A stretch of 53,511 nucleotides of DNA from an uncultured bacterium (GCA_903861045.1 CAIOST010000360.1:1-53511); one strand, 5' to 3'; positions 1 to 53,511 are shown, counted from the first letter of the stretch. Notes: generated by a model from the sequence alone, not told the origin. Numbers and translations: made by a program.

Positions 1-123
1 CACGGCGTCTGCGTAGTCGCACGCCGCTACGCCAGCGCTCTGAATCTTCTACTTGGAAAGAAAAAACATCCCACTCTCTGCGCGTCCAGTGGCTCCATTT
101 AACTGAGCACGGGCGGCTCCATT

Positions 124-630
124 TTGGTGAGCGCCATAGGGGCCGATGACCGCACCTTCAAGGCACTGTTTCTCGACGTCGGACTGCTTTGCCGCGCGTG
201 CGGGGTTCGCGTGCTGGATGTCGAGAAAGCGGGCGATCCGATGCTGGTCAACGCCGGTGCGGTCTGCGAGCAGTTGGTTGGCCAGCACCTGCTCCTGAGC
301 GGGGCCTTTTACGAGGAACCGTCGCTGTACTGCTGGATGCGCGACAAGCCGAATTCCAGCGCAGAGGTGGACTACCTGCTGGCGCAGGGTCCGCACGTGA
401 TTCCGGTCGAAGTCAAAGCCGGCGCCACAGGGAGGCTCAAGTCCATGCATCTCTTCTTATCGGAGAAGAACCGCGACTTCGGCCTGCGCTTCAACAGCGA
501 CATGCCGTCGCTGCTCGATACACGAACGCCCCCGGTGGATGGCAACACCAGGCCCTTCCGCCTGCTGTCTCTGCCGTTCTATCTGATTGGCCAGGCTCGC
601 CGTCTGTGCGATGCGGCGCTAGAGAGATAG
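124..630 (+). pseudogene. C-terminal fragment of a DUF4143-type AAA ATPase
   Basis: Translation FKALFLDVGLL...VEVKAGATGRLKSMHLFL aligns with the C-terminal third of the full-length ATPase at 6668-7990 (FKALLFDMGIHQRLL...VEVKAGVRGGMQSMRQFL). The N-terminal Walker A region is absent. Confidence 0.7.
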
Positions 631-701
631 CTGGGCACTCGGCGATTGGGTCCCGGAGACTGGCAAACCGCCGATGCCTTCCGAGGCCCCTGCCATGCTT
701 G

Positions 702-1619
702 CTACCTGCCAAATATGCGTGCGTGCCGCTCTTCCATGATCCATCGGACTTTGTCTTGCATCTCCGCCAACAACCGGGATTGCGGAAGTTCCCCCACCAT
801 CAGCGAGTAGCCTTGCCTAAACCGATCGAAGATGCCGACGACGACCTTTGGGGGGATCTTGATCGTCGCGGCGAATTGCTCGAAATCTCCTCGGCCGATC
901 TTGTTCTGCTTGCCGTTCAGGGTCAGGGCGCAGTCCGCTTCCATGGGGATCACGACATTGGAGCAGACGATGTCGTAGGCCGGCGACAGCCGCAGACCGC
1001 CATCGGCCGATTCGAGCATGGAGAAATTCTTGAGGTGGGCGTCGCCATTCCCCAGCAGGAAGTTCAGAAGCACCCGCTCGAAGAACAATTGGACGTCCAG
1101 ACCGGAAACGGCGGACAGCTCGCGGATCTTCTTTCCGATCCGCTCCATCGAGCCGGTGTACTTGTCGTCCTCGCCGAGAATCTGGGCGAAGTCCTCACAC
1201 CGTAGCTTCTTCCCGTCCGGGCTGCGGTCAAATCGGCGGACAAGGTAGGCTGGCGAACCGTCGTGCAGGTCGAACAGCCCGTGCGGAGGGGTATCGATCT
1301 CCAGAAGCCCGGCGATGTTCATGCACAAGTTCTCGTTCTGCGGAAGCAACGGGAACCGCTCCGTCTGCGGCTTAAGGATGAACTGCCCGCCCGTCGCAAC
1401 AGGAACCAGACGGGATCCCTGACGTGACATGGACAGCTTGGGCTGGACTCCAGAGATGGACATACGCCCTGCCATCTCCTGCGCCTTCATCAAGACATCA
1501 CCGTGCGTCAGTTCGATGCTCGGCAAAGCCGGAGTCCCGAACAGACGGCGAAGGCAGGCAGGATGATAGCGGCCGGTCTCGACGGAGGCCCTCCCGCAGA
1601 TGTCGCAGAAGATGTTCAT
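702..1619 (-). CDS. HipT/HipA-C-like serine/threonine kinase toxin (module 1)
   Basis: HipA_C-like motifs: MSISGVQPKLSM, GQFILKPQ, YLVRRFDR, LLGNGDAHLKNFS, LSPAYDIV. Start taken as MNIFCDICG, giving an ATGA overlap with the upstream gene. Confidence 0.88.
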   Translation of the reverse strand: MNIFCDICGRASVETGRYHPACLRRLFGTPALPSIELTHGDVLMKAQEMAGRMSISGVQPKLSMSRQGSRLVPVATGGQFILKPQTERFPLLPQNENLCMNIAGLLEIDTPPHGLFDLHDGSPAYLVRRFDRSPDGKKLRCEDFAQILGEDDKYTGSMERIGKKIRELSAVSGLDVQLFFERVLLNFLLGNGDAHLKNFSMLESADGGLRLSPAYDIVCSNVVIPMEADCALTLNGKQNKIGRGDFEQFAATIKIPPKVVVGIFDRFRQGYSLMVGELPQSRLLAEMQDKVRWIMEERHARIFGR

Positions 1620-1930
1620 ACTTTGATCCACACCGCCCCGATACAGTCGCCACAGGCCTTGATGAGCAGACCAAAATCATCTTTGGAATCGATCTTGAGC
1701 GTCTGGCAGACGATTTCTCGGAACCAGCCTTCGGGCAGCAGCCCCTTGAAGAACGGGAAGAGTGTCTTACTCTCGTAGGGCTGCTCCCGCAGGGGGAAGG
1801 CCACCGCGATGGGGCTGCCATTTGCCAGGTATGCAGGATTGTAGGCAAAGCGATAGCCTTCGCCGGTCTCCTCGATGGACCCGGCGAGCGACTCCTTGAA
1901 CATCACGCTGGCTTTACGCAGAGGTCTCAT
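1616..1930 (-). CDS. HipS-like protein (separate HipA N-terminal subdomain)
   Basis: MRPLRKASVMFKESLAGSIEETGEGYRFAYNPAYL...LFPFFKGLLPEGWFREI; small ORF between the hipB-like and hipT-like genes with overlapping ends. Confidence 0.82.
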   Translation of the reverse strand: MRPLRKASVMFKESLAGSIEETGEGYRFAYNPAYLANGSPIAVAFPLREQPYESKTLFPFFKGLLPEGWFREIVCQTLKIDSKDDFGLLIKACGDCIGAVWIKV

Positions 1931-2168
1931 GGTCCTTGGCCGCTTCGACATGGTAGCCAAACAGTGCGAGCACCTGGTTGACCTTATCCATCCTGACTGT
2001 TGGCTTGCCTTGTTCCAGATCCCGTACAAACCGCAACCCGACACCGGTCCGCATGGCCGTTTGCGCCTGTGTCAGCCTTGCGCCTCGGCGCAGCTCCTTG
2101 ACCTGCAAACTGAGCGGCGTAGCTATACCCGATGTGGCTTCTGGCACCTTGTCGTTCATTGAAAACAT
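1914..2168 (-). CDS. HipB-like XRE/HTH antitoxin
   Basis: VKELRRGARLTQAQTAMRTGVGLRFVRDLEQGKPTVRMDKVNQVLALFGYHVE is a typical XRE HTH. First gene of the operon. Confidence 0.85.
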   Translation of the reverse strand: MFSMNDKVPEATSGIATPLSLQVKELRRGARLTQAQTAMRTGVGLRFVRDLEQGKPTVRMDKVNQVLALFGYHVEAAKDHETSA

Positions 2169-2266
2169 ATCATAACGGGTATAGCATCGGGGGTCAACAG
2201 CGTATATTATACCTGAAGAGGACGACGTTTGAGGTGTCGGGCACGCATATATACCCGAACGGGTAT
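2122..2266. promoter_or_regulatory. Putative HipB operator region with TATACCCG/CGGGTATA repeats
   Basis: gctatacccg (2122-2131) and its reverse complement cgggtatagc (2176-2185), plus an inverted repeat atacccg-aa-cgggtat (2251-2266), flanking the hipB start. Confidence 0.6.
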
Positions 2267-2528
2267 TATTATCGGCGCGCTCAGCCGACTACCGGTCAAG
2301 AGCGTGCTCGACTACGACTACGGCACATACAAGGGCTTTTATGTTCGGCGATTGACGAATGCGCCCATAAGGTCACAGTGGACAAAGCCACCGGCATCCG
2401 GGACATCCCCGCCGCCCGCTTCCTGACCGCGTTTGCGTGAGGGGCGAACGCGGTTCCTCTGTCGCCGTTTTGGCACGACGCCGAAACAGTTAATTGATCC
2501 GCCTGTGCCGAACCGCGGCTCACGTCGC

Positions 2529-4229
2529 CTATGGACGTTCGCCGGCTGCCTGCAGGCCCGCAAGAAGAAGCCGTCCGGCGGTGGCGGCGGGGTGCTTGGC
2601 GTAGTCCTTGTCCTTGACCAGTTGCGCAAGCGCCTTGATGGCTTCGTTGGTGTTCCCGCTTAGGTAATGACACTGCGCCCTGTAAAACAGCGCTGGCGCC
2701 GAGTACTCAACCTGGTTGGGTAAGAAGGCCAACAATTCATCGTAGGTCCTGATCGCCAGAAGGGGCTTACCCATTATCTGCAGACAACGGCCTTGGCGGA
2801 TATTCGAAAAGGGAAAGGAATGCGATATGGGGGCGTACTGCGTGAATTCTTCCGCATACTTCCCGGCGGCATACAGCTCCTCCGCCTTGGCCAGGAGCGC
2901 CGCTTCATCCGCCGGCAGCGGCTGATTGGCTGGCCAAGCTGGGATCTCATAGTCCGGGAAGAAGCCGGCCACGGCAATCACGTTGGACGCCTCGCCGACC
3001 TTGCAGGAAAACCGAAGCCGCCAAATCGAAGCTTCCAAGGGTGGGAGTTTCGCGGCCGTCGCGACGTTGGCGTTGGTCGCCGCATACGGCCCGTCTTTCT
3101 CGTACCGCGCAAAAGACTCCTGAAGCCGTGACCGGGGCGCACTGGTCGGAACATAGCAAGCGACATAGAGGTTCTCTTTGTCATAGCCAAGATGGAACCG
3201 GAGTTGAACTGCACGCGAGGATGCGCCGGTGGCACTGCCGGATGCCGTGGCGGTCGAAGCCGCGTCCCATTCGCCGGCTCTGAACAGGCCGTCGATGGTC
3301 GGTGCCTTGGCTAGGAAAGGAATCCTCACGACAGCATCCGCTGCCGACAGCGGTTGCAACGATTCGACATTATCCGCCGCCTTCCGTTGTGCCACCTCCT
3401 GCGCCACGATCGCGCCACTGCCCGCCACCACCAGACTCGCCGCAACCATCGCCGCCACCATCTTGACTTTTGCTATGAACATGGCCTTCATCGCTCCCTT
3501 CGCCAGCAATCCTGCTGTTGATGTGGCACCCGTGGCCGTGGCGGTTGTCGCCACGGCAGTCTTCACGGTCGCCAGGATGGAAGGAAGGAGTGTTTCCGGT
3601 ACCGCGGCCGAGGCTTCAGAGGTGAGCAGGCCGGCAAGGGCCACGCCGCCCAGCGCGATGCCGCGCTTGGCAAGGCGTTGCCGCAGGCGTTCGATGCCAC
3701 GGCTGGCCCGCGCCGAAAGTGTGCCCACGGCGCAACCGGCTCGTTGTGCAGCCTCGGCTTCGCTGTGATTCTGCAAATAGCGAAGAATCACCGCCTCCCG
3801 ATACCGTTCCGGTAGACTCAGCAGCGCTGCGTCCACCAGCCCCAACAGCGCCGGATCGGCGACGTCGTTCACGGCGAACGCTTCTGTCTGGATGGCTTCG
3901 TCCACGGCGTATGCTTCTTCCCGTTTTGCCCGATGCATGCGCTTCCTCACGGTTTCGGCCGCCACGAGATGTGCCACGCGATACAGCCATGCGGCCAGAT
4001 CGCCTTTCCGCAACCCACCCGCTTTTCGGGCCAGGACCACGAAGACCGCCTGCGTAGCATCCTCCGCTTCATGAGGATCCTTCAGCAACCGATGACAGGC
4101 CCGGTACACCATGGCGCCGTGCCGTCGCATCAGTTCGGTGAAGGCTGCTTCACCCTGAACAACGCCGAAGGGCGCATCCCGCCGGGACGAGTAGGCCTCC
4201 AGTAATTCTGTGTCAGTCATGGTTTGCAT
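2529..4229 (-). CDS. ECF-type sigma-70 factor fused to TM segment, CBM9-like domain and TPR-like C-terminus (ECF copy 1)
   Basis: Sigma region 2 (HEAEDATQAVFVVLARKAGGLRKGDLAAWLYRVAH) and region 4 (LPERYREAVILRYLQNHSEAEAAQRAGCAVGTLSARASRGIERLRQRL), hydrophobic segment VKMVAAMVAASLVVAGSGAIVA, then APTIDGLFRAGEWDAA...NLYVACY (CBM9/DOMON-like) and TPR-like repeats. Confidence 0.85.
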   Translation of the reverse strand: MQTMTDTELLEAYSSRRDAPFGVVQGEAAFTELMRRHGAMVYRACHRLLKDPHEAEDATQAVFVVLARKAGGLRKGDLAAWLYRVAHLVAAETVRKRMHRAKREEAYAVDEAIQTEAFAVNDVADPALLGLVDAALLSLPERYREAVILRYLQNHSEAEAAQRAGCAVGTLSARASRGIERLRQRLAKRGIALGGVALAGLLTSEASAAVPETLLPSILATVKTAVATTATATGATSTAGLLAKGAMKAMFIAKVKMVAAMVAASLVVAGSGAIVAQEVAQRKAADNVESLQPLSAADAVVRIPFLAKAPTIDGLFRAGEWDAASTATASGSATGASSRAVQLRFHLGYDKENLYVACYVPTSAPRSRLQESFARYEKDGPYAATNANVATAAKLPPLEASIWRLRFSCKVGEASNVIAVAGFFPDYEIPAWPANQPLPADEAALLAKAEELYAAGKYAEEFTQYAPISHSFPFSNIRQGRCLQIMGKPLLAIRTYDELLAFLPNQVEYSAPALFYRAQCHYLSGNTNEAIKALAQLVKDKDYAKHPAATAGRLLLAGLQAAGERP

Positions 4230-4424
4230 AACGTGTTAGCGTACCAGAATACTTTCCTCTTCCACAATAAGCCTGCAGCCAGGAGTAATTCCCTGCAACA
4301 AATTTTGATTCGGATTGTTCAGGGCAGGCCTGACCGAAATACAGCGGCGGCAGATCTCTTTCTGGGACGCGCTTATTTTGTCGGCCGCCCGCCAAGCCGG
4401 TGCTATGGAAACATGCGTGGCTAT

Positions 4425-4452
4425 ATTTCCACACGTTTAAACGTGTGGAAAT
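4425..4452. promoter_or_regulatory. 28-bp perfect palindrome (orphan operator-like)
   Basis: ATTTCCACACGTTTAAACGTGTGGAAAT; the two 14-nt halves are exact reverse complements. Confidence 0.7.
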
Positions 4453-4603
4453 GTTGCGACGTACCGTTTATCAGTGTAATGCTTTGGTGACAAGTATGTT
4501 ACGCATGTCGATATCGCGATTTGCATTCAACGACATGCGGCGGAAACAGGCACATTGAACCCGACCGCCGGGTTATTGGTTGAGTTCTGCCGTAGCGTGA
4601 CCT

Positions 4604-6585
4604 TCATTCGCCGAACACCAGACGCAGATGCAAATCCATAGACTGGTTCACTGGCCAGGGAATTTCGACTGTCCCCTCTACTCCGCCTGGAATGCGTTGC
4701 ACCTTGATCGGCTTGCCAGTAAGCGGATTCATCACCTCCGGCAAAGGATCGCCCTCCGGCGTTGCGGCAGCGCGACAAACGGCAATGATCATCGGACGGG
4801 AGGCGGTTTGGTAACACGCATACCTTTTTTGCAATAAATCCACGTTAACTTTAAGTTCCCGGATACGAGGACCCCAATCGGAAGCCTTCGCCTGGTAACT
4901 ATTGATAGCTTGCACTTGTTCAGACACGGGAAGTGCGGCTATTTGGGCGGCTATTGGCAAGAGATGGTCGTAGTATGCCGTATTTTCTTCCGCCATCCGC
5001 TTGACGAAATCTATCCGCTCTTTAGGAGTTTTGTCGCACCCAGGCGCGGGTATATGTCGGGGCGTAATTCCGCAGCCTTGTCCCACTCTTCAATGGCCTT
5101 TGCATTTCCCTGTCGCAGACGTTCGAAAATCGCATCTACATACTCTTTCTCACCCTTGAGTATCTCCTCAAAAGAACATGCGTCCGGCAATGATGCCAGA
5201 GTCATTGCAAACGGAACAAATGCCTGAGCAGGAACACGAAGTTTCGCCCTTTCCAGTTGTCCGAACATAACAGACTGAATAACATTTTTAACTAAACCGC
5301 CGATTATGCCTCCTTGTGAGGCATGCCTTCCCATCATCCAGGCCCCGTACCACGCATTGAGCCCGCTGGCATCACCATGCTCCACTCGATAGCGTCCGAT
5401 TATCAAGGATAGTTTCGCGAGGTAAATCAACGACTTTGTTTCATTGTCCAAAATATCGGAGTCTGTTTCAATTCTTGAGGCCCATTGCCAATTCACATTC
5501 TCATACTGGGCGGCAATCAGCATTTGTTCGTAGATAGGCAAACAGACCACAATATGCTGCTGTATGACTTCGGCAGGGCCATTAGTAATCCAGGTCAGCG
5601 GACTCGTTTCCGGCAGCGTCTCCAGCATCTTGAAGGCCTTGCGATAAGCTTCGGCGCAGGCGACGGGATCACCCGGATGGACCTTGAATGTCAACGTACT
5701 CGCGGTTGACTGCGTATTTGTCGTCTCGACTATTGCTGCCGTAGCGACCGGCTTCGGTGCCTCCTTCTCCGCCACCGCCTGCACTGCCGCCACACCGCTG
5801 ACGCCCACCACCCCCACACTCACTGCCACCATTGCCGCTGTTTTTACGCTGTTCCAGAACATGGCCTTCATCGCTCCCTTCGCCAGCATCGCTGCTGTGG
5901 ATGTGGCGCCCGTGGCCGTGGCGGTTGTCGCCACGGCAGTTTTCACGGTCGCCAGGATGGAAGGAAGGAGTGTTTCTGGTACCGCCGCCGAGGCTTCGGA
6001 GGTGAGCAGGCCGGCGAGCGCCACGCCGCTGAGCGCGACACCGCGCTTGGCGAGGCGTTGCCGCAGCTTGGCGATGCCGTCACTGGCACGGCGACTCAGT
6101 GTACCCTGCGGACAGGCCGCCAGTTCCGCCGCCTGCTTCTCGCTGTTCCCTTGCAGGTAGCGCAGGACAACAGCCTGCCGCAATACGGCAGATAATCCGG
6201 CCAGTTCCTGGTCCAAAAACTGCAGAGCCGCATCGGCCGGACTGTCCAGACCCGCTTCGTCACTCACCGTTTCATGCCACATGGCGACCTCTTTCTCACG
6301 CTTCGCGCTGGTTGCCCGGCGTTCCAGCGCTTGCAAGGCCACGTTGCGCGCCACCTTGTGAAGCCAACCACCCAGATTGCCTTCACGCCGGAGGGTGCCT
6401 GCCTTCCGGGCAAGGACGATGAACACGGCTTGTGTCGCATCCTGGGTATCGTGGATGTTTCCCAGCATCCGGAAGCAAGTCCGATGGACCATTTGCGTGT
6501 GCCGGACGACAAGTTCCGAAAAGGATCTCTCATCCCCCGCTTCCACGTAGGCCACCACCAGGTCCCTGTCCGTTTTGATCGACAT
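4604..6585 (-). pseudogene. ECF-type sigma factor with TM and C-terminal extension (ECF copy 2), interrupted by an apparent frameshift near 5040
   Basis: ORF 5011-6585 holds sigma regions 2 and 4, linker and TM. Its C-terminus continues in the -1 frame as ORF 4604-5086 (CDKTPKERIDFVKRMAEENTAYYDH...). The shift maps to an AAAA run. Could be a true frameshift or an assembly error. Confidence 0.7.
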
Positions 6586-6667
6586 AACGTCCTCGTATTA
6601 CCTGAAACACATCTTCCTTCACAAACAAACTCCGGGGAAACGCCAGAATCCTCGGTTATATTTTGAT

Positions 6668-7990
6668 CTACAGAACCAGCGTATCGTCGCACAACCGGTG
6701 TGCGGCATATAATGGCAGGATGCCCGTGTCGTGAATCCGTCCGAAATTCTCCATGGACAATCGCAAACCGAAGGGAACGGCGTGTTCCTTCAGAAACTGG
6801 CGCATGCTCTGCATGCCACCGCGCACACCGGCTTTTACTTCAACCGGGCATACGGTGTTTCCACGCTGAATCACATAATCCACTTCCGCATTCGCCCCGC
6901 GCGCCTCCCGATGCCAATAGAAAAGCTCCGGTCGGCGATGGGCGGCTTGATGGGCAACCAGATGAAGGCCCACAAATAGCTCGGCCAGACTGCCGCCATT
7001 GACCAGGGCCACCTCGCTCGCCGTCAGATGCGCGGGCACATTCAAACCAAGCAGGCGCTGATGAATTCCCATGTCAAACAGCAGCGCCTTGAACCGCCGG
7101 CTGTCCACCTGAGCGCCCAGGGGCAAACCCTGCGCGTGCGTGTGAAAAACCTGATGCGCCAGCGCGGCTTTGGTTAATAGGGCCAGCGTGTCCAGGATCG
7201 CGGTTGACTTGACCTCGCGATTGACCGACGCACACATGAACTTGCCGCCTGTCTGGGCGGCCACGGATCGGAATGTTTCGTTCAAGCGCTCAGTCGGAAT
7301 GCGCTTCCTGTATTTGCCGAAATCATCCTGAAAGGCGAGAATCAGATCGTCCAATACACTCATGACGTGATGCAGGTCATGGGTCTCGGCATACGCGCCC
7401 ACCGCCGCCGGCATGCCCCCCACCAGCATGTAGGTCCGAAGCCTCTCCAACAATCGCCGATGGAACGGAGCATCCACGGGCTTGTCGAAGGTGGCCTGAT
7501 CGCAGATCTCGCGCAGAGCGCCATCGCCTATCGCATCCAGAAATTCCCGAAATGTCATGGGATACATGAAGCGGGAAGTGATGCGCCCAACGCCCAGAGA
7601 TGGGATTTGCTGTAAGGCGAACTCCAGCAAGGAGCCGGCCGCCACAACATGCAACCCCGGGATCTGCTCGTGAAAATACCGTAAGGATGCCAACGCTTCG
7701 GGACAAGCCTGCGCTTCGTCCAGGAAAAGCAATGTTTCTCCCGGTCGAATCGGCACGCCTGTGAATGCGGCGAGTTTTTCGCAGATCGGCGCAGCAGTCA
7801 ATGCCTCGGTAAAGAAAAGACGGGCATCAGGCGTCTCCTCGAAATTCACCTCCACAAAATGGGGGAAATGCCGCCCAAGGGCACGCACGGAGAATGTCTT
7901 CCCCACCTGCCTGGCGCCACGCAAGATCAGCGGCTTATGCTCCGCTTCCGTGCGCCAGTTCTCAAGAACCTTTTCAATATCACGTTTCAT
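6668..7990 (-). CDS. AAA ATPase with DUF4143-type C-terminal domain
   Basis: MKRDIEKVLENWRTEAEHKPLILRGARQVGKTFSVRALG (Walker A GARQVGKT), LLFLDEAQACPEAL (Walker B), C-terminal AEVDYVIQRGNTVCPVEVKAG. Start moved from the ORF-track Met at 8332 to MKRD at 7990. Confidence 0.88.
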   Translation of the reverse strand: MKRDIEKVLENWRTEAEHKPLILRGARQVGKTFSVRALGRHFPHFVEVNFEETPDARLFFTEALTAAPICEKLAAFTGVPIRPGETLLFLDEAQACPEALASLRYFHEQIPGLHVVAAGSLLEFALQQIPSLGVGRITSRFMYPMTFREFLDAIGDGALREICDQATFDKPVDAPFHRRLLERLRTYMLVGGMPAAVGAYAETHDLHHVMSVLDDLILAFQDDFGKYRKRIPTERLNETFRSVAAQTGGKFMCASVNREVKSTAILDTLALLTKAALAHQVFHTHAQGLPLGAQVDSRRFKALLFDMGIHQRLLGLNVPAHLTASEVALVNGGSLAELFVGLHLVAHQAAHRRPELFYWHREARGANAEVDYVIQRGNTVCPVEVKAGVRGGMQSMRQFLKEHAVPFGLRLSMENFGRIHDTGILPLYAAHRLCDDTLVL

Positions 7991-8016
7991 GCTTGTCCTC
8001 AGCTGCCACAGTTGTT

Positions 8017-8092
8017 CCCACATGTCGGCTCTTAAAAAAACACTTTGCGCCCATTTATCGGCTCTATAAAACACTATATTCGCCCATATGTC
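8017..8092. repeat. 33-bp tandem repeat (about 2.3 units) in the leader of the DUF4143 ATPase
   Basis: Units at 8017-8049 (cccacatgtcggctcttaaaaaaacactttgcg), 8050-8082 (cccatttatcggctctataaaacactatattcg), partial 8083-8092 (cccatatgtc). Confidence 0.75.
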
Positions 8093-8185
8093 AAATCGTA
8101 CCTTGGTGACCATGGGGGTCGTGGCGGCCGTCGCCCTGCGCAAGCGCCAGCTCGAAGGGCCATGCGAATGTCCCAGTGGATTCTG

Positions 8186-8280
8186 GCCGTGGCTGTTGTC
8201 GCCGCGGTTCCTTGCACGGTCGTCTGAATGGAAGGAAGGGATGTTTCCGGCACAACTGCCGAGGCTTCGGAAATGAGAGC
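8186..8280 (-). pseudogene. Remnant of ECF sigma linker (SEASAAVPETLLPSI block)
   Basis: Plus-strand gtggctgttgtcgcc...aatggaaggaagggatgtttccggcacaactgccgaggcttcgga matches the linker DNA of the three fuller copies. Minus-strand translation LISEASAVVPETSLPSIQTTV. Confidence 0.65.
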
Positions 8281-8308
8281 GAAGACTAGCTACAGGCACG
8301 ATTGTCGC

Positions 8309-8339
8309 AGAATGTCCATTCGCTCTGGACATTCTGCAC
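8309..8339. promoter_or_regulatory. Perfect 12-bp inverted repeat (7-nt spacer) upstream of abiEi copy 1
   Basis: gcagaatgtcca-ttcgctc-tggacattctgc immediately upstream of the AbiEi/AbiEii operon. Confidence 0.75.
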
Positions 8340-8363
8340 CTAAATCGCTATATTTCCACCGAC

Positions 8364-9014
8364 ATGACCATTATCATGGATATTCGCGATAGCGTACGCG
8401 CGGAAGTTCTGGACTACCAGCAACTGATGGCGTGTCTACAGGACTACGCCAAGCCGCGCGACCGGATCAGCGCCTTTCTGGCCGATGGCAGTCTGGTGCG
8501 TGTACGCAAGGGGCTGTATGTGTTCGGTGAACGTTACCGACGCACGCTTGTCAGCCGTGAAGTCCTGGCCAACCTGATCTATGGGCCTTCCTACATCAGC
8601 CTCGATTATGCGTTAAGTATCCACGGTCTGATCCCGGAGCGCGTCACGGAGGTAACCTGCATGACCGCCGGCGAAAAGCGGCGCTTCACAACGCCCTTCG
8701 GCGTCTTCTCCTACCGCCCGCTCTCCTTGCATCGCTATGCGCCGGGAATCGTATGGGCTGGAGAGGGCGAAGCCCGATACCTGATGGCCTCACCCGAGAA
8801 GGCGCTGCTGGACAAGGTCTGGGCTGATCCGCGCTTCCGCCCGATGAAGCAGCAGAATTTCGATTCCTATCTGTTCGCGGATCTTCGGGTGGAGGAAGAT
8901 CGCCTGGCCGCACTGGATCACGGCCGGATCGAGGCCATCGCCCAGGCATACTCCTCGCGAAAAGTCACCATGCTGGCCCGTTTTCTGACAAAGCGCTACC
9001 GGAGAGAAACATGA
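8364..9014 (+). CDS. AbiEi-family antitoxin (type IV TA)
   Basis: LADGSLVRVRKGLYVFGERYRR...GPSYISLDYALSIHGLIPERV...TPFGVFSYR...ASPEKALLDKVW is typical of AbiEi-like proteins. Overlaps a nucleotidyltransferase gene. Confidence 0.85.
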   Translation: MTIIMDIRDSVRAEVLDYQQLMACLQDYAKPRDRISAFLADGSLVRVRKGLYVFGERYRRTLVSREVLANLIYGPSYISLDYALSIHGLIPERVTEVTCMTAGEKRRFTTPFGVFSYRPLSLHRYAPGIVWAGEGEARYLMASPEKALLDKVWADPRFRPMKQQNFDSYLFADLRVEEDRLAALDHGRIEAIAQAYSSRKVTMLARFLTKRYRRET

Positions 9015-9868
9015 ATGACGCTATTCAGCAGATGATGGCACGTTACGCTTGCAAGACCCAGGACGACCACATCAACGCGTTACGGGAGATTCTCCAGCAA
9101 ATCGCCTTGCTCGGCCTCTGGCGCGGCAAGTTCTTCGAACATGCCGCATTCTATGGCGGCACGGCGCTGCGCGTGCTGTATGGCCTGGACCGGTATTCCG
9201 AAGATCTCGACTTCTCCCTCCTCAAGCCGTCCAAGACATTCTCGCTGGACACCTATGGCCAGACGCTGCGCCGTGAGATCGCGAGCTTCGGCTTCGAGGT
9301 ATCGTTTGAAGTCCGGCAGAAGACGGCTGATTCGGCCATCGAATCCGCCTTTCTCAAGGCCAATACCGCCGAACAGTTGATTGTCATTCACGCCACCCAC
9401 ACCGCGTTACACCGCCATCAGACATTGAAGATCAAGCTGGAGATCGATACCGATCCTCCGGCCGGGTTCGAGACGGAGAGCCGGACCGTGCTCCTGCCGA
9501 CACCGTTTGCCGTACGCGTGTACCGTCGTCCGGATCTCTTTGCCGGGAAGATGCACGCGATCCTCTGCCGGAAATGGCAGAGCCGGGTCAAGGGGCGCGA
9601 CTGGTACGACCTGGTCTGGTATATCAGCCGTCATCCGCAACTGCATCTGAGCCACTTGGAAGCGCGTATGCGCGCTTCGGGCGACTGGACCGGCGACGCG
9701 AGCCTCACCCGCGCCGACCTGTTCAACCGCCTACGCGCCACCATTGCCGAACTGGACGTCGCCCAGGTGCGGCAGGAAACGAGCCGCTTCATCCGCGATC
9801 CGTCCACGCTGGCAATCTGGTCACCGGAATTCTTCAAGGAGATCACGGAGAAGATCGAGACGGTGTGA
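9011..9868 (+). CDS. AbiEii-family nucleotidyltransferase toxin
   Basis: FYGGTALRVLYGLDRYSEDLDFSL and FAGKMHAILCRKWQSRVKGRDWYDLVWYI; ATGA overlap with abiEi. Confidence 0.9.
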   Translation: MNDAIQQMMARYACKTQDDHINALREILQQIALLGLWRGKFFEHAAFYGGTALRVLYGLDRYSEDLDFSLLKPSKTFSLDTYGQTLRREIASFGFEVSFEVRQKTADSAIESAFLKANTAEQLIVIHATHTALHRHQTLKIKLEIDTDPPAGFETESRTVLLPTPFAVRVYRRPDLFAGKMHAILCRKWQSRVKGRDWYDLVWYISRHPQLHLSHLEARMRASGDWTGDASLTRADLFNRLRATIAELDVAQVRQETSRFIRDPSTLAIWSPEFFKEITEKIETV

Positions 9869-9923
9869 GGCGGATAGACATGTGCGTACGTGCGTGAGTA
9901 TGTAGGTCAGGCCGAAGCATGCC

Positions 9924-11079
9924 CTACATGGACACCGTTACGTCTATGTTGCCTTCCTCTTCTTTCCCGACACAAACGCAAATTTTGGCCACGCTCTTAT
10001 CAAGCCGAATTTCTTGCTCTCTTTTTTCTTCAGCCGGGAGCGTTATCCAGTCCACAAACCGTACTTCGCCCGCAACAAGTTCTTTCATTTTCGCAGGGTC
10101 GATCGGAACTACCTGTAAGTCAACTGGCATGCCGTCAGGACTAGAGAACTTCTGCAACTTCACTCTTACCGTGAAATTTGTTTCCGAGGTCTTCTTCATA
10201 GTCGCGCCCTTGTCTGCCTCATTAGCCACCGCCGGCTGTTCCGCCGCCTTGCGTTGCGCCGCCACTTCCTGCGCCACGATCGCGGCACCGCCCACCACCA
10301 CCACCACCACCGCCGCCGCGGCCACCGCCGCCACCATCTTGACTTTTGCTATGAACATGGCCTTCATCGCTCCCTTCGCCAGCATTGCTGCTGTTGATGA
10401 GGCGGTCGTGGCCGTGGCGGATGTCGACACGGCAGTCTTCACGGTCGCCAGGATGGAAGGAAGGAGTGTTTCCGGTACCGCTGTCGAGGCTTCGGAGGTG
10501 AGCAGGCCGGCGAGCGCCACGCCGCTGAGCGCGACGCCGCGCTTGGCCAGACGTGCGCAGTTTGGCGATACCGTCACTAGCGCGCCACTTCAGGGTGCCA
10601 ACCGTGCAACCGGCCAACGGCGCTGCGACCTCCTGACTGTGATTCTGCAAGTATCTCAGAATCACCGCCTGCCGGTATCGTTCCGGCAGACTCAGCAACG
10701 CGGCATCCACGAGTCCGAACACAGCGGGATCGAACTCTTCGGCCGACGGCGATCCGAAATTCTGAATCGCCTCGTCTTCCGCGTATGTGTCTTCACGCCT
10801 GACTCGGTGCATGCGCTTCCTCACGGTTTCGGCTGCCACATGATGCGCCACCCGGTACAGCCACGCGGAGAGATCGTTTTTGCGTAAGCCGCCGGCCTTC
10901 CGCGCCAGGACCACGAAGACCGCCTGCGAAGCGTCCTCGGCTTCGTGCGCATCTTTTAGCATTCGATGACAGGCCCGGTACACCATCGCACCGTGCCGTT
11001 TCATCAATTCGCCGAATGCCGTATCGTCCTGACGAGACGAATAGGCATCGAGCAATTCCGCGTCTGTCAGGGTCTGCAT
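9924..11079 (-). pseudogene. ECF-type sigma factor with TM and short C-terminal extension (ECF copy 3), apparently frameshifted near 10556
   Basis: N-terminal part in ORF 10222-11097 (MQTLTDAELLDAYSSRQ...AVILRYLQNHSQEVAAPLAGCTVGTLKWRASDGIAKLR). The C-terminal part continues in another frame as ORF 9924-10577 (RLAKRGVALSGVALAGLLTSEASTAVPETLLPSIL...VVVVVVGG...). Confidence 0.75.
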
Positions 11080-11241
11080 AGCGTAACAGCGTACCAAAGC
11101 ACTCCTTCCTTCTACAATAGGCCTGCAGTGGAAAGCGATTCGTTGGAAAAAAGGAGGGGGATTCGATTACTTTGTGGTTGAATATGCATGCCAATCCCGT
11201 TTTCTATTTGCAATAGATAACACTTATGATATGTTTCGCAT

Positions 11242-11883
11242 ATGAACTTAGGTGATATTGTCCGGATTGTCGGGGAACTGCCGTGCTTCGATTTGGCGCT
11301 GCTGACGCAGGCGTTCGATGACCGTCGGGAGGGAATCCGGGTGCAACTTTCGCGCTGGATGAAGCAGGGCAAGGTTATCGGACTCCGGCGTGGCATGTAT
11401 GCGCTCGCCGAGCCCTACCGACGCGCGACGCCGAATCCAGCCGTGCTCGCCGGCCGCCTGTACCGGCCGTCCTACCTCAGCGGGTTGTGGGCGCTGGGAC
11501 ACTACGACCTGATTCCGGAACGAGTCGTCAGGTTCACCAGTGTGACGCCACGCGTCCCAAGCCGCTTCGAGAATCCCTTCGGCGTCTTCGACTACCGTAA
11601 CATCAAGCAGGCCTGTTTCTTCGGATTTGCGTCAACCGGCGTTGCGGGTCAGGATTTCTTTGTCGCCGAACCCGAGAAAGCGTTGCTGGATCATTGGCAC
11701 CTGACCGAGGGGGAGTGGACCACGGAACGTATCGATGAGATGCGCTATCAGCATGTCGCTCGGGTTGACGCGGAACGTCTCGGGCGTTACGCGCAACGGT
11801 TTCAAAGTCCGCGCCTGGACCGGGCCGTCCAACGGTGGCTTCGAATGGCGGGTGATGCAGAGGAAGGAACGGTGGCGCTATGA
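11242..11883 (+). CDS. AbiEi-family antitoxin (copy 2)
   Basis: GLRRGMYALAEPYRRA...RPSYLSGLWALGHYDLIPERVVRFTSVTPRVPSRFENPFGVFDYRN...AEPEKALLDHW. Confidence 0.85.
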   Translation: MNLGDIVRIVGELPCFDLALLTQAFDDRREGIRVQLSRWMKQGKVIGLRRGMYALAEPYRRATPNPAVLAGRLYRPSYLSGLWALGHYDLIPERVVRFTSVTPRVPSRFENPFGVFDYRNIKQACFFGFASTGVAGQDFFVAEPEKALLDHWHLTEGEWTTERIDEMRYQHVARVDAERLGRYAQRFQSPRLDRAVQRWLRMAGDAEEGTVAL

Positions 11884-12674
11884 AAGAGGAAGCCTTGGCC
11901 TTGGTTCGGGGTGTACCAGATCCGGTGCAAGCCCTGAACCGACTCCGGGAATACCTTCAGGCTTTTGTGTTACGGTCGTTCCACGAAAGCGAGGCGTTCC
12001 GGCCGCTGGCCTTTGTCGGCGGAACAGCGCTGCGTTTCCTGCATGGTTTGCCGCGATTCTCCGAGGACCTCGATTTCTCGCTTGTTTCCATCGATGGCTA
12101 TGCGGGAAAGGAATGGATGGCCAAGGTGAAACGTGACTTGACGCTCGCCGGGTTCGCCCCGGAGGTGACCTGGAATGACCGCAAAGTTGTGCATACAGGC
12201 TGGGTTCGCGTGGCCGACATCCTGCATGAGGCGGGTCTGTCGGCCATGCCGACGGAGAAACTGGCCATCAAGGTAGAAATCGACACCCGGCCGCCGGCGG
12301 GTGGGAGCTGCGAACGACGGATCGTCACGCGCTACGTGACCTTCCTGCTCCAGCACTACGACCTGCCATCGCTCCTGGCCGGGAAACTGCACGCCGTCAT
12401 CACCCGCAAGTATGCCAAGGGGCGGGACTGGTACGATCTCATGTGGTATCTCTCGCAACGCCCGCCGGTGGCCCCGAACCTGCCATTGTTACAGGCGCTC
12501 GACCAGACGCAAGGAGCCGGACGTCGCGATGCTCTGGCCTGGAAGCAACTGGTGCAAGCACGGTTGACGGCCTTGGACATGCGGGCGGTCAGCGAGGATG
12601 TCGGTCCCTTCCTCGAACGGCCTAAGGACGCAGCGTTGCTGATGCGTGACAACCTGGCGGCGCTGCTGGGGTGA
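11880..12674 (+). CDS. AbiEii-family nucleotidyltransferase toxin (copy 2)
   Basis: FVGGTALRFLHGLPRFSEDLDFSL, LLAGKLHAVITRKYAKGRDWYDLMWYL; ATGA overlap with the antitoxin gene. Confidence 0.9.
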   Translation: MKEEALALVRGVPDPVQALNRLREYLQAFVLRSFHESEAFRPLAFVGGTALRFLHGLPRFSEDLDFSLVSIDGYAGKEWMAKVKRDLTLAGFAPEVTWNDRKVVHTGWVRVADILHEAGLSAMPTEKLAIKVEIDTRPPAGGSCERRIVTRYVTFLLQHYDLPSLLAGKLHAVITRKYAKGRDWYDLMWYLSQRPPVAPNLPLLQALDQTQGAGRRDALAWKQLVQARLTALDMRAVSEDVGPFLERPKDAALLMRDNLAALLG

Positions 12675-12734
12675 GAGAAGGGGTAAGGCTGTATTGCCAC
12701 CGCCATTCTCCAAGCCATGCGTACATCCCAAACC

Positions 12735-12925
12735 CAACCCGCGCAGGTAGCGCAGGATCACCGCTTCGCGGAAGATGGCTGGAATGGCATGCAGTTCGAC
12801 GTCCACCTGCCGCAGCACAGCATCCGTGTCAACATCCGACACGTCTATTGTCAGCCTCTGCTGCCAACCGGCGGCATCTTCCTGACGCCGTTCGCGATCC
12901 GATCGCTGCCGCAAAGCCTGCACAT
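12735..12925 (-). pseudogene. Remnant of an ECF sigma factor (region 4 N-terminal part)
   Basis: Minus-strand MQALRQRSDRERRQEDAAGWQQRLTIDVSDVDTDAVLRQVDVELHAIPAIFREAVILRYLRG; ...FREAVILRYL is characteristic of ECF region 4. Truncated on both sides. Confidence 0.65.
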
Positions 12926-13042
12926 GAACAATCTACCAGAAACAACGATTCCTTCCATACCTATGCTCACAAGATTACGCAAAAGGTTCGCGGAAAATTA
13001 TACCCGTCATTGGCCCATCAACTTCCATCGGGCCTCCGCTCG

Positions 13043-13107
13043 TAACGCAGCAGTTTGCATTAAGGCGTAATCGCGGCGGGTCCGGCGGCCCCGCCCTACC
13101 AGAAACC
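13043..13107. repeat. Copy of a dispersed GC-rich intergenic repeat (partner at 35320-35383)
   Basis: cagcagtttgcattaaggcgtaatcgcggcgggtccggcggccccgccctaccagaaacc resembles the reverse complement of 35320-35383. Confidence 0.65.
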
Positions 13108-13203
13108 TGCCTTGTACCGGAAATGAAAGCATTCACACGGTTATCTCTCAAGTCGGAAGGGAACGTCATCCCATAGAAGATCAGTTCAACGTACAAAAGA
13201 ACA

Positions 13204-13317
13204 ACGGCGCCGGGCTCGGGCACGTCTTTTGCGCGAAGAAAAATGCCAGCCAGAACTACTACACCATTGCGAATTCTATGATAGGGCGCGCAAACGCCGT
13301 CCCGAGCCCGGCGCCGT
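13204..13317. repeat. 17-bp perfect inverted repeat flanking about 80 bp
   Basis: acggcgccgggctcggg (13204-13220) and cccgagcccggcgccgt (13301-13317). Confidence 0.7.
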
Positions 13318-13404
13318 CCTATTTCAATGCCATAACCAGTGTGATTCCCTATCGCACTGGGCAACCCGGCGCGCCTGCTCTTGGCGTGCCCCGCAGAAAA
13401 ATAT

Positions 13405-13450
13405 CGGTTCCGAATAGGGGCGGCCGGTCGGCCGCCCCTATTCGGAACCG
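13405..13450. repeat. 46-nt perfect hairpin (21-bp arms, GGTC loop)
   Basis: cggttccgaataggggcggcc-ggtc-ggccgcccctattcggaaccg. On the minus strand it is followed by a T-rich stretch (gatattttt), so it could also end minus-strand transcripts. Confidence 0.75.
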
Positions 13451-13455
13451 CCGTC

Positions 13456-13497
13456 GTAACGACTTATCGCTTGAAAAGTGTTAATTTAAGTCGTTAC
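13456..13497. promoter_or_regulatory. 11-bp perfect inverted repeat, 20-nt spacer, upstream of fic
   Basis: gtaacgactta (13456-13466) and taagtcgttac (13487-13497), about 35 bp before the likely fic start. Confidence 0.65.
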
Positions 13498-13530
13498 AAT
13501 AAGGTCTGTTGCGCTAAAAAGGTGGTTACA

Positions 13531-14550
13531 ATGCCTGGAAAACCATTTCAATCCATGCTGCTTCCTTATGAGGAAGAGATCTTTGCTTTGCTGGATGCTG
13601 GCAGGAGTTTCCGTGAAACGGCTGCTGTATTGAACAAGGCGCATGGCTTGTCGGTCACGCACAACGCGGTTTTTTCATTTACCAAAAGCCGGCGCAGGCA
13701 GCGCGGATTTCGTCTCTTTTACGAGGGGCTCTCGCCAGATATCCGTGATCATCTCCTGAAGCAGGTTGCGGCGGTCTGGACGCATGACTCCACGGCCATT
13801 GAAGGTAATACCCTGACGCTGGGCGAAACCCTCAAGGTGCTGGAACTAGGCTTAACGATCAGCGGCAAACCCCTGCGGGAGCATCAGGAAGTTTACGGAC
13901 ATGCCCGGGCCATTGACCTCATCTACCGGATGCTTCGTCGTCCGGAGGTTACGCCGGAGGATCTGTTCGACCTGCATCGCGCGGTCATGCAAGCTTCGGC
14001 GGTGGATGCCCTCAATCCCGTCGGAAACTGGAAGCAGGCCAACAACGGCACCACAGGCGTGGCCAATGGCAAGATCGTCTACATGGAGTACGCCGACCCG
14101 CTGGACGTGCCGCACCTGATGAAGCGCTGGTTGCATGAATTCAACCGCGCACTGCAAGCGATGCGCCGGCCCGAGGACGCCATCCACGCGTATGTCATGG
14201 CGCACATGGGATTCGTGCGCATTCACCCCTTCTTCGACGGCAATGGCCGCGTAGCCCGGCTGGTAGCCAACATTCCCGTCCTGAAGGGTGGCCATCCCCC
14301 GATTGTTGTCCCCAAGGAACGACGCAGCGACTACATTGATTTGCTTTGGGAGTATCAGAACGCGGTTGGCAAGATCAACCGCGATTCGCCATTCGTACCA
14401 CCACATCCGGCTGTCGAACGTCTCATAGTTCTTCTGCGGACCGAATGGCAACACACCCTCGCGCCGATTACGGCCGCCCGCCAACGCGAAGCGGAACGAC
14501 ACGCCGACTCGGCGAAGATTTCTCCGCAGATTTCACAGATTAACGCATAG
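13531..14550 (+). CDS. Fic/DOC-family AMP-transferase-like protein with N-terminal HTH-like region
   Basis: Core motif HPFFDGNGR; inhibitory-helix-type motif STAIEGNTLTLGET; N-terminal EEEIFALLDAGRSFRETAAVLNKAHGLSVTHNAVFSFTKSRRRQ looks like a DNA-binding helix cluster. Start MPGKPFQ chosen over upstream Met. Confidence 0.88.
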   Translation: MPGKPFQSMLLPYEEEIFALLDAGRSFRETAAVLNKAHGLSVTHNAVFSFTKSRRRQRGFRLFYEGLSPDIRDHLLKQVAAVWTHDSTAIEGNTLTLGETLKVLELGLTISGKPLREHQEVYGHARAIDLIYRMLRRPEVTPEDLFDLHRAVMQASAVDALNPVGNWKQANNGTTGVANGKIVYMEYADPLDVPHLMKRWLHEFNRALQAMRRPEDAIHAYVMAHMGFVRIHPFFDGNGRVARLVANIPVLKGGHPPIVVPKERRSDYIDLLWEYQNAVGKINRDSPFVPPHPAVERLIVLLRTEWQHTLAPITAARQREAERHADSAKISPQISQINA

Positions 14551-14702
14551 ACGCGCACGGGTTACGAAGAGGTACTCGTCCACCGTACGCGTCGTCGTAA
14601 GGAGTTGATTGAATCGGTACGCAAGTAGAGCCGAAGGATGACGAAGTGAATTTCGTCTTTTGCGTTTATCGCGCCTGCTACTTTGCGCCTTGTCCTTCCG
14701 CA

Positions 14703-14945
14703 TCACCCCTGGCCCCCCCGCCTGAGCGTCCCATGCTCTGTCCCGCCTGTCGGCGACAGGACGCCTTCTTTCACCAATGTGTCGTCAGCTGCCGGCGTCA
14801 GCTTCACCGGAAGAAACGAGCCGCCTTTACGAATCTGCTCCATCTGGTACTGCATGAGGAACTTGTCCAAGTCCGCGGGGGCGGCGGTTTCGGCCGCCAC
14901 GAGATGCGCCACCCGATACACGCCTTCCTTCACAAACAAACTCCG
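14703..14945 (-). pseudogene. Chimeric remnant of ECF sigma factor (region 2 piece joined to unrelated C-terminal sequence)
   Basis: Minus-strand VYRVAHLVAAET matches WLYRVAHLVAAET of ECF copy 1, then AAPADLDKFLMQYQMEQIRKGGSFLPVKLTPAADDTLVKEG. Confidence 0.6.
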
Positions 14946-15000
14946 CAGTCAGGCCGAATACCTCGCATAAAAATGCGATCGGTCTTGACTATCGCCCAGT

Positions 15001-15033
15001 AATACGTATGATGCTTTTTATCTTATACGTATT
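15001..15033. promoter_or_regulatory. Inverted repeat upstream of the VapBC-like operon
   Basis: aatacgtat (15001-15009) and atacgtatt (15025-15033), just before the start at 15046. Confidence 0.55.
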
Positions 15034-15045
15034 GGGAGGCATGAC

Positions 15046-15306
15046 ATGGCAACGGCAAAACTCACGCTCAGCGCGAATGCGGATCTGATCGCGGACGCCA
15101 AGACCGTCGCGGCCCAAAGGAAGACCAGCGTTTCGGCCATGGTTTCCGGTTTCCTGCGGTCGGTATCCCGGCCTGAAGCTGATCCGTCATTGTCGCTGGG
15201 ACCGATCACGCGCCGGGCTTCCGGCATCGTCAAACTGCCGGCCGGACAATCCGACAAGGAGCTGCTCGGCGATGCACTGGCGACCAAGTACGGAGCCGCA
15301 CGGTGA
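15046..15306 (+). CDS. VapB-like antitoxin (DUF6364-like)
   Basis: MATAKLTLSANADLIADAKTVAAQRKTSVSAMVSGFL; ribbon-helix-helix-like N-terminus; overlaps a PIN-domain gene. Confidence 0.75.
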   Translation: MATAKLTLSANADLIADAKTVAAQRKTSVSAMVSGFLRSVSRPEADPSLSLGPITRRASGIVKLPAGQSDKELLGDALATKYGAAR

Positions 15307-15734
15307 GGATTCTCGTCGACACCAACGTTCTGCTGGACGTGCTGGCGCGCCGCGAGCCATTCTACGCGGCCGCCGCCGCGATCTGGTCGTTGGCGGAGCG
15401 GGGCGAAGTGCGCGCCGTAGTGTCGGCCATCAGCTTCAATAACGTCTATTACATCGTGCGTCGGGCGGAAGGCCGGACGCAGGCGCTGAAGGCCATGCGC
15501 CTGATCCGCGACGTCTTCGACGCCGTGCCGCCGGACAGCCAGATCATCAACCAGGCCATTGACGCCAACATGGACGACTTTGAGGATGCCGTTCAGTTCC
15601 ATTCGGCGATCCGCGCCAAGGCCACCTACCTCGTAACACGCAACCCCGGCGACTTCCCGAAGTCCGCATTGCCGATTCTCACACCGGACGAATTCCTCGC
15701 GGCATGGCGGAACAAGACAAGCGAACAGCCGTAG
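15303..15734 (+). CDS. PIN-domain VapC-like ribonuclease toxin
   Basis: MRILVDTNVLLDVLARREPFY...FEDAVQFHSAIRAKATYLVTRNPGDF; GTG start overlapping the antitoxin stop. Confidence 0.88.
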   Translation: MRILVDTNVLLDVLARREPFYAAAAAIWSLAERGEVRAVVSAISFNNVYYIVRRAEGRTQALKAMRLIRDVFDAVPPDSQIINQAIDANMDDFEDAVQFHSAIRAKATYLVTRNPGDFPKSALPILTPDEFLAAWRNKTSEQP

Positions 15735-15742
15735 CGGGACCA

Positions 15743-15865
15743 TCATTCGCCGAACACGAGACGAAGACGCACAGGTTTATCCTCCGACCACGGGTTATGG
15801 ACGCCCGCCTTCCGGGCCAGTACCACGAAGAACAACTCTTCCTTCTGCAATAAGCCTGCAGTGAC
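15743..15865 (-). pseudogene. Internally deleted remnant of ECF sigma family member
   Basis: Minus-strand FVVLARKAG (region 2) joined directly to RLRLVFGE*, the same C-terminal end as ECF copy 2 (LHLRLVFGE*). It retains the conserved upstream block cttccttctgcaataagcctgcag. Confidence 0.7.
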
Positions 15866-15939
15866 TGCCAAATCCCTCGCAATAAAATGAACGGCAAGAA
15901 CAATTACCGCCATCGCGGTGTTATTGGCGTATAATTTTG

Positions 15940-15955
15940 ACAACGACTAGGTTGT
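15940..15955. promoter_or_regulatory. Putative operator of HipBST module 2
   Basis: acaac-gactag-gttgt inverted repeat, flanked by two copies of gtataatttt, directly upstream of hipB-like 15973. Confidence 0.45.
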
Positions 15956-15972
15956 AGTATAATTTTACCGCC

Positions 15973-16272
15973 ATGACAGCACAAATCGGCCATATTATGT
16001 CCATGCTGGAAGCGCCAGAAATTGGCGCAGTGCTTCGTTACCATAGGCGACGCAGCGGCCTAAGCCAAAGCGAACTCGCCGCTTTGGCCGGTATCGGCAA
16101 AACCTCTGTCTTCGACATAGAAAGCGGCAAGCAAACCGTGCGTCTGGCCACGTTAATGGCCGCTCTGCGCGCCCTCAATATCGCCTTGACGCTTACAAGC
16201 CCGCTGATGGCGGAGTGCTCGCAAGCACTGAAAACCAGCCAGAACGCCACCCAAGGGGAAGACCCATCATGA
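15973..16272 (+). CDS. HipB-like XRE/HTH antitoxin (module 2)
   Basis: GAVLRYHRRRSGLSQSELAALAGIGKTSVFDIESGKQTVRLATLMAALRALNIALTL. Confidence 0.88.
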   Translation: MTAQIGHIMSMLEAPEIGAVLRYHRRRSGLSQSELAALAGIGKTSVFDIESGKQTVRLATLMAALRALNIALTLTSPLMAECSQALKTSQNATQGEDPS

Positions 16273-16583
16273 GGCGCGCACGGATTGACGTCATGGGGCA
16301 GCGGGCCGGTGTGCTGGAGGAGCCGGCGCCGGGCCGGTATATGTTTCGTTACGATGACGCTTATTCGGGACCGCCGGTCTCGTTGTCGCTGCCCGTTTCA
16401 AAACGCGAGTTCGTCTTTGAAGTGTTTCCACCTTTCTTCGAGGGGTTGCTGCCGGAAGGCGCGATGCTGGAAGGCTTGTTACGCCAGTGTAAGATAGACC
16501 GTACGGATCTTTTCGGACAGCTTCTGGCAGTTGGCGGCGATACAGTTGGCGCGGTCACGGTCACCGGGGAGGCCCCGGCATGA
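16269..16583 (+). CDS. HipS-like protein (module 2)
   Basis: MRRARIDVMGQRAGVLEEPAPGRYMFRYDDAY...FPPFFEGLLPEGAMLEGLL; ATGA overlaps on both sides. Confidence 0.83.
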   Translation: MRRARIDVMGQRAGVLEEPAPGRYMFRYDDAYSGPPVSLSLPVSKREFVFEVFPPFFEGLLPEGAMLEGLLRQCKIDRTDLFGQLLAVGGDTVGAVTVTGEAPA

Positions 16584-17533
16584 ACCGGTGCCCCATCACA
16601 TACGAGCCGTGCCAGGATGAAGCGCGCTACTCGCCGTCCGGGTTGCTCCTGCTATCGCCGAATCTCAAACAGTTGTTGGACTTCCCCTACGATGCCCAGC
16701 AACAGCGCCGCGAAGCGGTCATCCAAGCCGCGAAGATGTCCATCCAGGGCGTCCAGCCAAAACTGAGTGTCCGTCTCGACGCGAAAGCGGGGCTGTTCGA
16801 AATCGTGGATCGCGGCGGACGCTATATCATCAAACCCCAACATGACGCGTATCCCAATCTTCCCGAGAACGAAGGTCTCACGATGCATCTGGCCGGCCTG
16901 TGCGGGATTGACACGCCGCTCAGCGGCATGGTGCGCTGTGCCGACGGCTCATGGTCCTATTTCATCCGCCGCTTCGACCGTGTCGGTCACAACGGCAAGC
17001 TGCCGGTCGAGGACTTCGCCCAGCTCGCTGGGTTGAGCCGCGAGACGAAGTACGACTTCAGCATGGAGCGGCTCGTGAAGATCCTGGACGTCTACTGCAC
17101 GTTCCCCGCCATCGAGAAAGTGAGGCTTCTCAAGCGGTGCCTGTTCAGTTTCATCGTCGGCAACGAAGACATGCACGTCAAGAACTTCTCCCTGATCACC
17201 CGTGACGGAAAAATCATGCTGGCTCCGGCGTACGACTATCTCAGCACGACCGTTGCCTTCCTGAGCCTCGGCCAACGCCTCGATCAGATCGAGGAGATCG
17301 CCCTACCGCTCCAAGGCAAGAAACGCGGCCTCACGCGCAACACCTGGGTCGAATATTTTGCCAAAGAGCGGCTCGCCCTTCCCGACAAGATCGTCGGAAA
17401 GGTTCAAGCCGACATCCGGTCCGCCGTCCCCTTGTGGAAGACCTGTCTGGCGGAATCCTTGCTTCCGCCAGAACACCAGATGCTCTATGCCCGTCTCCTC
17501 GACCAGCGCCTCGCAGTGCTGGGCATCGCCTGA
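16580..17533 (+). CDS. HipT/HipA-C-like kinase toxin (module 2)
   Basis: MSIQGVQPKLSVRLD, YIIKPQ, YFIRRFDR, IVGNEDMHVKNFSLI, LAPAYDYL. Confidence 0.9.
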   Translation: MNRCPITYEPCQDEARYSPSGLLLLSPNLKQLLDFPYDAQQQRREAVIQAAKMSIQGVQPKLSVRLDAKAGLFEIVDRGGRYIIKPQHDAYPNLPENEGLTMHLAGLCGIDTPLSGMVRCADGSWSYFIRRFDRVGHNGKLPVEDFAQLAGLSRETKYDFSMERLVKILDVYCTFPAIEKVRLLKRCLFSFIVGNEDMHVKNFSLITRDGKIMLAPAYDYLSTTVAFLSLGQRLDQIEEIALPLQGKKRGLTRNTWVEYFAKERLALPDKIVGKVQADIRSAVPLWKTCLAESLLPPEHQMLYARLLDQRLAVLGIA

Positions 17534-17682
17534 CGCTCACTTCTTCTTAGTAGTAGGAGTTCTTCTTGTCCCAGTTGGGTGGGAGTTGGCGCGTCAGTTC
17601 CGCGCCGCGGACCAGGAGCGGATGTTTCACGTCCATGCCGTTGAGCCGGAACAATGCCCCAGAGGAAGCTCTGGCCTGGACT

Positions 17683-17700
17683 GCCTGCCGGCCGGCAGGC
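17683..17700. repeat. 18-bp perfect palindrome
   Basis: GCCTGCCGGCCGGCAGGC. Confidence 0.7.
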
Positions 17701-17850
17701 CGCGGCGGCGGGCCGGGTTGCTGGAAAAGCCAAGGATGGCGCGGGTATTTACCTCTCGGCGACGTTAATCTGCATGTTAAGGGCTACGCCCCAAAGCCGC
17801 TGGTGGCCGGTGCTATTGACGCATGTCCCAACTTTTGCCATGCTCCCCCC

Positions 17851-18792
17851 ATGACATCGCTGCGTCAGACCGCTAATGGCACGAATTCGCCCCGGGCTGG
17901 CCGAGGCAGCGCGGAGTGTGCCGAAAAGCGATTGCTTATCCCTCCGACACAAATGATGGTTCCAGGCGCGGTATTCGTGCACGGCATCTCGGCGCACCGC
18001 GCCGTCTTGTCCCGGGAACAATGGCGTTCCCAAGGAATGATGAAAGGCAACGCGGTGACCGTCGTCGCCAAAGGCGAGGCCTGGATCACCCTGAGCGGCA
18101 GGAAATACCGCCTGCGCACCGGTGATGCCCTGTTTATGACCAATGACACGGTATATGAAAGGGACCTCGCCCGCATCACGGAATCAATCGATGTCATGTG
18201 GATGTTCTTTGACGCGCATTTTTCCACGCACCTCAGTCTGTTCAAGCTCTACCCTCCGCCGGACTGTCTGACGGGCGGGGCTGCGCGGACGATCCGTCGT
18301 TTGATCGGCGGAGCGATGCGCGAGTGGCGCAGCGCGGATCCCGCCCGGGAGATCAGGCTCGGCAGCCTAAGTCTGGAGGTGCTGGCAACTGCCTACCGGG
18401 CGCCGTGCAACGAGGTGTTGCGTCCGCAAGTAATCTCCTCGCGACCGGCCGCTTGTCCGCCGGATAACTTGGCGCCGGTCCGACGCGCCATCGATTTCAT
18501 CGGTGGCCATTTCAGCGAACCCTTGACCTTCGGTCAGGTCCTCGCCCAAACGGCGTTCTCCTCCGGCTATTTCTGCCGGCTGTTTCATCGCCTCACCGGC
18601 TTGTCGCCCATGCAGTACCTGGAGCATGTGCGCATTCAGGAATCCCGGCGGCTGCTCCTCAACACCGCAGCCACGATACGCGCGGTCGCCGAACAGGTGG
18701 GATTCCCCGACCCGTACCATTACAGCCGTGTCTTCCGGCGTGTCCAGGGCATGAGCCCGGCCCATTTCCGGCAGCGGATCACCCGCGGATGA
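17851..18792 (+). CDS. AraC-family transcriptional regulator
   Basis: Cupin-like N-terminus (KGEAWITLSGRKYRLRTGDALFM) and C-terminal double HTH (AFSSGYFCRLFHRLTGLSPMQYLEHVRIQESRRLL...VGFPDPYHYSRVFRRVQGMSPAHFR). Confidence 0.9.
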   Translation: MTSLRQTANGTNSPRAGRGSAECAEKRLLIPPTQMMVPGAVFVHGISAHRAVLSREQWRSQGMMKGNAVTVVAKGEAWITLSGRKYRLRTGDALFMTNDTVYERDLARITESIDVMWMFFDAHFSTHLSLFKLYPPPDCLTGGAARTIRRLIGGAMREWRSADPAREIRLGSLSLEVLATAYRAPCNEVLRPQVISSRPAACPPDNLAPVRRAIDFIGGHFSEPLTFGQVLAQTAFSSGYFCRLFHRLTGLSPMQYLEHVRIQESRRLLLNTAATIRAVAEQVGFPDPYHYSRVFRRVQGMSPAHFRQRITRG

Positions 18793-18904
18793 TGCGTGGC
18801 AGGTTCGGACCGTTGGGCATGACCTTTTTCAGGTCAATAGCGTCCATCCCAAACATCAACCCGGTCCATGGCCGTGCGCCGCTGTTCCCCGTAGTATTAC
18901 GCGC

Positions 18905-21177
18905 ATGGAAGTCAATAAGAGGATGTCCGGGATATCTTCCCGCTGGCAGGCAAGCCAGCTGTCGGCCGTTCGGGGCGAACTGGAGGCCTACTACGCCGGC
19001 TTTCCGACCCCGCTTTCCTCGTTGGAGGCGGCCTTGCATGAGATCCACGCGCGCCATCCCGGGGGGTCGCCGTTTCGCATGAAGGCTGCCGGCTACCAAT
19101 TGATGGCCGAACATTGCCCGGTGAAGGTATTCCGTCACTATCCGTTCTATTTCGAGATCGATGTGAGCAAACCGCGGACCGACCTGGGAAGCGGCGGCAT
19201 CGGCGGATGGATGCGTGGCACCCCGTTCGGCGCGCAGCTCACCGACCAGGGGAATAACTGGCATGGACCGTGCGGCGCATGCGGGCTGTCGTGGGGATGG
19301 CCGGTGATGGACGACAATCACCTCTGCCTGGGGAACGACGTCGTGTTCCAGTTTGGTCTTAACGGCCTGATTCGGCAGGCCAAAGCGCGGCAGGCGCGGG
19401 CCAGTTCCGACATCGAGCGCGAGTTCCTGGATGCCGTCATCGCCGGAAACTGCGCCCTGCTGCGGATCGCCGACCGGTTGGCCGCGGAGGCGGAGCGGAT
19501 GCTGGCCGGGGAAAGCGAACCGGCCGTGCGCGCGCGACTGGCCCGCATCGCGGCAACGGCCCGCCGTGTTCCGGGCGAACCGCCGGAAACATTTTTTGAG
19601 GCGGCGAACACGCTGCTGTTCATGCGGGAAACCGTGCAGTGCTGGAAGGCTCCGGGATCAGCATGCTCGGACACCTCGACCGCATGCTGTGGCCGTTCTA
19701 CGAGCGAGATGTCGCCCGCGGCACGCTAACGCGCGACAGCGCGAAGGAGCTGTTGGCGTGCCTGCTCCTCTTTCCGGCGACGCGCCTGGATCTCCACGCC
19801 AGCGGCAATCATGTCGGGACCAATATCTCGGTGGGCATCGGCGGCTGTGACGCAGACGGCCGCCCGGTCTTCAACGCCGTGACGGAGATCATCCTGGAAG
19901 TATACCGCGAACAGCGGCTGATCGACCCCAAGCTCCACGCCCGCGTCGGCCGGGATTATCCTGCGGCGTACCTGCTGCGCGTCGCGGAGTTGGCCGCCTC
20001 CGGCCAGAATGGCCTGGCGATCTTCAATGACGATGTCATCATCGCCGCGAACGAAAATGCGGGCAAGGCTCTCCGCGACTGCCGGCTGTATGTTGGCGGC
20101 GGCTGCCAGGAAAATGTCCTGGAGAATACCGAACAGAACAGCCGGGCGACCATCTACCTGAACCTTCTGCAGGTGTTGCTGATGGGTTTGGACCCGGGGC
20201 GGTGGCAGTGGTTCGCGGAGCGGGAGTCGCTGCCGATTGACGACGCGGTTCTGTGCGCTACCTTCGACGATTTCTATCGTGGGTTTCTTGGCCGGTTGCG
20301 CCGCGTTGTGGCGGCGTATGTCGCCCAGCGCAACCGCACCGAGCGCGAAGGATGGCGGTACAACCCTTGCCCGCTGCTCTCCTCGACCATGCGGGATTGC
20401 ATCGACAACGCGCGGGACATCACACAAGGCGGGGCGCGTTACCATGCCGGCAGCGTCGGTCTAACCGGGATCGGCACCCTGATCGATTCGCTTTTCGCGA
20501 TCCAGGAGATGGTTTACCGCCGCAGGGAACTGACCCTGGCGGAATTGCGGACCGCGCTGGCGGCCGATTTTTCCGGGTGCGAGGCCTTGCGCGCCGAACT
20601 CCTGCGCCTGCCCAAGTACGGGCAGGACGACGCCGGTATGCGCAACTTTTCGGCAAAAGTGTTTGCTGATCTGGCCCGCGTGGCGGAAGGCGCGACCAGT
20701 TCGCGCGGCGGCCGCTATGAGGCGAGTCTCTTTGCCTTCCGATCCTTCACGGATTTCGGCGAAAAGACCGGGGCCACGCCGGACGGGCGCCGGGCCGGGG
20801 AATACCTTTCGGCCGGCATGGGGCCGAGCCTGCCGGCCCTGACCAAGGACGCGAGCATCGGGCAGACGTTGCGCGCCCTGGAGCCGCTGGACCTGCGCGC
20901 GTACCCGGTCGTCGCGGTCTTTGACCTGAAACTTCCGGCCACGCCCGGATCGTTTCCGCCGGCGATCCTGGTGCCGGTCATCCAACGTTTCATCGCCGCC
21001 GGCGGGTCGGTGCTGCAGATGAACATCGTCGACCCGGAGTTGCTGCGCGAGGCCAAGACGCACCCGGAGCGGCACCCTGACCTGGCGGTGCGTATCAGTG
21101 GGTACAGCGCCTACTTCACCACGCTGCCGGAAAACGTCCAGGATGAGGTGATCAACCGCGCGGAGGCAAGCATATAA
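18905..21177 (+). pseudogene. Pyruvate formate-lyase-like glycyl radical enzyme, split by a frameshift near 19640
   Basis: ORFs 18905-19729 and 19639-21177 read as one protein if one base is restored at ...RETVQ/VLEGSGISMLGHLDRMLWPFY. Cys motif GGGCQENV and C-terminal glycyl-radical motif VRISGYSAYF are present. Confidence 0.8.
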
Positions 21178-21201
21178 GCGACACGGGACAGGGATCGTCT
21201 G

Positions 21202-21522
21202 CCTGTGGACGGCGGGCAACATCGAAGTGCTGCTGCCAATGCTGATGGACAACGGCATCAACGGTATCTGGTGCCTAGAGCGCGGATCCGGGATGGCCCC
21301 GGCGGCGATCCGGAAAAAATGCGGTCCCTGCTCCTGGGCGGCGGCATTCCCAAGGAAGCGTTGATCGAAGGGCCGGCGGCGATCGACCGGGAGATTGACC
21401 GCCTGTTGCCGCTGATCCGCGAGGGAGGATACCTTCCGGCGCTGGATGACGTGGTGCCGCCGGAGGGCCCCTTCGATACGTATCGCTTTTTTGTGAACGC
21501 CCTGCGCGCCGTGGTGCCGTGA
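21202..21522 (+). pseudogene. C-terminal remnant of uroporphyrinogen-decarboxylase (UroD/MtaA-type) domain protein
   Basis: IEVLLPMLMDNGINGIWCLERGSGM... then, after a frame change, LLLGGGIPKEALIEGPAAIDREIDRLLPLIREGGYLPALDDVVPPEGPFDTYRFFVNALRAVV. Confidence 0.6.
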
Positions 21523-22209
21523 TCACCGGGCGCCGGCGGATGCCGATCGGACGAGAATCATCTGCAACCCCGTGAGCGGATCAAGAACCTCAAGTAAAGC
21601 AACACTACGGGTAACTGCTCAGGCACCCGTGTGCAGTGTTCGGGGTGGCAGGGCGGGGCCGCCGGGGAGAAGGTGGGTAATGCTAGATGCTACGCGCGCA
21701 AGGAAAAGCCCGCAGATCATCGTCAACCGTACTCGTCGGCCGTACTCGTTGACCGGAGAAAGTGAGGTAGCTGGTGACGCGTACGGGCAACGAGCGGGAG
21801 GGCGAGACAACGATGCCAATTGACAACGATCGCGACAACGATCAACTGATCTTGCGGCGTCGCAGCTCCCCGGTGGGCTGGCCCCACCGGCAGCAAAGAT
21901 CCGAGCAAAGATGCCAAAACTTAAAAAAGGAAATGGTGTGGCGCGAGGAGCAGCCGGTACGTCAACACCTCGCGCAATTACATCTTCTGTTTTTTTTATT
22001 CTTCTAGGTGGCGCGGATTGCTCCGCGCCGGCGGCACAAGGCCTGGCCCCTCGAAGCGCCCCAACGCAAATAAGGATTGTCAGTGGCAAGACAACGTGGC
22101 AATGTTCATACAGAATAAAGTTGGCCGTGGGGGAGTCTGCGTATACGGCTAAGGCGCCGCCATGTGAGGCACGCCTGGCGAGCCGTGCGGGCGTGGAGGA
22201 GTACTTGCG

Positions 22210-22899
22210 ATGTTAAAAACTGGAAGACGCATTCGTGTGCTGCTGGCCGATGACCAGCGGATCATGCGAGAAGGTCTGCGTAAATTGTTGGAAGCAGAGG
22301 ACGATTTCGAGGTGGTCGGGGAGGTGGCTAACGGGCGCGAGGCCGTGGCGAAGACCCAGCAACTGCGGCCGGCGGTAGTGCTCATGGATATCGGTATGCC
22401 GCTACTCAATGGGTTGGAGGCTGCCCGGCAGATTCGGCAGTCTGTGCCGGATGCCAAAGTGCTCGTGCTGTCCGCGCATAGCGAGGATGCCTATGTCCAG
22501 CGCGCGATGGCCAGCGGGGCGGCAGGGTATTTGAGTAAGCAAACCTCGGGCGCGGTGTTGGCCAACGTCATTCGAGCTGTCGCCGGGGGTAAGGTTTGTT
22601 ATTCCCCCCCCGTTGGGCAGCGTCTTCGTCAGCGCGATGCGCAGGCACGGAGTGGCGAAGCGTGGTCAGGGGGGGCTTTCGCCCGGCTGAGTTCGCGCGA
22701 GGTGTCTGTGCTTCAGTTGATCGCCGAAGGCGAGGCCAACAAGCAAGTCGCCGCTAACCTTGGTATTTGCGTCAAGACCGTGGAGAAACATCGGGCTAAT
22801 CTGAGGCGCAAGCTCGATATTCATGATACGGCCAGTCTCACGCGCTACGCCATGGGTGCAGGGATTATCGAAAGTTATGACATGGTGAAGATGATGTGA
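22210..22899 (+). CDS. NarL/LuxR-family response regulator
   Basis: REC (IRVLLADDQRIMREGL...VVLMDIGMPLLNGLEA) and LuxR HTH (LSSREVSVLQLIAEGEANKQVAANLGICVKTVEKHRANLRRKL). Confidence 0.92.
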   Translation: MLKTGRRIRVLLADDQRIMREGLRKLLEAEDDFEVVGEVANGREAVAKTQQLRPAVVLMDIGMPLLNGLEAARQIRQSVPDAKVLVLSAHSEDAYVQRAMASGAAGYLSKQTSGAVLANVIRAVAGGKVCYSPPVGQRLRQRDAQARSGEAWSGGAFARLSSREVSVLQLIAEGEANKQVAANLGICVKTVEKHRANLRRKLDIHDTASLTRYAMGAGIIESYDMVKMM

Positions 22900-23030
22900 G
22901 GGGGGGCTGTCAGCGGGATGCGCCCGATGTGGACGCCACAGCGAAAAGGGTAGTGAACGTGGCGGTTTGAAATGGTAGTTTCTTCTTGGCGTCCTTTTCT
23001 TCACTTCCAGACAAAAAGGCTGATGCGGCG

Positions 23031-24806
23031 CTATTTAGCGGCGTGTTGTTTTAGCCAGTTTGCCTCGGCGGTTTTGCCGTGCGCCAGGGTGGCGGTGTCC
23101 ACCAGCGTCATGCCGCACTTCCGGCATTTTTCCGGTTTGTCGGAGACAACTTCGACGTCCTCGCTCATGGGGCAACTGTAGAGTTTGGGTAGGAGGAGGG
23201 CGGTGGGTGGTGCGGCCGGTGGGGGCGGGGGCGCCTTGGGAACCGGGATTAGCGTCATGCCGCATTTCGGGCACTTGCCGGGTTTTTCGGCGTGCACCGC
23301 TGCATGTTCCGGCATGGGGCAGGTGTAATAGTCCACGGCGGTGACCGCTGGCCAGCGCGACCGCGGCTCGGCCTCGGCCGGCACGAGCGCCATGTGGCAA
23401 AGCGGGCAGTCTCCCGGGTGTTGATAAACAATGGCCACATGCTCGGGCATGGGGCAGACAAACGAGGGCGCTGCCAACGGGGTGGGGAGGGGAGCGGCCG
23501 GCGGGGGGGCGGCGGGCGGGGTGACGGAGACAGACGCGCTGGCCGGGGCGGGCACAGGGGTCATCTTTGCGATGGCGTCGCGCAATTGACTTTCCGAATC
23601 GAGCAGGAATTGGCCAGACGTGACGATGCGTTCGCCCTCGGCGAGCCCGCTCAATATCTGGTAGTGCTGATCGGCGCCGCGCGGGCCGAGCGTAACCAGG
23701 CGTGGTTCAAACTTTCCGCCAGCCAGGGCCACGAACACGGTATTGCGCTCGCCGCTGCGCAGGATCGCCGTATCCGGCACGAGCAGTGCCTGTGCGGCCA
23801 GCTCCGCGTGGATTTCCACGGTGGCAAACATGCCGGGCTTGAGATAGTAGCCCGGGTTGTGAAACTCCATGCGAATGCGGACGGTGCGGGTCTTCTCGTC
23901 CACGGTGGGGTAGATGAAGGTTACGCGCCCGCGGAATTTGCGGTCCGGCAGGTAGGCGAGGGTGACGAGCGCCTCCTGCCCAATGCGGAGTAACGGGGTG
24001 TCTTGCTCGAAGATTTCGGCCTGAACCCAGACCAGTCCCAGGTCGGCAATGCGGTAGAGGTTCATGCCGGCCTCCACCATCTGCCCCTCCACGGCGTTGC
24101 GTTCCACCACGATACCGTCGCGCGGGGCAGTGATGCGGAGCGTCTTGCGGGGCTGCTGGGTCAGTTGCAGTTCGGCGATCTGATCGTCGGAGATATCGAA
24201 GTACTTGAGTTTGGTCGCGGCGCTGGCCTTCATGCCTGCCAGCGCGCCCGTGGTGTCGCGGGAGGCCAGGATGTATTCAGTCTGGGCGCTGTACAGTTCC
24301 GGGGAGTAGATTTCAAAGAGCGTATCGCCGCGATGAACCTGCTGCCCCGTGGCATTGACGTGTAGTTTCTCAATCCAGCCGCGGAATTTAGTAGTTACGT
24401 CCGCGAGAGAGGTCTCGTCGTACGCCACCGTGGCCACGGTGCGCAGTGTGCGCTGCAGCGGTCCCAAGGTCGCCAGGGCGGTGCGCAGTCCCATATTCTG
24501 GGCGGTGACCGGGTCGATGGTGATCTGGGGGGTGGCGGTGTTGGCTTGCCCCCGTACCGGAGTGAGGGCCATGCCGCAAATCGGGCAATCCCCGGGGTGA
24601 TCCTGAATCACTTGCGGGTGCATGCCGCAGGTGTAGAGTTGTTTGGCGGGGGCAGTCGCGGATTGTGGCGCGCGCGCGAAAGGGCCGCGCCCCAGCCAGA
24701 TGCCGCCGGCCAAAGCCAGCAGGGCGCAGGCGCATAGCAGCCATCCCGTATGGCGTGGCGTGGGTGCGGTGGGGTGGTCTTTCATCACGTAACTCCTTAA
24801 TTTCAC
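23031..24806 (-). CDS. CusB-like RND efflux periplasmic adaptor with four heavy-metal-binding motifs
   Basis: Adaptor fold (GQQVHRGDTLFEIYSPEL...ITAPRDGIVVERNAVEGQMVEAGMNLYRIADLGLVWVQAEIFEQD). N-terminal YTCGMHPQVIQDHPGDCPICGMAL plus three C-terminal CPMxxx...CPxCxM-type motifs. Confidence 0.9.
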   Translation of the reverse strand: MKLRSYVMKDHPTAPTPRHTGWLLCACALLALAGGIWLGRGPFARAPQSATAPAKQLYTCGMHPQVIQDHPGDCPICGMALTPVRGQANTATPQITIDPVTAQNMGLRTALATLGPLQRTLRTVATVAYDETSLADVTTKFRGWIEKLHVNATGQQVHRGDTLFEIYSPELYSAQTEYILASRDTTGALAGMKASAATKLKYFDISDDQIAELQLTQQPRKTLRITAPRDGIVVERNAVEGQMVEAGMNLYRIADLGLVWVQAEIFEQDTPLLRIGQEALVTLAYLPDRKFRGRVTFIYPTVDEKTRTVRIRMEFHNPGYYLKPGMFATVEIHAELAAQALLVPDTAILRSGERNTVFVALAGGKFEPRLVTLGPRGADQHYQILSGLAEGERIVTSGQFLLDSESQLRDAIAKMTPVPAPASASVSVTPPAAPPPAAPLPTPLAAPSFVCPMPEHVAIVYQHPGDCPLCHMALVPAEAEPRSRWPAVTAVDYYTCPMPEHAAVHAEKPGKCPKCGMTLIPVPKAPPPPPAAPPTALLLPKLYSCPMSEDVEVVSDKPEKCRKCGMTLVDTATLAHGKTAEANWLKQHAAK

Positions 24807-24820
24807 GCCTGCTTGGGGCG

Positions 24821-26206
24821 TTAGGGGGAGGCGGCGGGTGGTAGTTCCGCCGCCGCAGGGTGCGTCGCCAGGTCGGTGTCGAGCGGGACGCCCGTGGCGC
24901 GTTCGAGGCTGGCCGCCTGCATCCCCAGGGTCCCTGCCGCCATGACCGCCATGACACGGGCATTCAGCAGGAAGCGTTGACTCTCCAGTAGATCCATGAA
25001 GTCAACCTGGCCGGCCTGGTAGCCGGCTTCGCTGGTGCGGAAGCGCGCTTCCGCCTGCGGTACGAGTTCCTGCCGGTAGAGTTCTACGGTGCGCCGCGCG
25101 GTATTCAGTTTGAACGCGGCATCCTGTACGTCGAACGCGCTCCGTTGCCGGGCGGCCGTCAGGGACGCTTCGCTCGCGGCCTGCATTAGCTCGGCTTCCC
25201 GCACGCCCGCCGCGCTTTTGTCGCGCCAGATTGGCAGCTCCACGCCGATGGTGACCATCACCATGTCGGCATCCCGGCCTATATGGCGGTATTCCAGTCC
25301 GAGCTGGTAGTCTGGCAGGCGCTCCTTCTGCATCAGTTGACGTTCCAGATCGTAGCGGGAGGCACGTGCGGTTGCGAGGCGCACCTCCGGACGGTTAGCG
25401 GCGGCCTGCGCCTGCAGTTGTTGCAGTTGGGCTGCTGCCGGTAGCGGGGGGATTTCGGTCAGGGGGCCCACCGGCGCATCCGCCGGGCGGCTCAAGAGCG
25501 TGTTGAGGCGCGCTTGCAAGGTGTTTTCCTGGGCCGCGAGTTCCAGCAAGCGCTGCTGCAGCATGGTACTCTCGGCCTTGGCCTTCAGCACATCCTGCTC
25601 GGTGCGCTGGCCGGTAGTGTACATGGCTTCAGCGAGCTTGGCCATGCGACGCAGCATTTCTTCGTCCTTGCGCGTGATCGTGGCGGCCTGGCGTACGGCT
25701 TGCAGATCAAAGTAGGCTTCTTTGACCATCATCCGCACATCGCGCGTCATGGTTTCCAGATCCTGCTGCATGATGGTGACGTCGGCGTGCGCCACTTGTG
25801 CGCGCAGCTCGCGCTTGCCGAACCAGGGGAAGGTCTGTTCGACCATGAAACGTTTTTCGCCCGTGTTGGGCCAGCGCCCCCCCTCGGTCGCATCCATGCC
25901 GCCATATTTGAACATGGGGTTGGGCAGGGCACCCGCCTGCGCTGGACGCTCCTGCATCGCCTCCCACTTGGCGCGCAAACTGGCCAGTTCCGGATTGCTC
26001 TGTATGGCCAGTACCACGGCCGCCGTGAGGGTCAGATTGGTGGCGTCGCTACCCGCTGAAACGAGCGGTGACACGCCGGCTAGCAGGCTAATCAGGAGCA
26101 GCGCCTGCCAGCGGCCGCGGCACGCGGCGAGTTGCGCTACGCTCGTACTGGCCAGCCTGCGTGGGCACGCTACGACGTGCCTGGTTATGCTTTTGCTTGT
26201 CGCCAT
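24821..26206 (-). CDS. TolC/CusC-family outer membrane efflux protein
   Basis: LTAAVVLAIQSNPELASLRAKWEAM...YQAGQVDFMDLLESQRFLLNARV; next to the CusB-like gene. Confidence 0.9.
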   Translation of the reverse strand: MATSKSITRHVVACPRRLASTSVAQLAACRGRWQALLLISLLAGVSPLVSAGSDATNLTLTAAVVLAIQSNPELASLRAKWEAMQERPAQAGALPNPMFKYGGMDATEGGRWPNTGEKRFMVEQTFPWFGKRELRAQVAHADVTIMQQDLETMTRDVRMMVKEAYFDLQAVRQAATITRKDEEMLRRMAKLAEAMYTTGQRTEQDVLKAKAESTMLQQRLLELAAQENTLQARLNTLLSRPADAPVGPLTEIPPLPAAAQLQQLQAQAAANRPEVRLATARASRYDLERQLMQKERLPDYQLGLEYRHIGRDADMVMVTIGVELPIWRDKSAAGVREAELMQAASEASLTAARQRSAFDVQDAAFKLNTARRTVELYRQELVPQAEARFRTSEAGYQAGQVDFMDLLESQRFLLNARVMAVMAAGTLGMQAASLERATGVPLDTDLATHPAAAELPPAASP

Positions 26207-26367
26207 GTCCCCCCTACCTAATCCTTTTTTCCATCATCATCGGGGTCGATGGTAACAATAAGTAGCAGGCTCGTCATGTATGAAACGTTGGACACGCGGA
26301 AGGTGGCGTTGGAAAGCGGTGCCTCCCTGCGGTTGTCACCGCACGCCCAAACCGCCGCTTGCCAAGG

Positions 26368-26736
26368 TTACTTGCAGCATTTGCTGGCGCAGGCACCACC
26401 CTGCCCGGTGGCTTCCGTGGTGGCTGGTTTTTTGGTCGGGGTGGTCGCAGCTGTTTGTTCCAGCGTGATCCCTTCCTTCTCCATCTTGGCGATGTATTTG
26501 GCTGCATCTTTCTTAAACGTGGCCGGGCAACCGCCGCAGCAGAAGTACACGCGCTTGCCCTGGACATCGGTGAAGAGGTTGGTGTTGATCTCGCTGCCCA
26601 TGATCGGGCAGAGGGTCTGCTTTTTGATCGCCGGCGATTCGGCGCCCTGGGCGGCCGGAGGCGCTTCATTCCCGCGGACGGCGCCAACGGACAGGATCAG
26701 TAACAAGGCGCCAGCCGCGACATGGATCGCTTTCAT
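26368..26736 (-). CDS. Secreted YHS/TRASH-like metal-binding protein
   Basis: Signal peptide, then LCPIMGSEINTNLFTDVQGKRVYFCCGGCPATFKKDAAKYIAKMEKEG; Cys-rich tail GGACASKCCK. Confidence 0.8.
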   Translation of the reverse strand: MKAIHVAAGALLLILSVGAVRGNEAPPAAQGAESPAIKKQTLCPIMGSEINTNLFTDVQGKRVYFCCGGCPATFKKDAAKYIAKMEKEGITLEQTAATTPTKKPATTEATGQGGACASKCCK

Positions 26737-26756
26737 CGGTGTTCCTTTGTGGTTCG

Positions 26757-27254
26757 TTAGGGTTTGTTTGTCTGGGTGTCGGCACGGTCATTGGCGCAAG
26801 AGCTGTTGGGCTGCTGGCACGGGTGACACATGCACGTGGAGATCAAGGCATCAAAGCGCGGCAGCTGTGAGGCGTGCAGCATGGCGCGCACGGCCCGGAG
26901 GTGGTTGAGCGTGGCACGCTCGCTCTGCGCATAAGCCTGGCACATTTCAGCCAGGATGGCATCCGCCGCGGGGAAGTCATTGGTCTCGGTCGCCAAGGCG
27001 GCGCCCAGCCGGGCACGGGCCGCGCAGTGGCGTTGACAGGAGCGATCCAGATTCGCGCCAAGGCTGGTATGCAGGCTCTTGAGATTTTGGCGCTGGTCCG
27101 CGTCGAGCCTCAGCTCCCGGGTGAGAAACGCGACATCCTGCAGTCGGTCACCGGTGGGTTGCTCGTGCGCACACGGCGCCGCGCGCGTGGCCAGGTAGGA
27201 CGCTCCGCTGGCCAGCAGAATGATGAGAACAGGGATAATCCCGTTGCGCTTCAT
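26757..27254 (-). CDS. Periplasmic heavy-metal sensor (CnrX/ZraP-like)
   Basis: MKRNGIIPVLIILLASGASYL...LTRELRLDADQRQNLKSLHTSLGANLDRSCQRHCAARARLGAALATE; His/Cys-rich C-terminus; ATGA overlap with upstream ORF. Confidence 0.7.
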   Translation of the reverse strand: MKRNGIIPVLIILLASGASYLATRAAPCAHEQPTGDRLQDVAFLTRELRLDADQRQNLKSLHTSLGANLDRSCQRHCAARARLGAALATETNDFPAADAILAEMCQAYAQSERATLNHLRAVRAMLHASQLPRFDALISTCMCHPCQQPNSSCANDRADTQTNKP

Positions 27255-27616
27255 GGGTGATCTCCCGTTAACAGGGTGAGATACGCTCCAGCCAAGGTAT
27301 GGGGGCTCAAGGTCTGTTGGGCGGCACGGGTGGGTGGGCTGTCCGCGTGCGTGGCATGCGCCAGACTGATGCCGAGCACGATGCCGAAGGTAGCGGCGGC
27401 GGCATGAAGCCAGATGGGGCGCGCCGCGGCCCAGATCGCGGGGGAGGGGGCGCTGACGTTGGGGCACGGCCTAGCCTCGGCGCGAATCTTGCGCCATACC
27501 GCGTCCTCAAAGCCGGGTGACGGCTCCATGACCCGCCACGTCCGCAACAGGACACGCAGGCGCGCATCGCGTGGCTCTGCCTGGCGCTGAATTTGCCGGA
27601 AATAGTTGTGGAACAT
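27251..27616 (-). CDS. Small single-TM protein, probable anti-sigma factor
   Basis: Position between an ECF sigma gene and a metal-sensor gene, N-terminal soluble part and one TM (WLHAAAATFGIVLGISLAHA). Role is inferred from the context. Confidence 0.55.
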   Translation of the reverse strand: MFHNYFRQIQRQAEPRDARLRVLLRTWRVMEPSPGFEDAVWRKIRAEARPCPNVSAPSPAIWAAARPIWLHAAAATFGIVLGISLAHATHADSPPTRAAQQTLSPHTLAGAYLTLLTGDHP

Positions 27617-27711
27617 GACCGCTTCTCCAAAGGCTCTGTTTAGTTAAACGCCGCGTCGCGGAAAAACCCTCGCGTAAAATTGCTCACTTATCGGGAAATC
27701 GCCGGAATGGG

Positions 27712-28287
27712 TTATGAGCCTACCAAGTGGGATAGATGTGCACGCAGAAATTGGCGCGCCCGGTAGAGGCGCGTTTCGACGGACTTTAGCGAGCAGCGCA
27801 TGACGGTGGCGATCTCGGCCTGCGAAAAGTCTTCCACCTCGGACAGCAGGATGGCGGTGCGTTGTTCTTCCGGCAACCGCGCCATGGCCGCCGCAATCTG
27901 TTCGCCGGTTTCCCGGGCGATGGCCTCGGCCGGTGCGGTTTTCGCGGATCCGGCGATGGATGCCCCCTCATCGGCTAGGGAGGCGAGGGGCTGCGCGGGG
28001 TGGCGTTTGCGCCAGCGCAGTTGGTCGATCGCGGCATGCCGCGCGATTTGAAAGAGCCAGGTAGAAAAGGAGGCGGCCGTCTGGCGAAAGCCGGGCTTGT
28101 GAATCCCTTGATAGGCGCGCACAAAGACGTTCTGTGCCAGATCCTCGGCTTCGGCCGCCTGGCCCACCAGACGAAAGATGAAGTTCAGTACCGGGCGCTG
28201 GTAACGGGTCAGGAGTTCGGAAAAAGCGTGGTCATCGCCCTTTTGGACGCGGGCGACGAGTTCCCAGTCTGATGGATGATCCGGCAT
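27712..28287 (-). CDS. ECF-type RNA polymerase sigma factor of metal operon
   Basis: MPDHPSDWELVARVQKGDDHAFSELLTRYQRPVLNFIFRLVGQAAEAEDLAQNVFVRAYQ...LPEEQRTAILLSEVEDFSQAEIATVMRCSLKSVETRLYRARQFL. Confidence 0.92.
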   Translation of the reverse strand: MPDHPSDWELVARVQKGDDHAFSELLTRYQRPVLNFIFRLVGQAAEAEDLAQNVFVRAYQGIHKPGFRQTAASFSTWLFQIARHAAIDQLRWRKRHPAQPLASLADEGASIAGSAKTAPAEAIARETGEQIAAAMARLPEEQRTAILLSEVEDFSQAEIATVMRCSLKSVETRLYRARQFLRAHLSHLVGS

Positions 28288-28589
28288 GCGGTTGGTTTGG
28301 CATGCTAGCAGGGCGGGTGGGCTAACGCGAGGCTGGATACGGCTCGCGGGGGCGACAAGGCAGGCAACAGCCCTGGCCTGCACCGCAGACCACGCTAAAG
28401 CACGCTTGTAGGGGTGCGCCAAGCGGGGCTATAGTGGGTCCATCGCCGTGATCCGGGAGCATCCTTCTACCTATGTGACAGGCGATCCGCTTATCGGCCT
28501 GCAGGAGTGGCCCAAGGAGACCGTGCGTCAGAAGTTTGATTTCACGGGATTCATTATGGAAGTCCATGCCGTTAAATGAGGTGGAGTAT

Positions 28590-28736
28590 GCAAACCTGGA
28601 TCATTTCGCCCCAGCGACCCTGCGGTGCTGTCAGCACCACTACCCCTATCACTATGGCGAAACCGATCCCGCCCGGCTCACAGAATTGTTGCCAACGGTG
28701 GCCGGTGTGGAAGGGCGCATACGGGAGTTCCAATAA
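28590..28736 (+). pseudogene. C-terminal remnant of a UlaG-like metallo-beta-lactamase-fold hydrolase
   Basis: YANLDHFAPATLRCCQHHYPYHYGETDPARLTELLPTVAGVEGRIREFQ*; YPYHYGETDP is typical of the C-terminus of this family. N-terminal metal-binding HxHxDH part is absent. Confidence 0.5.
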
Positions 28737-28757
28737 GGAGCGTGGCCCCCATGGTTT

Positions 28758-28865
28758 TGTTTCGTACGATTTGCGATCCTCTACATGGAACAACCGCTGC
28801 GGCTGAATTTTCTTTGGGCGGGGCTGTGCATGGTGGGCGCGGTGTACTTCATGTTCCGCGCGTAG
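28758..28865 (+). pseudogene. C-terminal remnant of a DUF486/DMT-type small membrane protein
   Basis: Frame reads FVRFAILYMEQPLRLNFLWAGLCMVGAVYFMFRA*; no start or N-terminal TMs. Confidence 0.55.
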
Positions 28866-28908
28866 CTGGCTATCGGCGGCTGGCGGGGTGCGCTAACGCG
28901 CCAGGGCC

Positions 28909-29310
28909 TCACGGTGTGCCGTCGAGCAGCCGGCGGTCCACATGGCGTTTGCCGTCGGCCACGGTGCGTAAGGCGGGGATGAGTTCCTCGAACGCCCGAC
29001 TCTTGCGGACGTAGCCCAATCCGCCGGCGTCCAGGACGGCCTGCACCAGGCTGGCGCCGAAGTGGTTGGAGAGCGCCAGGATGCGCGTCTGGGGTTGTCC
29101 CGTATGCAGGCGGCGTATGGCTTCCAGGCCGTTCATGCCGGGGAGTAGGATGTCCATAATAACGACATCTGGCTGGCGCTCTTGGGCCAGCAGCAGGGCA
29201 TCTTCGCCGCTGCCGGTCTCGGCGATTACACGCATGTCGGTCTGATATTCGAGCAGCATGCGGATCTCGTCGCGGGTCGGTTTATGATCTTCAACCAGTA
29301 AGATGGTCAT
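28909..29310 (-). CDS. Stand-alone response-regulator receiver domain protein
   Basis: MTILLVEDHKPTRDEIRMLLEYQTDMRVIAETGSGEDALLLAQERQPDVVIMDILLPGMNGLEA...; no output domain. Confidence 0.85.
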   Translation of the reverse strand: MTILLVEDHKPTRDEIRMLLEYQTDMRVIAETGSGEDALLLAQERQPDVVIMDILLPGMNGLEAIRRLHTGQPQTRILALSNHFGASLVQAVLDAGGLGYVRKSRAFEELIPALRTVADGKRHVDRRLLDGTP

Positions 29311-29378
29311 GGCGGACTCGATTCCGATGCGGGGTGGAGGGGGCATGGGGTGTTCTGGGGGGGGGCACAGTTCGTGAG

Positions 29379-30026
29379 TTATGCGGCGGTGATCTTCGCT
29401 TTGATGGCGTACTTGGTCAGCTCGGCTACGGTGTGCAAATTCAGTTTCCGCATGAGACTGCTGCGAACGCCATCAATGGTCTTGCGGTTGAGGCGCAGCG
29501 TGGCCGCCACCTCTTTGGTGCTGCACCCTTCCGCAATGAGTTGGAGCACTTCCCGCTCCCGTTCGCTCAGGATGGCAAAGGCGGCGTTGTCGGGCGCCGC
29601 CGTCAGGCTCAGGTATTCATCCACCAAAGTGGTCGCGATGTCCGCGCTCAAGTACTTTTTCCCTTCCTGGACGGAGCGGATCGCGCGTACTAAATCTTCG
29701 TAAGCGGTTGATTTCAGCACGTAGGCTGCGGCACCGGCTTGCAGCATCTCGCGTACCAGTTGCGGGTCGCTATGGCCGGACAAGGCTACGATTTTGCAGG
29801 CGGGGCGCGCTTTCACCAGCTTGCGCGTGGTCTCAATGCCATTGAGGCCGGGCATGGAGACGTCCATGATGACCACCTGCGCCTGGTTCTGCATGGCCAC
29901 GGTGAGGGTGTCATGCCCATTGCTGGCCTCGCCGACAATCTCCATGTCCGGCTCCAGTTGGATCAGGGACTTGAGCCCCTCGCGTAGCATGACATGATCA
30001 TCCGCGATGATTATGCGTATAGGCAT
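29379..30026 (-). CDS. NarL/LuxR-family response regulator
   Basis: IRIIIADDHVMLREGLKSL...VVIMDVSMPGLNGIE...LSEREREVLQLIAEGCSTKEVAATLRLNRKTIDGVRSSLMRKL. Confidence 0.93.
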   Translation of the reverse strand: MPIRIIIADDHVMLREGLKSLIQLEPDMEIVGEASNGHDTLTVAMQNQAQVVIMDVSMPGLNGIETTRKLVKARPACKIVALSGHSDPQLVREMLQAGAAAYVLKSTAYEDLVRAIRSVQEGKKYLSADIATTLVDEYLSLTAAPDNAAFAILSEREREVLQLIAEGCSTKEVAATLRLNRKTIDGVRSSLMRKLNLHTVAELTKYAIKAKITAA

Positions 30027-30125
30027 GGCGGCGTCGCTTTCTGCTTTCTATGTCCTACATCCTTGTGTGTGCTTCGATCTGCGGTGCCGGTGCGCAGGGA
30101 GGGGCGCGCAAATAGGTATGCATGA

Positions 30126-30158
30126 CCGTCTGATGCAAGTGTAGCTTGCATCAGACGG
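30126..30158. repeat. 14-bp perfect hairpin upstream of NarL-type regulator
   Basis: ccgtctgatgcaag-tgtag-cttgcatcagacgg. Confidence 0.65.
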
Positions 30159-30363
30159 CCTGCCCGATTCCCAGCACTTGTATGTAGACACCCACCCTGC
30201 CCATGTAACCTCCGCGCCCATTCGTGTGGGCCACAATATAGCGGAAACTGGCGCGCTTGGGGTATGGGATAAAACCTTGTGTGTGGGGTAAAAAAACCTT
30301 GGGTTCGGCGAACGAATTTGCGCGCACGGTGCCCGTTAGAATGGTAAGATGCACGCGTGATTC

Positions 30364-31245
30364 ATGACGGTCACGCCGGCGCTTCGGAAGGCGGCTCGTA
30401 CGGAGATAGGTTGTTTTTCCGCGGGTATCGTGGTTGCGATGGGGGGGGGCATGGAGCGGATGGCGCCAACATTGGCGAAAAGCGCGCAGGCGCGTCGGGT
30501 GGGGGCGTATAGGCCACCGCGGCCGGGTATCCGGCCGCCTTTCCATGGACGCGACGAGCGCAAGTACTTATCCTTACAGGAGTGGGCGGAACAGTTGGTC
30601 AATGAGGCGGAGCAGGAGCGCTGTCGGATTGCCCGCTATCTGCATGATACGGTGGCGCAGGATTTGTCGCTGGCCAACATGCGTTTGGGCCCCCTGGTAA
30701 AATGCTTGGGCGAGGTCAGCCGGCCGGATGAGGCGGCCAAGCTGGGGCAGGTGCGTGACTTGTTGGTGCAGGCCATGGAGGAATGCCGTCTGGCGATGGC
30801 GGATCTCGCCCCCCCGCTGTTGTATGAGCTGGGGTTGATGCCGGCTTTGTGCGATTTAGGGCGGCGGTTGGAGAACAAGCATGCCGTGCGGATCGTGGTG
30901 ACCAGCGAGGGGGAGGCCTGCCTGGTGCGGCCGGCGTTGCGCGGGCTGCTGTTTCAGGCGGTGCGGGAGTTGCTGCTGAATGCGATACGGCATGCCCAGC
31001 CGCGGGTGGTCAAGGTGACGGCCACATGGTGCGGCCGGGAGATGCGTGTGGCGGTTGCCGACGATGGCTGCGGCTTTGCGGTGGCCCACCACGGGGGCGG
31101 GGAAAAATCGCCGGCATGCTTGGGGTTGTTTGGCATCCGGCAACGCCTGGAGGGCGTGGGCGGTCGCATGGAGATCACGTCGGTTCCCGGGGGGGGGGCG
31201 ACGGTCATGCTCTATGTGCCGGTGTCGGAGCAGGCGGGGGCGTAA
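30364..31245 (+). CDS. NarX/DegS-type cytoplasmic histidine kinase
   Basis: HisKA_3 motif EQERCRIARYLHDTVAQDLSLANMRL, HATPase motifs LLNAIRHAQ, VADDGCGF, GLFGIRQRLEGVGGRMEI. Exact start uncertain. Confidence 0.88.
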   Translation: MTVTPALRKAARTEIGCFSAGIVVAMGGGMERMAPTLAKSAQARRVGAYRPPRPGIRPPFHGRDERKYLSLQEWAEQLVNEAEQERCRIARYLHDTVAQDLSLANMRLGPLVKCLGEVSRPDEAAKLGQVRDLLVQAMEECRLAMADLAPPLLYELGLMPALCDLGRRLENKHAVRIVVTSEGEACLVRPALRGLLFQAVRELLLNAIRHAQPRVVKVTATWCGREMRVAVADDGCGFAVAHHGGGEKSPACLGLFGIRQRLEGVGGRMEITSVPGGGATVMLYVPVSEQAGA

Positions 31246-31275
31246 GAGGGGCAGGGGTTACGCAGGAGGTGTGCG

Positions 31276-32499
31276 ATGTATACCAGAGGCGACCAGTCCG
31301 ATGATATTCTGACGTTTGATTTGCGCAAGAACGGGGCGGGTGCGCGGCCCTTGACAGCCATGTTGGCGCCCGCGTCGCGGGTGGTCTCGCCGGCGGGCAT
31401 GACGATGGCCCAGTTGCGGCGCAATTATGAGCTGATTCTCAATACACGCGTCATCCAGTATCCGGTTGCTTATCAGATTATGTGTGAGATCGGCTCTGGG
31501 CGCCAGGGTGCGGTGTTGTTTGCCCTGCGGCATGGCGCCCGCGGTTGTATCACGGAGCACGCCGTGAAACTTTTTGATCCAGGCCTGTATCGCACGCCGG
31601 ATGAATACTGGCTGGACATGGGGCGGATTGCCTTGCAGGTCGGGCAATTGCAGCATTTGCAAAGCCCGAACCTGGTGTTGACCGACATCTATGAAGAGAC
31701 GTACGGGATCGGGTTTGTCCAGATGGAGGCCATTGACGGGTTGGATGTCGGGCGCTGGATGGCCCCCGAAACCTTGGAAATCGGCCGTAAAGGGTATGCC
31801 GCCGCTGAATGGGCCCGCTCCTTTGCAACGATTTTTCATATAGAGGGCGACCGGATCTGCCTGCAGCCCGGCGTGGTGGTGCATATCATGCGGGCGGTTT
31901 TGCGCGGCTTGGAACGCGTGCATGCGCTGGGGTTTGTACATGCGGACATCAAACCCACCAATATCATGATTGACCGGTTGGGGGGGGTGAAGTTGGTGGA
32001 TTTTGGCCGGGCCGCCCGGGTCGGGGAACGGGGTACGTTCCTGCTGGGGTCGCCCCTTTACATGGCGCCGGAAATCCATCGCCGCGAAGCCAGCACGATC
32101 CAGTCGGACTGTTACAGTGTCGGGTTGGTGGCGCTGGAGATGCTGAGCGGTCGTTCCCTCGGCGAGGATGCCACCACGGAGGCGGAGTTGCTGCAACTGA
32201 AGATGGAGCTGCCGCGGCGGCTGACGGAACTGCTGCCGCCGCATTTGCGGGGGAACCAGGTTTTTCTCGATATTCTACATCGGTTCCTGGCGCCTGATCC
32301 GGCCAAGCGCTATGCCACCGCCAGCGAGGCCGATGTGGGCGCGCGAGGGTTGCGCCTGATCGCCAAACAACTGGTACAAGCCGATCTGGACGCGGAATAC
32401 GCGTACGAGCTCTCCTTGTTTATCATGCGGTTTGCACAGGCCGATGATAAGCGGGTGGGGGATTATCTGCCTAAGAGCTGGCTGCGCCCTGCCAAATAG
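31276..32499 (+). CDS. Serine/threonine protein kinase (Hanks type)
   Basis: HALGFVHADIKPTNIMID, VKLVDFGRAARVG, GSPLYMAPEIHRREASTIQSDCYSVGLVALEML. Confidence 0.87.
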   Translation: MYTRGDQSDDILTFDLRKNGAGARPLTAMLAPASRVVSPAGMTMAQLRRNYELILNTRVIQYPVAYQIMCEIGSGRQGAVLFALRHGARGCITEHAVKLFDPGLYRTPDEYWLDMGRIALQVGQLQHLQSPNLVLTDIYEETYGIGFVQMEAIDGLDVGRWMAPETLEIGRKGYAAAEWARSFATIFHIEGDRICLQPGVVVHIMRAVLRGLERVHALGFVHADIKPTNIMIDRLGGVKLVDFGRAARVGERGTFLLGSPLYMAPEIHRREASTIQSDCYSVGLVALEMLSGRSLGEDATTEAELLQLKMELPRRLTELLPPHLRGNQVFLDILHRFLAPDPAKRYATASEADVGARGLRLIAKQLVQADLDAEYAYELSLFIMRFAQADDKRVGDYLPKSWLRPAK

Positions 32500-32565
32500 C
32501 ATATTTTTTGCAGAGGACAGGCTTGACGGCTGCCTGACCTTCTGGCAATATATGACCCGTTTTCT

Positions 32566-32650
32566 GCACCCGTGGTGGAATTGGCAGACACGCAAGATTC
32601 AGGTTCTTGTACCGAAAGGTGTGGGGGTTCAACTCCCTCCGGGTGCACCA
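32566..32650 (+). tRNA. tRNA-Leu (anticodon CAG)
   Basis: gcacccgtggtggaattggcagacacgcaagattCAGgttcttgt...gttcaactccctccgggtgcacca; 7-bp acceptor stem, type II long variable arm, encoded CCA. Confidence 0.93.
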
Positions 32651-32864
32651 CCGCTGTAACGCTAGCGAGCAGGCTGCGTATCTGTTCACGCCGTGAGCCT
32701 GCCGGAGACCGGCTACTCGCCGCGCGGAGCCGCATCTCGCGCGAGGCGCCACCCGCCAACCCGATCCTTTTTTCAGCGCGAACCACGTGCGCGCCGTGCC
32801 ACCGCCAAGTGCCGCCGTCATGGCAAAAGACAAAACTTCTTATCCTGATAACGGGGTGTTTTTG

Positions 32865-33791
32865 TTAGCCGGTAAAGGCGCGGTCGGCTGCGTTTCGTAG
32901 CAGCGTCTGTAGCAGCAGTAGGAGCAGGGGGAGCTTGCGGCGGTGGACCCGGATCAACTGGGGCGCGTTCATCTTTGCCATGAGGAGGGCGGCGCGTGAA
33001 GCCAGGCCGGGGCGCGCCGCGGGTTGAAAATCGAGTTGCGTGTGGATGGGCGACCGGGTGGCGAGGGGATCGTGATCGCGAAAGCTGCCGGAGGTGGGGG
33101 GCAAGCCGGCCGCGACCAGAGCTTGGCGGTAGGCGGCGATGTCGAAGGGGATGCGACGCCAGAGAATGGACTGTTCCGTGGTGTCGTAGATGACGTAGCA
33201 GGCGCGCGGATCATTATCGCGCGGGAAACCGACCGAGCCAACATTGATCAGGTAGCGCTTGCCGGTTTCGAGCATGAAATCCTGGGGGGGGATCAGGTTC
33301 GGTGTGCCGCTGGCGCCAATGATAAAAATGCCCGGCAGGTGCGTGTGGCCGACAAACAGCAGCGGTTCGGAGGTCGCTTGCCAGGAGGGGAGTGCCTCGG
33401 CCGCCGTGATAATATAGCGAAAGGCCGCGGGGGAAGAAAATTCGCCGTGGGTGCAGCGGAACCCGTAGCCAACATGCACCAAGGGGCTGGCGGCCAGAAA
33501 TTCATTGGCCTGCTCGGCGAGGGTTGTGCGCGTCCAGTCGAGTGCCGCGCGCGCCCGGCTATTAAACAGCACAGGGTCGAGCTTGCCGCAGAGGGCGGCG
33601 TCATGGTTGCCCAGTAGCAGGGTGTCCACATGGCGCTGGACGGATTGCAGGGCTTCCAGGGGGTTGGGGCCATAGCCCACGACATCGCCGAGACAGATGA
33701 TCCCGTCCACGCGGTTGCTGGAAATGTCACGCAAGACGGCCGTCCAAGCCTGCATGTTGGCATGAATGTCGGAAACGATGGCGAACCGCAT
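32865..33791 (-). CDS. Calcineurin-like metallophosphoesterase
   Basis: MRFAIVSDIHANMQAW...CLGDVVGYGPNP...LLGNHDAAL...FVGHTHLPG. Confidence 0.9.
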   Translation of the reverse strand: MRFAIVSDIHANMQAWTAVLRDISSNRVDGIICLGDVVGYGPNPLEALQSVQRHVDTLLLGNHDAALCGKLDPVLFNSRARAALDWTRTTLAEQANEFLAASPLVHVGYGFRCTHGEFSSPAAFRYIITAAEALPSWQATSEPLLFVGHTHLPGIFIIGASGTPNLIPPQDFMLETGKRYLINVGSVGFPRDNDPRACYVIYDTTEQSILWRRIPFDIAAYRQALVAAGLPPTSGSFRDHDPLATRSPIHTQLDFQPAARPGLASRAALLMAKMNAPQLIRVHRRKLPLLLLLLQTLLRNAADRAFTG

Positions 33792-33976
33792 GGCACCCTT
33801 AACTCGTAATCGGACCGGTCCAAGGGGTGCACGGCGAGCCCCTGGCTCGTCTGATCCCTACGCCACTCCGAATCGAAATCACTATAGCCGGTTGGCGTCA
33901 GGCTGTCGATAATCCCCTTGTCCCCCTGTTTCCAAGCTTGAAAGTTGCCTGGTCAACAAGGGATAATGCGAGGCCA

Positions 33977-34627
33977 GTGAAACGAACTCATCGCAAAGAG
34001 CCTGCCGAAGGGCGGGCGAGGAGACGCCTGTTGAAACCGTTGTTGATTGTGCTGTCCGCGCCATCGGGGACTGGCAAGACCACCTTGTGTGACCGGTTGC
34101 TGCAGGATTACCCGGAGCTCAGCTATTCGATCTCCTGCACCACGCGCGAGTCGCGCGGCTCCGAGGAGGATGGGGAGGATTACTACTTCCTGAAGGCGAC
34201 GGATTTTGCCAAGCGCTTGGCGGCGGGGGAGTTTCTGGAACATGCGCGGGTGCATGGGTTTGAGTATGGCTCGCTGAAGGAGCCGGTTTACGCCGCGTTG
34301 GCCGAGGGGCAGAGCATGCTCATGGACATTGACGTGGCCGGTGCGGCCCAAGTCCGTGAGTATGTGGCCACGCTGCCGCCGACGGATCCGCTGCGGGCCG
34401 GGTTTGTGGATATCTTCATCCGGCCGCCGTCGCTGGAAGCCTTGCGGGAGCGGCTGGAAGCGCGCGGGGAAGATGATGAAGCCACGATCGCGCGCCGACT
34501 GCGCAACGCCGACGCGGAGCTCGCGCGCGCCGGCGAGTACCGGTATCACGTGGTCAATGATGATCTGGAGATTGCCTATCGGGAACTGTGCGGGATCATT
34601 GAGGTCTGCAGTGGCCTGCGCGGCTAG
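33977..34627 (+). CDS. gmk: Guanylate kinase
   Basis: LIVLSAPSGTGKTTLCDRLL, SYSISCTTRESRGSEEDGEDYYFL, LMDIDVAGAAQV, IFIRPPSLEALRERL. GTG start is a guess. Confidence 0.92.
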   Translation: MKRTHRKEPAEGRARRRLLKPLLIVLSAPSGTGKTTLCDRLLQDYPELSYSISCTTRESRGSEEDGEDYYFLKATDFAKRLAAGEFLEHARVHGFEYGSLKEPVYAALAEGQSMLMDIDVAGAAQVREYVATLPPTDPLRAGFVDIFIRPPSLEALRERLEARGEDDEATIARRLRNADAELARAGEYRYHVVNDDLEIAYRELCGIIEVCSGLRG

Positions 34628-34670
34628 CTGTCGGCGGTTCCGTCCGGATGGCAGAGGGGGGGGCAGCGTG

Positions 34671-35237
34671 ATGCAGGCAGGGAAAGTTTCGGAGGTTGTG
34701 CTGGGGGTGACGGGGTCCATCGCGGCATACAAGGCGGCGGAACTGGTCCGGCTCCTGGTGCAGGCGGAGCTGGGCGTTTCCGTGGTCATGACCCAAGGCG
34801 CCACGCAGTTTGTTGGCAAGCTGACGTTTCAGACGCTGTCGCGGCGGTCGGTGGCGGTAGACATGTTTGAGGAGCCGGCCGAGTGGGTGCCTGGGCATAT
34901 TGCGCTGGCGGAGCGGGCGGCGGTGATGGTGGTGGCCCCCTGTACGGCCAACGTGCTCGCCAAATTGGCGCATGGCTTAGCCGATGATATGCTGACGGCC
35001 ACGGCGCTGGCGTGTGCGGCCCCCTTGCTGGTGGCGCCGGCCATGAATGTGCGGATGTGGGATCATCCGGCCACGCAGGCCAATGTGGCGACGCTGCGCG
35101 CGCGCGGCGTTACCCTGCTCGAAGTGGGCACCGGCGATCTGGCGTGCGGTTACGAGGGGCGCGGGCGGATGGCGGAACCCGCCCAGATCCTGGCTGCCAT
35201 CCGGCAGATCATCGATGCCTCCGCTGGTGTGGCATAA
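34671..35237 (+). CDS. coaC: Phosphopantothenoylcysteine decarboxylase (CoaC domain only)
   Basis: VVLGVTGSIAAYKAAELVRLL, VVAPCTANVLAKLAHGLADDML, APLLVAPAMNVRMWDHPATQANV; the CoaB synthetase half is absent. Confidence 0.88.
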   Translation: MQAGKVSEVVLGVTGSIAAYKAAELVRLLVQAELGVSVVMTQGATQFVGKLTFQTLSRRSVAVDMFEEPAEWVPGHIALAERAAVMVVAPCTANVLAKLAHGLADDMLTATALACAAPLLVAPAMNVRMWDHPATQANVATLRARGVTLLEVGTGDLACGYEGRGRMAEPAQILAAIRQIIDASAGVA

Positions 35238-35262
35238 GGGGGGGGCGCGGCCCCGCAAAACA

Positions 35263-35383
35263 CCAACAATTCTCATTATGGAGCAGGGCGGGGCCGGCGG
35301 CCCCGCCCTGCTCCATCCGTGTGGTTTCTGGTAGGGCGGACCCGCCGGACCCGCCGTGATTCCCCCATAATGCGAATTGCTGG
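35263..35383. repeat. Foldback (MITE/REP-like) element with near-perfect terminal inverted repeats and internal hairpins
   Basis: Termini ccaacaattctcattatgg / ccataatgcgaattgctgg (17 of 19 complementary); internal perfect hairpin 35280-35314; partner sequence at 13043-13107. Confidence 0.6.
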
Positions 35384-35450
35384 CAAAACACACTCGCCTG
35401 TGGCGCGGTGAACTGCTACGCTGGCATTGGTGTCACAGGAGAAGGATTGT

Positions 35451-35981
35451 ATGAGAAACCTTTTGCTCATGCTGGTGGTGGGGTGCCTGTTTTCAGTCGG
35501 GACGCGGGCGGCTGCGGCGTCCGGGCCCGTGATTTGGCTGGATGACTTCGCAAAGGCCCAAAAACAGGCCCAGACCAGCGGGCGTCCCATTCTGGCTGAT
35601 TTTACAGGTTCGGACTGGTGCGGTTGGTGCATGAAACTGGACAAGGAGGTTTTTCGTGAGAAGCTCTTCCAGTCGTATGCCCGGTCAAATCTGGTGTTAT
35701 TTGTGGCGGATTTCCCGCGCGGCAAGCGGCAGGCGCCACGTTTGATCAAGCAGAATGAGGCCTTGCAGCAGAAGTACCAGGTGCAGGGTTTCCCCACGCT
35801 CTTTTTGCTGGATGCGGAGGGGAAGGTCCTGGCACAGACGGGGTACCTGCCCGGCGGCGCGGCGGCGTATGTGACCAATTTACAGGCGTTGCTGCGACAG
35901 GCAGGGTGGACGCCGCCGGTGGCGACCAATGCGGTGAAACAGGCGGCGGCGCCGGCGGGTGTGCCAGCAGTAGCTAGATAA
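35451..35981 (+). CDS. Secreted thioredoxin-family protein
   Basis: Signal peptide; ADFTGSDWCGWCMKLDKEVF; FPTLFLLDAEGKVLAQTGYLPGG. Confidence 0.88.
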   Translation: MRNLLLMLVVGCLFSVGTRAAAASGPVIWLDDFAKAQKQAQTSGRPILADFTGSDWCGWCMKLDKEVFREKLFQSYARSNLVLFVADFPRGKRQAPRLIKQNEALQQKYQVQGFPTLFLLDAEGKVLAQTGYLPGGAAAYVTNLQALLRQAGWTPPVATNAVKQAAAPAGVPAVAR

Positions 35982-35996
35982 GCAACAGGATCGGTG

Positions 35997-37178
35997 ATGA
36001 ATACACAGCTTTCCAAGAGTGTGACCTGGGTTGGGTATGTGGATTGGGCGGTGCGGGATTTTCATGGCTATCGTACGCCGCGGGGTTCCACATATAACGC
36101 CTACCTGGTGGCTGGGGCACACCCCGCGTTGATCGATACGGTGAAGGCGCCCTACGTGGACAGCCTGCTCGCCCACGTCCGCGAGCGTCTGCCGCTGGAG
36201 CAGATTGCCTATCTGGTCTGCAATCATGCCGAGCCGGATCATGCCGGCGGGTTGGCCCAGGTGGTGGCCGCCTGCCCCAACGCCACGGTGATCTGCAACA
36301 AGAAGTGCGCGGACGCCTTGCGCCATCATTTCGACACCTCCACCTGGAAGATGCGACTGGTGACGGATGGCGAAACACTCGATCTGGGCGGTTGTACGTT
36401 GCAGTTCTTTGATACGCCGATGGTGCATTGGCCGGAGTCCATGGCCACGTACCTGATCGAAGAGCAGGTGCTCTTCTCGATGGATGCCTTTGGACAACAT
36501 TGTGCCGGTCCCTGGCGGTTTGATGATGAGGCGCCGATGGACGTGGTCATGGCGGAGGCCAAGACCTATTATGCCAACATTGTCATGCCTTATGGGCGTC
36601 CCGTGGCGGCTGTGCTGGAGCGGTTGGGTGCGTTGCCGTTGCAGATCGTGGCGCCCAGCCATGGTGTGATCTGGCGCTCGCACTTTGCGCAGATCCTGGA
36701 GGCCTATCAGGCTTGGGTCGTATGCCGGCCGGCACGCAAGGTGGTGATCCTGTTCTCCACGATGTGGGACAGCACCCGCGCCATGGCTCAGGCCATGGCA
36801 GAGGGCGTGGAGGAGACGGCGGCGGATCTGCGGCTGTTGGACCTGGATGCGGTGCACGATACGGAGGTGGCGGCGGAAGTGCTGGACTGCGCCTGTCTGG
36901 CCGTCGGCTCCCCCACGCTCAATCAGGGGATCATGCCGCGCCTAGCGTCGACGCTGACCTACTTGCGGGGCCTCAAGCCGGTCGGCAAGGCCGGCATCGT
37001 GTTTGGTTCCTATGGGTGGGCCGCGCGGGGGGTCGATGAAATGACGCACTATCTGCAGACCATGCAGATTACGTCGCTCGGTGAGGCTGTCACCTGTCGC
37101 TTCCGCCCGGATGCCGCCATGTTGGAAAAGTGCCGCGAGACCGGACGGGTGCTCGCGCGCTATGCACTGACCAAGTAA
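35997..37178 (+). CDS. FprA-family A-type flavoprotein (flavodiiron protein)
   Basis: CNHAEPDHAGGL metal-binding motif, MVHWPESMATYL, C-terminal flavodoxin VVILFSTMWDSTRAMAQAM. Confidence 0.92.
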   Translation: MNTQLSKSVTWVGYVDWAVRDFHGYRTPRGSTYNAYLVAGAHPALIDTVKAPYVDSLLAHVRERLPLEQIAYLVCNHAEPDHAGGLAQVVAACPNATVICNKKCADALRHHFDTSTWKMRLVTDGETLDLGGCTLQFFDTPMVHWPESMATYLIEEQVLFSMDAFGQHCAGPWRFDDEAPMDVVMAEAKTYYANIVMPYGRPVAAVLERLGALPLQIVAPSHGVIWRSHFAQILEAYQAWVVCRPARKVVILFSTMWDSTRAMAQAMAEGVEETAADLRLLDLDAVHDTEVAAEVLDCACLAVGSPTLNQGIMPRLASTLTYLRGLKPVGKAGIVFGSYGWAARGVDEMTHYLQTMQITSLGEAVTCRFRPDAAMLEKCRETGRVLARYALTK

Positions 37179-37187
37179 GGTTCGCCC

Positions 37188-38876
37188 ATGACAACGATTT
37201 CCTCTGGATGCTCGAAAGGTCGGCGGGCTCCTCGGGAGCGCGTTTCATGGCCGATAAAAAGCTCGGTGTTCGGACGTAGCCCGCTGGGCATGCTGCGTGT
37301 GCGCGCGATCCACGCGGGGGCCCTAGCCTTGGGGTTGCTGGCGGCCGCGGCGGCCCGCGCGTCGGATCCGTTTGTGGTCACCGCACGGCTGGAGCGTGTG
37401 CAGGCGGCGTGGCAGGTGGTGGTTGACGTCGAGATGCCGCCGCAGCATGATCTCTTTGCCGATCAGCGCTTCGCGGTGCAGGTGGATGGGAACGAGGTGG
37501 CAGGGCGTTTTACGCCGGCACCCACTTCCCAGCCCGGGCCGGACGGGAAACCGGATCTGGTATTCACGAGCCGGTTTACGGCGTGTTACCCTTTGGCAAC
37601 CGCCCGTGAAGCACGTATCGTGCGCGTGCGGTATCAAGGCTGCGCGGAGACCATCTGTTTTCCACCGCGTACCGCCACGTTTATGCTGGCCCCCGAGACG
37701 ACGACGGCCGTAGCGCCAGCCGTGTCGGCAGTGGCGGAGCGAGGGGCTACCGGGTGGCTCGGGCAGGTGCAGGTGCGCGGCTCGGCCGCCGGGTATCTAG
37801 GGCGCGAGGAATTTTTGGCCTTTCTGGCGCGTGCGCGCGGCCAACCGGAGGTTGGGGCGCAGAATTGGCTGCGCCAATTTGCCACGGATCCGCTGCAATT
37901 CTGGCGCGCACGGGGCATGGTCGGGACGCTGCTTTTGATGCTGCTGGGTGGTTTCTTGTTGAACTTGACGCCGTGCGTGCTCCCCATGATTCCGATCAAC
38001 CTCGCGATCATTGGTGCCGGTGTGCGCGCCGGTTCGCGAGGGCGCGGTTTGGCGCTGGGATCAGCGTACGGCGCGGGCATTGCCCTCGTGTATGGTGCCT
38101 TAGGCGTGGTGGTGGTGCTGACAGGTTCGTTCTTTGGCGCGCTGCAAGCTTCGCCCATCTTTCAGGGGGGGCTGGCCCTGCTCTTTCTACTGTTGGCACT
38201 GGCCATGTTCGATCTGCTGCCGCTGGACTTTTCCCGGTTTCAGCCACGCGGTAGCGCGGGGGGGGGCTTGCTGACGGCCGCGGTGGCCGGTGGCTTTTCG
38301 GCTTTGTTGGCGGGGGCTTGTGTAGCACCCGTGGTGGCGGCCGTATTACTGCTGACTGGCGTGCTCTATCACCGGGGGGAGCCGGCCGCCCTACTGCTGC
38401 CATTTTTGCTGGGGGTGGGGATGGCTTTGCCTTGGCCGTTGGCGGGTGCCGGGTTGACCGTGCTGCCAAAGCCCGGCGCCTGGATGCGGAGCGTGAAGGT
38501 GGGCTTCGGTATCTTGATTGCGGCGCTCGGTCTCTACTATGGCTGGCTGGCCTGGGGCGGGGTGACGGCGCGGCCCACGGCGGCCGCCAGTGGAAATATG
38601 CTCGTAGCGGGCGATGCGGCGGGGTGGGGGAAATGGCTGGCGGAGGCCCGCCGTCAGCAGAAGCCGCTGCTGCTCGATTTTTATGCGAGTTGGTGCAAGA
38701 ACTGCGATGCCATGGAGCTAACCACCTTCCGGGACCCGGCGGTACGACAGGCCTTGCACGATTTCCTGGTGGTGCGCGTGGCGACGGAACGCCCCAGTGA
38801 AGAACCGGCCCAGTCCATGGTCCGGGCTTTCGGTGTTGCCGGGTTGCCGACCTATGTGGTTGTGGACGCGCGCTAG
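37188..38876 (+). CDS. dsbD: Thiol:disulfide interchange protein DsbD
   Basis: DsbD-alpha-like N-terminus, LLGGFLLNLTPCVLPMIPI transmembrane domain, C-terminal thioredoxin fold LLLDFYASWCKNCDAMELTTF. First Met uncertain. Confidence 0.9.
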   Translation: MTTISSGCSKGRRAPRERVSWPIKSSVFGRSPLGMLRVRAIHAGALALGLLAAAAARASDPFVVTARLERVQAAWQVVVDVEMPPQHDLFADQRFAVQVDGNEVAGRFTPAPTSQPGPDGKPDLVFTSRFTACYPLATAREARIVRVRYQGCAETICFPPRTATFMLAPETTTAVAPAVSAVAERGATGWLGQVQVRGSAAGYLGREEFLAFLARARGQPEVGAQNWLRQFATDPLQFWRARGMVGTLLLMLLGGFLLNLTPCVLPMIPINLAIIGAGVRAGSRGRGLALGSAYGAGIALVYGALGVVVVLTGSFFGALQASPIFQGGLALLFLLLALAMFDLLPLDFSRFQPRGSAGGGLLTAAVAGGFSALLAGACVAPVVAAVLLLTGVLYHRGEPAALLLPFLLGVGMALPWPLAGAGLTVLPKPGAWMRSVKVGFGILIAALGLYYGWLAWGGVTARPTAAASGNMLVAGDAAGWGKWLAEARRQQKPLLLDFYASWCKNCDAMELTTFRDPAVRQALHDFLVVRVATERPSEEPAQSMVRAFGVAGLPTYVVVDAR

Positions 38877-39081
38877 GCGCTTTACGCCTGCCCGGAGCAT
38901 GACGGTGCGCCTGTATTTTCGGCTTCTGCTTGCTTTTCGCGGCTCCCGCCGGTATGCTGCCTGCCTTCTCGCAGGTACGTATAGAGTCGTTGGGTGACGA
39001 ACACCCAGCATGGATGCGCCTGTTGAGACGGTGGATGCGCGGCCGGACGCCGGGTAATGTGTCGTAGCGATAAGGAAAAAC

Positions 39082-40452
39082 ATGGAAACGAAGCCTGCCC
39101 AAATGTGTATTGATGATGCGACACTGAAGATGTATGCCGACAAGGTGCGCGCGCATGGCGTGATCGATCCGGCGTTGTACGAGAAGTATAATGTGAAGCG
39201 CGGCTTGCGCAATGCCGATGGCACCGGCGTACTCGTCGGCCTGACCGAGATCGGCAGCGTGCACGGCTATATCATCTCCGAGAGCGAGAAGGTGGCGGTG
39301 CCCGGCAAGCTCTTCTACCGCGGGATCGATGTGGATGACCTGATCCGAGGGTTCCAGGAAGAGCAGCGCATGGGGTTTGAGGAGTGCGCGTATCTGCTGA
39401 TGTTCGGCGAATTGCCGAGTGCCCCGGAGTTGGCCAATTGGAATGCGTTATTGGATTCGCAGCGGCGCCTGCCGGACGGGTTCAAGGAGGGCGCGATCAT
39501 CCGCGCCCCCGGCAAGGATATCATGAACAGCATCGCGCGGGCGGTGCTGACGGCTTATCTCTACGATCCGCAGCCGGATGTCCTAGCGCTTTCGAACCAG
39601 TTGCGTCAGTGCATTGAGCTGATTGCGCGTTTTCCGGTGATTGCGGCGTACGCCTATCAAGCCAAGGCGCACTATCACATGGGGCAGAGCCTCATGCTGC
39701 GTCATCCGGAAGCCGGCAAGAGCACGGCCGAGAACCTGCTATTGCTCACCCGCGAGAACGGCCAGTACAGCCGTCTGGAAGCCGAGTTGCTGGACCTCTG
39801 CCTAGTGATGCATGCGGAGCACGGCGGCGGCAACAACTCCGCCTTCACCACCCATGTGGTGACCTCCGCCTTTACGGACACCTATTCGGCGATTGCCGCC
39901 GCTACGCTGTCGCTCAAGGGACCGCGGCACGGCGGCGCCAACCTGCGCGTCATGCAGCAGCTGGAGCTGGTCAAGAAGGGGGTCAAGCACTGGGATAACG
40001 AGGGCGAGGTGGCGGACTTCCTGACACAGATCCTGCAGAAGAAGGAGGGCGACGGCACGGGGCTGATCTACGGGCTCGGCCATGCGGTCTACACCATTTC
40101 TGATCCGCGCACGGCCACCCTGCGGGAAAAGGCGCGCGACCTGGCCAAGGTCAAGGGGCGCGAGGACGAACTGCAGTTGTACGAGATCATCGAGCGCATC
40201 GGCCCGGGCTTGTTTAACAAGGGGCGTGCAAAGCCGAAGGAGCTGTGCGCCAATGTGGATTTCTACTCCGGCTTCGTCTACGAGATGTTGGGGATTCCCA
40301 TGGATCTCTTTACCCCCATCTTTGCCATCTCGCGCGTGGTGGGGTGGTGTGCGCACCGGATCGAGGAGATCCTCAACAGCGGACCGATCATCCGCCCCGC
40401 CTACAAGGCGGTGGGCGAGCAGCGCCCCTTCATACCGTTGAATCAGCGCTAA
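39082..40452 (+). CDS. gltA: Citrate synthase
   Basis: LFYRGIDVDDLI, MHAEHGGGNNSAFTTHVVTSAFTDTYSAIAAATLSLKGPRHGGAN, GLGHAVYTISDPRT, YSGFVYEMLGIP. Confidence 0.93.
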   Translation: METKPAQMCIDDATLKMYADKVRAHGVIDPALYEKYNVKRGLRNADGTGVLVGLTEIGSVHGYIISESEKVAVPGKLFYRGIDVDDLIRGFQEEQRMGFEECAYLLMFGELPSAPELANWNALLDSQRRLPDGFKEGAIIRAPGKDIMNSIARAVLTAYLYDPQPDVLALSNQLRQCIELIARFPVIAAYAYQAKAHYHMGQSLMLRHPEAGKSTAENLLLLTRENGQYSRLEAELLDLCLVMHAEHGGGNNSAFTTHVVTSAFTDTYSAIAAATLSLKGPRHGGANLRVMQQLELVKKGVKHWDNEGEVADFLTQILQKKEGDGTGLIYGLGHAVYTISDPRTATLREKARDLAKVKGREDELQLYEIIERIGPGLFNKGRAKPKELCANVDFYSGFVYEMLGIPMDLFTPIFAISRVVGWCAHRIEEILNSGPIIRPAYKAVGEQRPFIPLNQR

Positions 40453-40470
40453 CCAGACGGGAGTCGCCCT

Positions 40471-41487
40471 ATGTCGTTGGCGTGGTCCATCCTGGCGGCC
40501 TCGTGGCAGGTGTTGGTCTGGATGGCGCCCTATCTGTTGCTGGGGTTCGTGCTGGCAGGGGTCATATCCGCCTTGCTGTCGCCGGACTGGGTGCGGCGAC
40601 ATATGGCAGGGCGGGGGGTGTGGCAGGTGGTCAAGGCGGCGTTGGTGGGGGTGCCCCTGCCGCTTTGCTCGTGCGGCGTCATACCCGTGGCGCTCTCGCT
40701 GCGACAGCATGGTGCGGGACGGGGGGCCGTGGCCAGTTTTCTGGCATCCACGCCGCAGACCGGGGTGGACAGCATAGTCGCTACCTGGGTGATCCTGGGG
40801 CCGGTTGTAACCGTTTTCCGGGTGCTGGCCGCCTTGGTATCCGGCTTGGTGGCCGGAGGTCTGGTGTCCGCCGCCTATCCGCAGGAAACAGCGGAGGCCG
40901 GCCACACGCGGGATGAGGCGTGCGGCTGCTGTCAGGTGCACACGCCGGTCTGGCGACGCATGGTGCAGCATGGCCTGGTTACCATGCCGCGTGATATTGC
41001 GCGGCCGTTGCTGCTGGGCGTGCTGATTTCCGGGGCTTTGACCGTCGGGCTGCCCGCCGGTTGGCTGTCGTCTTCGTTCGCGCTGGCGTGGGGGGCGTAT
41101 GGCATGGCGCTGCTGGTGGGGATTCCCTTGTATGTGTGCTCCACGGCTTCCATTCCGCTAGCCGCCTCCTTCATTCATTTGGGCGCTTCACCCGGGGCGG
41201 CCATGGTCTTTCTGATTGCGGGCCCGGCGACCAATGCCGCCATGCTGGCGACCATGTGGTGCCGGCTGGGGAGGCTTGGGACGATCCTCTATCTGGTGGC
41301 GATTGCCGGCACGGCGGTGCTCGCGGGATGGCTGCTGGACAGCTTCTTCCCGGCCGCGCTGGCGAACGTGCCACCCTTGGCGGCACACTGTGCGGACGGG
41401 GCGTCGGCCTGGTGGGCGATAGCCTGCGCCCTGGCCCTGTTGCTGCTAATGGCGCCCGGGCTGCGGCTCCGGCGTCCTCGCGTATGA
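40471..41487 (+). CDS. SO_0444-type permease, putative Cu/Zn efflux transporter
   Basis: LVGVPLPLCSCGVIPVALSLRQHGAGRGAVASFLASTPQTGVDSI; CGCC motif in loop; IPLYVCSTASIPLA. Confidence 0.82.
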   Translation: MSLAWSILAASWQVLVWMAPYLLLGFVLAGVISALLSPDWVRRHMAGRGVWQVVKAALVGVPLPLCSCGVIPVALSLRQHGAGRGAVASFLASTPQTGVDSIVATWVILGPVVTVFRVLAALVSGLVAGGLVSAAYPQETAEAGHTRDEACGCCQVHTPVWRRMVQHGLVTMPRDIARPLLLGVLISGALTVGLPAGWLSSSFALAWGAYGMALLVGIPLYVCSTASIPLAASFIHLGASPGAAMVFLIAGPATNAAMLATMWCRLGRLGTILYLVAIAGTAVLAGWLLDSFFPAALANVPPLAAHCADGASAWWAIACALALLLLMAPGLRLRRPRV

Positions 41488-41535
41488 GGTGGCTGCCGCT
41501 TGGGGAGAAGAACGCCAGGGTTTTTGGGACAAGCT

Positions 41536-42543
41536 CTAGGTACCCGCTGGTTGGGCGGGCGCCGCGTCAAGCGGTTCTGTCAACCAGCGGCACTCCTCCG
41601 GGAGGAGTCGCACCTGCAAGGCACCCATGCTTTCGCGGATGTGAGCCGTTGATCGGCTGCCGATGATCGGATAGGTCGGAAACGGCTGGTGCAGCAGCCA
41701 TGCCAATGCCACTTGATTCGCGCTGCAACTTTTTCGCTCCGCCAGGGCCGTGGCTCGCTGCAAACGTAGCCGGTTGGTCTGGTTGTCAAATGCCTTGCCG
41801 CGCGGGGCATCTCCCGGAAAGCCGTGCCTGGCCCACTGCACGTTCGACTCGCCAAAATAGCCGCCCGCTTGGGAAGAATATGCCAGGAGCGTCAAGCCCG
41901 TGCGCTGGTGCCATTCTGCCATGGCGTCATCCACGTAGAGCATGGGCGACGCATCGGCGAAGTTGGTCGCATGCGCGGCGAGACTCCAGCCCAGTTGGTT
42001 TATAACAAAGCCCTGCTCTCCTGCCCGTTGCGCGTACGCATTGGCCTCCTCGATGCGGGCGGGCATCCAGTTTGACACGCCAAAGCAGCCAATGCGACGG
42101 GAACGATTCAGCTCTGCTAGGTTGTCCATGATGGCCGCGACCGGCAGCCCGGGATGATCCCGGTGCAGCCAGTAGATGTCCTCATGCTCGAGCTGCAACC
42201 GATCCAGACTTTCGGCGAAGTCCGAGCGCAGGTCAGCCAGCGTACACCGGCTGCGCTGCATAGCACTGAGCGCCGGGTGCCCGCCCTTGGTGCCGAGAAT
42301 AATCCTATCCCGCACCTTTCGAGCGCTTAGCCATTCGCCCACCGTGCGCTCGCTGGCACCGACACCGCCAGGTTCCCAACTGGAGTAGATGTTGGCCGTA
42401 TCCAGAACGTTCCCACCCGCCGCCAGATAGGCGTCCATAGCCGCAAAGGCTACCTCACGCGGGATGCCGGCCCCGAAGCTACCGGTGCCGAGGACGATAG
42501 GCGACGGAACGGTTCCTGAGGCGAAGGCGTTTGCGAGATCCAT
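41536..42543 (-). CDS. Aldo/keto reductase
   Basis: GTGSFGAGIPREVAFAAMDAYLAAGGNVLDTANIYSSWEPG...ILGTKGGHP...YWLHRDHPGLPVAAIMDNL. Confidence 0.9.
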   Translation of the reverse strand: MDLANAFASGTVPSPIVLGTGSFGAGIPREVAFAAMDAYLAAGGNVLDTANIYSSWEPGGVGASERTVGEWLSARKVRDRIILGTKGGHPALSAMQRSRCTLADLRSDFAESLDRLQLEHEDIYWLHRDHPGLPVAAIMDNLAELNRSRRIGCFGVSNWMPARIEEANAYAQRAGEQGFVINQLGWSLAAHATNFADASPMLYVDDAMAEWHQRTGLTLLAYSSQAGGYFGESNVQWARHGFPGDAPRGKAFDNQTNRLRLQRATALAERKSCSANQVALAWLLHQPFPTYPIIGSRSTAHIRESMGALQVRLLPEECRWLTEPLDAAPAQPAGT

Positions 42544-42545
42544 CG

Positions 42546-42580
42546 AATAGCTTTTTTCTTTTTTTCGCCCGGCGAAAACC
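42546..42580 (-). terminator. Hairpin with T-rich flank upstream of the aldo/keto reductase start
   Basis: Plus-strand agcttttttctttttttcgcccggcgaaaa: short TTCGCC/GGCGAA stem next to a T-rich tract. Orientation and function uncertain. Confidence 0.3.
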
Positions 42581-42817
42581 GGCCTACCGCAACGATGTCG
42601 ATGGCGGGAACATGGCAGAAGCGGAGATCCTCGTCAAGATCCCCGCCCCCTAAGAACTGCGGCAGCGCGCATTCAGTTTGTCGATGCGGCGGGATTATTC
42701 CACCCATGCGAGACGCACCAGGGGTACGGTTCTATTGGTTCTGCAGCCTGTCTGTGACTTCGGCGGACGATTGGGTTGCGGGGGCCAGTCGCCTTGGATT
42801 GCGAGTGGCGCAGAAGC

Positions 42818-42943
42818 GGCCGGATATGGAAATCCGGCCTACGGCGGGTGGCGTAAGGGCGGCGAACGGATGTAGGCCGGAACTCCGGTGGCGGCCACGC
42901 CACGGCGCAAAAGCGGCCAGATATGGAAATGCGGACTACGGCG
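42818..42943. repeat. Repeated hairpin sequences upstream of uvrB (GGCCGGATATGGAAATCCGGCC type)
   Basis: Perfect hairpin GGCCGGAT-ATGGAA-ATCCGGCC at 42818-42839; degenerate copy gcggccagatatggaaatgcggactacggcgg at about 42912-42943. Confidence 0.6.
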
Positions 42944-42982
42944 GCCTTGACTCGGCGTACCGGTCTGCCGGACAATCCTTGT

Positions 42983-45049
42983 ATGTCGTCGCTCTTCCAA
43001 CTGGTAGCTCCCTTCGCGCCCACCGGTGACCAGCCGGAGGCCATCCGCACGCTGGCCGAGGGGCTGCAGGCCGGCTGCCGGCGGTTGACGCTGGAGGGGG
43101 TGACCGGGTCGGGCAAGACCTTCACCATGGCCAACGTCATCGCGTCCTGGGAGCGGCCGGCACTGGTCATCTCGCACAACAAAACACTCGCGGCGCAGCT
43201 TTTTGCCGAGCTCAAGGGGTTCTTCCCTAACAACGCGGTGGAGTTTTTCATCAGCTATTACGACTATTACCAGCCGGAGGCGTATATTCCGCAGACCGAC
43301 ACGTATATTGAGAAGGATTCCGCCATCAATGAAACCATTGAGCGCTATCGTTTGGCCGCGACCAACGCCCTGCTTAGCCGTAAGGATGTCATTATTGTAG
43401 CCTCCGTGTCATGCATCTACGGCCTGGGCTCGCCCGAAGATTATCGTGGCATGCTCGTGGATCTGACGGCGGGGATGGAGCTGACGCGGGAGGCCCTGCT
43501 GGAGAAGCTGGTGGCCATCCAGTATGCGCGCAACGATTATGAACCGCAGCCCGGCGTGTTCCGCGTGCGGGGGGATGTGGTGGACATTTTTCCGTCCTAC
43601 AGCACGGGCGGCATACGCGTGGCCTTTTTCGGCGATCAGGTGGAGTCCCTGCGCCCTCTGGATCCGACCAGCGGACGCACCGGGACGCCTCTGCCGCAGG
43701 TACTCATCTCGCCCGCCAAGCATTTTGTGATGCCCCGCGAGAAGATTGAGCCGGCGTTTGCGCGCATCCGCGGCGAGTTGGAGGCGTGCGTGCGCCAGTT
43801 CGAAGCACAGGGGAAGTTGCTGGAGGCGCAGCGGCTGCAGCAGCGCACGCTGTTCGACTTGGAGATGCTGCGGGAATTAGGGTATTGCACGGGGATCGAG
43901 AACTATTCGCGGCATCTTAGCGGACGCGCCGCCGGCGAACCGGGGTCCTGTCTGATTGACTATTTTCCCTCTGATTTTCTAACTATTATTGACGAGTCGC
44001 ATGTGACGCTGCCGCAGGTGCGCGGGATGTTCCATGGCGATCAGGCACGTAAGCGCACCTTGATCGAGCACGGGTTCCGCTTGCCATCGTCGCTGGATAA
44101 CCGGCCGCTGAACTGGGATGAGTTTCTGGGTCGGACCGGGCCGTTGCTTTTTGTTTCCGCCACGCCCGGCCCGTACGAGCGGCAGGTGTCGGAGCGTCTG
44201 GCCCAACAGGTGATCCGTCCCACCGGACTGCTCGATCCGCCGGTGGTGGTGCGTCCCTTGAAAAACCAGATTGACGATCTGATGGAAGAGGTGCGTCGCA
44301 TGGCGGCTCGCGGTGATCGCACGCTGGTGACAACCTTGACCAAGCGCACGGCGGAAGATTTAACGGACTACCTGCGCGATGCGGGGTTACGCGTCGAGTA
44401 TCTGCATTCCGATATTGTGGCGTTGGAGCGCGTGGCGGTGCTGGGCCGGTTGCGTCAGGGCACCTTTGACTGCCTGGTAGGGGTGAATTTATTGCGCGAA
44501 GGGTTGGATCTGCCGGAAGTGGCGCTGGTGGCGGTGCTGGATGCGGACAAGGAGGGGTTTCTACGTTCCGCTACCTCGCTCATCCAGACCGCGGGACGTA
44601 CCGCGCGGCATATTGCCGGACGCGTGATTCTCTATGCGGATACGATTACGGATGCCATCCGGCAGATGCTGGAGGTAACGGGGGAACGCCGAGCCCGACA
44701 GGCCGAGTATAATCGCGTACATGATATTACGCCACGTAGCACACAGCGCGCCTTGCAAGCGGAGGAAGCGGTGACGGGTGCGGCGCGCGACATCGCGGAG
44801 CGCGCCGTGGCGGAAAGACCCGAACAGTATGACGTGCGTCGTACCATTGCTGACATGGAGCGCGAGATGCTGGAGGCCGCCGAAGCCCTGGAGTTCGAGC
44901 GCGCCGCTCTGCTGCGCGATGAGATTCGTGAGCTGCAGCGGTTGGAAGAGATATTGAAGAAACCCGGTGCCGTGGTGGTGGCGCCGGCCAAAAACAGACC
45001 GCGCAAGCCGCAGGCGTATCCCCTGGCCGGTGGGCGCCGCCGCAAGTAG
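42983..45049 (+). CDS. uvrB: Excinuclease ABC subunit B
   Basis: FAPTGDQPEAIRTLAEGL, GVTGSGKTFTMANVI, YYDYYQPEAYIPQTDTYIEKDSAINE, LLREGLDLPEVALVAVLDADKEGFLRS, C-terminal UVR motif. Confidence 0.97.
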   Translation: MSSLFQLVAPFAPTGDQPEAIRTLAEGLQAGCRRLTLEGVTGSGKTFTMANVIASWERPALVISHNKTLAAQLFAELKGFFPNNAVEFFISYYDYYQPEAYIPQTDTYIEKDSAINETIERYRLAATNALLSRKDVIIVASVSCIYGLGSPEDYRGMLVDLTAGMELTREALLEKLVAIQYARNDYEPQPGVFRVRGDVVDIFPSYSTGGIRVAFFGDQVESLRPLDPTSGRTGTPLPQVLISPAKHFVMPREKIEPAFARIRGELEACVRQFEAQGKLLEAQRLQQRTLFDLEMLRELGYCTGIENYSRHLSGRAAGEPGSCLIDYFPSDFLTIIDESHVTLPQVRGMFHGDQARKRTLIEHGFRLPSSLDNRPLNWDEFLGRTGPLLFVSATPGPYERQVSERLAQQVIRPTGLLDPPVVVRPLKNQIDDLMEEVRRMAARGDRTLVTTLTKRTAEDLTDYLRDAGLRVEYLHSDIVALERVAVLGRLRQGTFDCLVGVNLLREGLDLPEVALVAVLDADKEGFLRSATSLIQTAGRTARHIAGRVILYADTITDAIRQMLEVTGERRARQAEYNRVHDITPRSTQRALQAEEAVTGAARDIAERAVAERPEQYDVRRTIADMEREMLEAAEALEFERAALLRDEIRELQRLEEILKKPGAVVVAPAKNRPRKPQAYPLAGGRRRK

Positions 45050-45061
45050 GGCGGGCAACCT

Positions 45062-46075
45062 TCAGAGCACCGGGGGCATCGGTGGCGGCGGTACGGCGGG
45101 TGTGCGCGTGGGATAGAGCGGAATGGTGCGTTGCACCCCTTGTGTATTCACGAGTACGACCCCGGTCGGTTCGATGCGGGCGACGCGCCAGCCGCCATTA
45201 CTGGTCACCAGATCGTCCACCTGCCGCCAGCGGTTGTTGAGCAGTGTCAGGGGTTTGCCGCTGCTGAAGGAGATGCCGCGCAAGACGAAGAGAGGTTCTG
45301 GCGCAGGTGTTGGCTCGGGCGGCGGCGGGGCGATGGCAAGGGCGATGACGTTGGTGGGGGGGGGCGGCGGCACGGGTGGGGGGCTTAGTTGGATGTAGTC
45401 AGCCAGGTTGAGGCCGGTGGCGGCCATATGCAACTGTCGCTGTACGAGGTTGGCTTTCTGTCGGATCAAGGTAATCTGCTGCCGGTCGGCGATAAGTTGC
45501 GCCAGGGTGCTTGGGGTGGCAGGGGGCGCGGTCTGGGGGAGGGATCGCGCAGGGCGTGTGAGCGCATACAGGTGCAGGGTGATATCCGCCACATAGCGTG
45601 GCGGCGTGCTGGGGGAGCCATGATGCAGGTGGAGCGCATCGTAACCTACCAACTGCGGGAAACGCTGAAGATTGTGGAGCAGCAGAATGATCTGGGGGAG
45701 GGGGGCCTCCACGCGGAAGGAGGACCGGATGGGCGGCTTGATCGGATCGCCGGTCGGTTCATTTTTAATGGCTAATTGCTGAAGTTGGATGTAGTGCTGA
45801 TTGCCGGCCTCATTCAGCCAGCGTCCAAAATCCTCGCTCTCACTGAGGTAGCTTGGCGGCGTGTTAGGGATGGCATGTAGGGTGGCGGTGGCGTAGTGCG
45901 CGGTGGCCTGTAGTTCGCGGGCATGCGTCAGCGCCGTTGCGGTAAGGTTGGTTTGCTGATTGGTTACCGCGCAATAATGGCGGGTGCCCAGCAGCAGGGC
46001 ACCTGCCAGCAGGAGCGGACACAACGGCAGGGCTAGGGCGCGGATCAGGCCGAGGCGTGCAAGACCGGATTGCAT
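45062..46075 (-). CDS. PilO/PilP-like fused pilus assembly protein
   Basis: N-terminal TM and coiled PilO-like part; Pro-rich linker; C-terminal PilP/GspC-HR-like FVLRGISFSSGKPLTLLNNRWRQVDDLVTSNGGWRVARIEPTGVVLVNTQGVQRTIPL. Confidence 0.65.
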   Translation of the reverse strand: MQSGLARLGLIRALALPLCPLLLAGALLLGTRHYCAVTNQQTNLTATALTHARELQATAHYATATLHAIPNTPPSYLSESEDFGRWLNEAGNQHYIQLQQLAIKNEPTGDPIKPPIRSSFRVEAPLPQIILLLHNLQRFPQLVGYDALHLHHGSPSTPPRYVADITLHLYALTRPARSLPQTAPPATPSTLAQLIADRQQITLIRQKANLVQRQLHMAATGLNLADYIQLSPPPVPPPPPTNVIALAIAPPPPEPTPAPEPLFVLRGISFSSGKPLTLLNNRWRQVDDLVTSNGGWRVARIEPTGVVLVNTQGVQRTIPLYPTRTPAVPPPPMPPVL

Positions 46076-46077
46076 GA

Positions 46078-46680
46078 TTATTCCTCTTCCCGTAGGGTGG
46101 CCGTGATGCGCACCAGAAAAGCGGGTTGACCTTCCCATACCATCTGCCGGCTGCTCTCCTCCCGGATGTCCGTCAGATAGCGTTGCACCTCCGCTTTGCT
46201 GCGCCAGGTTTTCAGTTGTTGGGATGGGTCAAGGGGTTTGCCATGGGGGGGCAGGGGGATGGTGAGCTCCATGCGCAGGCTGGGTGAAGACGAAGGGAGA
46301 TCCAGGGTAAGCAGTCGGACATGGGGGGGGAGGGCGGTCGTGATGGCATAGAGCATTTGGGCGGTGGGGTAGCGCCGCTGCAGCAGCTTGCCGGCCGTCG
46401 CCAGGGAGGCGGCGGCTTGCTCCAGTTGCTGTCGCTGAAGCTGGATGTAGCGGAAGGCGTCCGGCTGATCGGGGTGCTGCTGCGCGAAGCGCAGTTGCTC
46501 TTCGGCGACCTGCCGTTGCCGGTTTTGTGTTTGCAGCACCCCCCCGATGGAATAGTAGATGGCGCCGGCCAGTACCCAACCGGCGGCGAGCAGGGCGAGC
46601 AGCAGGAGCCACACGATGGCGGCCCGCTGTGGGAGCGGTATCGGGCGCCCGCGGATCAGGTTGATGCGGAAGACGGTCAT
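46078..46680 (-). CDS. PilN-like pilus assembly protein
   Basis: MTVFRINLIRGRPIPLPQRAAIVWLLLLALLAAGWVL; position between PilM-like and PilO-like genes. Confidence 0.72.
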   Translation of the reverse strand: MTVFRINLIRGRPIPLPQRAAIVWLLLLALLAAGWVLAGAIYYSIGGVLQTQNRQRQVAEEQLRFAQQHPDQPDAFRYIQLQRQQLEQAAASLATAGKLLQRRYPTAQMLYAITTALPPHVRLLTLDLPSSSPSLRMELTIPLPPHGKPLDPSQQLKTWRSKAEVQRYLTDIREESSRQMVWEGQPAFLVRITATLREEE

Positions 46681-47615
46681 GGGTAGTCTCGGCGCAAGGC
46701 CAGTCCCAGACTGGTGGCCAGACGGGGGCCGACCGTATGGGATAGGCGCGGTTGTAGCTGCTTGTTGATGGCTGGCAGGTCGGGGATGGGGTTCCAGAAA
46801 TTCGTGAGCGGAACCAGCTCCCGGAGACGGTCAATCAGACGAGCCGGATCGGGCACATTGCCGGTTAGCACGAGGCGTGTCACGGGGGGGGCATGGAGGA
46901 TGAATTGGTGGTACTTGAGGCTGTCGGTGACACATTCGCTCAGATAGTCTTCGGCCTTGTTCCACGTGCCACAGGGGGAGAAGACGGTACGGGGGAGCAC
47001 ATTGCCGATGCTGTGTAAGATGGCGATGTCAGCGCGGTCCTGTGTGAGTGCGATAATAGCGGTGGCCTGATCGGTCGCGGGCGCCTTATTCAGGCAATGG
47101 TACAGGTTGCAGACGGCTAGGCAGCCGATGTCCACGATGCGCGGGAAGATGCCGGCCAGGGCGAGCATCTGGAGGTGTTGGTCCACTTCTTTTCTTGGGG
47201 TGGCTGCTAGTACGCCGTCGATTTGATTAGCTGTGGTGAGTTGGCGGTTTTGGTGCCAGTCCATATAGAACTCGGCGCGGGGGAGTTGCAGCATCTCTTC
47301 GGCTTCGATGGCCAGGGCGTGCACCATTTCCGTGGGTTCGAGATTGGGATGGCGGACGTGTTTGACAGCCAGGCTGGGGGTTTCGATGGCGGTGCAAACG
47401 GCGTCGCGTGAGAGACCGGCCTGGCGGAAGAGCTGGCGCACGGCCTCGGCGAGTTGGCGCTCGCTGGCGTTAGGCGGCGGTGTCGCCCAGCCGGCATGTT
47501 CCAGCCGAAACGTGCCATCCCGGGAAAAGCCGAGCTGAACCGCCGCGAGGTGGGTGTCGCTGACATCCAAGCCTACGGTCCGGCGAGGTTGGTGGGTTGT
47601 TTTGGTGGCTCTCAT
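46677..47615 (-). CDS. PilM-like pilus assembly ATPase
   Basis: TVGLDVSDTHLAAVQLGFS...TAIETPSLAVKHVRHPNLEPTEMVHALAIEAEEMLQLP. Confidence 0.78.
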   Translation of the reverse strand: MRATKTTHQPRRTVGLDVSDTHLAAVQLGFSRDGTFRLEHAGWATPPPNASERQLAEAVRQLFRQAGLSRDAVCTAIETPSLAVKHVRHPNLEPTEMVHALAIEAEEMLQLPRAEFYMDWHQNRQLTTANQIDGVLAATPRKEVDQHLQMLALAGIFPRIVDIGCLAVCNLYHCLNKAPATDQATAIIALTQDRADIAILHSIGNVLPRTVFSPCGTWNKAEDYLSECVTDSLKYHQFILHAPPVTRLVLTGNVPDPARLIDRLRELVPLTNFWNPIPDLPAINKQLQPRLSHTVGPRLATSLGLALRRDYP

Positions 47616-47704
47616 GGGGTTGGTTCCGGGCGTGCCTCCGCCACCCGCACCGGCGCTGGCTCGATGCCGAGGCCGGTGCGAGCGGGCTGCGAAGCGTGGC
47701 ATAC

Positions 47705-48157
47705 TTACATGCCCGAGCGTGTGAAGTTGCCGAACGAATCCAAGGTGATCACCACATCCTGCAGGGAGGGATGGCGCGCGCCCCTTGATCCACGGGCTTC
47801 CAGGATGAAGTTCGTCCCGTTTTGCGCGGCCGGCGTGCCATTCGCGGCAAACTCGTAGGCATTCGTGTTCCAGTATTTGCCGGTCATTTCGGTTTGCAGG
47901 ACACCCGGCACCAGCCAGATGTCATTCACGGTCACGCCGTTTTGGTTGTTGGTGTAGCTGCCGGTTTCCGCGTACATGATGCGCAACTGGGTGCGTATCG
48001 TACCCAGCGCCGTCTCGGCTTCCGTGCCCATGGCGCGTTTCTTGTTGCCGGCCATCAGCGGGATGGCCACGGCCGCCAGAATCGCGACAATGATGGCCAC
48101 CACCATCAACTCGACCAAGGTAAAGCCGGCGACCCGGCGATTTTGCGATGTGTGCAT
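47705..48157 (-). CDS. Type IV pilin / pseudopilin
   Basis: Prepilin N-terminus RRVAGFTLVELMVVAIIVAILAAVAIPLMAGNKKRA. Confidence 0.92.
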   Translation of the reverse strand: MHTSQNRRVAGFTLVELMVVAIIVAILAAVAIPLMAGNKKRAMGTEAETALGTIRTQLRIMYAETGSYTNNQNGVTVNDIWLVPGVLQTEMTGKYWNTNAYEFAANGTPAAQNGTNFILEARGSRGARHPSLQDVVITLDSFGNFTRSGM

Positions 48158-48205
48158 GTAACCCCTTCCTTTCGCAGACCTGTCTGCGAGTTTGTTGCCC
48201 CCATC

Positions 48206-48238
48206 TTCATCCCGCGCTATTTTGTTGAGCGGGATGAA
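48206..48238. terminator. Hairpin between pilC-like and pilin genes
   Basis: ttcatcccgc-gctattttgttga-gcgggatgaa (10-bp perfect arms) in the gap between the two genes. Confidence 0.4.
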
Positions 48239-48332
48239 CGTGTGCGCGGCGGTCGTGACGTACACCTATACGTGCGACTGCCATCGCTACCAACATCGTT
48301 GTCTGTGAGCCGGTTGCTTCCTCCAGGTGCTC

Positions 48333-49580
48333 CTATTGCAGGCCCCGCGCGGCCAGGAAGACCGGCAGGTAAATGGCCAGCACCAATAACAGTACAAAGA
48401 AGCCAAAGCAGCAGATCAGAATCGGTTCCAGCAGCGCAATGGCAATCGTGATAGCCCCTTCCACCTGGTCTTCGTAGGTGTCTGACACTTTGTCTAGAAT
48501 CTGCGGTAGCTTGCCGGAGGCCTCGCCGACGTTGGTCATGCGTACGATCAAGCGCGGGAAAACAGGTTCCTGTTCGAGTGAGGCGGCGATGGTGGCGCCG
48601 CTGATGACCCGTGTGCGTATGCGCCCCAGTGCCACTTCCATAGCCCGGTTGTTACAGACACTGGAGGCAATCTCCATGGCGGTGGCCACCGGCACACCGC
48701 CGCGGAGCATGATGGCCAGATTACGGCAAAAACGCGCGACCGTGAACTTCTGTACGCACGGACCCACGAGTGGGAGCCGGAGTACCAACGTATCCGCCTG
48801 CAGGCGTCCGGTGGCGGTGCGGACATACTGAGCGCCCAGGACCAACAGACCAGCCAGCGCCCCGCCGATCAGTACGATATGCTCGAGCAGGAAGCGATTG
48901 GTGCCGAAGACCACGCGGGAGAGCAGCGGCAGGGTTTGTTCGGCCCCAAAGTTTGCTTGGAATTTCGGCAGTACAAAAATGGTCATGATGGAGCAGATCA
49001 AGACAAAGAAGCCGGCTACGAAGAGAGGATAGGCCAAAATGCTACGGATTTTTCGTTCCAGGCGGTCGCTGCGTTCCAGCGCATTGGCGAGGTAATCCAA
49101 CGTTTGCGGCATGCTGCCGGCTTCCTCGGCCACGCGCAGCAACGCCACGGTTAGCCGGGAGAAAATGGCGGGGTGTTCCGTGGTGGCCTCGGAAAACATC
49201 TGGCCCTCGCGCAACTTGTCGCCAATGGCCAGTAGGCTGCTGCGGAGCGCGGGATGATCCATATCCTCGGCAATCGCCTGCAGGGCGTCACGGATGCCCA
49301 TGCCGGCCCCCACGGATATGGAAATTTGTCGCATCAGGAGGGCTTTTTCGCCATTGCCGCAGGCGCGGAGGTGGCGGCGAGCGGGCCGTGCGCGCGTGCC
49401 TGCTGTTCTGACCGCCAGCGTGGCTATGCCTGACGCGGTGGGGTTATCCTGCCACACATTCAGCACGGTCAGGCCGGCAGCGCGTAACTGCGCGAGCGCC
49501 TCCAGCCGCGATGGCGCATCGGTGGACGCCTGCACGCGCTCGCCCCCTTTATCTTTGGCTTTATAGTTGAAGGTAGCCAT
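48333..49580 (-). CDS. Type II secretion system F / PilC family inner membrane protein
   Basis: MATFNYKAKDKGGERVQASTDAPSRLEALAQLRAAGL...LLRVAEEAGSMPQTLDYLANALER...TNVGEASGKLPQILDKVSDTYEDQVEGAI. Confidence 0.92.
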   Translation of the reverse strand: MATFNYKAKDKGGERVQASTDAPSRLEALAQLRAAGLTVLNVWQDNPTASGIATLAVRTAGTRARPARRHLRACGNGEKALLMRQISISVGAGMGIRDALQAIAEDMDHPALRSSLLAIGDKLREGQMFSEATTEHPAIFSRLTVALLRVAEEAGSMPQTLDYLANALERSDRLERKIRSILAYPLFVAGFFVLICSIMTIFVLPKFQANFGAEQTLPLLSRVVFGTNRFLLEHIVLIGGALAGLLVLGAQYVRTATGRLQADTLVLRLPLVGPCVQKFTVARFCRNLAIMLRGGVPVATAMEIASSVCNNRAMEVALGRIRTRVISGATIAASLEQEPVFPRLIVRMTNVGEASGKLPQILDKVSDTYEDQVEGAITIAIALLEPILICCFGFFVLLLVLAIYLPVFLAARGLQ

Positions 49581-49691
49581 TTTCGTCGCTCCCCGTCGCG
49601 TGCGGTTGCGCTTTGCTGCAGGTAGAATCGGACAACATATGCCAGCGGGGCCGTTCATTCCCCCCGGTGCCGTTGGGCGGTCGCTGTGCCG

Positions 49692-51395
49692 CTAATCGGA
49701 TGTGCAGCATGCGAGCACCTCCGCAAGGGTGGTTATGCCGAGTCGGGCTTTTTCCAGGCCGTTGCGCAACAGCGTTTGCATCCCCCGTTCGATGGCTTGG
49801 CGGCGCAGTAGGGCTTCGGCCCCGCCGGCGGCGATGGTTTCGCGCAGCGTGTCGGCGATCTCCATGAATTCCAGGGCGGCCACGCGACCGTGAAAGCCGG
49901 CATGCGCGCACTGGTTGCATCCGGTTCCTTGCTGGTAGGACCAGTCGGCGGCTTCGGCGCACAGAACTTGCAGCAATCGGCGTTCTTCGGGTAAAAGCTG
50001 GTAGGGCGCCCGGCAGGCGGAACAGATGCGACGGGCCAGTCGCTGGGCGATAATCAGTCGCACGGTGGCGGCAATCAGGTAGGACTCCATGCCGATGTTT
50101 TGCAGGCGGGTCACCGCCGAGGGGGCGTCGTTGGTGTGCAAGGTGCTGAGCACCAGATGGCCGGTGAGCGCGGCGCGCATGGCAATCTCGGCGGTGTCGC
50201 GGTCGCGGATTTCGCCGATCATAATGATGTCCGGATCCTGGCGCAGGATGGCCCGCAGGGCCTCGGCGAACCCCAACCCGATGCCGGCTTTGACCTGCAT
50301 CTGATTGATCCCCGCGAGTTGATATTCAACCGGATCCTCGACGGTCTGGATGTTACGCTCCGGGTTGCGCAGGTGGGCGATGGCGCTGTAGAGCGTGGTG
50401 GTCTTGCCGCTCCCGGTGGGGCCGGTCAGCAGGATGATGCCATTGGGTCTTTGCAGGATGCGCTGGAACTGCTCGCGCAATGGTTCCTCAAAGCCGATGG
50501 CGGCCATGTCCACCACCAAGGCCGAGCGGTCGAGCAACCGCATGACGATTTTTTCGCCGTAGATTTCCGGCAGCGAGGAGACGCGCACGTCAATGAGCCG
50601 TTCCTGTGCCTTGAATTGAAACCGGCCATCCAGCGGGAGGCGCCGTTCCGCGATGTCCATGCAGGCCAGGATCTTGATGCGCGTGATGATGGCCGAGTGC
50701 AAGCTGCGCGGGGGTGGGGTGTGTTCGCGCAGCACACCATCCACGCGCATGCGCACATGGACTTCCTTTTCGCCGGGCTCGATATGGATGTCGCTGGCCC
50801 GGCATTCCACGGCTTGCATCAGCAGCAGCGACACGAAACGTACGACGGGCGCCTCGTTGGCTTGGCTGGCCAGTTGGTTGGTGTCTACGGGTGGTTCCCG
50901 GGTGGCGGCGCCGCTGCTGGTCTCGACGTCGGCTATGCTTTGCAGAGAGCGCTGGATGTTAGCGGACGTGCCGTAGTGGCGCTCGATGACGTCGCGGATG
51001 CGCGCCTCGGTGCTGATAGCCTTGTGCACTTCCATGTGCGTGAGCGTGCGTGCCGTATCCACCGCATGGAGGTCAAGGGGATCACGCATGATCAGCGTGA
51101 TGCGCTTCTGGTCGCCCTGACAGGTGGCGAACATACCGTAGCGCCGTACAACGGCTTCGGGCAGGAGGCTGACTTCTTCGGGGCGCAGGGTGTAGGCTTC
51201 CCCCAGTTCGACAAAGGGCACATTCATCTGGGTAGCCAGGGCGCGTGCGATATCCTCGTGGGACGCAAACCCCAGTTCCACCAGGATTTCGCCCAGTTTT
51301 TTGTTCGTGCCAACTTGCTGGCGCAAGGCGGTTGCCAGTTGCGCATCGCTAATGCGCTGCGCGTCTAGCAGAATAATGCCGAGTTCGCGGGTCAT
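49692..51395 (-). CDS. GspE/PilB-family assembly ATPase
   Basis: LLTGPTGSGKTTTLYSAIAHLRNPERNIQTVEDPVEYQLAGINQMQV, ILRQDPDIIMIGEIRDRDTAEIAMRAALTGHLVLSTLHTNDA. Confidence 0.95.
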   Translation of the reverse strand: MTRELGIILLDAQRISDAQLATALRQQVGTNKKLGEILVELGFASHEDIARALATQMNVPFVELGEAYTLRPEEVSLLPEAVVRRYGMFATCQGDQKRITLIMRDPLDLHAVDTARTLTHMEVHKAISTEARIRDVIERHYGTSANIQRSLQSIADVETSSGAATREPPVDTNQLASQANEAPVVRFVSLLLMQAVECRASDIHIEPGEKEVHVRMRVDGVLREHTPPPRSLHSAIITRIKILACMDIAERRLPLDGRFQFKAQERLIDVRVSSLPEIYGEKIVMRLLDRSALVVDMAAIGFEEPLREQFQRILQRPNGIILLTGPTGSGKTTTLYSAIAHLRNPERNIQTVEDPVEYQLAGINQMQVKAGIGLGFAEALRAILRQDPDIIMIGEIRDRDTAEIAMRAALTGHLVLSTLHTNDAPSAVTRLQNIGMESYLIAATVRLIIAQRLARRICSACRAPYQLLPEERRLLQVLCAEAADWSYQQGTGCNQCAHAGFHGRVAALEFMEIADTLRETIAAGGAEALLRRQAIERGMQTLLRNGLEKARLGITTLAEVLACCTSD

Positions 51396-52486
51396 GGTGC
51401 GTTTCTCCGGCAGGTGGTGTCGTCCACATCGATGCCGCGCGCACGCAACAGGCTGAGCAGTTCTTTGGGGTGGGGGGCCCGGTGGATAGCGGTATCCTGG
51501 GTGATGCGACCGGCCGCGCAGAGTTCACAGAGCGCGTCGGTCATGGTAATCATGTGTTCGTGCCGGTGGGTCTGGATCACGGAGTGAATTTGCTGGGCCT
51601 GTCGTTCCCGGATCAGGTTGCGAATAGCGCTATTGACGTGCAGGATCTCGGTGGCTAGTACGAGCCCTTGGCCGTCGGCGGCTGGCAGCAATTGCTGGGC
51701 GAGCACACCGACTAGCACCATGGATAGCTGGGTGGTGATCTGCTGCTGCTGGTCGGGGGGGAATACGTCCACGATGCGATGCACCGCATGCGCGGTGTCT
51801 TGTGTATGCAGGGTGGACAGGATCAAGTGCCCGGTCTCGGCCAGCGTCAGGGCCAACCGGATGGTCTCCAGATCACGGAGTTCGCCCACCATGATCACAT
51901 CGGGGGATTCGCGAAAAACCGCGCGCAGGGCATCTTCGAAGGACGGTGTGTCGTGATGCACCTCCCGTTGTTCCAGAACACTGCGTTGATGCACATGGAT
52001 ATACTCGATGGGATCCTCGATGCAGACAATATGCGCATGCCGGGTACGATTGATGTGATCCACCATGGTCGCCAGGGTGGTGGACTTGCCGCTCCCCACG
52101 GGCCCCGTGACGAGAATCAGTCCGTTGGGGCGGGCAATCAGTTCGTGTGCGAAGTCCGGGATCCCCAGGGTGTGGAAATCCGGAATCTCCAGGGGAATGG
52201 ACCGCACGGTGATCGAGAGGGTGTCGCGCTGCTGGTAGATATGAATGCGGAAGCGGGATAGTCCTTCCACGCCGATGGAAAAGTCGCAATTCTGCCGGGT
52301 TTCCAATTCGCGCCGCTGCCTATCATTGGCCAGTTGGTGGGCCAGTCGCTGGGTGGTCTGGGCATCCAACGGTTCCGCCGCCATGGCAACCAAGGCGCCG
52401 TGGATGCGGAATTGCGGCGGCGTTCCGACCGTCAGGAGTAGGTCAGACGCTTTCCGGCTGAGCATCTCCCGGAAAAGAAGCTCCAT
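51392..52486 (-). CDS. pilT: PilT-family twitching motility ATPase
   Basis: MELLFREMLSRKASDLLLTVGTPPQFRIHG, LVTGPVGSGKSTTLATMVDHINRTRHAHIVCIEDPIEYIH, VFRESPDVIMVGELRDLETIRLALTLAETGHLILSTLHTQ. Confidence 0.92.
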   Translation of the reverse strand: MELLFREMLSRKASDLLLTVGTPPQFRIHGALVAMAAEPLDAQTTQRLAHQLANDRQRRELETRQNCDFSIGVEGLSRFRIHIYQQRDTLSITVRSIPLEIPDFHTLGIPDFAHELIARPNGLILVTGPVGSGKSTTLATMVDHINRTRHAHIVCIEDPIEYIHVHQRSVLEQREVHHDTPSFEDALRAVFRESPDVIMVGELRDLETIRLALTLAETGHLILSTLHTQDTAHAVHRIVDVFPPDQQQQITTQLSMVLVGVLAQQLLPAADGQGLVLATEILHVNSAIRNLIRERQAQQIHSVIQTHRHEHMITMTDALCELCAAGRITQDTAIHRAPHPKELLSLLRARGIDVDDTTCRRNAP

Positions 52487-52705
52487 GCTCCACGCTGTTG
52501 CTGGCGCGTTACAAGACGAATGCAGTGGCATCATCGGTTCCCCCCACACACACAAATAGCGGACCCACTCTAAGCTGGTACGACATCCCCCCTCCTCGTA
52601 CCCATTCCAAATTTATGGATGCATCCTACGTCAGGAAGGCCGAAGAGTGCAATCTTAAATTATCCCCCTTCGCGCGCGGTTGCCGACTTTGGTATGATCG
52701 TCGGC

Positions 52706-53511
52706 ATGCACTATCTGAGTACACGCGGCGGCGGCGACCCGCTCCCTTTTTGTTCCACGGTCATGACCGGGCTGGCTCGGGATGGCGGGTTGTTCCTGCC
52801 GGCGGCGATCCCGGATGTGCGGGAGCGCTTAGCGGCATGGTCACGACTCTCCTACGTGGAGTTGGCCTGTGCGATCATGGGGTTGTATGCGGATGACATC
52901 TCGCCGGCGGTGCTGCGCACGCTGGTCATGCGCAGCTATGCCGGCTTCCGCCACCCGGAAGTCACGCCGGTGGTGCCGGTCGGGGATCTGCATGTGCTGG
53001 AACTCTTTCATGGCCCGACGCTGGCCTTCAAGGATGTGGCCCTGCAGTTCCTGGGCAATCTCTTTGAATATGTGCTGGCGCAGTCCGGCGGCGAGCTGAA
53101 TATTGTGGCCGCTACCAGCGGCGATACCGGCAGCGCCGCCATCCACGGGGTGTGCGGCCGTGACCGCATGCGGATTTTTGTCCTTCATCCGCAGGGCCGC
53201 GTCAGTCCGGTGCAGGAACGCCAGATGACTTCCGTGCTGGACCCCAATGTTCATAATCTTTCTGTGGCCGGCACGTTTGATGACTGCCAGAACCTGGTGA
53301 AGGAGCTCTTCAACGACCTTAGCTTCCGGGACCGCCATCACCTCGGGGCCGTCAACTCTATTAACTGGGCCCGGGTGCTAGCGCAAATCACCTATTACTT
53401 CTACGCCGCCTTTCGGGTGATGGAGCGCACCGGCGCGGCCCGGGTGCGCTTTAGCGTCCCTACCGGGAACTTCGGCGACATTTTTGCCGGCTATGTGGCT
53501 TGTCGTATGGG
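52706..53511 (+). CDS. thrC: Threonine synthase (partial, runs off window end)
   Basis: MHYLSTRGGGDPLPFCSTVMTGLARDGGLFLP, HGPTLAFKDVALQFLGNLFEYVL, ATSGDTGSAAIHG, SVPTGNFGDIFAGY; open to the last base. Confidence 0.95.
   Translation, partial: MHYLSTRGGGDPLPFCSTVMTGLARDGGLFLPAAIPDVRERLAAWSRLSYVELACAIMGLYADDISPAVLRTLVMRSYAGFRHPEVTPVVPVGDLHVLELFHGPTLAFKDVALQFLGNLFEYVLAQSGGELNIVAATSGDTGSAAIHGVCGRDRMRIFVLHPQGRVSPVQERQMTSVLDPNVHNLSVAGTFDDCQNLVKELFNDLSFRDRHHLGAVNSINWARVLAQITYYFYAAFRVMERTGAARVRFSVPTGNFGDIFAGYVACRM

Follow-up and report, generated by a model that had tools for sequence, protein, structure and literature searches.

Two genes, ECF1 and ECF2, on a 53,511-nucleotide stretch of DNA from an uncultured bacterium (the window) are best read, with some reserve, as encoding one-protein transmembrane transducers, each combining a cytoplasmic sigma factor, a membrane tether and a periplasmic sensor, with activation most likely by regulated proteolysis. 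They are an instance of a widespread, uncharacterised kind of planctomycete and verrucomicrobial one-protein signalling. A common domain order, a single conserved hydrophobic segment, a linker devoid of the zinc anti-sigma motif and, in related proteins, extensions of extracytoplasmic type can be read directly from the predicted products. C-terminally extended ECF sigma factors of planctomycetes are already known, as are membrane-fused ECFs elsewhere; the set considered here stands apart by having no zinc anti-sigma domain, by sensor domains that are recognisably extracytoplasmic, and by its conserved hinge DNA. No description of those features was found in the accessible part of the literature. 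Most ECF work presumes a separate anti-sigma factor; in the present proteins one chain carries the sensor as well, placed after a membrane anchor.

Gene layout, intactness and relatives

The ECF genes and their remnants in the window are as follows.

2529-4229, minus strand: ECF1, 566 aa; sigma2-sigma4, hinge, single anchor and variable C-terminal half, the latter with a domain shared with an exported-looking protein of contig C219 and a TPR region shared with a protein of contig C64
3405-3461, minus: ECF1 predicted transmembrane segment, residues 257-275 (hydropathy)
3495-3677, minus: ECF1 hinge block, codons about 185-245; DNA up to 90-98% identical among paralogues
3578-3603, plus: antisense strand of the 26-nt ECF1 hinge core, TGGAAGGAAGGAGTGTTTCCGGTACC, reverse complement of the leader motif
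4241-4266, minus: ECF1 leader motif, 11 nt 5' of the ATG
5011-6585, minus: ECF2, 524 aa; sigma2-sigma4, hinge, single anchor and C-terminal half
4604-5086, minus: ORF overlapping and continuing ECF2 in another frame, probably its frameshifted 3' end
5782-5838, minus: ECF2 predicted transmembrane segment, residues 250-268 (hydropathy)
5875-6057, minus: ECF2 hinge block (nucleotide comparison with paralogues)
5958-5983, plus: antisense strand of the ECF2 hinge core
6599-6624, minus: ECF2 leader motif
9924-11097, minus: ECF3, a third copy of the same plan with split frames
10555-11079 and 9924-10553, minus: ECF3 sigma half and hinge/anchor/short extension, in different frames
10272-10328, minus: ECF3 predicted transmembrane segment (hydropathy)
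10454-10479, plus: antisense strand of the ECF3 hinge core
11091-11116, minus: ECF3 leader motif, containing GAAGGAAGGAGTG with zero mismatches
8182-8289, minus: hinge-block relic, within the start of an ORF listed as AAA_14/DUF4143
12735-12965, minus: sigma-region relic, from about sigma2.3 to sigma4
14885-14965, minus: relic with the leader motif fused straight to a sigma2 fragment (internal deletion)
15728-15880, minus: relic in which deletions have brought together the leader, a short piece of sigma2 and a 3' end of ECF2 type

ECF1 matches the Pfam families Sigma70_r2 (4e-11) and r4_2 (8e-12); ECF2 matches Sigma70_r2 (3e-11), with r4_2 slightly under the Pfam cut-off (1e-4), and both proteins lie above the cut-off of NCBIfam TIGR02937. 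On these matches, ECF1 and ECF2 classify as ECF sigma factors, having sigma2 and sigma4 only and no sigma3. Their C-terminal halves are unrelated to each other.

In ECF3, a 2-nt frameshift at about 10555 separates the two parts where sigma4 borders on the hinge. ECF2 probably carries a frameshift near its 3' end, since the open frame runs on in the overlapping ORF; the ending of that ORF (RLVFGE) recurs at the end of the relic at 15.7-15.9 kb. A query joining the ECF2 extension to this ORF found zero homologues beyond the window, and the ECF2 frameshift is thus without confirmation from relatives. ECF1 is therefore the sole clearly intact copy of the three. Such damage, together with two stops in a further copy on contig C69 of the same assembly and at least four relics, would fit a family of decaying paralogues devoid of present function. 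We regard this as unlikely: ECF1 is open over 566 codons, and an intact copy on contig C307 (963 aa) and seven copies in a genome of the same order and a different family (G015; 487-2268 aa) are open over 487-2268 codons. Furthermore, assembly error is a possible source of the frameshifts in ECF2 and ECF3, the window being one of the 406 contigs that make up a 4.73-Mb assembly. The C69 copy is truncated at the hinge.

A scan of 84,980 species genomes returned at least 80 loci, those listed being mostly from Planctomycetota; among the best 80 loci listed there are also Lentisphaerae, Kiritimatiellae and a few others. In a sample of the phylum, 31/289 genomes matched at E<=1e-30, nearly all with long open frames.

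The membrane anchor and the C-terminal halves

The initial annotation had assigned each fuller ECF copy one hydrophobic segment right after the linker, and both the ORFs and the segments were found in ECF1, ECF2 and ECF3. The strongest 19-residue window has a mean Kyte-Doolittle value of 2.18 in ECF1 (residues 257-275), 2.19 in ECF2 (residues 250-268) and 2.72 in ECF3. Among 87 related ORFs with 330 aa or more, 85 have a window of at least 1.6 at residues 195-340, compared with 2 of 160 equal-sized control blocks inside the extensions; hence, the conserved anchor is not due to chance. Lys and Arg are more frequent in the 15 residues before the segment than in the 15 after it (mean 2.45 vs 1.55; 53 relatives higher before, 20 equal, 12 lower), a bias which suggests that the sigma half is inside.

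Extensions of related proteins point the same way. One of the G015 extensions is a bacterial alpha2-macroglobulin, with A2M, MG2 and bMG10 above cut-off, a fusion to sigma seen in three genomes (G015 and, in the same class, G070 and G166), and other G015 extensions have T2SSG and YfiO above the Pfam cut-off. The extension of the C307 copy has 71% identity over 438 aa with the protein encoded by the neighbouring gene, and this protein opens with a signal-peptide-like stretch. Within ECF1, residues 300-399 match the C219 protein (31%, E 2e-12) and residues 442-546 match the C64 TPR protein (36%, E 1e-18); both proteins are encoded in the same genome and start with signal-peptide-like sequences. 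The anchor in 85/87 ORFs, the charge bias and the extracytoplasmic-type extensions of relatives together make the topology well supported by inference, the methods being hydrophobicity, charge bias and domain homology, with signal peptides judged by eye. The sigma half is probably cytoplasmic and the C-terminal half probably outside the inner membrane, in line with the orientation originally proposed, which hydropathy, charge bias, extracytoplasmic-type domains and a signal-peptide-bearing paralogue all support. In Tuwongella immobilis, several ECF sigma factors were recovered only in detergent-soluble fractions (PMC8567305).

Two other readings of the hydrophobic segment were considered. Being Ala-rich and only moderately hydrophobic (about 2.2), it could be the buried helix of a cytoplasmic extension, but the charge difference across the segment, the secreted-looking paralogues of the extensions and the alpha2-macroglobulin, T2SSG and YfiO-like domains in related extensions make this highly improbable. 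Alternatively, the anchor could act as an internal signal peptide, with signal peptidase freeing a secreted C-terminal half and the fusion merely co-producing the two parts. The freestanding, secreted-looking paralogue of the C307 sensor half in the adjacent gene is in keeping with such an arrangement, as is the resemblance of the ECF1 anchor end (AIVAQ-E) to the presumed C219 signal peptide (AAMAQ-E). A signal-peptidase site was rejected, however, as the anchor end shows no excess of AxA (32 observed vs 38 expected from shuffled sequences), and proteins that otherwise differ widely have retained the plan across phyla, for which co-production alone is an insufficient explanation; we consider cleavage by signal peptidase improbable.

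Recognisable outside domains in related proteins of two phyla, among them alpha2-macroglobulin, a pseudopilin and a copy of the secreted protein encoded next door, allow testable guesses on what is sensed. As a guess, the C307 protein would monitor the product of its neighbour gene or the ligand of that product. For ECF1, a CBM9-like motif had been noted and carbohydrate or polymer sensing suggested. The motif is visible by eye, but no CBM9 profile matches it, and identification of the domain as CBM9 or another carbohydrate binder found no backing in Pfam or PDB sequence matches: ECF1 gave no Pfam match to CBM9 even at E<=10 and none with phmmer against the PDB. The C219 protein, sole homologue found for the putative CBM9-like domain, likewise had no credible PDB match by phmmer; its GH123_N match, at the cut-off, lies outside the region shared with ECF1. 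These CBM9 tests are sequence-level only, the fold of the ECF1 extension being left mostly undefined by the structural model, and carbohydrate sensing by ECF1 may serve as a lead only. The C-terminal half of ECF2 has no Pfam match.

Across 64 extensions, 111 Pfam families were hit; the truly distinct domains are far fewer, because many of these are overlapping WD40 models. WD40 occurs in the extensions of about 8-9 of the 64 relatives and is absent from ECF1 and ECF2. WD40 domains are often regarded as cytoplasmic, and those extensions count against the periplasmic-sensor explanation.

Tethering, proposed release and known ECF groups

In the mechanism we favour, the sigma2-sigma4 half would be held in the cytoplasm by the hinge and the single membrane segment, and the periplasmic C-terminal half would sense the state of the envelope or of an exported component. 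A signal-dependent cut on the outer side of the membrane would come first; a site-2 protease would then cut in or near the Ala/Gly-rich anchor, and the freed sigma factor would reach RNA polymerase. We infer that the tether inhibits the sigma factor, that proteolysis, rather than conformational change while tethered, would activate it, and likewise what the signals for ECF1 and ECF2 might be. Ligand-gated release had been suggested in the initial annotation; in its proteolytic form it is plausible by analogy, and intramembrane proteolysis would be the most likely route, judging from IutY and, as a looser analogue, ECF52 (PMC8999054, PMC5826349). In IutY, where an ECF sigma factor is fused to an anti-sigma, activation comes about through cleavage by Prc and RseP (PMC8999054). 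Homologues of site-2 protease are present in the genome and in 14/14 control genomes, and this near universality makes their presence uninformative.

Release without a separate anti-sigma factor, also part of the original proposal, agrees with the gene neighbourhoods: no zinc anti-sigma gene was found near the ECF loci, and the sole zf-HC2 match in the assembly adjoins an unrelated ECF gene on contig C271, forming a conventional-looking ECF/zf-HC2 pair. The ECF1 and ECF2 linkers contain no Cys and no His.

An AlphaFold2 model of ECF1 has confident sigma domains, fairly confident hinge helices at 195-206 and 214-228 and, as one long helix that runs on into the anchor, at 238-286, and an extension that is mostly unresolved or of low confidence. 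Positions L198, L214, L242, A243, G245, M250 and K256 of the hinge region are widely conserved. These features would also suit a protein that stays tethered and uncleaved, the outer half changing conformation or oligomerising and the hinge thereby uncovering the sigma factor. The comparison is with one-component regulators of the ToxR/CadC type. Conserved positions would be expected if the hinge makes contact with sigma, the complexes SigW-RsiW and SigmaE-RseA are among the best PDB matches of the model by Foldseek, and the lack of AxA enrichment at the anchor end also favours action while tethered. However, Foldseek matched nothing but sigma chains, which does not place the hinge at the anti-sigma site, and IutY, the only characterised ECF of similar build, is cleaved (PMC8999054); we consider activation in the tethered state possible but rather doubtful.

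Comparison with known groups returns to the sigma-tether-sensor plan preferred here, to which IutY, ECF52 (SCO4117) and planctomycete ECF57 come nearest among published kinds. The initial annotation held that ECFs with fused C-terminal transmembrane and extracytoplasmic domains are known in other phyla, and published cases bear this out (PMC8999054, PMC5826349). IutY (ECF243, Pseudomonas putida) likewise unites a sigma factor and a membrane-spanning regulator in one protein (PMC8999054), but it has a fused membrane-bound anti-sigma domain and serves cell-surface signalling in iron starvation. The extensions of ECF1 and ECF2 gave no Pfam match to a FecR-like anti-sigma domain of the IutY type; among the G015 extensions, one matches FecR_C below the threshold. 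ECF52 (SCO4117, Streptomyces coelicolor) also consists of a sigma factor, a transmembrane region and an extracytoplasmic part, and carries a carbohydrate-binding domain (PMC5826349). What distinguishes ECF52 from the present proteins is its zinc-finger anti-sigma domain together with a Pro-rich extension; it is said to be exclusive to Actinobacteria. A transmembrane segment with an extracytoplasmic part, as in ECF48/52/53, is found here at the level of hydrophobicity and charge only, and the ZAS domain that those groups have between sigma4 and the membrane helix is absent, HxxxCxxC occurring between sigma4 and anchor in 0/85 relatives. The RpoE/RseA type similarly has sigma inside and a sensor outside, but as two proteins where there is one here.

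ECF57 of Planctomycetes (model protein WP_015250107.1, Singulisphaera acidiphila) shares with ECF1 and ECF2 an ECF sigma factor with a large variable extension and no anti-sigma. The Singulisphaera loci L063 and L118 are among the relatives of ECF1 and ECF2. Extensions in ECF57 are often WD40-like, as are those of the subset of relatives described above but not those of ECF1 and ECF2. As for the two-Cys feature of ECF57, the sigma2 Cys is present in 79/89 relatives, including ECF1 (Cys45), and the sigma4 column is Cys in 53/89, with Arg150 in ECF1; Cys166 of ECF1, 16 residues past that column, is common to 38/89. Regulation of ECF57 is proposed to occur by protein interaction or conformational change, not by proteolysis (PMC8999054), and this published proposal of protein interaction counts against proteolytic release.

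Hinge DNA and the leader motif

ECF1, ECF2, ECF3 and the C69 copy are mostly 40-80% identical in DNA over the sigma region, rise to 90-98% over hinge codons about 195-225, and then drop. Where two hinges have the same amino acid, they use the same codon in 85% of cases within this assembly and in 84% between it and G015, compared with 46% when synonymous codons were permuted within each hinge, where the highest values in 200 rounds were 53% and 50%. Same-codon use is elevated in the anchor as well (0.73-0.84 vs 0.49-0.59 permuted), and the sigma region is much nearer its null (0.42-0.60 vs 0.37-0.43). Synonymous hinge codons are thus frozen, even between two families. The excess is smaller in three more distant groups and was not found in the hinges of f and g, two G015 copies that are likewise more distant; a 191-nt hinge query matched 2/162 genomes of the order, this one and G015.

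In 9/9 copies (ECF1-3, C69 and G015 a-e), the antisense of the hinge core, TGGAAGGAAGGAGTGTTTCCGGTACC, is found again just 5' of the start codon, its end lying 6-13 nt ahead of the ATG used. These leaders have local alignment scores of 11-16, values that 0 or 1 of 500 dinucleotide shuffles per leader attained; the nine copies are homologous and hence not independent tests. Among 53 ORFs of at least 200 codons in the window, the three ECF leaders come first with scores of 16, 16 and 11, and no other exceeds 9. When up to 3 mismatches are allowed, a related pattern, devised after inspection of the sequence, occurs 7 times in the window where 0.16 would be expected, each time at an ECF copy or relic.

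The two inverted 26-nt copies bound the sigma module. Tentatively, they could act as a long-range leader-hinge mRNA duplex, in cis or between paralogues, that controls translation of the sigma factor, or as a recombination site for the exchange of sigma and sensor modules; more broadly, the pair may reflect mRNA pairing, recombination or a shared protein-binding site. By duplex energy, the hinge is the best partner of the leader in all nine subfamily copies, but shuffled leaders come near or go beyond the observed value in several of them, and most of the distant relatives have no leader-hinge signal; the sequence-match test is the firmer of the two. Departures from complementarity in the ECF2 and ECF3 leaders, examined by eye, mostly break pairs instead of giving G-U, and the hinge is invariant, so that no compensatory support for a duplex emerges.

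Several other roles for the motif were rejected. As extra coding sequence, the leaders have frames that differ among copies and contain stops. As a regulon-wide promoter, the strict pattern was found at one place in this assembly and G015, a known leader. As for a mobile element, a 23-nt core had no match in viral contigs, and plasmids gave only distant sigma matches.

The genes are mosaics of sigma, hinge and anchor, with modules reassorted at the hinge. The C69 copy is 49% identical to ECF1 in sigma, 94% in the hinge and 87% in the anchor, and is 88% identical in sigma to G015b; ECF1 and G015c are 90% identical in sigma and 62% in the anchor. Either gene conversion with transfer between lineages or direct selection on DNA or RNA would give the hinge pattern, and the frozen hinge DNA with its inverted leader copy bears on gene shuffling versus translational control through that sequence. 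Two relics have the leader motif directly adjoining a fragment from within sigma; these fusions prove nothing in themselves and are compatible with deletions near the motif.

Toxin-antitoxin-like genes around the ECF copies

Toxin-antitoxin-like genes are abundant around the ECF sigma factor copies of the window, and include the following.
8364-9868, gene pair whose second member is AbiEii
11242-12674, gene pair whose second member is AbiEii
6668-8332, AAA_14/DUF4143 ATPase
13381-14550, Fic protein
By visual inspection, ECF copies in a genome of the same order but another family (loci L122 and L123 of G015) likewise seem to have AbiEii-like and ATPase-like genes as neighbours.

Three ORFs lie consecutively on the minus strand of the window (702-2168).
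1914-2168, minus strand, HTH protein
1616-2044, minus strand, HipA N-terminal domain ORF
702-1631, minus strand, HipA_C ORF
We take this gene order to be the three-gene toxin-antitoxin layout of the HipBST type rather than a broken hipA.

Sigma factors fused to alpha2-macroglobulin or sensor domains

Fusions of a sigma factor to a bacterial alpha2-macroglobulin, about 2270-2320 aa in length, were found in relatives (n = 3 genomes).
L124, 1833-8639
L174, 813-7694, minus strand
L175, 956-7912, minus strand
At locus L126 (2-4305), on contig C307 of the window's own assembly, the sigma-sensor fusion adjoins a separate, exported-looking paralogue of its own sensor half, with 71% identity across 438 aa between that half and the paralogue.

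ECF relics and an inverted repeat

Two ECF relics in the window carry the leader motif, a 26-nt sequence found before ECF start codons, abutting an inner sigma2 fragment.
14885-14965, ECF relic
15728-15880, ECF relic
The direct joint between motif and fragment resembles the product of a deletion. A 60-nt inverted repeat is also present (13048-13107 and 35323-35382), its arms 87% complementary and 22 kb apart.
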